Source: a virus. Taken from it: a DNA stretch of 40,569 nt. How positions within the stretch are numbered: position 1 is the first letter of the stretch; each line of letters opens with the position of its first letter. A model generated the notes under the pieces. It saw only the letters and a list, made by a program, of their open reading frames with translations. It was not told the DNA's origin and searched no databases. The position numbers were made by a program, and so were the translations under genes. The DNA lies in the IMG/VR virus record IMGVR_UViG_3300034167_000574, positions 1-40,569 of that record. One strand, written 5' to 3'. This document shows positions 1-40,569 of the stretch, in pieces.

Positions 1-280
1 TTAGATCTTTAATGTTTTTCATTTCCCATAATGGAACTTTTGATACTGTTTTTAAATACTCATCATAAGTTTCATATAGTGCTATTGTGTCTTCTTCTTT
101 ATATTCAAAATATATGTCAAAGAATTTCGTTTCTAACTTTTTAAATTGTTCTAAAAAGTTATTTACAAAGTTTTTAAAAACTCCTGTAAACCAGTTTTGT
201 GCTTTCATCTCAACTATGTAGTTTTGAAGCACTTGCGCTGCTATAGCTGTGTGTAATACTTTTAGTTCTTGTGGTATCAT
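1..280 (-). CDS. Hypothetical protein, C-terminus cut by window edge
   Basis: An open frame runs from an ATG at 280 down to base 2 without a stop, so the gene continues beyond the left edge. The visible ~93 residues begin MIPQELKVLHTAIAAQVL and are rich in aromatic and charged residues (NWFTGVFKNFVNNFLEQF), suggesting a soluble helical protein. Its start overlaps the end of the upstream minus-strand gene (277-585) by 4 bases, which implies translational coupling. I do not recognise the family. The TTA at bases 1-3 is not in this frame, so it is not the stop. Confidence 0.7.
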   Translation of the reverse strand, partial: MIPQELKVLHTAIAAQVLQNYIVEMKAQNWFTGVFKNFVNNFLEQFKKLETKFFDIYFEYKEEDTIALYETYDEYLKTVSKVPLWEMKNIKDL

Positions 281-585
281 TTTCTAATTTTTTGTTTAGA
301 AGTGTGTAATATTTCAAAACAAGATGGATCTATATTACAACCAAATATATTTCTTTCAATATGCACACTAGAAACATCAAGTGATATTTCTTTAGTACTT
401 CTGTCATATAAATTGTGTCTTGATACCCATGTTATATCACCAACATTTGGTATTTTACCTTTTAATGATAACGGTAGTGTATCTTTTACAAAATCGCCTT
501 CACAATTCCACACAAGTTCTGAGACGACTAATAAGTATACAATATCCATGTCATCTGGTGGTGTACTATATTTATAGTTATTCAT
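277..585 (-). CDS. Hypothetical protein, 102 aa
   Basis: A 102-residue protein starting MNNYKYSTPPDDMD. It has a run of hydrophobic residues (IVYLLVVSELVW) near position 15-26, a basic C-terminus (SKQKIRK) and two Cys in the second half. No signal peptide or known motif is evident. It overlaps the next minus-strand gene by 4 bases, so both are probably read from one transcript. An antisense frame of almost the same span (269-577) is a shadow: this strand agrees with all neighbouring genes. Function unknown. Confidence 0.7.
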   Translation of the reverse strand: MNNYKYSTPPDDMDIVYLLVVSELVWNCEGDFVKDTLPLSLKGKIPNVGDITWVSRHNLYDRSTKEISLDVSSVHIERNIFGCNIDPSCFEILHTSKQKIRK

Positions 586-852
586 AATTATAAGTATTTA
601 TTAAAAAATCAAAGTGTCCAACATATGGGTGTTATTTTCCCTCTAACATTATTGTAAAGGGAATAACACCACTATAGTTGTGTTGTTGGTATTCTTACCG
701 CAGTTTACCAACAAAAAGTTTTACTGTCTTTCCAGTTGTCACTCATATACAAATTTGTTACCTGAAAACTTCACAAAGTGCAAAGCACCATGATTACACA
801 CACATATCAGTAACAGTCGAAACGATCATTTGTACGACCAACATTGCAGAGT
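586..852. other. Gene-free spacer with inverted repeats
   Basis: No convincing gene on either strand. It holds an inverted repeat (left arm 628-642, right arm 658-670, GGTGTTATT against AATAACACC with a small bulge) and a second hairpin around 683-707 (GTTGGT / ACCAAC enclosing GGTA / TACC). On the minus strand these lie downstream of gene 853-1068, where a 3'-end stem-loop would be expected. A 63-codon plus-strand frame at 678-869 is judged a chance reading. Confidence 0.5.
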
Positions 853-1068
853 TTACAAGGAGTTATTAGATACGTGTGTGTCCAATATATTTTCTATAGT
901 AGTAGAGTTGTATTTCAAAAGAAGTATTCTTTCTTTCTTACCAAATCTAACTTTAATTGCTTCACCAGGAATAACATTAATAATTTCTCCTGTACCGAAT
1001 GAAGTGTGTCTAATGAATTTACCTATTTCAAATTCATTGTCACTGACTAGGTTGTCTGTCTTTTTCAT
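853..1068 (-). CDS. Small Tudor/UvrD-C-terminal-like protein, 71 aa
   Basis: The core (residues ~18-55) reads FIRHTSFGTGEIINVIPGE then IKVRFGKKERILL. This matches the pattern of the C-terminal Tudor-like domain of UvrD/PcrA helicases (V-x-H-x-x-FG-x-G-x-V, then a V-x-F strand followed by K-x-L). In those helicases the domain binds RNA polymerase. Here it stands alone with no helicase attached. The fold assignment is by motif only. An RNA-polymerase-directed role is inference from the family and from the surrounding block of probable early genes. It lies 9 bases downstream of gene 1078-1320 on the same strand, so the two are likely co-transcribed. Confidence 0.65.
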   Translation of the reverse strand: MKKTDNLVSDNEFEIGKFIRHTSFGTGEIINVIPGEAIKVRFGKKERILLLKYNSTTIENILDTHVSNNSL

Positions 1069-1077
1069 TATTTATAT

Positions 1078-1320
1078 TTATGAATTACCATTAGGATCTC
1101 GTAGATCTTCTACCTCATCCTCATCATCATCTGGAAATGCTTTTTTCCATTCATCGGGTGTTATACCTGATATAAGAAATTCTCTATCATCTCCTGATAA
1201 GTGAGGCATTGCATCTTGTATATAAGAACCAGATTGCCATTTATTAATTTGTTCTTGTGTAACATCAATATCTAATGTACGTGTTACACCTGTTAGAGTG
1301 GATTCTCTTGTTATTTTCAT
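1078..1320 (-). CDS. Conserved small phage protein, 80 aa
   Basis: Starts MKITRESTLTGVTRTLDIDV, followed by EQINKWQSG, then PHLSGDDREFLISGITPDEW and a strongly acidic tail (DDDEDEVEDLRD). From memory this pattern (TGV-x-RT-x-D-x-DVT-x-EQ, then a REF-x-x-x-GIT-x-EEW segment) recurs in a small uncharacterised protein of many tailed phages. Molecular role unknown. It is soluble, has no Cys and no membrane segment. It is the first gene of a pair with 853-1068. The 410-bp spacer upstream of its start (1321-1730) could hold its promoter. Confidence 0.75.
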   Translation of the reverse strand: MKITRESTLTGVTRTLDIDVTQEQINKWQSGSYIQDAMPHLSGDDREFLISGITPDEWKKAFPDDDEDEVEDLRDPNGNS

Positions 1321-1556
1321 TTCTAATAAGATTAATTGTTGTTGTTGACTGAAAGAAATCCTGCGGGTTTTACTACTCTTTAAAAACTTACTATATATAC
1401 TAACAATACTATATATAGATATAGTACTACTATCAGTATGTATGTTCTAGTTTATGTAACTGTATTATAGATTACTCTATATCATAGTGTTATAGCTATG
1501 TAATATCGAGTTTTAGTGGTTAAATAAGAAGATTTTCAAAGTAGATAAATAGTTTA

Positions 1557-1588
1557 GAGGGTGATTTCACACCATCATGAACACCCTC
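1557..1588 (-). repeat. Stem-loop GAGGGTG/CACCCTC with 18-nt loop
   Basis: Perfect 7-bp arms at 1557-1563 and 1582-1588 enclose an 18-nt loop. The arms are identical to those of the hairpin at 3011-3032, although the loops differ. No strong T-run follows on the minus strand, so it is not a textbook intrinsic terminator. Confidence 0.6.
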
Positions 1589-1664
1589 ATGACTATTTTT
1601 TACAAACCAATTGTATTTTTAATTGCTTGTGTTTCAAGTGTTTAGAAAGAACTAGTCTCAATTT

Positions 1665-1710
1665 CCTATATATAAGGTATAAGACATTACATCTACTCCT
1701 TATATATAGG
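1665..1710 (-). repeat. Perfect 13-bp inverted repeat downstream of 1731-2219
   Basis: Arms CCTATATATAAGG (1665-1677) and CCTTATATATAGG (1698-1710) are exactly complementary around a 20-nt loop. The element starts 21 bases after the stop codon of the minus-strand gene 1731-2219, so it probably forms the 3' stem-loop of that message. A dyad protein-binding site is the alternative. Confidence 0.65.
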
Positions 1711-1730
1711 TCATTAAGATTGTATTACTA

Positions 1731-2219
1731 CTATAGTTCAGCAGAAACTACAGTATCAGCTTTAGCTGTACTAGTAACTACTACACTATCGTGTGCAACT
1801 AGTTTATCTGCTTCATTACCTGATGCATCATAGTTAGAGAATCTCAAGATTCTTTCACCACCTAGAGTTAACTCGTCACCATCTACACCTGCACGCTTTA
1901 CATAACTGCTAATAGCAGTTTCATAGTCAACATTTTTGTTGAGTTGATTAGCGATGTTCTCAGGTAATTCTGATTCAAGATATTCTCTGATAACAATCTT
2001 ACCAGGAACTTGTAAACTTTTGTGTTGACCAACGAAAGTTTTTAGCAACTCTGTTGTTGCACGTAAAATACACACGCGTTTTTGTTCGCGTACCCAGCCA
2101 TCAGCACCTATGGTGATAGCGGATTGTTGTAACTGAATATAACCATACTCAGGATTTGACTTATAGTTTGTTATCAAACTATTTGACTTGCTGTTAACTA
2201 CGATTTGTACTGTAGACAT
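1731..2219 (-). CDS. Paralogous conserved phage protein A, 162 aa
   Basis: Paralogue of the product of 3043-3528. Shared blocks include Y(G/I)-I/F-L near residue 25, GADGWVRE, LPGKIV or VPGKIV, LNKNVDYET, KRAG and LTLGGERILRF-x-x-YD, in the same order at the same spacing. The protein ends in a Thr/Ala/Val-rich low-complexity tail. I recall similar sequences in crAss-like phages but cannot assign a function. A single-stranded-DNA-binding or replication-accessory role is possible but unsupported by any catalytic motif. A 13-bp stem-loop follows the stop, and a 16-nt repeat motif lies 38 bases upstream of the start (2257-2271). Confidence 0.75.
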   Translation of the reverse strand: MSTVQIVVNSKSNSLITNYKSNPEYGYIQLQQSAITIGADGWVREQKRVCILRATTELLKTFVGQHKSLQVPGKIVIREYLESELPENIANQLNKNVDYETAISSYVKRAGVDGDELTLGGERILRFSNYDASGNEADKLVAHDSVVVTSTAKADTVVSAEL

Positions 2220-2541
2220 AACTAAATTAAATTAAGGATTAATACTAAATTAAATTGGGGGTAGAGAGTAGTATGTAGACAACCTTTTCTCAGGGTGGTT
2301 GTGCACCTCTATTCAGGTGGTGTCGAGTGGTTTAATTTATATTCCCCAAGGGAAGAGAAAAAATTTCATTCAACAATTGAGTTGTTGTTTAGAAAGAACT
2401 AAATTCAGAGTGGTTTAACCTCTACTCCCTGGTGGGAGAGGAATACTTTCTTTACACCACATACCTATTGAATAAAGATTGAATTGATGTTGAGAAAGAA
2501 CTGCTAGTTATTTAGCAGCTCAATCTCAAATCAATGGGTAG
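2220..2541 (-). ncRNA. Highly structured gene-free spacer, candidate non-coding RNA or control region
   Basis: About 320 bases without a credible gene but packed with inverted repeats: CACCT / AGGTG near 2311-2326, TTCCC / GGGAA near 2342-2353, CAACAA / TTGTTG at 2371-2387, CTCCC / GGGAG near 2431-2443, and a nested long hairpin at 2467-2535. In the nested hairpin, AGATTGA pairs with TCAATCT and CTGCTA with TAGCAG around a GTTATT loop. Two degenerate copies of a unit beginning GAGTGGTTTAA are visible (from about 2327 and 2409), each leading into an AGAAAGAACT box. The strand is not certain. Transcription from the minus strand is assumed from the neighbours. An origin or regulatory array is the alternative. 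Confidence 0.45.
2257..2271 (-). repeat. Recurrent spacer motif, copy 1 of 5
   Basis: GGGGGTAGAGAGTAG on the plus strand, 38 bases upstream of the start of minus-strand gene 1731-2219. It matches copies at 3591, 4313, 5080 and 5705. All lie in spacers of the minus-strand block, each upstream of a minus-strand gene. Confidence 0.55.
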
Positions 2542-2727
2542 TTATATTTTAAACAGTTCTTTAGGATATTCCCATCTGATACCTTGACCAGGATATACCT
2601 TTACCCAACCTACTTTTTCATCATTTTTATTGATGAAATCAATGCAGTAGTTACCGTGTTCATCATTGTAATCTTTAGTGGTGTTACCTACGTTATCCCA
2701 CATTGTTAATGCTTGAGTTAAATCCAT
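2542..2727 (-). CDS. Hypothetical protein, 61 aa
   Basis: Small acidic-to-neutral protein starting MDLTQALTMWDNVGNT, with a C-terminal part VGWVKVYPGQGIRWEYPKEL that looks like a short beta-rich fold. It has one Cys and no membrane segment. The family is not recognised. The leader before its ATG is nearly the same as that before 2746-2982, and the two genes are separated by only 18 bases, so they are probably co-transcribed. Confidence 0.65.
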   Translation of the reverse strand: MDLTQALTMWDNVGNTTKDYNDEHGNYCIDFINKNDEKVGWVKVYPGQGIRWEYPKELFKI

Positions 2728-2745
2728 GAGTTATTTAATTAAGAG

Positions 2746-2982
2746 TTAATAAGTTTGTGAACAGATTTTGTAGTCAACAGGTTCCATATCAAGCAGATCA
2801 ACTGCTTCAGACATAATAAAATCACCTGAAGGTAATTCATTGACTACAACTAATTTATCTTGAGCAATTAATGCATAGTGATTACCAATTAGTTTATGAA
2901 CCACTGTAAAGTCTACTACAATGATTCCAAATTCTGTTTTAATATCAAGTGATAGGTTATCACCAATTTTTAAGTTTAACAT
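2746..2982 (-). CDS. Hypothetical protein, 78 aa, beta-rich
   Basis: Alternating hydrophobic and polar residues (LKIGDNLSLDIKTEFGIIVVDFTVVHKLIGNHYALIAQ) suggest a small beta-barrel-like protein. No catalytic motif or known family is recognised. The gene sits between the hairpin at 3011-3032 and gene 2542-2727. The 5' leader (AACTCTTAATAAATAACTC before the ATG) closely matches that of 2542-2727. Confidence 0.65.
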   Translation of the reverse strand: MLNLKIGDNLSLDIKTEFGIIVVDFTVVHKLIGNHYALIAQDKLVVVNELPSGDFIMSEAVDLLDMEPVDYKICSQTY

Positions 2983-3010
2983 GAGTTATTTATTAAGAGT
3001 TATAAAATAA

Positions 3011-3032
3011 GAGGGTGCTATTACACACCCTC
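3011..3032 (-). terminator. 3' stem-loop of gene 3043-3528
   Basis: GAGGGTG (3011-3017) and CACCCTC (3026-3032) form a perfect 7-bp stem with an 8-nt loop, starting 11 bases after the stop codon of the minus-strand gene. It is followed on the minus strand by a T-rich run (CTTATTTTATAAC). It is probably an intrinsic terminator or mRNA-stabilising end. Confidence 0.65.
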
Positions 3033-3042
3033 ATTGGTATTA

Positions 3043-3528
3043 CTACAAATCAGCTTCAGCACTCATCTCTTTTTTAGATGCAGTAACTTCACTGATATTA
3101 TCATGCGCAACTCTTGCGTCTTGAGATAATCCAGATGGATCATACGAAGTGAAACGTAGTATTCTCTCACCTCCTAATGTTAATTCAACACCCTCTTTTC
3201 CTGCACGTTTAATGTAAGGATTAATGGAAGTTTCATAATCAACATTCTTATTTAGTCGTGCAGAATAAGATTCAGGAATTTGAGATTCCATAAATTCATT
3301 CACGACTATCTTACCAGGAAGTGTCAAGCCTTTACTGCTTGCAACAAACTTCTCTAGCAATGGAACTTCAGCACGCATTAAGGTACTACGTGAAGATTCT
3401 CTCACCCAACCATCTGCACCTACAGACATTTCAGAAGAGGAAAGAGTAATAAAACCATACTTTGAATTGTTTTTGTACAAAGTAATTAACGCACCATCTT
3501 TAGATGGTTTAATAGAAACATTATTCAT
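3043..3528 (-). CDS. Paralogous conserved phage protein B, 161 aa
   Basis: Clear paralogue of the product of 1731-2219: GADGWVRES, LPGKIVVNE, LNKNVDYETSINPYIKRAG and LTLGGERILRFTSYD are shared in order. It has the same length and a similar low-complexity acidic/Ala tail. Both copies keep all conserved blocks, so neither looks like a decaying duplicate. Function unknown: no nuclease, helicase or metal-binding motif is seen. Four intervening bases in the tandem order (2542-2982 genes) separate them only by other small genes, which argues for local duplication followed by insertion. It has its own 3' stem-loop and an upstream copy of the recurrent 16-nt motif. Confidence 0.75.
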   Translation of the reverse strand: MNNVSIKPSKDGALITLYKNNSKYGFITLSSSEMSVGADGWVRESSRSTLMRAEVPLLEKFVASSKGLTLPGKIVVNEFMESQIPESYSARLNKNVDYETSINPYIKRAGKEGVELTLGGERILRFTSYDPSGLSQDARVAHDNISEVTASKKEMSAEADL

Positions 3529-3547
3529 AATAAATTATTTAATATTT

Positions 3548-3574
3548 AGTCGCACTTATTAGTAGGCAGCGACT
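3548..3574 (-). terminator. Stem-loop downstream of gene 3609-4232
   Basis: AGTCGC (3548-3553) and GCGACT (3569-3574) are perfectly complementary around a 15-nt loop, in the spacer between the stop of 3609-4232 and the start of 3043-3528. On the minus strand an AT-rich tract follows. It could be a terminator or a leader hairpin of 3043-3528. Confidence 0.5.
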
Positions 3575-3590
3575 TACTCCTGTATTATTT

Positions 3591-3606
3591 GGGTGGAAGA
3601 CAGTAG
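3591..3606 (-). repeat. Recurrent spacer motif, copy 2 of 5
   Basis: GGGTGGAAGACAGTAG on the plus strand, just after the end of gene 3609-4232 and about 62 bases upstream of the start of 3043-3528. It differs at one base from copy 3 (4313-4328). Unlike copies 3 and 4, it lacks the opposing CACCC arm. Confidence 0.55.
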
Positions 3607-3608
3607 TC

Positions 3609-4232
3609 TTATAGTCTACAAAGTCTACTCATATTCCACAATTTACCAGCATAGCATTTGAAATCTGATTTGCTGATTATTTTAACTGGTTGACTACCAT
3701 CAACTGACCACTTATTACAAGTGATTGATATAGTGTAGTAATCAACACTGACAACTCTATAGATTCCTTGACGTGATTTCAAGTGAATATTATCACCAGC
3801 TCTAAGATTATAAACTGCAGGATCAACAGTTTTCTCACACGCTTGTTGAGTAAGATGTTCTTGATATAAATCTTGAACATGTTTTAACTCTCTTTTCTTT
3901 TTAGCAATGCGTTTATTATCAGAACATGCATAACCAATTCTATACGTAGTATATTCATACTGTTTTTCAGATTTGATATACGTTTTCATATGTTTACCAT
4001 AATGACTATTCCAACGTAGTTCATATAGGTCATTCATACTATAGAAATCTGCTTGACAGAGATCATGATCAAGTGGATCGAATCCTTCTTTAACATCACC
4101 ATGATGAAATGGTTGATACATTGTGTAAGTATTGTCGTCATTGATAACGACTACCTTACCATCAACAAGAGTTGGCAATACATTTAAATCACTCAAGTTG
4201 GTTCTCGTAACATCTTTAAATAAATGTTTCAT
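3609..4232 (-). CDS. Hypothetical protein, 207 aa
   Basis: Starts MKHLFKDVTRTNLSDLN. The N-terminal half is acidic and aromatic. The middle holds a Lys/Arg-rich helix (NKRIAKKKRELKHVQDLYQEHL, in part). The C-terminal ~60 residues look beta-rich (LRAGDNIHLKSRQGIYRVVS), reminiscent of small SH3/KOW-like barrels. Several Cys are scattered without a zinc-ribbon spacing. The family is not recognised, and the domain suggestion is inference from residue pattern. It is separated from neighbours by structured spacers on both sides, so it is probably a single-gene message. Confidence 0.7.
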   Translation of the reverse strand: MKHLFKDVTRTNLSDLNVLPTLVDGKVVVINDDNTYTMYQPFHHGDVKEGFDPLDHDLCQADFYSMNDLYELRWNSHYGKHMKTYIKSEKQYEYTTYRIGYACSDNKRIAKKKRELKHVQDLYQEHLTQQACEKTVDPAVYNLRAGDNIHLKSRQGIYRVVSVDYYTISITCNKWSVDGSQPVKIISKSDFKCYAGKLWNMSRLCRL

Positions 4233-4310
4233 AATATTAGGTAGTTATACTCATACAAGAGTTTGTTTAAAATTAATTAATATTAAATCACTATGATTTA
4301 ACTGCTTTTA

Positions 4311-4342
4311 ATGGGTGGTAGACAGTAGCGACTAACACCCAT
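4311..4342 (-). terminator. Stem-loop with conserved 18-nt loop after gene 4347-4580
   Basis: ATGGGTG (4311-4317) and CACCCAT (4336-4342) form a perfect 7-bp stem. The 18-nt loop is 15/18 identical to the loop of the hairpin at 5080-5107. It starts 5 bases after the stop codon of minus-strand gene 4347-4580 and contains most of copy 3 of the recurrent motif. Conservation of the loop sequence, not only the stem, suggests more than simple termination. Confidence 0.6.
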
Positions 4343-4346
4343 ATTA

Positions 4347-4580
4347 TTATTCTTTCCAGTGCTCCTCAAAGTCAGGAGTTTCTTCTGGAAATTTATTTCT
4401 TCTTAAAGATCTATCTACTAATGGTCTAGACTTATCTATAAGGAATCTAACTTTATAGTTACCAAGTTTGTCTTGTTTGATAGTTTGTTTACATCTATCT
4501 CCAAGTTCTTTCTTGAAACCTTCTGCACGTACTAGTGACTTGAATATCACAGTAGCGTAACGTTGTTCCTTATTCTTCAT
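4347..4580 (-). CDS. Hypothetical basic protein, 77 aa
   Basis: Lys/Arg-rich small protein (MKNKEQRYATVIFKSLVRAE, then KTIKQDKL-like and SLRRNKF segments) with an acidic C-terminus (DFEEHWKE). The charge distribution suggests nucleic-acid contact, but no known domain is seen. It starts one base after the upstream gene 4582-5040 ends, so the two are an operon. A conserved stem-loop follows the stop. Confidence 0.65.
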   Translation of the reverse strand: MKNKEQRYATVIFKSLVRAEGFKKELGDRCKQTIKQDKLGNYKVRFLIDKSRPLVDRSLRRNKFPEETPDFEEHWKE

Positions 4581-4581
4581 A

Positions 4582-5040
4582 TTAGTGTGACCTATGCTTT
4601 TTAGTAGCTTTAGTAATCACAATAGATTTGATATGAGGAAGATCTATTGTTCCACCACTATAATGAATATTAGATTCTATAGCTATTCGTGGTTCATTTT
4701 CAATATGATCATACAGGTAATGAAACTCTGTAGCATTATATCTGGCTTCACTTCTACCAGAGTAATGAGATTCTTTATGAAACTCAAGTTTAATGTTTAC
4801 ACCAAATGGTGCATCATTTTCAGTTTCATTGTAGAAGATCTCTTTTTCAACATTCAATTTCTTAAATGTTTCACCTAATATTGTAACATTAGGATAGTCA
4901 ACAGTTTTAAATTGAAATTCTGTTTTGTATTCATGACCGCATCGACAGTCAACTTTAACAGTTTCACCATTATAACTATAACTATGATAAGTATGTCCTC
5001 CACATTGAGGACATGTTAGGAATTTTAATTTTAAAGACAT
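4582..5040 (-). CDS. Zinc-ribbon-containing protein, 152 aa
   Basis: Residues ~10-36 carry TCPQCGG followed by DCRCGHEY, a C-x2-C ... C-x-C-G arrangement typical of a small zinc ribbon. The rest is a beta-rich domain of unknown type with several His/Tyr residues (FHKESHYSG, IHYSGG) and a basic tail (KATKKHRSH). The ribbon could bind DNA, RNA or a protein partner, but nothing in the sequence decides which. Its leader resembles those of 2746-2982 and 5252-5458, and copy 4 of the recurrent motif ends 40 bases upstream. Confidence 0.7.
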   Translation of the reverse strand: MSLKLKFLTCPQCGGHTYHSYSYNGETVKVDCRCGHEYKTEFQFKTVDYPNVTILGETFKKLNVEKEIFYNETENDAPFGVNIKLEFHKESHYSGRSEARYNATEFHYLYDHIENEPRIAIESNIHYSGGTIDLPHIKSIVITKATKKHRSH

Positions 5041-5079
5041 AAGATTTAAGTATTAAGAGATTTATTAATTGAGTTAAAA

Positions 5080-5107
5080 GGGTGCTAGACAGTAATGACT
5101 AACACCC
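5080..5107 (-). terminator. Stem-loop with conserved 18-nt loop after gene 5115-5255
   Basis: GGGTG (5080-5084) pairs with CACCC (5103-5107) around an 18-nt loop that is nearly identical to that of 4311-4342. It begins 8 bases after the stop of the small minus-strand gene 5115-5255 and is followed on the minus strand by TTTTAACTC. It also contains copy 4 of the recurrent motif (GGGTGCTAGACAGTAA, 5080-5095). Confidence 0.6.
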
Positions 5108-5114
5108 ATGATTA

Positions 5115-5255
5115 TTATACTGCTCTATGAGTTGACCAGTATCTTCTTTGTTGTTTACATCTTGATGCACAACTCTCCATAGTAAATAGAACTAAGAGCA
5201 ACAATGCTGTAATAGTATACAATGATACTAAACTGAGGTAAGGATGTTTCTTCAT
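5115..5255 (-). CDS. Small membrane peptide, 46 aa
   Basis: An ATG at 5255 opens a 46-residue protein starting MKKHPYLSLVSLYTITALLL. A single hydrophobic segment (about residues 6-26) follows a Lys-Lys start. The C-terminal half is Cys/Arg-rich and polar (ESCASRCKQQRR). This is the pattern of a single-pass membrane or exported peptide. No proper lipobox precedes the first Cys. It overlaps the upstream membrane-protein gene by 4 bases (ATGA type) and is followed by a conserved stem-loop, both of which support it as a real gene. Function unknown. Confidence 0.6.
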   Translation of the reverse strand: MKKHPYLSLVSLYTITALLLLVLFTMESCASRCKQQRRYWSTHRAV

Positions 5256-5458
5256 GATTTAGAAGTTTTAAAGTTAAACATTAAGTTAATAATTGACAAC
5301 AACGCGAACAGTCCTGTTACTACGAATGCTGTCTTGTAATCCTCGAAGTTAGGATTAGATTCACACCAGCCACCAACTGGTGTAATTGCAAGGACTGTTG
5401 TCCATGAGATCATTCCAATGGCAAAGCACCAGAATGATAGAGTTTCTCTGATTTTCAT
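5252..5458 (-). CDS. Small membrane protein with two transmembrane segments, 68 aa
   Basis: Hydrophobic segments at about residues 8-27 (FWCFAIGMISWTTVLAITPV) and 44-62 (TAFVVTGLFALLSIINLMF) flank a polar stretch with Cys and Asn. It has a basic start and a Lys-containing tail, consistent with an inner-membrane hairpin. It overlaps the next membrane peptide gene, so the pair may act together, for example in envelope modification or superinfection exclusion. That role is inference only. The leader before its start resembles those of several minus-strand neighbours. Confidence 0.65.
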   Translation of the reverse strand: MKIRETLSFWCFAIGMISWTTVLAITPVGGWCESNPNFEDYKTAFVVTGLFALLSIINLMFNFKTSKS

Positions 5459-5526
5459 AATGAAGTTATTTAAGAGATTAATAATACAAGTTAATAGACC
5501 AGCTATACTACAGATAATAAATAAAT

Positions 5527-5545
5527 CTAGGATGTACAGTCCTAG
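5527..5545 (-). terminator. 3' stem-loop after small gene 5581-5676
   Basis: CTAGGA (5527-5532) and TCCTAG (5540-5545) form a perfect 6-bp stem with a 7-nt loop. On the minus strand a T-rich tract (ATTTATTTATT) follows. It lies 36 bases downstream of the stop of the 31-codon frame at 5581-5676. Confidence 0.55.
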
Positions 5546-5580
5546 AGTTTTAGTCTGTCAGGTATCAACACCAGTTGATG

Positions 5581-5676
5581 CTACTCTTCCTTGCAGTAGT
5601 CACGGAAGTACTTGAAAGCTTCTGTCCATGACATAGCAACTATAGAGTATCCTGAGATAAAATAAATAGTACGCAT
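5581..5676 (-). CDS. Possible micro-protein, 31 aa
   Basis: An ATG at 5676 opens 31 codons: hydrophobic start (MRTIYFISGYSIVAM) and a charged, aromatic end (SWTEAFKYFRDYCKEE). The frame is short, so chance is a real possibility. In its favour are a minus-strand stem-loop after the stop (5527-5545), the tight local gene layout and a copy of the recurrent motif 29 bases upstream. Function unknown. Confidence 0.4.
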   Translation of the reverse strand: MRTIYFISGYSIVAMSWTEAFKYFRDYCKEE

Positions 5677-5704
5677 ATGATTACATAATTAGTCTGAATT
5701 CAAT

Positions 5705-5720
5705 GGGGGGTAGAGGGTAG
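5705..5720 (-). repeat. Recurrent spacer motif, copy 5 of 5
   Basis: GGGGGGTAGAGGGTAG on the plus strand, closest to copy 1 at 2257-2271. It lies 29 bases upstream of the 31-codon frame at 5581-5676. Confidence 0.5.
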
Positions 5721-5858
5721 ATGCGCAATGCTGGGGGAGGTGTTAGGTAGGGGGTACCACCATTCTAATACACAGTATATTTGTAATACCCTCCTCAAAA
5801 AATATTTACCAAATTTTATTATACAGGCGATAATCACCGTTATCTACTGCATAAATAA

Positions 5859-5884
5859 ACCCTAGCAGAATTAACTACTAGGGT
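5859..5884 (-). terminator. Terminator-like stem-loop after gene 5910-6119
   Basis: ACCCTAG (5859-5865) and CTAGGGT (5878-5884) form a perfect 7-bp stem with a 12-nt loop. On the minus strand it is followed by TTTATTTATGC. It begins 26 bases after the stop of the minus-strand gene 5910-6119. Confidence 0.65.
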
Positions 5885-5909
5885 ATATTGTGTATTACTA
5901 TATAGGAGA

Positions 5910-6119
5910 TTAGTTAGAAGTCGCCAAAACCATATCGCGTTCTTCAGATATTTCACATTCATAGTGCCAACTTATATCTGTATCAAATGTAAGTTTTATA
6001 AGAGTACCCCCATCAGCAGTTGCTTGAACACCTATTACTTGTCTGCCTACTTGGTCCAAGTCTGTTCTTAAATACACGATTTGACCAAAGTCAAAATTAC
6101 TAGTTACTCTTATGCTCAT
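5910..6119 (-). CDS. Conserved small phage protein, 69 aa
   Basis: Contains FDFGQIVYLRTDLDQVGRQV followed by a beta-rich middle and an acidic end with SWHYECEISEER. From memory, small phage proteins with an FDFG-x-x-VYLKTD-x-(E/D)Q-x-x-R core are common, and their role is unknown. This is the first gene of the minus-strand block, next to the divergent promoter region (6120-6216). It has its own 3' stem-loop. Confidence 0.75.
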   Translation of the reverse strand: MSIRVTSNFDFGQIVYLRTDLDQVGRQVIGVQATADGGTLIKLTFDTDISWHYECEISEERDMVLATSN

Positions 6120-6143
6120 AATATTATGTTTTAAATTATTTTA

Positions 6144-6151
6144 CAAATATA
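6144..6151 (-). promoter_or_regulatory. Candidate minus-strand promoter -7 box
   Basis: CAAATATA on the plus strand reads TATATTTG on the minus strand, a match to the Bacteroidota -7 consensus TAnnTTTG. It lies 25 bases upstream of the ATG of 5910-6119. The matching -33 TTTG is weak (a GTTTA-like stretch near 6170), so this call is less sure than its plus-strand partner. Confidence 0.45.
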
Positions 6152-6158
6152 TTATAAA

Positions 6159-6191
6159 TTTGTAAAAGTTAAACTTTATTTTATATATTTG
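6159..6191 (+). promoter_or_regulatory. Bacteroidota-type promoter of the plus-strand block
   Basis: TTTG at 6159-6162 and TATATTTG at 6184-6191 are separated by 21 bases, matching the Bacteroidota primary-sigma consensus (TTTG, about 19-21 nt, TAnnTTTG). Transcription would start around 6198, about 20 bases before the ATG at 6217. The facing minus-strand genes make this a divergent promoter region. Confidence 0.7.
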
Positions 6192-6216
6192 TAGTGTAAT
6201 TAATAAATATACAAAT

Positions 6217-6594
6217 ATGAACACAGAAACTAAAGCACCAGAACAACCATCAAAAGAAACAATCATCTCTTGGTACACTGAACAAATTGAAATTGCAACA
6301 CTGAGAAAAACTCTTTCTGAGTTGAATAAAGACATTGCAACTTTTGATGCTCAAAGATTAAAAGCAACAATTATGATTGCTCAAATGCAAGAACCTCAAA
6401 AAGCAACTGGTAACGAAATTGAACATGAAGTTACTCAAGAAGACTTGGATGCAAATCCAGAGTTAGTTCAAAACAATGTAAAAGTTGGTGATAAGATTTT
6501 AATATCTGGAACACCTACACCAGAAGAACAAGCTTTTGAAGAACAATCTTTTGAAGAAGATCAAGTACCTGTTAGAACATTAAAAAAAGAATAA
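6217..6594 (+). CDS. Hypothetical helical protein, 125 aa
   Basis: First gene after the plus-strand promoter. Residues ~10-65 are predicted coiled coil by heptad pattern (EQIEIATLRKTLSELNKDIA). The C-terminal half is acidic and ends in a basic KKE. It resembles phage proteins in which a helical hairpin precedes an acidic linker, but the family is not identified. It is followed after one base by another coiled-coil gene. Confidence 0.7.
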   Translation: MNTETKAPEQPSKETIISWYTEQIEIATLRKTLSELNKDIATFDAQRLKATIMIAQMQEPQKATGNEIEHEVTQEDLDANPELVQNNVKVGDKILISGTPTPEEQAFEEQSFEEDQVPVRTLKKE

Positions 6595-6595
6595 T

Positions 6596-6829
6596 ATGTT
6601 TGCTAAAAAACCAATTACAAGCAGCATACTTAGTGCAAAGAAAAACAGAATACTAAATGTATTTACTGTTATGCAAGATGAGTTAAAACAATTACATGAT
6701 GAACAAAAAGATTATGCTGTTCACATACAATCAAAACTGAAAGAACTCTCTGATGAACTTACTGCAGTTGAAACTAGCAGAGCAGAAACTACAAAAACTA
6801 TTAACAAGATTGAAACAATTTTAAAGTAA
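6596..6829 (+). CDS. Hypothetical coiled-coil protein, 77 aa
   Basis: The basic N-terminus (MFAKKPITSSILSAKKNR) is followed by a long helix with clear heptads (MQDELKQLHDEQKDYAVHI, then LKELSDELTAVETS). No catalytic motif. The stop overlaps the next start by one base (TAATG), so translation is probably coupled. Function unknown. Confidence 0.7.
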   Translation: MFAKKPITSSILSAKKNRILNVFTVMQDELKQLHDEQKDYAVHIQSKLKELSDELTAVETSRAETTKTINKIETILK

Positions 6830-7029
6830 TGGAAGATTTTTTAAAAAGAATGCATGAAGAGTTAGAGCAGTTAAAAGAAAAAAAGGACAAGTTAAACACC
6901 TTTATTAATGATAATCCAAAGTTTAGTGAACTAACAAATATCAATAGAATTTTATTGATAAATCAGTTCAATGCAATGGAATTGTATTATTATGCTTTAG
7001 AATCTAGAATAGAATTTATTAACGATTAA
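6829..7029 (+). CDS. Helical-hairpin phage protein, 66 aa
   Basis: Pattern: EELEQLKEKKDKLNTFI, a short linker with PKFSEL, then LLINQFNAMELYYYALESRI. From memory, a common small phage family has the form (L-x-x-K-x-x-KL-x-x-FI, then L-x-x-Q-x-x-AM-x-x-Y-x-x-x-L-x-x-RI). Role unknown. It is an all-helical hairpin with no Cys. It lies next to the candidate sponge gene 7040-7276, with which it shares overall architecture (two helices and a short N-terminal part). Confidence 0.7.
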   Translation: MEDFLKRMHEELEQLKEKKDKLNTFINDNPKFSELTNINRILLINQFNAMELYYYALESRIEFIND

Positions 7030-7039
7030 ATATAAAAAA

Positions 7040-7276
7040 ATGGAAGAAAAAGAATTAACATTTGGAGAAAAATTAGCTGGTATAACATTTAATCCTTCAG
7101 GAGATGAAAAAGTTACAAGAGTCAAAACATTGTGTGCAGAACTTGCAGATATATTATTTGATGACTATGATGAAACTGAAAGAACAGGTATAAAAACTAC
7201 TTTGTTCCATCATGCAGTTGGAGAAATTATCAATGCACAAATGAATGTAGTTAAAGTATTAACACTTAAATACTAA
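7040..7276 (+). CDS. Candidate Acb2/Tad1-type cyclic-nucleotide sponge, 78 aa
   Basis: Begins MEEKELTFGEKLAGITFNPS, then DEKVTRVKTLCAELADIL and ends AVGEIINAQMNVVKVLTLKY. The order FGEK-x-x-G-x-TFNPSGD-x-x-V-x-x-VK, then a second helix with A-x-x-EI-x-x-AQM-x-x-VK-x-LT, matches my memory of small phage proteins annotated as Acb2/Tad1 hairpin domains. Such proteins bind cyclic oligonucleotide signals and block CBASS or Thoeris immunity. The assignment is by remembered pattern only and needs a profile search. Its position near the first strong plus-strand promoter fits early counter-defence expression. Confidence 0.5.
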   Translation: MEEKELTFGEKLAGITFNPSGDEKVTRVKTLCAELADILFDDYDETERTGIKTTLFHHAVGEIINAQMNVVKVLTLKY

Positions 7277-7278
7277 CA

Positions 7279-7566
7279 ATGTCAGATTATAAAAAATTAA
7301 GAGGAAGAAGAATTTTACTTACTAAACCAGTAAAGAAAGAAAGTGCAATTCAATTATCTGCTATTACTGAAGCACAATTAGATGCAGAAGCAATGAAACA
7401 ATGGACTGCACTTGAAGTGTATTCTATTGGAGAAGATGTTGAAGAAGTTGCAGTAGGAGATAAAGTTTATGTACCTACTTATGGATTACAACAAGCAGAA
7501 ATTCTTGAGGTTGGTGGTGCATTAAGAATGATGATCTCTGAAGGAGATATTGCAATTGTTTGGTAA
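7279..7566 (+). CDS. GroES-like co-chaperonin, 95 aa
   Basis: Residues 7-15 (LRGRRILLT) match the first strand of GroES. LEVYSIGEDVEEVAVGDKVY followed by VPTYG matches the GroES core (V-x-x-x-G-x-x-x-x-x-x-VGD-x-V). The end MISEGDIAIVW matches the family's C-terminal (I-x-E-x-DI-x-A-x-V). The length (95) equals that of bacterial GroES. The middle, which would form the mobile loop contacting GroEL (about residues 17-35), is divergent. Phage co-chaperonins such as T4 Gp31 replace GroES in folding the capsid protein, so a role with the major capsid protein at 17455-19098 is a reasonable inference. No GroEL gene is seen in the window. Confidence 0.8.
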   Translation: MSDYKKLRGRRILLTKPVKKESAIQLSAITEAQLDAEAMKQWTALEVYSIGEDVEEVAVGDKVYVPTYGLQQAEILEVGGALRMMISEGDIAIVW

Positions 7567-7574
7567 AATAATTA

Positions 7575-7750
7575 GACCTCTACTTGTGCACGAGTATGTA
7601 TCGAAGATAGGAATTACAGACCATGTTGTTGATACCAGCAAAATGGTTGGCGTGGAGGTCCTCCAAATCGTAGGTTGGCACAGTTTGTAACTCTGGGGAT
7701 ATTCAAAAGTTACTGATGGCTTAGTCAGTTGTGCCATAAACAACTGATAT
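7575..7750 (+). ncRNA. Structured RNA of unknown type, upstream of tRNA
   Basis: No gene frame is credible here, but nested complementary segments are dense. GACCTCTAC (7575-7583) pairs with GTGGAGGTC (7652-7660) and encloses TATC/GATA (7599-7609) and GACCAT-GTTG / CAGC-AAA-ATGGTT (7619-7648). Next, GGCACA (7677-7682) pairs with TGTGCC (7730-7735) and encloses GTAACT/AGTTAC and ACTGA/TCAGT. The tRNA follows directly. It does not match any RNA class I can identify. It may be part of one long transcript with the tRNA and tmRNA. Confidence 0.55.
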
Positions 7751-7752
7751 AT

Positions 7753-7824
7753 TGCGTGAAAGTGTAAATGGTTGCATACAGGTCTCATAAACCTAGAGGG
7801 GTGGTTCGAATCCACGACACGCTA
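7753..7824 (+). tRNA. tRNA-Met-like (anticodon CAT)
   Basis: Cloverleaf by eye: acceptor TGCGTGA / ACACGCT (five inner pairs good, outermost and innermost mismatched), D-arm GTGT/GCAT with GG in the loop, anticodon arm AGGT/ACCT with loop CTCATAA (anticodon 7786-7788), T-arm GTGG/CCAC with loop TTCGAAT, discriminator A at 7824. Base 8 is A instead of the usual T, and CCA is not encoded (CTA follows). The deviations leave open a degenerate tRNA or a tRNA-like end of the upstream structured RNA. The unpaired 1-72 position is reminiscent of initiator tRNA. Confidence 0.6.
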
Positions 7825-7838
7825 CTAAATGTAAAGTT

Positions 7839-8030
7839 ATGTTACAATTAAATCCTATGATTCCTATTTTTAGAGTTTCAGATAATATGGAAGGATATGC
7901 TTTTTTGGTAATTGATTATTCACAAGAGCATGATTTATTATTTACATGTGCAATGGACAATGGTGAGATTTGGACATTAAACAATAAAGAAATTAGATTT
8001 TGTAAAAATATAAGTTTAGATAGAAAATAA
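7839..8030 (+). CDS. Conserved small phage protein, 63 aa
   Basis: MLQLNPMIPIFRVSDNMEGY, followed by FLVIDYSQEHDLLFTCAMDN, then GEIWTLNNKEIRF. From memory, the frame (LNP-x-IP, then A-x-LVIDY-x-x-EHDL, then GE-x-W-x-x-x-N-x-x-IR) is a recurrent small phage protein of unknown role. It is compact and beta-rich. It sits between the tRNA and the tmRNA, only 4 bases before the tmRNA, so the RNA genes and this gene are probably on one transcript. Confidence 0.75.
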   Translation: MLQLNPMIPIFRVSDNMEGYAFLVIDYSQEHDLLFTCAMDNGEIWTLNNKEIRFCKNISLDRK

Positions 8031-8034
8031 TATT

Positions 8035-8395
8035 GGGGGTGACTGGTTTTGACAGGTCATTAGTAAGTAGTACAATCAGCCAGAGAGATAACTGTAAACT
8101 AAGGTGAATTTAATAAATGACAACAAAGTAATTTCGTTAGATGTTGACCAAGTTAACGCTAACATGAGCAAAGTTTTTTCATTGATTAACTCTAATGTCG
8201 AAGAGCTAGAAATAGCTGCGTAGTAAGCATTAACAAGATTTCTTAGTTAGATTAAACTAAGTGGTGGTTTTTTCAACTTCACAGTTGACCCTAGAGTACA
8301 CCTGTAGACTCTTTAAATAAGTATGGGAACAAAGCTGTATAAATTGTATTATTGACCATGGTTTGGACAGGAGTTCGACTCTCCTCACCTCCACA
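8035..8395 (+). ncRNA. ssrA: tmRNA (ssrA) with extended tag frame
   Basis: The 5' end GGGGGTGACTGGTTTTGACA is the hallmark tmRNA start. The 3' end has T-arm AGGAG-TTCGACT-CTCCT (8369-8385) and acceptor CACCTCC (8386-8392), which pairs with GGGGGTG (8035-8041). CCA is not encoded. Length (~360 nt) is typical. The tag frame ends GCT GCG TAG TAA (8215-8226), giving the expected Ala-Ala end (EELEIAA). That frame is open for 41 codons from 8098, whereas tags are usually about 10 residues. By distance from the 5' end the tag could start near 8116 (NDNKVISLDV), or near 8158 (ANMSKVFSL). A GCTA-GAAA-TAGC hairpin covers the tag end, as hairpin H5 does in known tmRNAs. It would rescue stalled ribosomes and tag their products for proteolysis. 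Confidence 0.92.
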
Positions 8396-8402
8396 AATGT
8401 TT

Positions 8403-8441
8403 GTTATTATGGACAATATGTTATCTATTGTCTATAATAAC
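8403..8441 (+). terminator. 16-bp stem-loop after the tmRNA
   Basis: Arms 8403-8418 (GTTATTATGGACAATA) and 8426-8441 (TATTGTCTATAATAAC) pair over 16 bases with one G-T wobble around a 7-nt loop. It begins 8 bases after the tmRNA end and probably defines the 3' end or a processing site. There is no T-run, so it is not a standard intrinsic terminator. Confidence 0.6.
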
Positions 8442-8450
8442 GCACATTAA

Positions 8451-8468
8451 TAACTAATATATTAGTTA
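8451..8468. promoter_or_regulatory. Perfect 18-bp palindrome upstream of 8483
   Basis: TAACTAATATATTAGTTA is fully self-complementary and lies 14 bases before the ATG of the possible winged-helix gene 8483-8878. It is a plausible dimeric-protein operator, perhaps autoregulatory. This is inferred from symmetry and position alone. Confidence 0.4.
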
Positions 8469-8482
8469 AAAACCTAACAACA

Positions 8483-8878
8483 ATGGATGTAAAAAGAGCA
8501 CAAAAAAAACTTAGATTATCATCACCAGATATAATCAAGTATCAATTACTTACAGAACTAGTGTTCTTTAAGAAAGAAAATTTAATACCTTCTGATCTAG
8601 AAATACTAACTTTACTTGTAATGTGGGGACCTATTGAGTTAGGTGCTTTTTGCATGGATGCTGCAAAAGTGTTATACCCAGAAACATTGCCTGAAGACTT
8701 ATCACTTCGTTCACAAAATATTAGAAACAGAATTGTTAAATTAGAAAAAAGAAACATAATCAGTAAATCAAATACTGGTAGAAAAACAATTTCATTAAGT
8801 TCAGATATTAACATACTATCTAATGGTAATATACTATTAGATTATAATTACTTATCAGTTGAATCCAATAAAGCGTAA
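8483..8878 (+). CDS. Possible winged-helix protein, 131 aa
   Basis: Helical throughout, with a segment LRSQNIRNRIVKLEKRNIIS followed by GRKTISLSSDI. This resembles the recognition helix and wing of winged-helix regulators (x-x-x-IR-x-RI-x-x-LE-x-x-x-II-x-x-x, then a basic hairpin). The N-terminal part is basic (MDVKRAQKKL). A perfect palindrome lies immediately upstream. The 3' end overlaps the HU-like gene by 20 bases. It could instead be a structural protein. DNA binding is inference from pattern. Confidence 0.5.
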   Translation: MDVKRAQKKLRLSSPDIIKYQLLTELVFFKKENLIPSDLEILTLLVMWGPIELGAFCMDAAKVLYPETLPEDLSLRSQNIRNRIVKLEKRNIISKSNTGRKTISLSSDINILSNGNILLDYNYLSVESNKA

Positions 8879-9251
8879 ATCTATAATTGAAAAAACTGCA
8901 AAAGATTTAAATATTGCAGTTAATTTGGTTGATGAAATCACATCATTTTATTATAAATCAGTACAAAAAAAATTATCTGCAGCTACACATCATTCAGTAA
9001 CAGTTCCAAATTTAGGAACATTTGTAGTTAAGAAAAAAACATTAGAAGAAAAAATAAGAAGAAATATTTTATTTGTACAAAAAATAGAAAACGATGTTGA
9101 TATAACAGTGCAAACGTATGAGTTAATTATTCAAAAAAGAAAAGATATATCTACTTTTATTGAATTAACAGAATTAATGAAAACAGAACAAGTTAGAAGA
9201 CAAGAAGTTAAACTAAAAAAACAGGAATACAATGATGGCAAATCCAATTAG
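8859..9251 (+). CDS. HU/IHF-like DNA-binding protein, 130 aa, TTG start
   Basis: Residues ~7-70 follow the HU/IHF layout: a helix pair (SIIEKTAKDLNIAVNLVDEI), then KKLSAATHHSVTVPNLGTF, where VPNLGTFVV matches the V-x-(L/I)P-x-(F/L)G-x-F turn that starts the beta sheet. The DNA-binding arm is not canonical, and a charged helical C-terminal extension follows. No ATG occurs before the conserved region, so the start is probably the TTG at 8859, inside the upstream gene (20-base overlap). crAss-like phages characteristically encode IHF-like subunits near this module. It probably bends phage DNA during packaging or replication. Confidence 0.7.
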   Translation: MNPIKRKSIIEKTAKDLNIAVNLVDEITSFYYKSVQKKLSAATHHSVTVPNLGTFVVKKKTLEEKIRRNILFVQKIENDVDITVQTYELIIQKRKDISTFIELTELMKTEQVRRQEVKLKKQEYNDGKSN

Positions 9252-9543
9252 AATATGGAAAAATCGTGGTCTTATATTAGAAGGCGTAAAAAATAATATT
9301 TTTAAAACAGCACACGTAGAAAACATTGCATTTTTTAGAAATGAAATTTGTAATGTTTGTGAATTTGTTGATAAAGCAGGTTCTAAATGTGCAATACCTG
9401 GAACACATCCTTGTTGTTCTGAATGTGGATGCTCTTTAAAATTAAAAACAAGATCACTTTCTTCAGATTGTCCCAAAGGATTTTGGAAAGCAGAACTTAC
9501 TGATGCTGAAGAAACAGCACTATTAACTCAAATAAATAAATAG
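9232..9543 (+). CDS. Cys-rich (zinc-binding-like) phage protein, 103 aa
   Basis: Residues ~40-70 contain CNVCEFVDKAGSKCAIPG, then PCCSECGCSLKLKTRSLSS and CPKGFW, so eight or more Cys with C-x2-C and C-C-x2-C-x-C spacing. This suggests one or two metal sites. I recall similar Cys-rich proteins (ending SLKLKTRS) in other Bacteroidota phages without assigned function. Two adjacent ATGs (9232 and 9235) are both possible starts. The start lies inside the 3' end of the HU-like gene, pointing to translational coupling. It ends with TAG, whereas most neighbours use TAA. Confidence 0.7.
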   Translation: MMANPIRIWKNRGLILEGVKNNIFKTAHVENIAFFRNEICNVCEFVDKAGSKCAIPGTHPCCSECGCSLKLKTRSLSSDCPKGFWKAELTDAEETALLTQINK

Positions 9544-9545
9544 TT

Positions 9546-10388
9546 ATGGCAATTGTATTTGAAGCAGCAACACATTCTTATGTATCTATAGATCCAGAAG
9601 ATAAAACTAAATGGGTATCTGTAACTACTTTGTTGAGTAATTTAAAACAACCTTTTGATTCTGAGGCAGTTGCAACTAAATGTTCAACTAATAATAAAAA
9701 AACTAATAAATGGTATGGTATGACTGTAAAAGAAATACAAAGTGCCTGGAAAAAAGAATCAGATAGAGCATGTGCATTAGGTAATTGGTATCATGATCAA
9801 CGTGAGCAAGACATTGTTGGTTGTGAAACAATTGTTAGACATGATGAATCATTACCTGTAATAAAACCATTACTTGACGGATATGGTAAAAAACTTGCAC
9901 CATTGCAAAAACTAATTAATGGTATATATCCAGAGCATATGGTTTATTTAAAATCTGCTGGTATATGTGGTCAATCTGATTTAGTTGAAGTTGTAAATAA
10001 TACAGTTCATATAACTGATTATAAAACAAATAAAAAGATTGATAAAGAATCTTTTAAAAACTGGGAAGGTATTTCTAAAAAAATGACTGGTCCAGTTTCT
10101 CATATGGATGATTGTAATTTAAACCATTATAATCTACAACTCAGTATTTATATGTATATTATACTGAAACACAATCCTAACTTAAAAGCAGGTAAACTAA
10201 TAATTCATCATATCACATTTGAAGAAGAAGATAAAAAAGATGAATTTGGTTATCCTATTATTAAAGTGTCTGTTGAGGGAGATCCTATTATACGTGATAT
10301 TGAAATATTTGAGTTACCATATTTAAAAGTTGAAGTAACAGATATATTACAATGGTATAAAAATAATCCTAGACTAATAAAAAAATAA
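9546..10388 (+). CDS. PD-(D/E)XK family nuclease, 280 aa
   Basis: The nuclease core is visible: E130 in YPEHMVY, then GICGQSDLVEVV (D145) and HITDYKTNKK, giving the D-x-K pair (D158, K160) of the PD-(D/E)XK fold, with ITDYKT typical of the RecB/Cas4-like branch. Upstream, SVTTLLSNLK and GNWYHDQREQ resemble the N-terminal helices of phage exonucleases in this family. It would cut or resect DNA, plausibly for recombination, replication or packaging. The length fits. It is 2 bases after the Cys-rich gene and 2 before the next gene, so it is in an operon. Confidence 0.8.
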   Translation: MAIVFEAATHSYVSIDPEDKTKWVSVTTLLSNLKQPFDSEAVATKCSTNNKKTNKWYGMTVKEIQSAWKKESDRACALGNWYHDQREQDIVGCETIVRHDESLPVIKPLLDGYGKKLAPLQKLINGIYPEHMVYLKSAGICGQSDLVEVVNNTVHITDYKTNKKIDKESFKNWEGISKKMTGPVSHMDDCNLNHYNLQLSIYMYIILKHNPNLKAGKLIIHHITFEEEDKKDEFGYPIIKVSVEGDPIIRDIEIFELPYLKVEVTDILQWYKNNPRLIKK

Positions 10389-10390
10389 AA

Positions 10391-10906
10391 ATGATAAGAT
10401 TATTTGATATACAAAATGGTACAGTTGTACCAACAGAACATTGTTTTGTACTAAGAGATTTAAAAATGATTATGGAATGTTATCCAGATGATTATCAAAA
10501 TGTCTTTGCATATTTGTTTTATATGACTTGTCCAAATCCAGATTTAAATCCATATTTTGATACATTAGAACATGAAAAAGAAGAACTTATACTTTCGCAG
10601 CTTAATGTCAATTTTAGTACTGAAGATGATACTATCTTATTGGCTGTCGCCTTATGTAAAAAACTTTATGAAACTCCTACACTACGTGCGTACATGGGTA
10701 TTAAAAGCATGGTTGATAGGTTGGGCATGTATATGGAAACTACTCCTATTGAACATGGTAGAGATGGAAATATCAATTCTGTGGTTAATGTGGCGGCAAA
10801 GTTTGAACAAATTAGAATGTCGTTTAAAGGTGCGTACAAGGACCTTATGGAAGAACAAAAATCGCAGGTAAGAGGTGGACAACAAGTTGCTTACGATCAA
10901 ATGTAA
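10391..10906 (+). CDS. Conserved protein upstream of terminase, candidate small terminase, 171 aa
   Basis: N-terminal half acidic and aromatic (YPDDYQNVFAYLFYMTCPNP). The second half is helical with GMYMETTPIEHGRDGNINSV, then a basic helix (FEQIRMSFKGAYKDL) and a Gln-rich tail. It lies between the nuclease and the terminase large subunit, where the small subunit commonly sits. No helix-turn-helix is certain, so the small-terminase idea rests on position and on the helical C-terminal half. A plus-strand frame inside it at 10572-10871 is a shadow. Confidence 0.6.
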   Translation: MIRLFDIQNGTVVPTEHCFVLRDLKMIMECYPDDYQNVFAYLFYMTCPNPDLNPYFDTLEHEKEELILSQLNVNFSTEDDTILLAVALCKKLYETPTLRAYMGIKSMVDRLGMYMETTPIEHGRDGNINSVVNVAAKFEQIRMSFKGAYKDLMEEQKSQVRGGQQVAYDQM

Positions 10907-10911
10907 ATATT

Positions 10912-11097
10912 ATGAAACTAGATAGATTATATAATTGGTTATTTCATTACAACTCTCATACAGAAAAATGGACTGCATTTCATAGAGATGACCATTCTGC
11001 ATATTGGAATAAAACAGAAAAAACACATCCTACATTTGTTGCTAAAGAATTTAGTGAACTAATTAAAATATTACATACCTCAAATTTATGTATATAA
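10912..11097 (+). CDS. Hypothetical protein, 61 aa
   Basis: Aromatic-rich small protein: MKLDRLYNWLFHYNSHTEKW, then AFHRDDHSAYWNK and a short hydrophobic C-terminus. It resembles, from memory, small phage proteins with a W-x-F-H-Y-N and W-x-A-F-x-R-(E/D)D arrangement. Role unknown. It overlaps the start of the terminase gene by 10 bases, implying coupled translation. Confidence 0.7.
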   Translation: MKLDRLYNWLFHYNSHTEKWTAFHRDDHSAYWNKTEKTHPTFVAKEFSELIKILHTSNLCI

Positions 11098-13289
11098 GTG
11101 TACCGACTCATGACTGTGAATTAAACACATGGTCAGTAACAGACTTTGAAACAAGAGAATCTTTTGTAGAATTTCTGAGAATTATGTTCAAGGTTCCTGG
11201 TACTTATGAATTTGATGAGTGTTCAAATAAATTCAACGAACAAGCACAGTTATTTAATAAAAATAACAAAGTGTATTGCATAGCTCCTATGCGTTCAAAA
11301 GATTATATAACATATTGGGATGATCAAAAAGCAAAATGTAGATATGGTGTTATATATAAAAGTCATGGAAAAACTTGGTATTTAACCAGAGAGTATTACA
11401 TGTGGTTAAATTTTTTACCAATTTATGATAAAGAAGAAGCACGTTTTGGATTTGCAAAAGTTAGAGATGCACAATACCATATGGCATTATATGAAGAACT
11501 TGCAAGACACTCGTATAAACATGTAGTCATATTAAAGAAACGTCAGATTGCATCTAGTTATTATCATGGTGCAAAAATGATAAATTACTTTTGGTTTGAA
11601 GAAGGTTCTATTAGTAAAATGGCTGGATCACTAAAAGATTATATCAATGAAAAAGGTACTTGGCGTTTTCTTGAAGAATACAGAAACTTTTTAAATACTT
11701 ATACTGCATGGTACAGACCATGTACTCCAGATAAAGTTCTTAACTGGGAACAAAAAATTGAAATAAATCAAGGCGGTAAAAAACGTGATGTTGGTTTAAA
11801 GTCTGTTATATTTGGACTTGTACTTGACAAAGATCCTACTAATGGTGTTGGGGGACCATGTACATTATTTTTTCACGAAGAAGCAGGAATTGCTCCTAAG
11901 ATGAATATGACTATGGAATACTTACTACCAGCAATGAAATCTGGTATGATATATACTGGTCAGTTTATTGCAGCAGGATCTGTAGGAGATTTAGCACAAT
12001 GTGAACCATTGCGTGAAATGTTAATGAATCCTGATGGTAAAGATATTCTTGCTGTAGAAACTAATTTAATTAATGATAAAGGTGAGATAGGAATGTGTGG
12101 ATTATTTATTCCAGAACAATGGTCAATGCTTCCTTGTATTGATGAGTATGGAAATTCACAAGTTGAACTTGCATTAGAAATGATTCTTGCAGAAAGAATT
12201 GAATGGAAAAGAAAACTAAAACCAGATGACTATCAACTTCGTATTTCTCAGAAACCTATTAACATTGCTGAAGCATTTGCACATAGAACTCGATCAATAT
12301 TTCCTCTGCACTTAGTTACTCAACAAATGCGAAGAATTGAAGAAGGAGATTACTATAAAGAATTTTTAGATTTAAATCGCGATGAAACTGGCAAAGTAGT
12401 TGCAAAAGAATCTAAAAAAATTCCAATATCAGAATTTCCTATTTCACCAAAAACAGAAGACAAGGAAGGTGTGCTAGTTGTGTGGGAAAGACCACATAAA
12501 GATCCAACATTTGGTATGTATTATGCGTCTGTCGATCCAGTTGCTGAAGGTAAAACAACAACATCTGATTCGTTATGTTCTATTTATATTTATAAAACTT
12601 CACAAGAAATAACTACACATAAAGCAGATGGTTCCATTGAATCTGCAATTGAACGTGACAAAATTGTTGCAGCATGGTGTGGAAGATTTGATGATTTAAA
12701 TAAAACACATGAACGACTTGAGTTAATAATTGAATGGTATAATGCATGGACTATATGTGAAAATAACGTAAGTGCATTTATACAACACATGATTGCTCGT
12801 AGAAAACAAAAGTATTTAGTGCCTAAAAATCAAATTATGTTTCTAAAAGAAATACAAGCAAACATGAATGTATTTCAAGAATATGGTTGGAAAAATGTTG
12901 GAACAATGTTTAAAGTAAATATAATTCCATATGGTAAACAATTCTTAGAAGAAGAATTAGATTATGAAACTAAAACAGATGGTACAATTGTCAAAACAAC
13001 TTATGGTGTAGAAAGAATACCAGATATTATGTTGTTAAAAGAAATGAGTGCATATCGCGATGGATTAAACGTGGATAGAATAATTGCTTTTTGTGCATTA
13101 GTTGCATTTGCAAAAGTGCAAGAATCAAATCGTGGTTATACCAAACGTGTTGAAAGAGAAGATGATAATTTGCAAAAGTCAAATAAAAATACTAAATTGA
13201 GAGTGAGTCCATTTAGACATTATGGTGGTTCCTATTCAGGTGAATCATCTATGCGAAAACCTCATAATCCTTTTAAAAACATAAGATAA
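11088..13289 (+). CDS. terL: Terminase large subunit (packaging ATPase and nuclease), 733 aa
   Basis: Drives DNA into the procapsid and cuts the concatemer. ATPase: a deviant Walker A, LKKRQIASSYYHGAK (about residues 149-163), and a Walker B-like TLFFHEEAG (259-267), where His replaces the usual Asp before Glu-Glu. Nuclease (RNase H fold): YYASVDPVAEGKTTTSDS supplies the first Asp (D483), ENNVSAF the Glu (E558), and NVDRIIAFCALVAF the last Asp (about D663). The length of ~730 residues and motif set resemble crAss-like terminases. The ATG start overlaps the upstream gene by 10 bases. It is followed 32 bases later by the portal gene, the usual order. Confidence 0.9.
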   Translation: MYISVPTHDCELNTWSVTDFETRESFVEFLRIMFKVPGTYEFDECSNKFNEQAQLFNKNNKVYCIAPMRSKDYITYWDDQKAKCRYGVIYKSHGKTWYLTREYYMWLNFLPIYDKEEARFGFAKVRDAQYHMALYEELARHSYKHVVILKKRQIASSYYHGAKMINYFWFEEGSISKMAGSLKDYINEKGTWRFLEEYRNFLNTYTAWYRPCTPDKVLNWEQKIEINQGGKKRDVGLKSVIFGLVLDKDPTNGVGGPCTLFFHEEAGIAPKMNMTMEYLLPAMKSGMIYTGQFIAAGSVGDLAQCEPLREMLMNPDGKDILAVETNLINDKGEIGMCGLFIPEQWSMLPCIDEYGNSQVELALEMILAERIEWKRKLKPDDYQLRISQKPINIAEAFAHRTRSIFPLHLVTQQMRRIEEGDYYKEFLDLNRDETGKVVAKESKKIPISEFPISPKTEDKEGVLVVWERPHKDPTFGMYYASVDPVAEGKTTTSDSLCSIYIYKTSQEITTHKADGSIESAIERDKIVAAWCGRFDDLNKTHERLELIIEWYNAWTICENNVSAFIQHMIARRKQKYLVPKNQIMFLKEIQANMNVFQEYGWKNVGTMFKVNIIPYGKQFLEEELDYETKTDGTIVKTTYGVERIPDIMLLKEMSAYRDGLNVDRIIAFCALVAFAKVQESNRGYTKRVEREDDNLQKSNKNTKLRVSPFRHYGGSYSGESSMRKPHNPFKNIR

Positions 13290-13321
13290 TAATATATAAC
13301 TTCGTCAAAAATATATAAATT

Positions 13322-16051
13322 ATGCCAAAAATATATAATGCACTACAACTAAAAGCAGGTGCAAAATCAGATTATAATCGAATGGGTACTATTACCCAAC
13401 CTATACAGTTTTTATTAAGTAAAGATAAAGATGAACAATGGGGAGCATGGAATATGGACTGGCATGAAATGCAAGGTCTTAAAATGATTAGACGTAATGC
13501 GCGTAGATTATTAAAAAACTATAAACTTGCAAATGGTATTATTGACAAATCTGACTACATTATTGAAGAAGATAATGAAATGGCAGAACTTATTGATACT
13601 CTTACAAAAGAAGACGAATCTGCGTTTGAGTTAAAGTTCTTTCCTATTATACCTAATGTTATTAATGTACTTACAGGTGAATTTGCTAAACGTAATGATA
13701 GAATTTCATATAGAGCAGTAGATGATACTTCATTTAATGAACTAACAGAAATGAAAAGAGGTATGATTGAAGAAAATCTTATCACTTACGCTGAACAAAA
13801 AATGCAAGAAACAATTCAACAAATGAGTTTGGACTTGCAAGATCCAGAACAAGCACAACAAGCACAGCAATTAATGTCTCCTGAGAATTTAAAATCACTT
13901 CCAGAGATTGAACAATTCTTTAAAAAGGATTATAGATCAATGATTGAACAATGGGCAACTCACCAGCATGCTGTTGATACTGAACGTTTTACAATGAAAG
14001 AACTAGAAAATCTTGCGTTTAGAGACATGTTAATTGCTGACAGAGAGTTCTGGCATTTTAACATGCGCGAAGATGATTATGAAATTGAGTTATGGAATCC
14101 ATTATTAACATTTTATCATAAGTCTCCAGAAGCAAGATATATATCTCAATCTAACTGGGCAGGTCGTATGGATCTTATGACTATTTCTGACATTATTGAC
14201 AAGTATGGTTATATGATGAACGAAGAACAATTAGCTGCATTAGAAGTAATATATCCAGTAAAATCTGCAGGATATATGTTACCTGGTGTACAAAATGATG
14301 GTTCGTTTTATGACGCAACAAGATCACATGATTGGAATGTTGAAGGACCATCTTTAGGAATGCGACAATTTATTGCACATAGAGATTCAGTTTTAAATAC
14401 TGGTGATGACGTTATATATAGAATCCTTAATGAGTCAGAAGATTTAATGGACTTTAGTAATTACTCGTTATTACGTGTTACTACTGTATATTGGAAATCA
14501 CAAAGAATGGTTGGTCACTTGACTAAATTGACAGAAGAAGGTATTCCAGTTGAAATGATTATTGATGAAAATTATAAAGTAACTGATAAACCAATTTATG
14601 ACAATACTGTTTTAAAAAATAAATCAAAAGATAATTTAGTATTTGGAGAACACATAGATTGGATATGGATAAATCAAACATGGGGTGGTATTAAGATAGG
14701 TCCTAATAGACCATCATTTTATGGCAACAATGATAGTACTGGATTTTCTCCTATATACTTGAATGTTAGACCAGTAAGATTCCAATTTAAAGGTGACTTT
14801 ACTTTATACGGTTGTAAACTTCCAGTTGAAGGTGCAGTTTATTCTGATAGAAATACAAAATCTAGATCATTAGTTGATAAGATGAAACCATTTCAAGTTG
14901 GATACAATCTTGTTAATAATCAAATAGCAGATATTCTTGTAGATGAATTAGGTACTGTTATTATGCTTGATCAAAATGCTTTACCACGTCACTCTATGGG
15001 CGAAGATTGGGGTAAAGATAATTTTGCAAAAGCGTATGTTGCAATGAAGAATTTCCAAATGTTACCATTAGATACTTCTATAACTAACACTGAAAATGCA
15101 TTAAACTTTCAACATTATCAAGTATTAAATCTTGAACAGACACAACGTTTATTATCGCGTATACAATTATCTACATATTTTAAAAATCAAGCATTTGAAG
15201 CAATTGGTATTACACCACAAAGATTAGGTGGAGCAACTGGACAAGAAACTGCTACTGGTGTTCAACAATCTTTAAATCAGTCTTTCTCACAAACTGAAAT
15301 GTATTTTGTACAACATTCAGAGAACCTGATGCCACGTGTTCATCAAATGCGAACAGATCTTGCACAATACTATCATTCTAATCGACCAAGTATTAGATTG
15401 CAGTATATGACAGCTATGGATGAAAAAATTAATTTTGAAATTAATGGTACTGAATTATTAGCAAGAGAATTAAATGTATTCCCTTCTACTAAAGTAAATC
15501 AACGTGCGATAACAGAACAAATTAGAGGACTTGCTCTTTCTAATAATACTGCTGGTGCATCTATATATGATTTAGGTAATATTATCAAAGCAGATAGTAT
15601 GGCAGAAATTACACATGTATTAAAAGGTATTGAAGAAAAAGTTTCTAAAGAAAAACAACAAGAACAACAAGCAGCTCAACAAGGTATTGAAATGCAACAA
15701 CAAGCTGAAACAGAAAGACAAGATAAAAAACTTGCTTTTGAAGCAGAACAAGCGTTGTTAGATAGAGAAAATGATAAAATAGTTGCTGAAATACGTTCTG
15801 CTGGATTTACTGCTACGCAAGATAAAGATCAAAATGATCAAAATGATTATATTGATACATTAAAATATCTTGATGAAAAGAATGCACGAAATGAAAATGC
15901 TTCATTACAAAGAGACAAAGTAATAAACTCTCAAGTTAATGAACAAACTAAAGCAAATTTACAACGTCAAGACATGCAGGTTCGTGAAAGAATTGCTGAT
16001 AAACAAGTTCAAGTTGCCACAATAAACAAAAATAAATTCGATAAAAAATAA
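13322..16051 (+). CDS. Portal protein, 909 aa
   Basis: Called from position directly after terminase, size, and sequence character: an N-terminal basic segment (MKMIRRNARRLLKNYKLANG-like), a long alpha/beta core with conserved-looking WGGIKIGPNRPSFYGN and KMKPFQVGYNLVNNQIADIL, and LGGATGQETATGVQQSLNQS near residue 640, resembling the loop/stem part of phage portals. The C-terminal ~150 residues are a Gln/Glu/Lys-rich coiled coil (KEKQQEQQAAQQGIEMQQQA) that could form the long barrel or contact scaffold. It would form the dodecameric DNA channel at one capsid vertex. The size is typical of crAss-like portals. Confidence 0.85.
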   Translation: MPKIYNALQLKAGAKSDYNRMGTITQPIQFLLSKDKDEQWGAWNMDWHEMQGLKMIRRNARRLLKNYKLANGIIDKSDYIIEEDNEMAELIDTLTKEDESAFELKFFPIIPNVINVLTGEFAKRNDRISYRAVDDTSFNELTEMKRGMIEENLITYAEQKMQETIQQMSLDLQDPEQAQQAQQLMSPENLKSLPEIEQFFKKDYRSMIEQWATHQHAVDTERFTMKELENLAFRDMLIADREFWHFNMREDDYEIELWNPLLTFYHKSPEARYISQSNWAGRMDLMTISDIIDKYGYMMNEEQLAALEVIYPVKSAGYMLPGVQNDGSFYDATRSHDWNVEGPSLGMRQFIAHRDSVLNTGDDVIYRILNESEDLMDFSNYSLLRVTTVYWKSQRMVGHLTKLTEEGIPVEMIIDENYKVTDKPIYDNTVLKNKSKDNLVFGEHIDWIWINQTWGGIKIGPNRPSFYGNNDSTGFSPIYLNVRPVRFQFKGDFTLYGCKLPVEGAVYSDRNTKSRSLVDKMKPFQVGYNLVNNQIADILVDELGTVIMLDQNALPRHSMGEDWGKDNFAKAYVAMKNFQMLPLDTSITNTENALNFQHYQVLNLEQTQRLLSRIQLSTYFKNQAFEAIGITPQRLGGATGQETATGVQQSLNQSFSQTEMYFVQHSENLMPRVHQMRTDLAQYYHSNRPSIRLQYMTAMDEKINFEINGTELLARELNVFPSTKVNQRAITEQIRGLALSNNTAGASIYDLGNIIKADSMAEITHVLKGIEEKVSKEKQQEQQAAQQGIEMQQQAETERQDKKLAFEAEQALLDRENDKIVAEIRSAGFTATQDKDQNDQNDYIDTLKYLDEKNARNENASLQRDKVINSQVNEQTKANLQRQDMQVRERIADKQVQVATINKNKFDKK

Positions 16052-16168
16052 TCATAGCGTTATAGTCGAAAAAAGTTATAAATAATTTTATATAAATGTA
16101 AATCTTTAAGATTTATTTATGTAGATTATATATGAAGAAGAATAAGAATTAAACTAACAACAAAAAAC

Positions 16169-17413
16169 ATGAGTGCAGAAAAAGACAATTTAACAGTTGA
16201 TAATGTTACTATAGATAACATTGATGATTTTTTACCAATGCCTGGTGCAGAAAGTATTGTAACAGGTGATGATGAAGATGATAAACAGAATTTATTTTCC
16301 TCTCCTAATAAATCAGTTAATCTTGATTTTTTAGATGATGAACAAAAAAGTAAAGGAAGTGCAGATGAAACTTCACAAGCTATTGCAGAATTAGATGATG
16401 CATTAGAAAGTGGTGATGATGAAGATGCAAAACCTAAAGGTGGTAGAAAAAAAACTGATAAAAGTGGATTGGTTGATTTTTTAAAGAAAAGAATTGAAGG
16501 TAATGAAATGTTTGCATTTGATGATTTTGATGATTCAAAGCAAAGTTTAGATGATTATCTTGGAGCACTTACTGAGAAAGATGTTGAAGAATTATGGAAA
16601 GCAAATGTAGACAACATGAAAAATGATGTTGCTGCAAATACTCCAAAAGAGTTCTTTGAAAGTTTACCTGAAGAATTACAATATGCTGCAGAATATGTTG
16701 CAAAAGGTGGTCAAGATTTAAAAGGTTTATTTAGAGCACTTGCACAAGTTGAAGAAGTAAGAACACTTGATCCTAGACAACCTGAACATCAGGAGATAAT
16801 TGTAAGACAATATTTACAAGCATCTGGTTTTGGAGGTGGAGATCAAGAACTTATAGAAGACCAAATTCAAGAATGGTTTGATAATGGTAATCTTCAAAAG
16901 AAAGCAAGTCAATTTCAACCAAAATTGAATGACATGCAAGAACAAGTTGTACAATCAAAACTTGCACAACAAGAAGCATTCAAGCAAGAACAACAGGCAA
17001 AAAAAGAAGCATATATGCAAAACATATATGAGACTTTAAAACCTTCAGAATTAAATGGTGTTAAGATTGATAATAAAAGACAAAAAATGTTGTGGGATGA
17101 ATTGACCACAGTAAAATATGAAAGTCTTACTGGTAGACCAACCAACTTGCTTGGTAAACTATTAGAAGATTATCAATTTGGTAAACAACCAAGATATGAT
17201 TTAATTGCTGAAACATTATGGTTACTTTCTGATCCAGATGATTATAAAGAAAACATAAGAAAACAAGCAAAAAATGAAGTGGTTCAGAATACTGTTAGAC
17301 AGTTAAAAACTGAAGAAGCTCGTAAAATATCTTCTTACGTTAAAGAAGATGAAGAGGATGAAAAACCTGCATCAAAAAGGTTGAGTAAACCACAAAATAT
17401 ATTTAGAAGATAA
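16169..17413 (+). CDS. Candidate scaffolding/internal head protein, 414 aa
   Basis: Lies between portal and major capsid genes, the usual scaffold position. The N-terminal ~110 residues are very acidic and low-complexity (DDDEDAK- and GDDEDDKQ-type runs). The middle contains PKEFFESLPEELQYAAEYVA and ASGFGGGDQELIEDQI. The C-terminal half is a Gln-rich coiled coil (QAKKEAYMQNIYE) ending in a basic tail (SKRLSKPQNIFRR). Acid start, coiled coil and basic end are typical of scaffolds, which assemble the shell and leave before packaging. No protease motif seen. A 117-bp AT-rich spacer precedes it. Confidence 0.6.
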   Translation: MSAEKDNLTVDNVTIDNIDDFLPMPGAESIVTGDDEDDKQNLFSSPNKSVNLDFLDDEQKSKGSADETSQAIAELDDALESGDDEDAKPKGGRKKTDKSGLVDFLKKRIEGNEMFAFDDFDDSKQSLDDYLGALTEKDVEELWKANVDNMKNDVAANTPKEFFESLPEELQYAAEYVAKGGQDLKGLFRALAQVEEVRTLDPRQPEHQEIIVRQYLQASGFGGGDQELIEDQIQEWFDNGNLQKKASQFQPKLNDMQEQVVQSKLAQQEAFKQEQQAKKEAYMQNIYETLKPSELNGVKIDNKRQKMLWDELTTVKYESLTGRPTNLLGKLLEDYQFGKQPRYDLIAETLWLLSDPDDYKENIRKQAKNEVVQNTVRQLKTEEARKISSYVKEDEEDEKPASKRLSKPQNIFRR

Positions 17414-17454
17414 TAACAAATAAATTTATAACATAACCTTAATAATTTTTAAAA

Positions 17455-19098
17455 ATGAGTACACCTGTATTAAACAATGGTCTCTTCTTACGCGATACAA
17501 CTTACAAAGTTAGTTCGCATGTAGATTCTTACCATTTGCAGAACATGCTTAAAACTTCAGAACCTATGGATTTAGGACCTGTAGATTTATGGGCAATGAC
17601 GCAAAAGGTAGAAATGCCTCTTTATCAAATGGCATCTTTTGGTGGTAAAAACACCATAATGGTTGACAATGCTCGTGGAGAGTACAAATGGCAAACGCCA
17701 ATCGTACAAGATCTTCCTTACATTGTTGAAGATGTAGAACCAACTCAGACTGCTTTAGGAGCTGATGGTACTAACTTCAAAATTAAAATTAACAGACGTA
17801 TATTTGGATCTGGTGATATTATCACTTATGACAAATATAAAGGTCTTGAATTGTACATTGTTCCTAGTGAAGATATTTTACCTTCTGGTGATGGATTCAT
17901 TTATACTGTACAATTAGTTAACAACAGCAATACTGCAACTTTAGATAAAAAATTCCTTAAACCAGGTACAAAATTCTTTAGAAAAGGTTCTGCTCGTGGT
18001 GAGTATGGTGAAAGATTCTCTGACATTGGAGAATTGCAAAATGGTTTCAGAGAGTACTACAACTTTGTTGGAGGTGCTGAAGCTCACGTACATTATTCTA
18101 TTTCTTCTCGTGCTGACATGATGATGAAAGGTGGTCTTAATGCAGATGGTACAGTTCCTGTAACTGAAATCTGGAGATCATTTGATAAAAACCTTGATCC
18201 ATCTATCACTAAGATTGATGACATGGTTAAAACAATGGGTAAAGATTGGATTAAAAAATCTTATGATAATGGTAACTTAACTCGTTCATTTGTAACTAAT
18301 CTTGAAGCAGCTCACTTATCTAAAGTAGCAAATGACATTGAGACTTACTTAATGTGGGGACAAGGTGGTAGAATTAAACAAGATGGTCCAGATGATATTA
18401 GATTATCTGTAGGTCTTTGGTCTCAGTTGGATAACTCTTTCAAAAGAATTTACAACAAAAATACTTTCAACTTAGAATTGTTTAGAAGTGAAATTTTCAA
18501 CTTCTACAATGGTAAAGTAGAATTTAAAGGACCAGATCCAAATCGTCAAATCATTGTACAAACTGGTATGGCAGGTATGCGTATGGTTAATGAGGCAATC
18601 AAAAAAGAAGCATTTAGTGGTGCTACTGGTGGTGGTTTAGTTGCTAACATGGATCAATCTGGTACTGGTGCTATCTCAGGTAAAAATGCGATGGACTTGA
18701 ATTTTGGATTTGCATTTACATCTTACACAATTCCTTTCTTGGCAAATGTGAAATTTGTATTGAATCCAGCATTTGATAACGTACATACAAATGATATTGA
18801 GAATCCAATCATTGATGGTTATCCATTATCTTCTTACAACTTTATTGTATTTGATATTACTGATAATACTAATGATAACATCTTCTTGTTGAAACTTAAA
18901 TGGGATAGCGAGATGAAATGGTTCTATCAAAATGGTACTATGGACTATATGGGTAGATCTCAAGGATTTGCATCTTCTGGAAACTTCAATGGTTATAGAG
19001 TATTCATGACTCAAACTATGCCAAGTATCTGGGTAAAAGATCCAACCAAAGTGTTAAAAATTGTTATGAGAAACCCTATTACTGGTGGATCATTCTAA
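17455..19098 (+). CDS. Major capsid protein, 547 aa
   Basis: Identified by order (terminase, portal, scaffold, this gene), by size and by sequence: LRDTTYKVSSHVDSY, then EPMDLGPVDLWAMTQKVEMP and GGKNTIMVDNARGEYKWQTP near the N-terminus resemble HK97-fold capsid proteins of crAss-like phages (N-arm, then E-loop). The C-terminal half contains many aromatic residues and Gly-rich turns (GGGLVANMDQSGTGAI). Codon choice is less AT-biased and more uniform than in the neighbours, as expected for the most highly expressed gene. A strong stem-loop follows the stop (19109-19143). No cleavage site for a maturation protease is evident. Confidence 0.85.
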   Translation: MSTPVLNNGLFLRDTTYKVSSHVDSYHLQNMLKTSEPMDLGPVDLWAMTQKVEMPLYQMASFGGKNTIMVDNARGEYKWQTPIVQDLPYIVEDVEPTQTALGADGTNFKIKINRRIFGSGDIITYDKYKGLELYIVPSEDILPSGDGFIYTVQLVNNSNTATLDKKFLKPGTKFFRKGSARGEYGERFSDIGELQNGFREYYNFVGGAEAHVHYSISSRADMMMKGGLNADGTVPVTEIWRSFDKNLDPSITKIDDMVKTMGKDWIKKSYDNGNLTRSFVTNLEAAHLSKVANDIETYLMWGQGGRIKQDGPDDIRLSVGLWSQLDNSFKRIYNKNTFNLELFRSEIFNFYNGKVEFKGPDPNRQIIVQTGMAGMRMVNEAIKKEAFSGATGGGLVANMDQSGTGAISGKNAMDLNFGFAFTSYTIPFLANVKFVLNPAFDNVHTNDIENPIIDGYPLSSYNFIVFDITDNTNDNIFLLKLKWDSEMKWFYQNGTMDYMGRSQGFASSGNFNGYRVFMTQTMPSIWVKDPTKVLKIVMRNPITGGSF

Positions 19099-19108
19099 TA
19101 TTAATTTT

Positions 19109-19143
19109 GTACTCCTGGGGATATATTGTCCCCAGGTAAGTAC
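19109..19143 (+). terminator. GC-rich stem-loop after major capsid gene
   Basis: CCTGGGGA (19114-19121) pairs with TCCCCAGG (19129-19136) around a 7-nt loop, extended by GTACT (19109-19113) with AGTAC (19139-19143). It lies 11 bases after the capsid stop. Without a T-run it may be a partial terminator or a 3' protector that keeps capsid mRNA abundant relative to downstream genes. Confidence 0.65.
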
Positions 19144-19162
19144 AACTAATAAATAAGAAATC

Positions 19163-19288
19163 ATGGCAGGAAAAAATAAAGCAGCAATGAGTAATAAGAT
19201 AGTAATTAAAAAACCTACTTCTGCTCAATCTGGACCAAAGACACAAAAACTTGCAGGTGCTTCACCAAGTAAGTATAAAAAGTGTTAA
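19163..19288 (+). CDS. Tiny basic protein ending Lys-Lys-Cys, 41 aa
   Basis: An ATG at 19163 opens 41 codons: MAGKNKAAMSNKIVIKKP, then a Ser/Gly/Lys-rich stretch ending KYKKC. About a quarter of residues are Lys. It has a single Cys, the last residue. The gene follows the capsid hairpin and precedes a structured spacer. A second tiny protein (20471-20599) also ends in Gly/Lys-Lys-Cys, which argues against chance. Role unknown. A DNA-contacting or shell-attached minor head protein is possible. Confidence 0.6.
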   Translation: MAGKNKAAMSNKIVIKKPTSAQSGPKTQKLAGASPSKYKKC

Positions 19289-19302
19289 CTTTGTAAAAAA
19301 TG

Positions 19303-19376
19303 TGTAAGACAGGAATGCGCGATCTGGACAGTCTTACATACTCCTAAGATGTAATAACCTTGATGTGGTTTAGGAG
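19303..19376 (+). promoter_or_regulatory. Tandem hairpins in the leader of 19437-20453
   Basis: TGTAAGAC (19303-19310) pairs with GTCTTACA (19331-19338), and CTCCTAA (19341-19347) with TTAGGAG (19370-19376). Both stems are perfect and sit side by side in the 148-bp gap before the next gene. They could form a structured 5' leader, a processing site or a transcription-attenuating element. No T-run follows. Confidence 0.5.
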
Positions 19377-19436
19377 CTTTAAACTAATAATTACAAAAAA
19401 CAGAGAGAAACAGAATAAATAACCAAATTAACAAAC

Positions 19437-20453
19437 ATGGAAGTAACAGTAATCGACAAACATCAGTCGTTAAAAAGAAACAGTTCATTGACAATTAGAC
19501 CTTACGTTGACCAACAGATGGCAAACATGGGATTAGAAAAGTATCAAATGGCATTATTTGAAGGAGTGTTCCACGAGGAGTCACTTGCTTGTTTAGAATA
19601 TAATGGCATTAGAAGATATGTGTCTGGACTAAATGAATTTGCACCAGAAATTAAACTGATGCCAACTGAACAAAAAGAAGCAGCTATTAAAGACATTAGA
19701 AAAATTGTTGCACAATTAGAAAGAGAATTAGCAGCAAATGTACTTGATGAATCTGATCCAGATTTTTGGAATAAAGTAAAATTACTTAGACCAGATAATG
19801 ATGATTTTTGGAGTAAAATATCTATGAGATTTGGAAATGAACCAGTTTATTTAGATCCTGTTACAGATCCTTATGATTTAATTAAATTACGTGCTATTGA
19901 AGCAGGTGGATTTAGTATAGTTGCAAAATCTTTAGAAGATGCAAGAAAAGGTACTTCTCAATTTAAATTTTATTTAGATAAGTATGAAGAAACTGCTTCA
20001 TTAAAAACCGAAGTTAAAAAACTTAGAAACAAAGCATTATCTGAATTGCAAAAATTATATGATAAGAATGCAAATAAATTATTTTATGTATGTAAAGTAA
20101 TTGATCCAAATTCTACTCAGTATAAAAAATCAACGCCACTTGACGTGTTGTATGACAACATGGATAAGTATATTAATGGTGAGACTGTAGACAAGGATAA
20201 GAAAAAAACTGCAGGTAATTTCTTAGAAGTTGCAACTCTTGATATGGAAACTCTTAAGTTAAGAGCAGTTATCAAAGATTCAAACTATTATAAATTAATT
20301 GCAACAAGAGGAGATGGTAATATTTATCATATGAAGTCAGGTTCTATGTTAGGTAAAAATCCATCTGATATTTTGTTATACTTAAAGAATCCTTTGAATG
20401 AAGATATTCTTTTAGATGTAACTACAAATGTAGAACAGTATTGGAACGTTTAA
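19437..20453 (+). CDS. Conserved head-region protein, 338 aa
   Basis: Soluble mostly helical protein: EKYQMALFEGVFHEESLACL near the N-terminus, a charged middle helix (LKTEVKKLRNKALSELQKLY), and a C-terminal beta part LKLRAVIKDSNYYKLIATRG, then PSDILLYLKNPLNEDILLDV. I recall similar C-terminal blocks in the head modules of crAss-like phages, but no function. Position between the capsid gene and the connector suggests a virion or assembly protein. It is preceded by a structured leader. Confidence 0.65.
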   Translation: MEVTVIDKHQSLKRNSSLTIRPYVDQQMANMGLEKYQMALFEGVFHEESLACLEYNGIRRYVSGLNEFAPEIKLMPTEQKEAAIKDIRKIVAQLERELAANVLDESDPDFWNKVKLLRPDNDDFWSKISMRFGNEPVYLDPVTDPYDLIKLRAIEAGGFSIVAKSLEDARKGTSQFKFYLDKYEETASLKTEVKKLRNKALSELQKLYDKNANKLFYVCKVIDPNSTQYKKSTPLDVLYDNMDKYINGETVDKDKKKTAGNFLEVATLDMETLKLRAVIKDSNYYKLIATRGDGNIYHMKSGSMLGKNPSDILLYLKNPLNEDILLDVTTNVEQYWNV

Positions 20454-20470
20454 TTTAAAACTATAATATT

Positions 20471-20599
20471 ATGTCATTTAATAAAGTACAATTAGGAAAA
20501 GATGCTGCAGAAGCAAAAAAACCTGTAAGTAAACAAAATGCAAAACCAATTATATCATCTATGAAATATGGTGGTATGAAAGGTGGTAAAAAATGTTAA
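20471..20599 (+). CDS. Tiny basic protein ending Lys-Lys-Cys, 42 aa
   Basis: ATG at 20471, 42 codons: MSFNKVQLGKDAAEAKKPVS, then a Lys-rich part and a Gly/Lys end (MKYGGMKGGKKC). It has the same general make-up as 19163-19288: short, Lys-rich, no acidic cluster, single Cys at the very end. It lies 17 bases after the 338-residue protein and 3 bases before the connector gene, so it is in the head operon. Function unknown. Confidence 0.6.
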   Translation: MSFNKVQLGKDAAEAKKPVSKQNAKPIISSMKYGGMKGGKKC

Positions 20600-20602
20600 A
20601 AA

Positions 20603-21313
20603 ATGACAAATAATTTATTACAAATAAAAATAAAACAAAGGTTAAACAAACTTGCATCACTCGATTATGATAATATCGAGTGTTGGCAAGTTAGTGAGGC
20701 GTTTAATAAAGCGCAACTAGAATGGTTTCGTAGACAAATACATGGTCATAATCAAGGTAAAGAAGGTGATGAATCAACAAAAATGAATATTGATGATGTT
20801 CAGTTAATGATTACAGATACAGGAAATACTTGGGGTTCAACAAAATATCCTTTGTATTATGAATCAAATATATTACCTGCTGATTATTTGTATTTTAAAA
20901 GACTATCTATTGATTGTATTTCAGATTGTTGTCCAGATCCAAGACCAATGATTACGTATCTTGCACAAGTAGGTGATATAGATAATTTATTGTCTGATGA
21001 TTTTAGAAGTCCTAGTGCACAATGGGGAGAAACTATTTGTACTATTTCTAATAACAGAATTAAAATTTATACAAATGGTGAATTTGATTTAGGAATACCA
21101 ACATTGTATTATTTTAGAAAACCAGTTGATATTCAATTTATTGGATGTATGAATCCTAGTGATGGTTCAATATCAGCTGTTAATGTTATTTGCGAATTTA
21201 AAGATGACATTGTTGAAATTTTAATTGATGAAGCATGTTCTATTTTAGCTGGTGATATTGAGTCAATGAATCAATATCAAAGAGAAAAACAAAACGCAAC
21301 TTTAAATAATTAA
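20603..21313 (+). CDS. Head-tail connector / ring protein (crAss-like), 236 aa
   Basis: Pattern of an adaptor protein: an N-terminal helix with KQRLNKLASLDYDNIECWQV and EAFNKAQLEWFRRQI, a beta middle (ILPADYLYFKRLSID), and a C-terminal helix DDIVEILIDEACSILAGDIE followed by a polar tail. This matches my memory of the first ring protein of crAss-like phages and, more loosely, of Gp6/Gp4-type connectors, which bind below the portal. The name is by similarity of layout; the structure is untested. Confidence 0.6.
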   Translation: MTNNLLQIKIKQRLNKLASLDYDNIECWQVSEAFNKAQLEWFRRQIHGHNQGKEGDESTKMNIDDVQLMITDTGNTWGSTKYPLYYESNILPADYLYFKRLSIDCISDCCPDPRPMITYLAQVGDIDNLLSDDFRSPSAQWGETICTISNNRIKIYTNGEFDLGIPTLYYFRKPVDIQFIGCMNPSDGSISAVNVICEFKDDIVEILIDEACSILAGDIESMNQYQREKQNATLNN

Positions 21314-21318
21314 CAGAT

Positions 21319-21762
21319 ATGGATTTTGCAGGAGATTATAAATCAAACAAATTAAAAAGACCAATAGGTTCTGTTGGTTCTTCACTTGAAAGTCATACAG
21401 CAACTTGTGTAAGTGAGTTAATGAATGCTGCTACAAGTTTTCACAAGTTACATTTAAAAGTAACTGGTTTAGGTTCATTTGCTGCACACAAAGCATTGAA
21501 TGAATTATATGATGCATTACCAGGACATGCTGATGATTTGGCAGAAGGATTCCAAGGTGCTGCAGAAAAATTATTAAATTATGAAGATTCTGCTCCTAGA
21601 ATTTTGAATTCTGTTGAAGAAGCATTATCTTATATTAGAGATTTATATCAACAAGTAACTTCATTACAAGCAGTTATGCCTTATAGTGAAATTGTAAATG
21701 ATCTTGATATGATCAAAAGTACACTGAATGGTATTAAATATAAATTACTATTCTTAAAATAA
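21319..21762 (+). CDS. Ferritin/Dps-like phage protein (DUF5856-like), 147 aa
   Basis: Contains FHKLHLKVTGLGSFAAHKAL followed by NELYDALPGHADDLAEGFQG, with the helix pattern H-x-L-H-(8)-H-x-x-L-(x)n-D-x-L-A-E of the Dps/ferritin group. I associate it with the phage family DUF5856. Dps proteins bind DNA or iron, but the metal-site residues here cannot be confirmed by eye. The presence within the head module hints at DNA condensation or a repurposed structural role. It starts 6 bases after the connector gene. Confidence 0.65.
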   Translation: MDFAGDYKSNKLKRPIGSVGSSLESHTATCVSELMNAATSFHKLHLKVTGLGSFAAHKALNELYDALPGHADDLAEGFQGAAEKLLNYEDSAPRILNSVEEALSYIRDLYQQVTSLQAVMPYSEIVNDLDMIKSTLNGIKYKLLFLK

Positions 21763-21791
21763 ATTTTATTATTAACTAAATATTTTTAACT

Positions 21792-23402
21792 ATGTCTTAT
21801 TTTCCACATGCATTTCAAAAAATGCTCGTTTCCAGTAGCTTTGTTACTGGTGCTGGAACTGCCACGTCTGCTTTAACAGCTGGACAACTTGCAGTTGTAG
21901 ATGCTTCAACAAACAAGTCTCTTGTTTTGTCTGGTGCTATCTCTTACCAAACATCACCTTTAGTGTATCTTGCACAAGGTAGTTTTCACACAACAGATAA
22001 AGTTGGTCCTTTTCACGGAGGTTATCAAGAATCTGTAAAATCAAAAGGTATCAATCCAAAGTACATTAGTGCTTTTTATGTGTCTGAGCCAGGTATTCCT
22101 GTTCAAGATATTGTAAAAGTTACTGCTACTACTGGATGTAATATTGCTTGCAATTCTACATACAGATTGAGATTAGATATTAAAGGTTCTCCTGCGTTAC
22201 GTTTCTTAACTCACAATGCATACTTTACATTAGATGCATATAGTGGATGTTGTGATTCAAGTAACAATAATGTTGATCCTAATGTTCTATTGTTAGGATG
22301 GGCAGATAGACTTGCTCTTTATCCAACTGTAAAAGATTTTGTACAAGCAAAAGTTTGGAATCAAGTTCTTGTTGCTGGTGTTGCTGCTACAGCTACTGCT
22401 TCTGCATCTTCTTCTTTAACATTAACTGAAAGAACTGGAGTTCTTGCTGGTGATAGAGTCGTATTTACTCCGACTACTGCTACTTCTGCAACTACTTCAA
22501 CAATTGCTGGTAACTTGTTTACTGTAGGTACTGCAACAAACACAATTTTCTCTGTAGGGCAAATACTTACTGGAACTAATGTAGCTGTTGGTACAACAAT
22601 TGTATCTCTTGTTTCTGGTGGTGGTGGAACTGGTTCTACTTTCTTAGTAAATATTTCTCAAACTACTGCTTCAACTACAATTAGTTCTGTTTCTCCTGTA
22701 ACTGCTTATGTATCTTCTGCATATGTTGGAGCTACTGGAGCTGGTGCTGTTGCTTTGGTTGCTGCTGCAACAATTCAAACACCAAGTGCTACTGCAATTG
22801 GTGTTGTAACTACCACTGCTGGTACTGCTGTTCAAGTTTATGATTCAATTAATTCTACAACTTATGTACCATTAACTGGTGCTACTTTGCCAGATTCAGT
22901 TAATTCATTCTTAGAAATTGTTGGTGCTTATGTAGATACTACATTTGGTGATTGTTCATTTTCTCCTAGAGATCACGTTGAATATCAACCAGTTGAAATC
23001 TATGCGTCTGTTACTGATACAGCTGGATTACCATGTATAACTTCTTGTTTTGTTCCTGCTGATGTTCAACAAGCAGTTCAAGGTAGAGGATATGGTGAAA
23101 CTCTTATTAGAGAATTGATTCTTGCTAAAAGATATCAACAAGAACCTTGGCAACAAGATCCACGTTTGAGAGAGGTATTAGATTATAATCCTTTTGGTGA
23201 AATCTCACGTGGTACTAAATATTTTACTTATCACATTTTACATAGTGTTCCTCGTAAAGCAAATCCTTCAGGAATGATGGACAACGATCAATACTTAGTA
23301 AAAATTGTTACTACTGCAAGAAGTTCTGCATTTGAAACTGCAATTTCTACTTTATTAACAACTGCTGGTAATTATGACACAGCATTCAAAGTGTTACCAT
23401 AA
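21792..23402 (+). CDS. Virion protein with inserted phage beta domain, 536 aa
   Basis: N-terminal ~190 residues (VTGAGTATSALTAGQLAVVD; LVYLAQGSFHTTDKVGPFHG) and the C-terminal ~185 residues (GYGETLIRELILAKRYQQEP; GEISRGTKYFTYHILHSVPR) appear to be one core. Residues ~191-353 are an Ala/Thr/Ser/Val-rich insert containing GQILTGTNVAVGTTI and then LVSGGGGTGSTF with SQTTASTT. That (V/G)Q-x-LTGT-x-V-x-x-GT-x-I pattern recurs in phage decoration and fibre proteins. The core type is not certain: a major tail-tube, sheath-like or decoration protein are all possible. An intrinsic terminator follows directly, closing the head module. Confidence 0.65.
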   Translation: MSYFPHAFQKMLVSSSFVTGAGTATSALTAGQLAVVDASTNKSLVLSGAISYQTSPLVYLAQGSFHTTDKVGPFHGGYQESVKSKGINPKYISAFYVSEPGIPVQDIVKVTATTGCNIACNSTYRLRLDIKGSPALRFLTHNAYFTLDAYSGCCDSSNNNVDPNVLLLGWADRLALYPTVKDFVQAKVWNQVLVAGVAATATASASSSLTLTERTGVLAGDRVVFTPTTATSATTSTIAGNLFTVGTATNTIFSVGQILTGTNVAVGTTIVSLVSGGGGTGSTFLVNISQTTASTTISSVSPVTAYVSSAYVGATGAGAVALVAAATIQTPSATAIGVVTTTAGTAVQVYDSINSTTYVPLTGATLPDSVNSFLEIVGAYVDTTFGDCSFSPRDHVEYQPVEIYASVTDTAGLPCITSCFVPADVQQAVQGRGYGETLIRELILAKRYQQEPWQQDPRLREVLDYNPFGEISRGTKYFTYHILHSVPRKANPSGMMDNDQYLVKIVTTARSSAFETAISTLLTTAGNYDTAFKVLP

Positions 23403-23426
23403 CACTATAGTATAGTAATCAAAAAT

Positions 23427-23457
23427 GAGGGGAGATTAAAAGTCTCTCCTCTTTTTG
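23427..23457 (+). terminator. Intrinsic terminator closing the head module
   Basis: GAGGGGAGA (23427-23435) pairs with TCTCTCCTC (23443-23451, one G-T pair) around TTAAAAG, followed directly by TTTTTG and more T. It lies 24 bases after the stop of 21792-23402. This is the clearest textbook terminator in the window. Confidence 0.88.
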
Positions 23458-23476
23458 TTTTATTTAATTTTTTTTC

Positions 23477-23494
23477 GTAAATTCTTATTGTAAT
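23477..23494 (+). promoter_or_regulatory. Candidate phage promoter motif, copy 1
   Basis: GTAAATTCTTATTGTAAT lies just after the terminator and 21 bases before the ATG of 23516-24100. A near-identical sequence (16/18) precedes gene 30863-31438. Position after a terminator suggests a promoter that restarts transcription. It lacks the TAnnTTTG box. Confidence 0.5.
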
Positions 23495-23515
23495 GATATT
23501 AATACTAAATTAGTT

Positions 23516-24100
23516 ATGGCAATTAGACATACCCTCGCATTAGATATTCCAGAAACAGCATGTGAAAATATTATAAGAATATTAGACGCATCTGTATATG
23601 GTTCAGGATTGGCAATTGATTGTCCAAGACTTGACATATATTTACCTGGATTTTCACTTCCGATATATTACTCAACTGATTTAACATCATTACCACCAAA
23701 AGTTTTAGAACCTGGGTTTATTAAAAATCTTTCTACTGCAGATTTAGGTATTACTGGTAATGATCAACCTATTAGTACTTTTCCTGATGGATTATATACT
23801 ATTAGATATAGTGTTTCACCTAATGATACTGTTTACGTTCAGTACTATCATTTAAGAACAACAACATTAACAAATACATATTATAGAGAAATTTGTAAAG
23901 TTCAATTACAAGCGTGTGAACCAAATGCAGAACAACATCAAAGATTGCATGATTTAAGATATATTAAAATGTATATCGATGCTGCAAAAGCAAAAGCAGA
24001 ATATTGTCATGCACCTGTTCAAGCTGTAGAAATGTATCAATATGCTGAAAGATTGTTAGCAAAGTATTTAACAGGATGTTGTGTTTCATGTACAAATTAA
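23516..24100 (+). CDS. Conserved virion-associated protein, 194 aa
   Basis: Beta-rich N-terminal ~120 residues (LDIYLPGFSLPIYYSTDL; FPDGLYTIRYSVSPNDTVYV) followed by a helical C-terminus (AEYCHAPVQAVEMYQYAERL) and a Cys cluster (GCCVSC) at the end. The FPDGLY-x-I-x-YSVSPND block is one I remember from conserved structural proteins of crAss-like phages, function unknown. It is the first gene of a transcription unit opened by the motif at 23477. Confidence 0.65.
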   Translation: MAIRHTLALDIPETACENIIRILDASVYGSGLAIDCPRLDIYLPGFSLPIYYSTDLTSLPPKVLEPGFIKNLSTADLGITGNDQPISTFPDGLYTIRYSVSPNDTVYVQYYHLRTTTLTNTYYREICKVQLQACEPNAEQHQRLHDLRYIKMYIDAAKAKAEYCHAPVQAVEMYQYAERLLAKYLTGCCVSCTN

Positions 24101-24117
24101 CCAATAAATAATAACCA

Positions 24118-24273
24118 ATGGCAAATTGTAATAACTGTCAAACTGCACTTGGATGTAGTTGTCAACAAAGAAAAGCAACCGATGGAAAAGTTGTTTGTAA
24201 TAATTGTTTAGTAAGTTATGAGAATAAACTTGTAGATAAAATGAATTCTGCAAATAGAACTATAAAAAAATAA
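24118..24273 (+). CDS. Cys-rich small protein, 51 aa
   Basis: An ATG at 24118 opens 51 codons: MANCNNCQTALGCSCQQRKA, then KVVCNNCLVSYENK and a polar tail. Two C-x2-C pairs (C4/C7, C28/C31) plus C13-x-C15 form a plausible zinc knuckle. The neighbours on both sides are similarly Cys-rich, and the gene fits the spacing of the cassette (17 bases after, 2 before). It could be a small adaptor of the adhesin cassette. The family is not recognised. Confidence 0.65.
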   Translation: MANCNNCQTALGCSCQQRKATDGKVVCNNCLVSYENKLVDKMNSANRTIKK

Positions 24274-24275
24274 AA

Positions 24276-24500
24276 ATGGATCCATTAATTCGTATAAATG
24301 AAGTATTTGCACAAACTATTTATGCAAGATACAAACGTAAAAGATATGGTTTAAAAAACTGTTCTGCACTTATTAATGAAGATTTAGCAGATGATTTACG
24401 TAATTTATTAATACGTGCAAGAGAAATGGAAAATTGTAGTTGTATTATGAGTAACAGTTGTTCATTAGCAAAAATTGAAGAAAAAATAAATACACTTTAA
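24276..24500 (+). CDS. Hypothetical protein, 74 aa
   Basis: Basic helical N-terminus (IRINEVFAQTIYARYKRKRY), a leucine-rich helix (LADDLRNLLIRAREMENCSC) and Cys residues in the last third. It is compact with no membrane segment. It begins 2 bases after the Cys-rich small gene and ends 1 base before the adhesin-like gene, so it is tightly inside the cassette. Role unknown. Confidence 0.65.
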   Translation: MDPLIRINEVFAQTIYARYKRKRYGLKNCSALINEDLADDLRNLLIRAREMENCSCIMSNSCSLAKIEEKINTL

Positions 24501-24501
24501 A

Positions 24502-26109
24502 ATGGGAGTACCAGTAAATAATCCAGGTTCTAATAGAGAGAACTGTCCTAAAATATCTTCAGCATGTGTTATTTGGCAAGGTCCAAATATTCCATGTATT
24601 AATTTATGTGCTGGTGATGCTATTGATGAAGTTGTATTTAAACTTGCAACATTATTATGTACTATTTCTGAAGGCATTGTTGATGTATCTGCATTAGATT
24701 TTCAATGCATATTAGACCCAACTTCTCAACAACCAACTAATTTACAAGATTCAATACAATTGATTATTGATTATATTTGTAGTTCTGGAAATGCTTCATT
24801 TTTAAGAACTGCAAATCCTTTATTAGCAAAATCATTAAGTACATTTTCTACTGGTGATGTATTACCATTACCTCAATGTTTATATTACACAGATGAAAAT
24901 AATGATTTAATTACAGCATTACCACAATCTGAATATATTGTTTATGTAGCTACAAAACTATGTGATTTGACTTTAACTGTAAGTTTACACACAGGAAGTA
25001 TAAATGCATTAAACACAAGAGTTAATGCATTACAAGCAGCGATAGACGCTATACCACCATCATCATCTACAGATATTTATATTATATCACAATGTGCATC
25101 AAGTTATGCACCTAATCTAAGAATATTAATTCAAGATGCTTTTACTAATTTAGAAAGAAATTATTGTAATCTTCTTTCAACTTTAGGTACAACAGATTCA
25201 ATTATCAATGGTGTTAATAGACAAATTCCAAACTTATCTAATTTACCACAACTTGTAAATACTAATTTATATATGCGACAAATTCCAGGATGGATTCCAA
25301 ATCCAAATGGAATAGGTAATAGTTTAGCAAATCTTTGGTTGACAGTAAATGATATAAGAACAAGATTACAAATTTATATTAATGAAATTGTAACAATACC
25401 TTGTATTTTAGCTTTACCAGAAAATCTTGAAATAACAACAATTGCCTCATTGTATTCTACATTAGTATTTGATAGTCCAAATTTAGGTGGAATAGAAAGA
25501 CCTTTGTCATATCAAGTTGAAGTTTATGATCTTACAGATACACTTTTTACAAATCCATTATTTTCAACAATTATTGTCGAAACTAATTTTCAAAAAACTG
25601 TAAACATTATTAGTGGTAATTTAGTACCAAATGTAGATTATAGAATTAATGTAGTATCAATTTATACATGTGGAACATCTAACCCTTCTTTTATAATATC
25701 TAAATTATTAACATTAGATAATTTATATACAGTTGTTGTAGGTTATAGTGATACTACATCAATTATGTTGTGTGATGGAAAAGATGAATTTTCTTTAATT
25801 ACTAGCGATTTAACTTTAACTCTTGTAACAATATCAGGTGGAATTCCTGTAAAAAATCTTGATGCAGAACCTATTATAGTAAAAGTTAGATTCCAAACAT
25901 TAAGTTGTGGAAGTGTTGAACCTATTACGCAAGATGTAGATTTAGAAATTTTATTTAATACTGATTCTGTAACATATTCATTTGTAAAAGAACAAGGAAT
26001 AATTTGTAATAATGGAACTTGTGGTTTAAGTGTAACATCATTATCTTGTGGTGTAAGTATTTCGCAACAACTTATTGAATTTACTGGTGATTTATTACCT
26101 TGTGTATAA
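24502..26109 (+). CDS. Adhesin/fibre-like virion protein with FN3-like domain, 535 aa
   Basis: The N-terminal ~50 residues carry the motif shared by three genes of this cassette: CVIWQGPNIPCINLCAGDAI, then a helix with FKLATLLC. The middle is helical and Ser/Thr/Asn-rich. Residues ~302-403 look like a fibronectin-III-type or similar beta sandwich (ERPLSYQVEVYDLTDTLF, then LVPNVDYRINVVSIYTCG). The C-terminal part is beta-rich with several Cys pairs. Together these suggest a tail fibre or surface adhesin anchored to the virion by the shared N-terminus. The receptor is unknown. Confidence 0.6.
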   Translation: MGVPVNNPGSNRENCPKISSACVIWQGPNIPCINLCAGDAIDEVVFKLATLLCTISEGIVDVSALDFQCILDPTSQQPTNLQDSIQLIIDYICSSGNASFLRTANPLLAKSLSTFSTGDVLPLPQCLYYTDENNDLITALPQSEYIVYVATKLCDLTLTVSLHTGSINALNTRVNALQAAIDAIPPSSSTDIYIISQCASSYAPNLRILIQDAFTNLERNYCNLLSTLGTTDSIINGVNRQIPNLSNLPQLVNTNLYMRQIPGWIPNPNGIGNSLANLWLTVNDIRTRLQIYINEIVTIPCILALPENLEITTIASLYSTLVFDSPNLGGIERPLSYQVEVYDLTDTLFTNPLFSTIIVETNFQKTVNIISGNLVPNVDYRINVVSIYTCGTSNPSFIISKLLTLDNLYTVVVGYSDTTSIMLCDGKDEFSLITSDLTLTLVTISGGIPVKNLDAEPIIVKVRFQTLSCGSVEPITQDVDLEILFNTDSVTYSFVKEQGIICNNGTCGLSVTSLSCGVSISQQLIEFTGDLLPCV

Positions 26110-26131
26110 TAATTAAATAAAAAATAATATC

Positions 26132-26956
26132 ATGGCTTGTACAGATCCAAATTGTAATACCGCATGTAACTGTAATCAGTGTTGTCCACCAACTCCACCT
26201 CCAGTACCACCAACCCCTCCTGTATGTATAGGAACACAATGTGAAGAAGTTTACGATGCAGCATGTGTTAATTACTCTGGTCCTGCAATAGAATGTATGG
26301 GCATTACTGTAGGATTATCTTTAAATAACATTATTCAATTGTTTGCTGCAAAACTTTGTGATTGTTGCAGTACTGTAAAATGTATAAACCCAATTGAATA
26401 CTTTTTTACAAGAGTAGCATTTTGGTATAATATTAAAAAAGCTGAGACTCCTGCATATAAAGTAGCAGATGCGTATGAACTTATTACAAAAGAAGGAGGT
26501 TTAACTTTAAAAAAATGTGATTATTGTTGTCCAGATGGATCATTTTACGGATTAATATTAAACAATGCTACATTAATAGATGATTTGACAAATTATAATA
26601 ATGGTGTTTTAATACCTATTTCTGAACCATGCACTAATTGTCAAACAAATTATAATGAATGTGCAACAACATTTTTAACATTATTTGATCCAACATTAAA
26701 TGGCACTGCTGTACCTCCAATTACATCTTTAAATATTTCTGAATTTGCTGGATTTAATGGTGAATCTGGATTGTGTACATTAAATACTGTTTTACCAAAC
26801 TTGTTTACATATAATGAAATAACGTCTCTTATGCAAAATATAAAAAAAGATGGTTTTATAATTACATGTGATTCTGAAAATGGAAATCTTTGGATGGGTT
26901 CATTAGCTAGTTATGGAAGTTATATTTGTAATATGAGTAATGAATGTTTAACTTAA
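26132..26956 (+). CDS. Adhesin-cassette protein with Pro-rich linker, 274 aa
   Basis: Residues 1-31 are Cys/Pro-rich (NCNQCCPPTPPPVPPTPP). Then the shared anchor motif ACVNYSGPAIECMGITVGLS, followed by a domain beginning CINPIEYFF. The C-terminal ~80 residues (FAGFNGESGLCTLNTVLPNL; DGFIITCDSENGNLWMGS) are homologous to the end of the neighbour 26972-27619. So this protein looks like the anchor motif fused to a copy of that neighbour's domain. Probable tail-fibre or adhesin component. No enzyme motif. Confidence 0.6.
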   Translation: MACTDPNCNTACNCNQCCPPTPPPVPPTPPVCIGTQCEEVYDAACVNYSGPAIECMGITVGLSLNNIIQLFAAKLCDCCSTVKCINPIEYFFTRVAFWYNIKKAETPAYKVADAYELITKEGGLTLKKCDYCCPDGSFYGLILNNATLIDDLTNYNNGVLIPISEPCTNCQTNYNECATTFLTLFDPTLNGTAVPPITSLNISEFAGFNGESGLCTLNTVLPNLFTYNEITSLMQNIKKDGFIITCDSENGNLWMGSLASYGSYICNMSNECLT

Positions 26957-26971
26957 TTAAATAAAAAAATC

Positions 26972-27619
26972 ATGAGTACATGTATTAATCCAATTGTAAA
27001 TTATATAGAACAAATAATTGCAATAAGCGAAAATCAAAGTATATCAATTCCACAAGCATTTGCTGATAATAAATTTTTACCTATTACTGTGCTTGGAGCA
27101 TGTGAATTAGGATGTAGTGATTTATATATAATTGCACCTATGCGTTTTAATAATGGTAATAATGCCATTGAACAACTTTATGGTGAATGCGGTTATGTCT
27201 TTAATAATCCTTGTTGTTTTAATTATGAATTGCAATCTTATCAAGATTATCCTTTAATAAATAACATTAGAACTACATTTGGTGAAACAGAATTATTAAC
27301 ATGTTGTAATAGTTTTAATAAATGTACTGAAGATTATTATGAACTTATAACTGCTGAATATCAGTTTCATCCAAATTATAATTCTGGATATTATAAGAAA
27401 GGGTTGTTTGAATTTAATACTTTAAATGGTGATTCAGGTTTATGTGATTTATTAGAATTTTTAAAAACATTACCAACATCACCTGTTTTTCCTGGTGATA
27501 TATTGCAAGAAGTATTAGATCAATTTTTGTCAGATGGGTTTGTTGCGTATTATGACAGTGCCACCTCAACATTATATGCTGGTACAGTAACTGGATTTTG
27601 TTTATTCATAAACCCATAA
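26972..27619 (+). CDS. Adhesin-cassette protein lacking the anchor motif, 215 aa
   Basis: Starts MSTCINPIVNYIEQIIAIS: the CINPI start and the C-terminal block (FNTLNGDSGLCDLLEFLKTL; SDGFVAYYDSATSTLYAGT) match residues ~85-274 of the preceding protein. It therefore consists of the shared body domain without the GP-x-I-x-C anchor. A partner of its paralogue in a mixed oligomer is one reading. Many Cys (CCNSFNKCTEDYYE) suggest disulphides or metal binding. Function unknown. Confidence 0.6.
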   Translation: MSTCINPIVNYIEQIIAISENQSISIPQAFADNKFLPITVLGACELGCSDLYIIAPMRFNNGNNAIEQLYGECGYVFNNPCCFNYELQSYQDYPLINNIRTTFGETELLTCCNSFNKCTEDYYELITAEYQFHPNYNSGYYKKGLFEFNTLNGDSGLCDLLEFLKTLPTSPVFPGDILQEVLDQFLSDGFVAYYDSATSTLYAGTVTGFCLFINP

Positions 27620-27631
27620 ATATTTAAAAAT

Positions 27632-29398
27632 ATGTTTCCAAATACACCATGTCCTGATTGTCCACCATGTCCTAGTACAATTACACCTTTACCATTACCT
27701 GATTTATCAGATATAGTATGTAATAGTACTTATGATTCTACATGCGTAATGTATACTGGGAATGATATTGATTGTATTGGTATTTTAAATGGAATGTTTC
27801 TTGATCAAGTGTTACAAATTTTAAGTAGTAATGCGTGTACATGTTGTGAAGGATTTCCTTTATTTACATATCAAGCAGCTAGACTAATAACAGATACTAA
27901 AGGAGGAGCATTAACTTTACAACCAGTATGTGATAATCCAAATGATTTTGCTAATCATCAATTAGTTTATGTTTATAGACCAAATAATGTGTTTTCAAAT
28001 ACAATATCTATAACTGATACAATATATAAGTATAATAAAATTGATAAATATACAACACCAAATTTATATTATGGAATACAACTATTATCAAGTACAGAAA
28101 TAAATACAATAAGACTTGATAATACAGGTGCTATAACTGAAAAATATCTTTGCAACTTTCCAATTTTTGATAAATTTTATATTGGAACAAATCAATCAAC
28201 TAATCCTATTTCTGGAACAGTTGTTTATAAAGATCAGTTAAACAATAATCTAACATATCCAGGTATATATAATAATTTATGTGCATCTGTGTATAATGCA
28301 ATATCAATTGTTTCTGAAACAAATGTGATTAGTCCTTGTCCTATTGTAAGTGCTCATGGATATTTTGTTTCAGCAAATACAACAAGTACTGCTTTTGTAA
28401 CATATACTGATAGATATAATGTACAACAAACATTGACATTATCAAATTCAAGTTTAACACACCATAAAATTTTTACAATAATTGCAAAAAGTATTGATGT
28501 GCCACCTGTGTATATTGCTAAGATTATTACAACTTATACTACTCATGTTGAAGATCGGTATAATTGTAGAAAATATAAATTTATAAATAATCCATCAGGT
28601 AAATCATTTTTTTGGGAATATAAAGATCCTACATCAGGATTAATAGTTAGTGGTTCATCTCTTCCTGGCACACCTTATTTAAATGAAAATTTTGATTCAG
28701 GTGCAATACCAGATACAAGTGATCCTTACACAACAATATGGACATTGCCATCAGGAGTATGGATGATGTTTAATACTGGTTCAGGTGTGTCAGCAGCTCG
28801 TAATTGGGGACCAAGTGCAACTTATTTTACTTCTTCACCAACATCAATTTATGCAAGACGTACTACTGCGCTTACAGTTGGTGAAACTGTATCTGTATTT
28901 ATAGCATCTCCTTTAATTACAATATTACCAAATTCACAATTATCATTTAAAGTTAGAAGAAATGAAGGTGGTGATACTGATACTAAATTATTAATAAGAA
29001 TAGGTTATCCACCTTACCCTCAAGATGATCCTAGTAATTTTCCAGTAATTGTAAAAGAATATATATGCGCTGGTTTAGATGATGGTAATTTATCATATGA
29101 TCCAATAACAAATCCTACTGCAACATATTCTACATGGGTAGAAAAAATTGTTGATTTATCATCATATGCTGGACAAACATGTTATCTTGCTTTTAATAGA
29201 CAAATGTTTATAGACATATTAGGTACTTCTTTTAGTGGTAGTGGAATTTATATTGATGATATAAAACTGCAAATAAAACCTGCTCTTGGACAAATTTTTC
29301 CTGCAAAAGATTACTTTACTTATACTCGTGGTGATGGTGATAATTCATTACTTCCTTTATCTAATGATAATGTATTAGATGATGATGGATATTGTTAA
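27632..29398 (+). CDS. Adhesin with choice-of-anchor J-like domain, 588 aa
   Basis: N-terminus CPDCPPCPSTITPLPLP, then the shared motif TCVMYTGNDIDCIGILNGMF. Residues ~344-549 look like a choice-of-anchor J / cleaved-adhesin domain: LNENFDSGAIPDTSDPYTT, a SSPTSIYA block, LSFKVRRNEGGDTDTKLLIR, and TWVEKIVDLSSYAGQTCYLA followed by GIYIDDIKLQI. Such jelly-roll domains are common on secreted Bacteroidota proteins and bind glycans or proteins. It is likely the receptor-binding tip of the cassette. The C-terminal tail is short and acidic. It is followed by a terminator. Confidence 0.7.
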   Translation: MFPNTPCPDCPPCPSTITPLPLPDLSDIVCNSTYDSTCVMYTGNDIDCIGILNGMFLDQVLQILSSNACTCCEGFPLFTYQAARLITDTKGGALTLQPVCDNPNDFANHQLVYVYRPNNVFSNTISITDTIYKYNKIDKYTTPNLYYGIQLLSSTEINTIRLDNTGAITEKYLCNFPIFDKFYIGTNQSTNPISGTVVYKDQLNNNLTYPGIYNNLCASVYNAISIVSETNVISPCPIVSAHGYFVSANTTSTAFVTYTDRYNVQQTLTLSNSSLTHHKIFTIIAKSIDVPPVYIAKIITTYTTHVEDRYNCRKYKFINNPSGKSFFWEYKDPTSGLIVSGSSLPGTPYLNENFDSGAIPDTSDPYTTIWTLPSGVWMMFNTGSGVSAARNWGPSATYFTSSPTSIYARRTTALTVGETVSVFIASPLITILPNSQLSFKVRRNEGGDTDTKLLIRIGYPPYPQDDPSNFPVIVKEYICAGLDDGNLSYDPITNPTATYSTWVEKIVDLSSYAGQTCYLAFNRQMFIDILGTSFSGSGIYIDDIKLQIKPALGQIFPAKDYFTYTRGDGDNSLLPLSNDNVLDDDGYC

Positions 29399-29456
29399 AT
29401 AATACTTAAATAATATATCAGAAATGGTTTGTTGGTTTTCCATTTTTGAGGAACTT

Positions 29457-29485
29457 CCCTCGTGTAACAACGAGGGTTGTTTTTT
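29457..29485 (+). terminator. Intrinsic terminator after adhesin cassette
   Basis: CCCTCGT (29457-29463) pairs with ACGAGGG (29470-29476) around a 6-nt loop, followed by TTGTTTTTT. It lies 59 bases after the stop of 27632-29398. Confidence 0.88.
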
Positions 29486-29509
29486 ATAACAAAAAAATAA
29501 CTACATTTG
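29477..29509 (+). promoter_or_regulatory. Bacteroidota-type promoter of metallophosphoesterase gene
   Basis: TACATTTG at 29502-29509 matches the -7 consensus TAnnTTTG. A TTG at 29477-29479 is 22 bases upstream, slightly longer than the usual spacing and overlapping the terminator's T-run. Start would be near 29516, about 18 bases before the ATG at 29534. Confidence 0.55.
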
Positions 29510-29533
29510 TACAAACTCTAAATAACTAATAAT

Positions 29534-30802
29534 ATGACACTTATCACAAAACTAGTTTACCAAGGATTAAAACGAAAGAATTCTAATGAGAAAGAAGCAG
29601 CAAGATTAAACTTATCTATTTTTGATTACAAAACAATTAAAAAAGAAGTTACAAATACAATATATAATTTATCAGATAATACTGAAATTAATGATGAGTT
29701 ATTTTTAAAAATACAAAACAAAATTTTAATATCAAAAGAAGAAAAAGTTAGAATAACTGACATACATGAAAATGTCGAAGCAGGCACAAGTAAGATTTCA
29801 GCAATATCTTCTACAGAACCAAAAACACCAAATGAAATAATTGCATTATTAGGAATAGACACAACACAATGGAAGTTGTCACAATTCTGGAATAAAGAAC
29901 AAAATAATAAATGGTTAGTTTCAGCATTAATAACTAGACTACCAATGGAACAAAAAGTTCAAACTTCATTTATGCAAGAACTTTCCACATACAAACTACC
30001 AGTATTTCCTAAACTTGACCCCGCAAATATAAATTCAGATTCTTCTGAAAAAGTTTGTGGGGTTATTTCATTACAAGATCTTCATTTTGGTAAAGTAGGT
30101 AATGAAGATATGCATAAGATAATGGAAAAAGCTGTATTGTATTTAGTAGGCAAAGCGTTTCGTAATTATAATATAGAAAAAATTATATTTATTATAGGAC
30201 CAGATACTTTGAATATGGATACTTTTGATGGAACAACCACAAAAGGAACACTTGTAGAAAATTCTGAAGTTGCAACTAAAGCATATGTAAAAGCATTTAA
30301 TGCTGTATGTAGTGCAATTACTACTTTAAAAAATTATTGTGAACATTTAGAAGTTGTATTTGTTCCAGGTAATCATGATAGATTATCTTCTTTTCATATG
30401 ATACATGCTGCTGCACAAGTTTTTAGACAACAGTTTGATATAACATTTAATGTTGAATATTCTGAACGTAAAGTAATTACATATGGTAAATGTATGATTG
30501 CTGTTGAACATGGTGATGCATCTTCAAAAAATAATCCATTAGTATATGCTGTTGAATTTCCTACCGAATGGGGTAACACAACTCATCGTATATTATATAC
30601 TGGACATTATCATGGTAGAAAAACAAAAGAGGTTATAACAGAAAATGAAGAACAAGGTTTTGTAACACGTATAATACCAGCATTAACTTCTTCTGATTAT
30701 TATCATTATCATAATAAATGGACTGGTAATCAACGTTCTGCTATAATGCATATACATGACGCTAACAAAGGTCTCATCTCTGAATTTGTTTACTCAGTGT
30801 AA
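29534..30802 (+). CDS. Calcineurin-like metallophosphoesterase, 422 aa
   Basis: The metal-binding motifs occur in order: DLHFGK (residues 182-187), GPDTLNMD (222-229, in place of the usual GD-x-x-(D/N)), PGNHDR (278-283), VEHGD (324-328) and TGHYHGR (356-362). Substrates could be DNA ends, nucleotides or phosphoproteins; the sequence does not decide. The N-terminal ~170 residues are helical and resemble a helix-turn-helix region (KEAARLNLSIFDYKTI), so DNA binding is possible. It has its own promoter and terminator upstream, so it is transcribed separately from the adhesin cassette. Confidence 0.82.
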   Translation: MTLITKLVYQGLKRKNSNEKEAARLNLSIFDYKTIKKEVTNTIYNLSDNTEINDELFLKIQNKILISKEEKVRITDIHENVEAGTSKISAISSTEPKTPNEIIALLGIDTTQWKLSQFWNKEQNNKWLVSALITRLPMEQKVQTSFMQELSTYKLPVFPKLDPANINSDSSEKVCGVISLQDLHFGKVGNEDMHKIMEKAVLYLVGKAFRNYNIEKIIFIIGPDTLNMDTFDGTTTKGTLVENSEVATKAYVKAFNAVCSAITTLKNYCEHLEVVFVPGNHDRLSSFHMIHAAAQVFRQQFDITFNVEYSERKVITYGKCMIAVEHGDASSKNNPLVYAVEFPTEWGNTTHRILYTGHYHGRKTKEVITENEEQGFVTRIIPALTSSDYYHYHNKWTGNQRSAIMHIHDANKGLISEFVYSV

Positions 30803-30841
30803 GATAAATGAATAAATGCTTTAATATGTTCATAATTTTTA

Positions 30842-30859
30842 GTAAATTCTTAATGTAAA
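30842..30859 (+). promoter_or_regulatory. Candidate phage promoter motif, copy 2
   Basis: GTAAATTCTTAATGTAAA, 16/18 identical to 23477-23494, ends 3 bases before the ATG of 30863-31438. That is too close for a standard promoter with a leader unless the message is leaderless or the motif is a translation signal. Confidence 0.4.
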
Positions 30860-30862
30860 TAG

Positions 30863-31438
30863 ATGACAAATAAACCAGACTTAAATGCACCTAGATTCAG
30901 AAAAATGACTGAAGGTACATTAAATGCAAATTTTATTAAACTGTTAAAAGAAAAAGTTCCATCTTGTGCAAACTTATCTAGTGTTCAAATAAAAAATATT
31001 ATAAACACATTTAATGAAAACATTTGGAAAACAGTAATTGATAAACGTGATGGTGTTGAGTTACCAGAATTAATAGGACATATATTTATTGGTACATGTC
31101 CTCCAACAAAAAGTAAAAATATTGATTTTAAGGCAACTAAAGAATACAAACAAACTGTTCAACATAGAAATTGGGAAAGTGATCAGTATGTGGCAAAGAT
31201 ATTTTTTACAACTTTTGGTAGTAAGTATAGATTTAAAAATCATGAGTTATGGGCATTTAATCCTACTCGACAATTCAAAAGAGAAGTTAGCAGAACGTAT
31301 GGAGAAAATTGGAAAAAGTATTTGCAAATTGATCCTAAAGTTAGAATCTCAAACATCTATAAATCAGATGCTTACAAGTTAGATAAAAAAGATAATGAAC
31401 TAGAACAACTCAAAGACTATGATGAGTTCGCTTTATAA
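30863..31438 (+). CDS. Conserved protein with possible HU-like N-terminus, 191 aa
   Basis: Residues ~12-75: KMTEGTLNANFIKLLKEKVP, then VQIKNIINTFNENIWKTVID and GVELPELIGHIFIGTC, which follows the HU/IHF order (helices, then V-x-LP-x-x-G-x-(I/F)-x-I). The C-terminal half is basic and aromatic (FNPTRQFKREVSRTYGENWK) with an acidic end. The HU-like reading is weaker than for 8859-9251: the arm is not recognisable. It could be a DNA-binding virion or replication factor. It is first in the run of tail genes. Confidence 0.55.
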   Translation: MTNKPDLNAPRFRKMTEGTLNANFIKLLKEKVPSCANLSSVQIKNIINTFNENIWKTVIDKRDGVELPELIGHIFIGTCPPTKSKNIDFKATKEYKQTVQHRNWESDQYVAKIFFTTFGSKYRFKNHELWAFNPTRQFKREVSRTYGENWKKYLQIDPKVRISNIYKSDAYKLDKKDNELEQLKDYDEFAL

Positions 31439-31446
31439 ATAATATT

Positions 31447-32118
31447 ATGATAACAATAGGTGAAGTACTTTCAAGAGTACGTAATCAGATTAAAGCTGTA
31501 AAGCAAGATGCATTTCTTACTGATAGATTTTTATATTCTATGGTGATGAAACATGCAAAAATGCTTGTACGTAGACAGGATATACAAAATAGAATTATGA
31601 AATTCAACAGTGTATTCCAAGTATTAAATTACGTAGAACTTATTGAAATTGATAGAGCTGAATCTCAATGTCATTGTATTACATCTGGTTGTACATTTAA
31701 ACGTACAAAAAACAAATTACCTAACATGATGGAAGGTCATTGGGGACCTATATTTAGAGGAGTAACCTCATTAGATTTGTCAGAAGAAATATTACCTACT
31801 TATCCAAATACATTTGAAAAAATGTCTAATCAAAAAACATTTAAATATAATAAAAAGAAATATTACTGGTTTATGGATGGTCATATTTATTTTCCAAATC
31901 TTGAATGGGATGCTGTAAGAATTGAAGGTGTGTTTGAAGGAGATATAAGTGGATATAATTGTGACACAACAGATGATTGTCAATACATACAAGATAAAAA
32001 CTTTGCTATTCCAGAATATTTATATGCTGAAATAGAACAAAATGTAATAAAAGATTTAGGTGCAATGATGGCAGTACCATCAGATCCACAACAAGATAAT
32101 AGAAATATAATTAATTAA
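31447..32118 (+). CDS. Virion ring/adaptor protein (crAss-like), 223 aa
   Basis: N-terminal helices (VLSRVRNQIKAVKQDAFLTD, then FLYSMVMKHAKMLVRRQD), a Cys-containing beta part (CHCITSGCTF) and a C-terminal helix IPEYLYAEIEQNVIKDLGAM. The layout and the FLTDR-x-(L/I)Y-x-x-x-x-K-x-x-K-x-LV-x-RQ start match my memory of conserved ring or tail-adaptor proteins in crAss-like phages. It is followed by two genes of the same module. Structural role inferred from context. Confidence 0.6.
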   Translation: MITIGEVLSRVRNQIKAVKQDAFLTDRFLYSMVMKHAKMLVRRQDIQNRIMKFNSVFQVLNYVELIEIDRAESQCHCITSGCTFKRTKNKLPNMMEGHWGPIFRGVTSLDLSEEILPTYPNTFEKMSNQKTFKYNKKKYYWFMDGHIYFPNLEWDAVRIEGVFEGDISGYNCDTTDDCQYIQDKNFAIPEYLYAEIEQNVIKDLGAMMAVPSDPQQDNRNIIN

Positions 32119-32126
32119 TAAATATC

Positions 32127-33227
32127 ATGGCGTTAACTGAACCACAATATAGAACATTTGATGATTTATTAGATAGTGTTAAAATTGATTTATATACTTG
32201 GGATTTGGAAGGTCTAATTAATCCACAACAACTTATTAAAGTTGCATTACGTGTAAATTATGATTTAGGATTACGTATTAATCAGTCGCGTTCAAAAGCA
32301 ATTGAAATACATAATGGTAAAGGTAAATTGCCAGATGATTTTTATGTACTTAATTTTGCATTAGTTTGTGAAGAAAGATTTGTTGATGAAATACCAACTT
32401 ATAATAAAACTTATACTGAAGGTATTTTAGAAGGTGTAGTTTTAGCAGAAAACTTTTTAGCAGATAAATTTGTTAATCAATCAACAACCATATTAGATAT
32501 TGTACAAGGTAGTAATATAATTAATCATCAATTACATACACAAAATATTATAGTTCAAGCATTTGGTAATGATGGAACAGTATTAGATTTTGATGTTAAT
32601 ATTATTGATTCAGATAATATTACAATTGTATCTACATCAGTGACTACTGTACCAACTGTAAAAGTAATTATAATGGGTGCTAAAATTAGTACAATAGGTA
32701 CAGGTTCTGGTTCATGTCCAGCATTACTTGATTGTGCATCTGATGGTACACCGCAAGTACATTACGTAACAAATGGAAGAAGAGTTGATAGTAAAAAATT
32801 AATCGCCTTGCGTATTCAAAAATCTAAATCTGTAACAGAAGATTGTTTAAATTTGAATGTGCATTCGCATTATGATGCATTTTTAAGAAATGGATTTTTA
32901 CATGTTAATTTTGATGAAGGTGTGGTTTATATAAATTATCAATCTATAATGGAAGATGATGATGGTAACTTATTAATACTTGATCATCCATATTGCAATG
33001 AGTATTATGAATACGCAATTAAACAACGTATTTATGAGAACTTGTTTATGAGTGGTGAAAGTGTATCAAATCATTTACAATTAATGGAACAAAAATTACG
33101 TGCTGCAAGGAACATTGCATTGTCATTTGTAAACACACCAGATTTTGGTGAAATGAAACGTTTATGGGAAATGAATAGAAGAGCACAATATCACAATTAT
33201 TATAACATGTTTAAAAGTAATATTTAA
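32127..33227 (+). CDS. Virion ring/adaptor protein (crAss-like), 366 aa
   Basis: Conserved-looking start (FDDLLDSVKIDLYTWDLEGL, then KVALRVNYDLGLRI) and end: INYQSIMEDDDGNLLILDHP, CNEYYEYAIKQRIYENLFMS and AARNIALSFVNTPDF. These C-terminal blocks are ones I recall in conserved crAss-like structural proteins, together with the neighbours on both sides. The middle third (residues ~120-230) is a variable beta-rich insert. It probably forms a ring between portal and tail tube. Confidence 0.65.
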   Translation: MALTEPQYRTFDDLLDSVKIDLYTWDLEGLINPQQLIKVALRVNYDLGLRINQSRSKAIEIHNGKGKLPDDFYVLNFALVCEERFVDEIPTYNKTYTEGILEGVVLAENFLADKFVNQSTTILDIVQGSNIINHQLHTQNIIVQAFGNDGTVLDFDVNIIDSDNITIVSTSVTTVPTVKVIIMGAKISTIGTGSGSCPALLDCASDGTPQVHYVTNGRRVDSKKLIALRIQKSKSVTEDCLNLNVHSHYDAFLRNGFLHVNFDEGVVYINYQSIMEDDDGNLLILDHPYCNEYYEYAIKQRIYENLFMSGESVSNHLQLMEQKLRAARNIALSFVNTPDFGEMKRLWEMNRRAQYHNYYNMFKSNI

Positions 33228-33233
33228 TAAAAC

Positions 33234-36200
33234 ATGAGTGAAAATACAAATAATACAGGTGGTGCACCACAATTAATAAATAGTTTTATTAAAGGAATGA
33301 ACAAGGACACAACTGATGTCTTTGTTCCAGAAAGTGTATGGATAAATGCAATAAATGCAATAACAAATACACACAATGGTGAAATAGGGTCAATTGGTAA
33401 TGAACAATCAAATTTATATTGTGAGACTTTTCCTTATCAAGTAATAGGAATATTAAACAAATATAAATCTGAATGGGTAGTTTATTCAACAGATAATACA
33501 AGTTCTGAAATTGGACTATTTGATGAGAGTACTTGTACGTATACTAAATTAGTAAATGATCCATGTTTAAATTTTAGTACTTATAATTTAATTACAGGTG
33601 CTGTTAAAATGAATTATGATTGTACTTATTCTGCGTATTGGCAAGATAATTTAAATCCAGATAGAACAATGAATCTGGATCCTACACGTATACCATATAT
33701 ATGTACTCCAAAAACTATTACAGTTGTAAAAGATTTTTATAATTATGTTATTTCATCACCAGCAGCTCCAAATCCATGTGGTGTTGGTTTAAATGTTAGT
33801 GGTGGGCAAGCTCCTGATCCACCTGGTTATTTTTCTTATAATATTGGACTTGGTGCTATTTATGGATTAGTAACATTATCTTTTAATGCTTATAGTCTTC
33901 CTGATAGATTTGTTGTTGAATATGATGGTGTTGATGTCATTGATACAGGATATAGAGGTTCTTCAGGTTATTGTGTGCCTGTAGTTGGTTCTGGTTCTGG
34001 TACAGCTTCGTTTATGAAAACAACATTGACTACATTTGCAATTTTAAAAGTATATGCACCTTGTGGGGGTACTGTTTGGAAAGCAACATTAGGATGTCCA
34101 GATCCTTCAGCACCTGGTACACCACCTTTGCCACCTCCTGCATCTTCAAGTAATATTTTTTATGAAGATCAAAATGGTGACATACTTGAAGTGCCAACAA
34201 TTGCACCTGGTCAAAGTATAACAATATGTGCATTGGATGGTAGTGTTAATGATACAAATGTTGATTCAATTTACACAATTAATCAAACTACTATATGTGC
34301 GCAAGTTAATGAAGTAATAATAGATCCAAATGCTTGTGGTGAAGAAATTTGTACTACTGATTTAGATTGTGATCAACTTAGATTACATCCATTAGTTACC
34401 CAACCATGTGTTACTGTAAGTAAATCACAAGGTTCTGGTCAATTAAATAATGGTACATATCAAGCAGTTATTGCATATTCTGAAAATGGTATAAAATTAA
34501 CTGACTACAGCATGCCAAGTAATCCACAAGGATTATGGGATCATTCTGGTATTGGTGGATCAATAGATATTAATATTTCTAATTTAGATCAAAATTTTGA
34601 AGAGTTTCAACTTGTTATTATTGGTACAGTTAATCAACAAAGTACTGCAAAAATTATAGGATACTATTCTATTAATCAAACTCAAATACATTTAGATTTA
34701 ATTAATGCGTCATTAGTAACAGCTGATCTTTCTATAATACCTTTAAAATCAGTTGTTTATGAAAAAAGTGAAAAGATGTTTGACATTGGGGGATACTTGC
34801 TACGTAGTGGTGTTACTTCACAACCATTTTTTAATTACCAACCATTAGCAAATAATATTAAAGTTAACTGGGTAGCAGTTCAATATCCTTCTGATTATTA
34901 TTGGAATGGTGGTAACGAAGTAGGATACATGCGTGATGAAGTATATTCATTCTTTATTAGATGGGTATATAAAACTGGTGCAAGATCTGCATCATTTCAT
35001 ATTCCTGGTAGATCATCTATATCTTCTGATTTAGCATTAGAACCATTAACTTCTCCAGATTTAATTGAGTTAACTAGAAGAAAACGTTGGCAAGTATATG
35101 ACACTTCATCAATAACATCTACTGCTACAAGTACTAGACCTGATGGTGGTGTAATTATTGCAAGAGGTGACATGGCATACTGGGAGTCAACAGAAAATTA
35201 TCCAAATAGTCAACCAGAAGTTTGGGGTGATTTATGTAATGCTCCTATTAGACATCATAAAATGCCTTCAAATGAAACAACACATATTCATAATGCTGGT
35301 GGTTCTCAGATAAATATTCTTGGTGTTGAGTTTACTAATATATTACAACCAACAGATGCAAATGGTAATCCGCTTACTGACATCATAGGTTATGAAATAC
35401 TTAGAGGTTCAAGAGAAGGAAATAGAAGTATTCTTGCAAAAGGTTTATTTAACAATATGGTTGAGTATACTATTCAAGGTACTACTTCAATAAAAGGTTT
35501 ATTTCAAAATTATCCATATAATGATCTTAGAACAGATCCATTTATGCATACCCCTGGTGATTTAATATATCGTCAAGATATATTTTCTTTTCACGCACCT
35601 GAAAATAATTTAGTTAAACCATATGTTGGTAGTGGTGGATATGTGCGTATATATACTGAAGAAACTGGTACAGCAAAATTTACACCTGAACTACCATATC
35701 AACATCCTCAGTTTAAATTTATGCACGAAGATGCATTTGCTGGAGCTGCATTAGTTTCTGCTGGTGTTTCATTACTATCGTTAATGGGTAAAAAATCATC
35801 AAATGCATCGACAACTGCACATACAAGACTTTCAGTTAATACTGTTGCTGTACCTTATATTGAAACATGGGCAGTGGCTGTAGGAACAGGTGGAGGTGGT
35901 GCTACAGGTGGTGCTGGTGTTGAAACTACAACTGAAATTCCATATGCAAATTTTGATTCAACTATTGGTACTGCTTCTGAATCAGGTACGTCATCTGTTT
36001 ATTCTGATTTAATAAATCATACAACTAGTACTGCAACAAATGCTGCTACTGGAGGTGCTAGTGGTAATATTGTCGGAAGTATAATGAGTGCAATAAGTAT
36101 AGCAGTAACAGCATTTGCAATTGCTGGTCAAGCTGCAATGACTTTTTATCATTCATTTGATACATGGATAAAAATTATTTATGAGTTTATTTCTTATAGA

Positions 36201-38735
36201 GACTATGTATTACAAATTAATAGTCATGGTTTTTATGATAATTTTTCAAACATTGTAAATCCAAATGCACCTGGTAGTGTAAAACCATCATTTAATAGAT
36301 TAATGACTGCAAGTTCTGCAAAATATACAAGCGCAGGTTTGCAAGATTTTAATTCTAATTTAAGAATCAATAACTTAAACAGAAATAGATTTTTAACATT
36401 CCAAACAGTTTCAACAATACCAAATACATCTAATGTAGATTCAAGTAGAACTTTAATACCAAATACTAATAATGCTTTTGCATCATATGATAATAATATT
36501 TCATCTTATTATGGTGCAATTAAATATGATTATCAAAATCAATATGGTCAATTATATGCAATAACACAAATACCAGTAAATTCTTGCGTGTATGATGTTA
36601 GTGATGATCTTACTATACCACATAGTTCATCCCAAATATTTGGAGGTGATGTTTATATAAATAGATATACAGAAAAAAGTCCATATTATTTTTATAACTC
36701 TTGGTTAATTGATGTACCTAATGGTACTGAATGGAATTATCAAAATTATGTGAATGGTCCTGAACCAGAATACTGGTTAAATTCTATTAGATATGATGCT
36801 TCATTATTTAGTATTTCACTTAATATGGGTGGTAGTGGTGGTCTTATACCAGAATTTAATTTTAATACACCAGCAGATTATTATAATCTACATGGTTATC
36901 AATCAACTGGTTCACCAATATCATCAAGTTTTAAAAATGCTTGGATGTATTTATCAAATAATAGCATTCGTGACTTTTTTACTGAATCAGAATTAAATCT
37001 TGCATTTAGAGATTATGGTGAAAACAGTTGGGAAAAATTTTATGATCCAATTGGTAATTCTTTTAGTAACATATCATTAATGTTTAGAGCTGATTTAATA
37101 ACAAAACCTACATACTATGAATATGATTTATCACTTAGCGCATCTAAATTATACAGTAACTTTTCATCCTGGTCAAATATTCTTCCAAGGGACTATGATC
37201 CAGCCATCTATACCACATGTTTTGAATACTACCCAAGAAGGGTTATCTATTCTTTACAACAACAAGAAGGTCTTAAAAGAGATAACTGGAGGAATTATTT
37301 ACAATTTAACTACAAAGACTTTGAAGGAAAAGTAAATACAATTAAATCTTTAAATGCTCAAGGTTCACTTATTTTATTTGAAGATTCAGAACCTATGCAA
37401 TTTGTTGGTGTTGATACATTTCAATCTGCTGCAGGTGTAAAGTATACTACAGGAGATGCAGGATTGTTTCAACAAAATATGCAATCAATTGTCAATGCAG
37501 ATGATTCATTCCAATACGGTACTTGTATTTCTAGTAAATCTGTTATCAATACACCTTTTGGATTATATTGGGTATCCCAATTAACTGGTAAAATTTTAAA
37601 CTATGCTGGTAGTGGTATTACAGACATATCACTTGGTGGAATGAAATATTGGTTTTTGGAAAATTTACCATCACCTTTATTGCAACAGTATCCAAATTTT
37701 CCATTATATGATAATGTAATAGAAGGTATTGCTGTGCAAACAGTATTTGATTCTCAATATGAATTAATATATTTTACTAAAAAAGATTATCAACCAACTG
37801 CAGAGTTTGCTGAAATAGCTGACTGTATTGTGTATGTTCCTGGTCAAGGATATTTTATTAATGAATCATTATGTAATGAAGCACCATTAGTAATAACATG
37901 TCCTACTGGTTTTACTTATAATAGTGCTACTCAGTTGTGTGAAAAAATTACAACATTTGATATTTGTCCTGTAGGTTATACGTATAATGCAATTGATAAT
38001 CAATGTGAATTAGAAGTAACTGAATTAGCATCATGTGATACTTGTATTCAATTATTAAGTTTTGATTATTCAAATTTTGGAGCATGTAAAACTACTGTAT
38101 TTAGTGCAGATACTCCAACTGATTTTACTTATATTGATTGTAGTGGAATTTCTAATACAATAAGTGTTGGAGGTTCTCCAGGTGGTAATGGTTTTGAACA
38201 AATTTCTGTTTGTGAACAAGTACCTATTGGTGGTATTATTCCACTAAATGATGTTTGTAATGACAACTTAGGATTTGTAACATTTAGATATAGAGATTGT
38301 GTAACACAAAACATGGTTGATGTTACTTATAATTTACCAACAACAAATGGTGTTGTAACTACATTTACAATTGCAAATCCATTTTGTTTTGTAACTGGCA
38401 CACTAACAATTATTGCAGGATTAACTGTGACTAATTTAACTTATTCACAAAATTGTGGTTCAATACCACCACCTCCACCAACTTTACAACTTGTATCTTT
38501 ATCAAATTCAAGTGCTGCATCACCATGTCCATATGGAATTTCAACATTTCCTATTCAAGTTTGGGCATATCAACCTGTAACTGTTGGTTCAATAATTTAT
38601 GGAACAAATATTGGTACAACACCTTTTCCTGGTGATGGAACTTGGTATTATGTAACTGGTACATTGGCATATAGAATTGACATTGATGGTGTTGTATTAG
38701 AAATATTAGATTGTTCACCAATTTTACCAACATAA
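33234..38735 (+). CDS. Giant tail stabilization/muzzle-like protein, 1833 aa
   Basis: N-terminus LINSFIKGMNKDTTDVFVPE, then SVWINAINAITNTHNGEIGS matches the F-x-KGMN-x-D start of crAss-like stabilization (muzzle) proteins, which are related to P22 Gp10/T7 Gp12 tail proteins. Residues ~181-290 are an inserted beta domain (DPPGYFSYNIGLGAIYG; DRFVVEYDGVDVIDTG) followed by a Pro-rich linker. Two hydrophobic segments lie at ~836-856 and ~945-975. Near 1555-1595 a Cys repeat occurs (CPTGFTYNSATQLCE, CPVGYTYNAIDNQCE). A second beta-rich C-terminal part follows. The usual C-terminal piece is encoded by the next gene. It would form the tail tip and gate DNA ejection. Confidence 0.7.
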   Translation: MSENTNNTGGAPQLINSFIKGMNKDTTDVFVPESVWINAINAITNTHNGEIGSIGNEQSNLYCETFPYQVIGILNKYKSEWVVYSTDNTSSEIGLFDESTCTYTKLVNDPCLNFSTYNLITGAVKMNYDCTYSAYWQDNLNPDRTMNLDPTRIPYICTPKTITVVKDFYNYVISSPAAPNPCGVGLNVSGGQAPDPPGYFSYNIGLGAIYGLVTLSFNAYSLPDRFVVEYDGVDVIDTGYRGSSGYCVPVVGSGSGTASFMKTTLTTFAILKVYAPCGGTVWKATLGCPDPSAPGTPPLPPPASSSNIFYEDQNGDILEVPTIAPGQSITICALDGSVNDTNVDSIYTINQTTICAQVNEVIIDPNACGEEICTTDLDCDQLRLHPLVTQPCVTVSKSQGSGQLNNGTYQAVIAYSENGIKLTDYSMPSNPQGLWDHSGIGGSIDINISNLDQNFEEFQLVIIGTVNQQSTAKIIGYYSINQTQIHLDLINASLVTADLSIIPLKSVVYEKSEKMFDIGGYLLRSGVTSQPFFNYQPLANNIKVNWVAVQYPSDYYWNGGNEVGYMRDEVYSFFIRWVYKTGARSASFHIPGRSSISSDLALEPLTSPDLIELTRRKRWQVYDTSSITSTATSTRPDGGVIIARGDMAYWESTENYPNSQPEVWGDLCNAPIRHHKMPSNETTHIHNAGGSQINILGVEFTNILQPTDANGNPLTDIIGYEILRGSREGNRSILAKGLFNNMVEYTIQGTTSIKGLFQNYPYNDLRTDPFMHTPGDLIYRQDIFSFHAPENNLVKPYVGSGGYVRIYTEETGTAKFTPELPYQHPQFKFMHEDAFAGAALVSAGVSLLSLMGKKSSNASTTAHTRLSVNTVAVPYIETWAVAVGTGGGGATGGAGVETTTEIPYANFDSTIGTASESGTSSVYSDLINHTTSTATNAATGGASGNIVGSIMSAISIAVTAFAIAGQAAMTFYHSFDTWIKIIYEFISYRDYVLQINSHGFYDNFSNIVNPNAPGSVKPSFNRLMTASSAKYTSAGLQDFNSNLRINNLNRNRFLTFQTVSTIPNTSNVDSSRTLIPNTNNAFASYDNNISSYYGAIKYDYQNQYGQLYAITQIPVNSCVYDVSDDLTIPHSSSQIFGGDVYINRYTEKSPYYFYNSWLIDVPNGTEWNYQNYVNGPEPEYWLNSIRYDASLFSISLNMGGSGGLIPEFNFNTPADYYNLHGYQSTGSPISSSFKNAWMYLSNNSIRDFFTESELNLAFRDYGENSWEKFYDPIGNSFSNISLMFRADLITKPTYYEYDLSLSASKLYSNFSSWSNILPRDYDPAIYTTCFEYYPRRVIYSLQQQEGLKRDNWRNYLQFNYKDFEGKVNTIKSLNAQGSLILFEDSEPMQFVGVDTFQSAAGVKYTTGDAGLFQQNMQSIVNADDSFQYGTCISSKSVINTPFGLYWVSQLTGKILNYAGSGITDISLGGMKYWFLENLPSPLLQQYPNFPLYDNVIEGIAVQTVFDSQYELIYFTKKDYQPTAEFAEIADCIVYVPGQGYFINESLCNEAPLVITCPTGFTYNSATQLCEKITTFDICPVGYTYNAIDNQCELEVTELASCDTCIQLLSFDYSNFGACKTTVFSADTPTDFTYIDCSGISNTISVGGSPGGNGFEQISVCEQVPIGGIIPLNDVCNDNLGFVTFRYRDCVTQNMVDVTYNLPTTNGVVTTFTIANPFCFVTGTLTIIAGLTVTNLTYSQNCGSIPPPPPTLQLVSLSNSSAASPCPYGISTFPIQVWAYQPVTVGSIIYGTNIGTTPFPGDGTWYYVTGTLAYRIDIDGVVLEILDCSPILPT

Positions 38736-38751
38736 TTTAAAAATAAATAAA

Positions 38752-39696
38752 ATGGCATGTACTTGTTTAAATCCTTCATGTACTCAATCTGTTATTAATG
38801 ATTTAACATATTGTACTTGTTTAATTGTAGTTCCTGCAACAGCATGTCCTGTTGGATGTGAATATAATGCACAAACAAATCAATGTATTTGTACTGAAAC
38901 AGCAACTCCAATATTTAGTCCAGTTTTGACACCAGTTGATATTAGAGATTATTTGGAAGAAATTAGATGGACAATTAGTTATGATCCAAAATTAAAAATA
39001 TGGTTATCCTTTCATGATTGGCATCCTGAATGGTTAGTGTCATCTTATGATCATTTTTTAACAATTAAAACTAAATCTGTAGGTGCTGCACTTGAAACAA
39101 AAATATGGAGACATAATGTTAGAACAGATAGTTATGCAAATTATTATGGTGATAATTATCCATGGGAAATTGAATATCAAGTTGCTACACCTAATACCAT
39201 TACAACATTAAGAAATATTGAATATACACTTGATGTGTATAAATATTTTAATAATGGTAAAGATACTTTTCATAAATTAGATGAAAATTTTGATAGAGTA
39301 ATTATTTATAATTCTGAACAGATTTCTGGTACATTATTACTAAATTTGAAAACTAAAAATAATCCTCTTGATTTATTAAATTATCCATTTCCAACTGCAA
39401 ATGGTATTAACATTCAATATAGTAAAGAAGAAAATAAATTTAGATTAAATCAGTTTTTTGATGTAACTAATGATAGAGGTGAATTTACTGGTGCTACTAT
39501 ACCAATGTGGGTTACTGCATTAGATGGGTATCATAAAGTTTTAAATCCAGTTAATACTAATTATTTTAAACCTGCTGCTGAACATAAAAAGTTTAGACAT
39601 TATGGTAATAAAATAATACTACGTAGAAATGTAAGTGGTGAGAATAAAATGATATTGAAATTTGTTAATAATAAATATTTACTAAGTCCTCGATAA
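38752..39696 (+). CDS. C-terminal-type part of stabilization protein, 314 aa
   Basis: N-terminal ~55 residues are Cys-rich (MACTCLNPSCTQSVINDL; CPVGCEYNAQTNQCICTE) and echo the C-P-x-G-x-x-Y-N-x-x-x-x-x-C repeat of the preceding gene. The body, RWTISYDPKLKIWLSFHDWH, then KIWRHNVRTDSYANYYGDNY, DENFDRVIIYNSEQISG and KKFRHYGNKIILRRNVSG, matches what I recall as the C-terminal part of the crAss-like stabilization protein, normally one chain. Here it is a separate gene 16 bases downstream with its own ATG. Both halves may assemble through the Cys repeats. Confidence 0.7.
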   Translation: MACTCLNPSCTQSVINDLTYCTCLIVVPATACPVGCEYNAQTNQCICTETATPIFSPVLTPVDIRDYLEEIRWTISYDPKLKIWLSFHDWHPEWLVSSYDHFLTIKTKSVGAALETKIWRHNVRTDSYANYYGDNYPWEIEYQVATPNTITTLRNIEYTLDVYKYFNNGKDTFHKLDENFDRVIIYNSEQISGTLLLNLKTKNNPLDLLNYPFPTANGINIQYSKEENKFRLNQFFDVTNDRGEFTGATIPMWVTALDGYHKVLNPVNTNYFKPAAEHKKFRHYGNKIILRRNVSGENKMILKFVNNKYLLSPR

Positions 39697-39697
39697 C

Positions 39698-40569
39698 ATG
39701 GCAACTAATAAAGAAACACTATTAAAGTTTATAAATGATCAATCACAAAAAGTTCAATCTGATATATCTCAACAAGGATATAAAAGAGATTCACCTTATG
39801 TTGATAGACAACAAAATATAATACAAGGACAACCTGGTCAACCAACGCCTATAACAATGCAAGGAGTGGACAAAACTCTTTTGGGTACAGATGAGTATGG
39901 AAATCAACAAATCATGCATCCTGGACAAGAATATGAGTTTCCTGGTTCACAAGTTACTGAAAGAGAAATGCCACTTGCTCAATATGGTAAACAATTAAAT
40001 TTTTTACAACCAACTAGTAACAAATTACCAGAAGGTTATAAGATTCCTTATAATACTCCTAGTTCTGAATTAGCTATATCTATAGGTGGAGAAAATGGAG
40101 AACCTGCATATTTAATTCCTAGTTTTAAATATGGTAAACCATTAGCAGATCCTATTGGTGAATTTAGAAAAACAGGTGATCATTTAGGTGGTCCATTTAA
40201 AACCTGGCAAGAAGCAGAGAAATGGGAAAAAGAAACAAGACATCCTGCAGTTGAAAATAAACAAACAATAATGTTTCCACAACAAGAGTTTAAATATGGT
40301 GGATTGCTTAATAAAACTATTAAGTGTTCTAATTGTGGTTGGTCATGGAAAGCTGCAGATGGTGGTAATGATGTTAACACTTGTCATAAATGTGGTGAAG
40401 AAGTATTAATAAAAGCACAAGAAGGTGGACCAAATCAAGAAGCAATTGAATGGACAAAAAAATATGTTAGTTCTCCTAAGTATAAAGAACGCATAACAAA
40501 TTCTGGATATGATAATCCTGATAAACAAATAGATAAGAGATTACAAAATTTAGAAAATGTAAATATTGT
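39698..40569 (+). CDS. Large virion/cargo protein, C-terminus cut by window edge
   Basis: The ATG at 39698 follows the preceding stop at 39696 by one base. About 290 codons are visible and no stop is reached. The start is Gln-rich and polar (MATNKETLLKFINDQSQKVQ), then PGQEYEFPGSQVTEREMPLA and a repeated short YGG/YGK-type motif. Residues ~208-230 form a zinc-ribbon-like CSNCGWSW, then GGNDVNTCHKCGEE. This C-x2-C-GWSW ... C-x2-CG ribbon occurs, from memory, in large internal virion proteins of Bacteroidota phages that are injected or carried as cargo. Any enzymatic domain would lie outside the window. Confidence 0.65.
   Translation, partial: MATNKETLLKFINDQSQKVQSDISQQGYKRDSPYVDRQQNIIQGQPGQPTPITMQGVDKTLLGTDEYGNQQIMHPGQEYEFPGSQVTEREMPLAQYGKQLNFLQPTSNKLPEGYKIPYNTPSSELAISIGGENGEPAYLIPSFKYGKPLADPIGEFRKTGDHLGGPFKTWQEAEKWEKETRHPAVENKQTIMFPQQEFKYGGLLNKTIKCSNCGWSWKAADGGNDVNTCHKCGEEVLIKAQEGGPNQEAIEWTKKYVSSPKYKERITNSGYDNPDKQIDKRLQNLENVNI

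Follow-up and report, generated by a model that had tools for sequence, protein, structure and literature searches.

tmRNA tags are generally regarded as short degrons. The stretch of viral DNA analysed here, hereafter the window (IMG/VR record IMGVR_UViG_3300034167_000574, positions 1–40,569; 40,569 nt), carries a tmRNA gene with an open tag frame of unusual length, which raises the questions of where translation of the tag would resume and whether a tag of this size would serve only to mark proteins for destruction.

Identification and Predicted Fold of the tmRNA Gene

The gene was matched by the Rfam model RF00023 at positions 8035–8396 (85.1 bits, E = 9e-32, model positions 1–374, gathering score 47), and ARAGORN called a tmRNA at 8035–8394, with ends in agreement with Rfam. 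The locus, whose tmRNA ends had been called unmistakable in the preliminary description, is thus a genuine one-piece tmRNA gene. Its parts are listed in Table 1.

Table 1. Features of the tmRNA locus in the window (positions of the window).
Feature	Position	Strand	Basis
One-piece tmRNA gene (ssrA), Crassvirales-like phage	8035–8394	+	Rfam RF00023, ARAGORN
Acceptor stem H1, 5′ strand GGGGGUG, including G3 of the G3-U70 alanine identity pair	8035–8041	+	RNAalifold
Helix H2, 5′ strand	8066–8079	+	RNAalifold, many pairs with compensatory changes
PK1 first stem CAG/CUG and loop AGAGAUAA	8081–8094	+	Covarying stem
Frame-setting UAAAU directly 5′ of the likeliest resume codon, U at −5 and A at −4	8114–8118	+	UA at −5/−4 in 55/55 relatives
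Tag reading frame, 34 codons from the likeliest resume codon GAC: DNKVISLDVDQVNANMSKVFSLINSNVEELEIAA	8119–8220	+	Family conservation of frame and start, codon substitution test
Core QVNANMSKVFSLI, family motif QxxANMxxV, then hydrophobic residues	8149–8187	+	77/78 tags; pN/pS 0.18
Tandem stop codons TAG TAA	8221–8226	+	Sequence
Hairpin 3′ of the tag, where the reduced pseudoknot region starts	8242–8261	+	RNAalifold, compensatory changes
Helix H2, 3′ strand	8334–8352	+	RNAalifold
T arm AGGAG-UUCGACU-CUCCU	8369–8385	+	RNAalifold with compensatory changes; Rfam alignment
Acceptor stem, 3′ strand CACCUCC and discriminator A, U70 at 8390	8386–8393	+	RNAalifold consensus fold
Strong near-perfect hairpin immediately 3′ of the tmRNA	8396–8448	+	−22.2 kcal/mol, z −7.9

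The consensus fold was obtained with RNAalifold on 20 relatives. Compensatory changes were found in 23 of the 46 predicted pairs and demonstrate the tmRNA fold at the level of comparative evidence. The G3-U70 GU pair (columns 3/513) was retained in all 20 relatives, and compensatory changes run along H2, the long helix linking the two halves of the molecule. The first stem of PK1 covaries, with the variants CCG/CGG and GCAC/GUGC in relatives; a second PK1 stem was not identified in the consensus fold of the 20 relatives. The hairpin that follows the gene may act in processing or termination. A tRNA-Met (CAU)-like gene lies shortly before the tmRNA, at 7753–7824 (+); it scores 28.1 bits against an Rfam cut-off of 29 and is missed by ARAGORN; a tRNA-Met was called at the equivalent place in the relatives L007, L016 and L022.

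Open Tag Frame and Position of the Resume Codon

The frame 8098–8220 had been noted as stop-free and as ending in Ala-Ala before TAG TAA, and the sequence confirms this. By base composition alone, the chance of 41 open codons is about 0.03 for a single sequence, so the open frame of one sequence is only suggestive and relatives are needed. In a motif-free survey, tags were read solely from the PK1 block and a UAA..G signature. The survey gave 78 distinct tags of 24–49 residues, most commonly 35, all without a stop in frame and 77 of them with the core Q-x-x-A-N-M-x-x-V, most of the loci having been fetched via RNA patterns and some first via tag patterns. Because all 78 tags picked by the upstream RNA are open and 77 contain the core, the openness of the frame goes beyond chance; stops in the frames of relatives, which would have spoken against a long tag, were absent from the family.

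In E. coli, the resume frame is set by an A at −4 preceded by U, and 12 nt separate PK1 from the resume codon (PMC2481249). This rule was not used in placing the resume codon in a set of 55 distinct tags; nevertheless, U(−5)A(−4) precedes the assigned codon in 55/55 (0–14 in other registers), and the codon lies 11–13 nt past a conserved GGTGA at the end of the PK1 block. In 15 of these 55 tags, an in-frame stop is among the three codons that precede the resume codon, and conservation of the frame starts at a G/D codon despite frame-breaking indels upstream. The host tag GENNYALAA is read from a GGC resume codon in the equivalent position. Judged from the window by itself, 8116 and 8119 both agree with the UA rule, and the family comparison favours GAC 8119–8121, which is therefore the most likely resume codon and would give a tag of 34 residues. 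The earlier proposal of a tag of about 35 residues from AAT 8116 holds for the length of the tag and should probably be moved by one codon for its start. A long tag beginning where tags should begin is supported by the comparative evidence, which also indicates that the open frame is the one translated and which places the resume codon at GAC 8119 rather than near 8185–8200, where a tag of normal length would have begun.

A tag of more ordinary length would result from resumption at GTT 8143 (26 residues), the start in the ARAGORN output that favours such a reading, or at GCT 8158 (21 residues), an alternative raised in the preliminary description. However, the starts given by ARAGORN differ among near-identical genes, with tag lengths from 18 to 31 residues; GTT 8143 falls within the tag and was rejected because of this inconsistency. 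The U(−5)A(−4) rule and the 11–13 nt spacing fit the upstream site only, which leaves GCT 8158 unsupported, and the frame is conserved from the G/D codon onward across upstream indels. An ordinary-length tag is accordingly considered extremely improbable. No tmRNA was called by ARAGORN in L119, L128, L130, L135 and L161. Hence, this standard annotation tool misplaces or misses the tmRNA genes of the long-tag family.

Distribution of the Long-Tag Family

The terminase large subunit encoded in the window belongs to phrog_6681, and by DNA at the tmRNA locus the closest named relative is Cellulophaga phage phi14:2, a member of Steigviridae in the Crassvirales. When IMG/VR was scanned with the tmRNA 5′ end, 37 stretches were obtained, and further scans using the tag or the PK1 region yielded many more. 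Besides this phage, the carriers comprise many relatives that infect Flavobacteria-like bacteria. Their terminases are mostly about 24–33% identical to that of the window, so the core is either old or has moved among phages. The PK1-region pattern was absent from 84,980 species genomes, and the type therefore looks phage-specific at that stringency. Within the phages, the search for the core motif found it in the tmRNA gene only, and ten flavobacterial genomes gave only chance-level matches to it. A literature search, whose coverage left out most subscription journals, found no paper on the long-tag family.

In the peptide alignment of the 55 distinct tag DNAs, all but L129 have the core Q-[VIL]-x-A-N-M-x-x-V with hydrophobic residues after it; the stretch ahead of the core and the linker behind it are variable, and nearly all of the tags end in -AA. 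The exception, L129, has the RNA context of the family, but its 49-residue tag at 2559–2705 (−) is without the ANM core (GNIDNDAQEVVDINYTFSTPMMVVHKGERKSVSPSQDLSWGTRQVAIAA). A divergent tmRNA in L161 (from 2767) lies outside the survey pattern; it has a 50-residue tag and is located directly before an array of 24 called tRNA genes. The tags of L154, L157 and L163 combine the N-part of one subfamily with the C-part of another, joined at the core as if recombined. L123 and L152 belong to one 105-kb phage contig (IMGVR_UViG_3300025853_000041) that contains two tmRNA genes with different long tags. A second tmRNA-like match in a Flavobacterium genome (L266, 32 bits), inspected as raw sequence only, was below the cut-off and was left out.

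Cultured members of the family include phi14:2, with a tag of 38 residues, and phages Fpv1–Fpv20 of Flavobacterium psychrophilum, with tags of 35 residues. The Callevirus phages (Pervagoviridae) phi38:1, phi40:1 and Calle have 30-residue tags ending in VGV; that of phi38:1 is GNNTNAVNAQIEANMEAVNAILNLEVAVGV and contains no K or R. The tmRNA is mostly unannotated in cultured members, including Fpv1–Fpv20. In Calle_1 (L293, 653–1012), the public tmRNA feature begins 52 bases inside the gene, and in phi38:1 (L294, 683–856) and phi14:2 (L002, 3907–4318) 'hypothetical protein' calls overlie the tmRNA.

Selection on the Conserved Core

The pN/pS ratio was estimated with Nei-Gojobori-type counts on nearest-neighbour pairs of equal length, rather than on all pairs, to lessen dependence. 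The tag frame gave a value of 0.59 (Fisher p = 2e-5), compared with 0.77 and 1.18 for the other two frames, and the 13-codon core gave 0.18 (p = 3e-16); these p values are approximate, since simple counts were made on related sequences, so more weight should be placed on the contrast between frames. The V, N, L and F codons vary freely within the core. This free synonymous variation points to the peptide as what selection keeps, and the substitution pattern demonstrates strong purifying selection on the core at the protein level.

The nucleotide sequence of the region appears to carry a second constraint. A 4-bp pairing between GCNA, at the A-N codons, and UNGC close to the final alanines is present in 77 of 82 tags, compared with a mean of 44 and a maximum of 57 in 300 synonymous resamples. 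An extra RNA constraint on the tag region is thus likely, and part of the nucleotide conservation of the tag may reflect this short RNA stem. Taken further, the pairing could suggest that the region is conserved as RNA structure and that the open frame is a by-product. Yet amino acids in the core are fixed where synonymous sites vary, tag length varies, purifying selection is clear in frame 0 only and the stem comprises just 4 bp, which makes this explanation quite improbable. The invariance of the methionine in the aligned tags could also mean that its conserved ATG in the ANM motif is the start codon of a separate microprotein, about 15–30 residues long. This is very improbable, as Q, A and N are equally invariant, so that conservation begins upstream of the methionine, and the frame is maintained from the resume codon onward.

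Tag End, Predicted Helix and Proposed Role

The window tag ends in EIAA, and most of the 82 distinct tag DNAs end in -AA; across the family the ends are xAA, xVA or VGV. The -AA end argues that most members keep a ClpXP-type degron with something added upstream of it. The degron is not universal, since Callevirus tags end in VGV. An AF2 model of the tag contains a helix at residues 9–33, with a mean pLDDT of 93 over residues 11–20, although AF2 tends to call isolated peptides helical, and the helical moment is only marginally above that of shuffled sequences. On this model, the core is likely an amphipathic helix that binds a partner.

Searches for relatives of the tag gave nothing convincing in Pfam, PHROGs and PDB sequences and none in flavobacterial genomes, and a Foldseek search of the AF2 helix against viral models gave no match. 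No gene family was adjacent to the tmRNA in all loci. SmpB is not encoded in any of the 16 phage records searched; the host protein would therefore have to serve, and we infer that the phage tmRNA uses it; the host alanyl-tRNA synthetase presumably serves the phage tmRNA as well.

The preliminary description had suggested that a long phage tag might engage another protease or adaptor, or function as a small protein. Marking proteins for destruction is probably not all that the tag does, because it is about four times the length of the host tag and has a strictly conserved inner motif. Maintenance of this 13-residue motif by strong selection across divergent phages, with a variable degron end, implies a second job for the tag. 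The explanation that we favour, with somewhat more confidence than doubt, is that the phage tmRNA works and carries a tag of two parts, a conserved helical docking element and, in most members, an -AA degron. The phage-owned tmRNA, presumably expressed during infection and charged with alanine, would enter stalled host ribosomes together with host SmpB. Translation would resume at GAC 8119, and Ala plus the 34-residue tag would be added instead of the Ala plus 9 residues of the host. The hydrophobic-Ala-Ala end would work like an ordinary ClpXP-type degron, leading to degradation of the tagged chains, and the amphipathic helical core QxxANMxxVxxIL upstream of it would dock on a specific partner, for which our best guess is either a phage protein or a host protease, chaperone or adaptor. 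The handling of rescued chains in infected cells would then be dictated by the phage.

Alternatively, the long tag may not be mainly a degron and may instead supply a functional helical module, a C-terminal exon attached in trans that would serve localisation, inhibition or assembly in the course of infection. In favour of this, the ends are much less conserved than the core, tags between 24 and 50 residues long are built around the core, and N-parts and C-parts recombine around it (L154, L157, L163); given the VGV end of Callevirus tags and the conserved core, degradation may not be the main purpose. Almost all other members, however, keep the hydrophobic-Ala-Ala end as a degron would, and we consider this alternative rather unlikely. 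The broader proposal that phages of Flavobacteriia append a conserved helical effector module, a trans-acting C-terminal exon, to unfinished chains, where it binds a specific host or phage partner, is put forward only tentatively. The cultured carriers phi38:1, phi14:2 and Fpv1–Fpv20 make the implied second job open to direct test.

Comparison with Known tmRNA Systems

The phage tmRNA resembles the host ssrA of Flavobacteriia (RF00023) in its tRNA-like domain with G3-U70 and in H2. The phage resume codon is G[GA]N, determined by UA at −5/−4, and corresponds in place to the GGC of Flavobacteriia hosts, and both the host tag and most phage tags end in -AA. In contrast, PK1 is shorter and the 3′ pseudoknot region is reduced in the phages, and their tags of 24–50 residues with a conserved inner core are about four times longer than the 9-residue host tag (GENNYALAA-like).

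Long phage tags are not wholly new, because Bxz1-type mycobacteriophages (Bixzunavirus) carry a tmRNA with a 25-residue tag, ATDTDATVTDAEIEAFFAEEAAALV, which was checked here. That tag is shorter and unrelated in sequence, has no QxxANM core and belongs to phages of a GC-rich actinobacterial host. Bacillus phage G also has a one-piece tmRNA, whose tag of 13 residues, AKLNITNNELQVA, is ordinary. According to PMC9382460, the tmRNA of the Mollicute Mesoplasma florum likewise has a longer-than-usual tag, which is read by Lon, and the Mollicutes thus provide a precedent for tag extension accompanying a change of protease. Mollicute tags, however, belong to bacteria without active ClpXP and end in NYAFA, not in -AA; this C-terminal motif is not found in the phage tags (xAA, xVA, VGV), and no sequence similarity to them was seen. 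Known tag lengths range from 8 to 35 residues (2021 review, PMC8012679). The window tag, with 34 residues by the best placement, lies at the top of this range, and the family, reaching 49–50 residues, extends beyond it.
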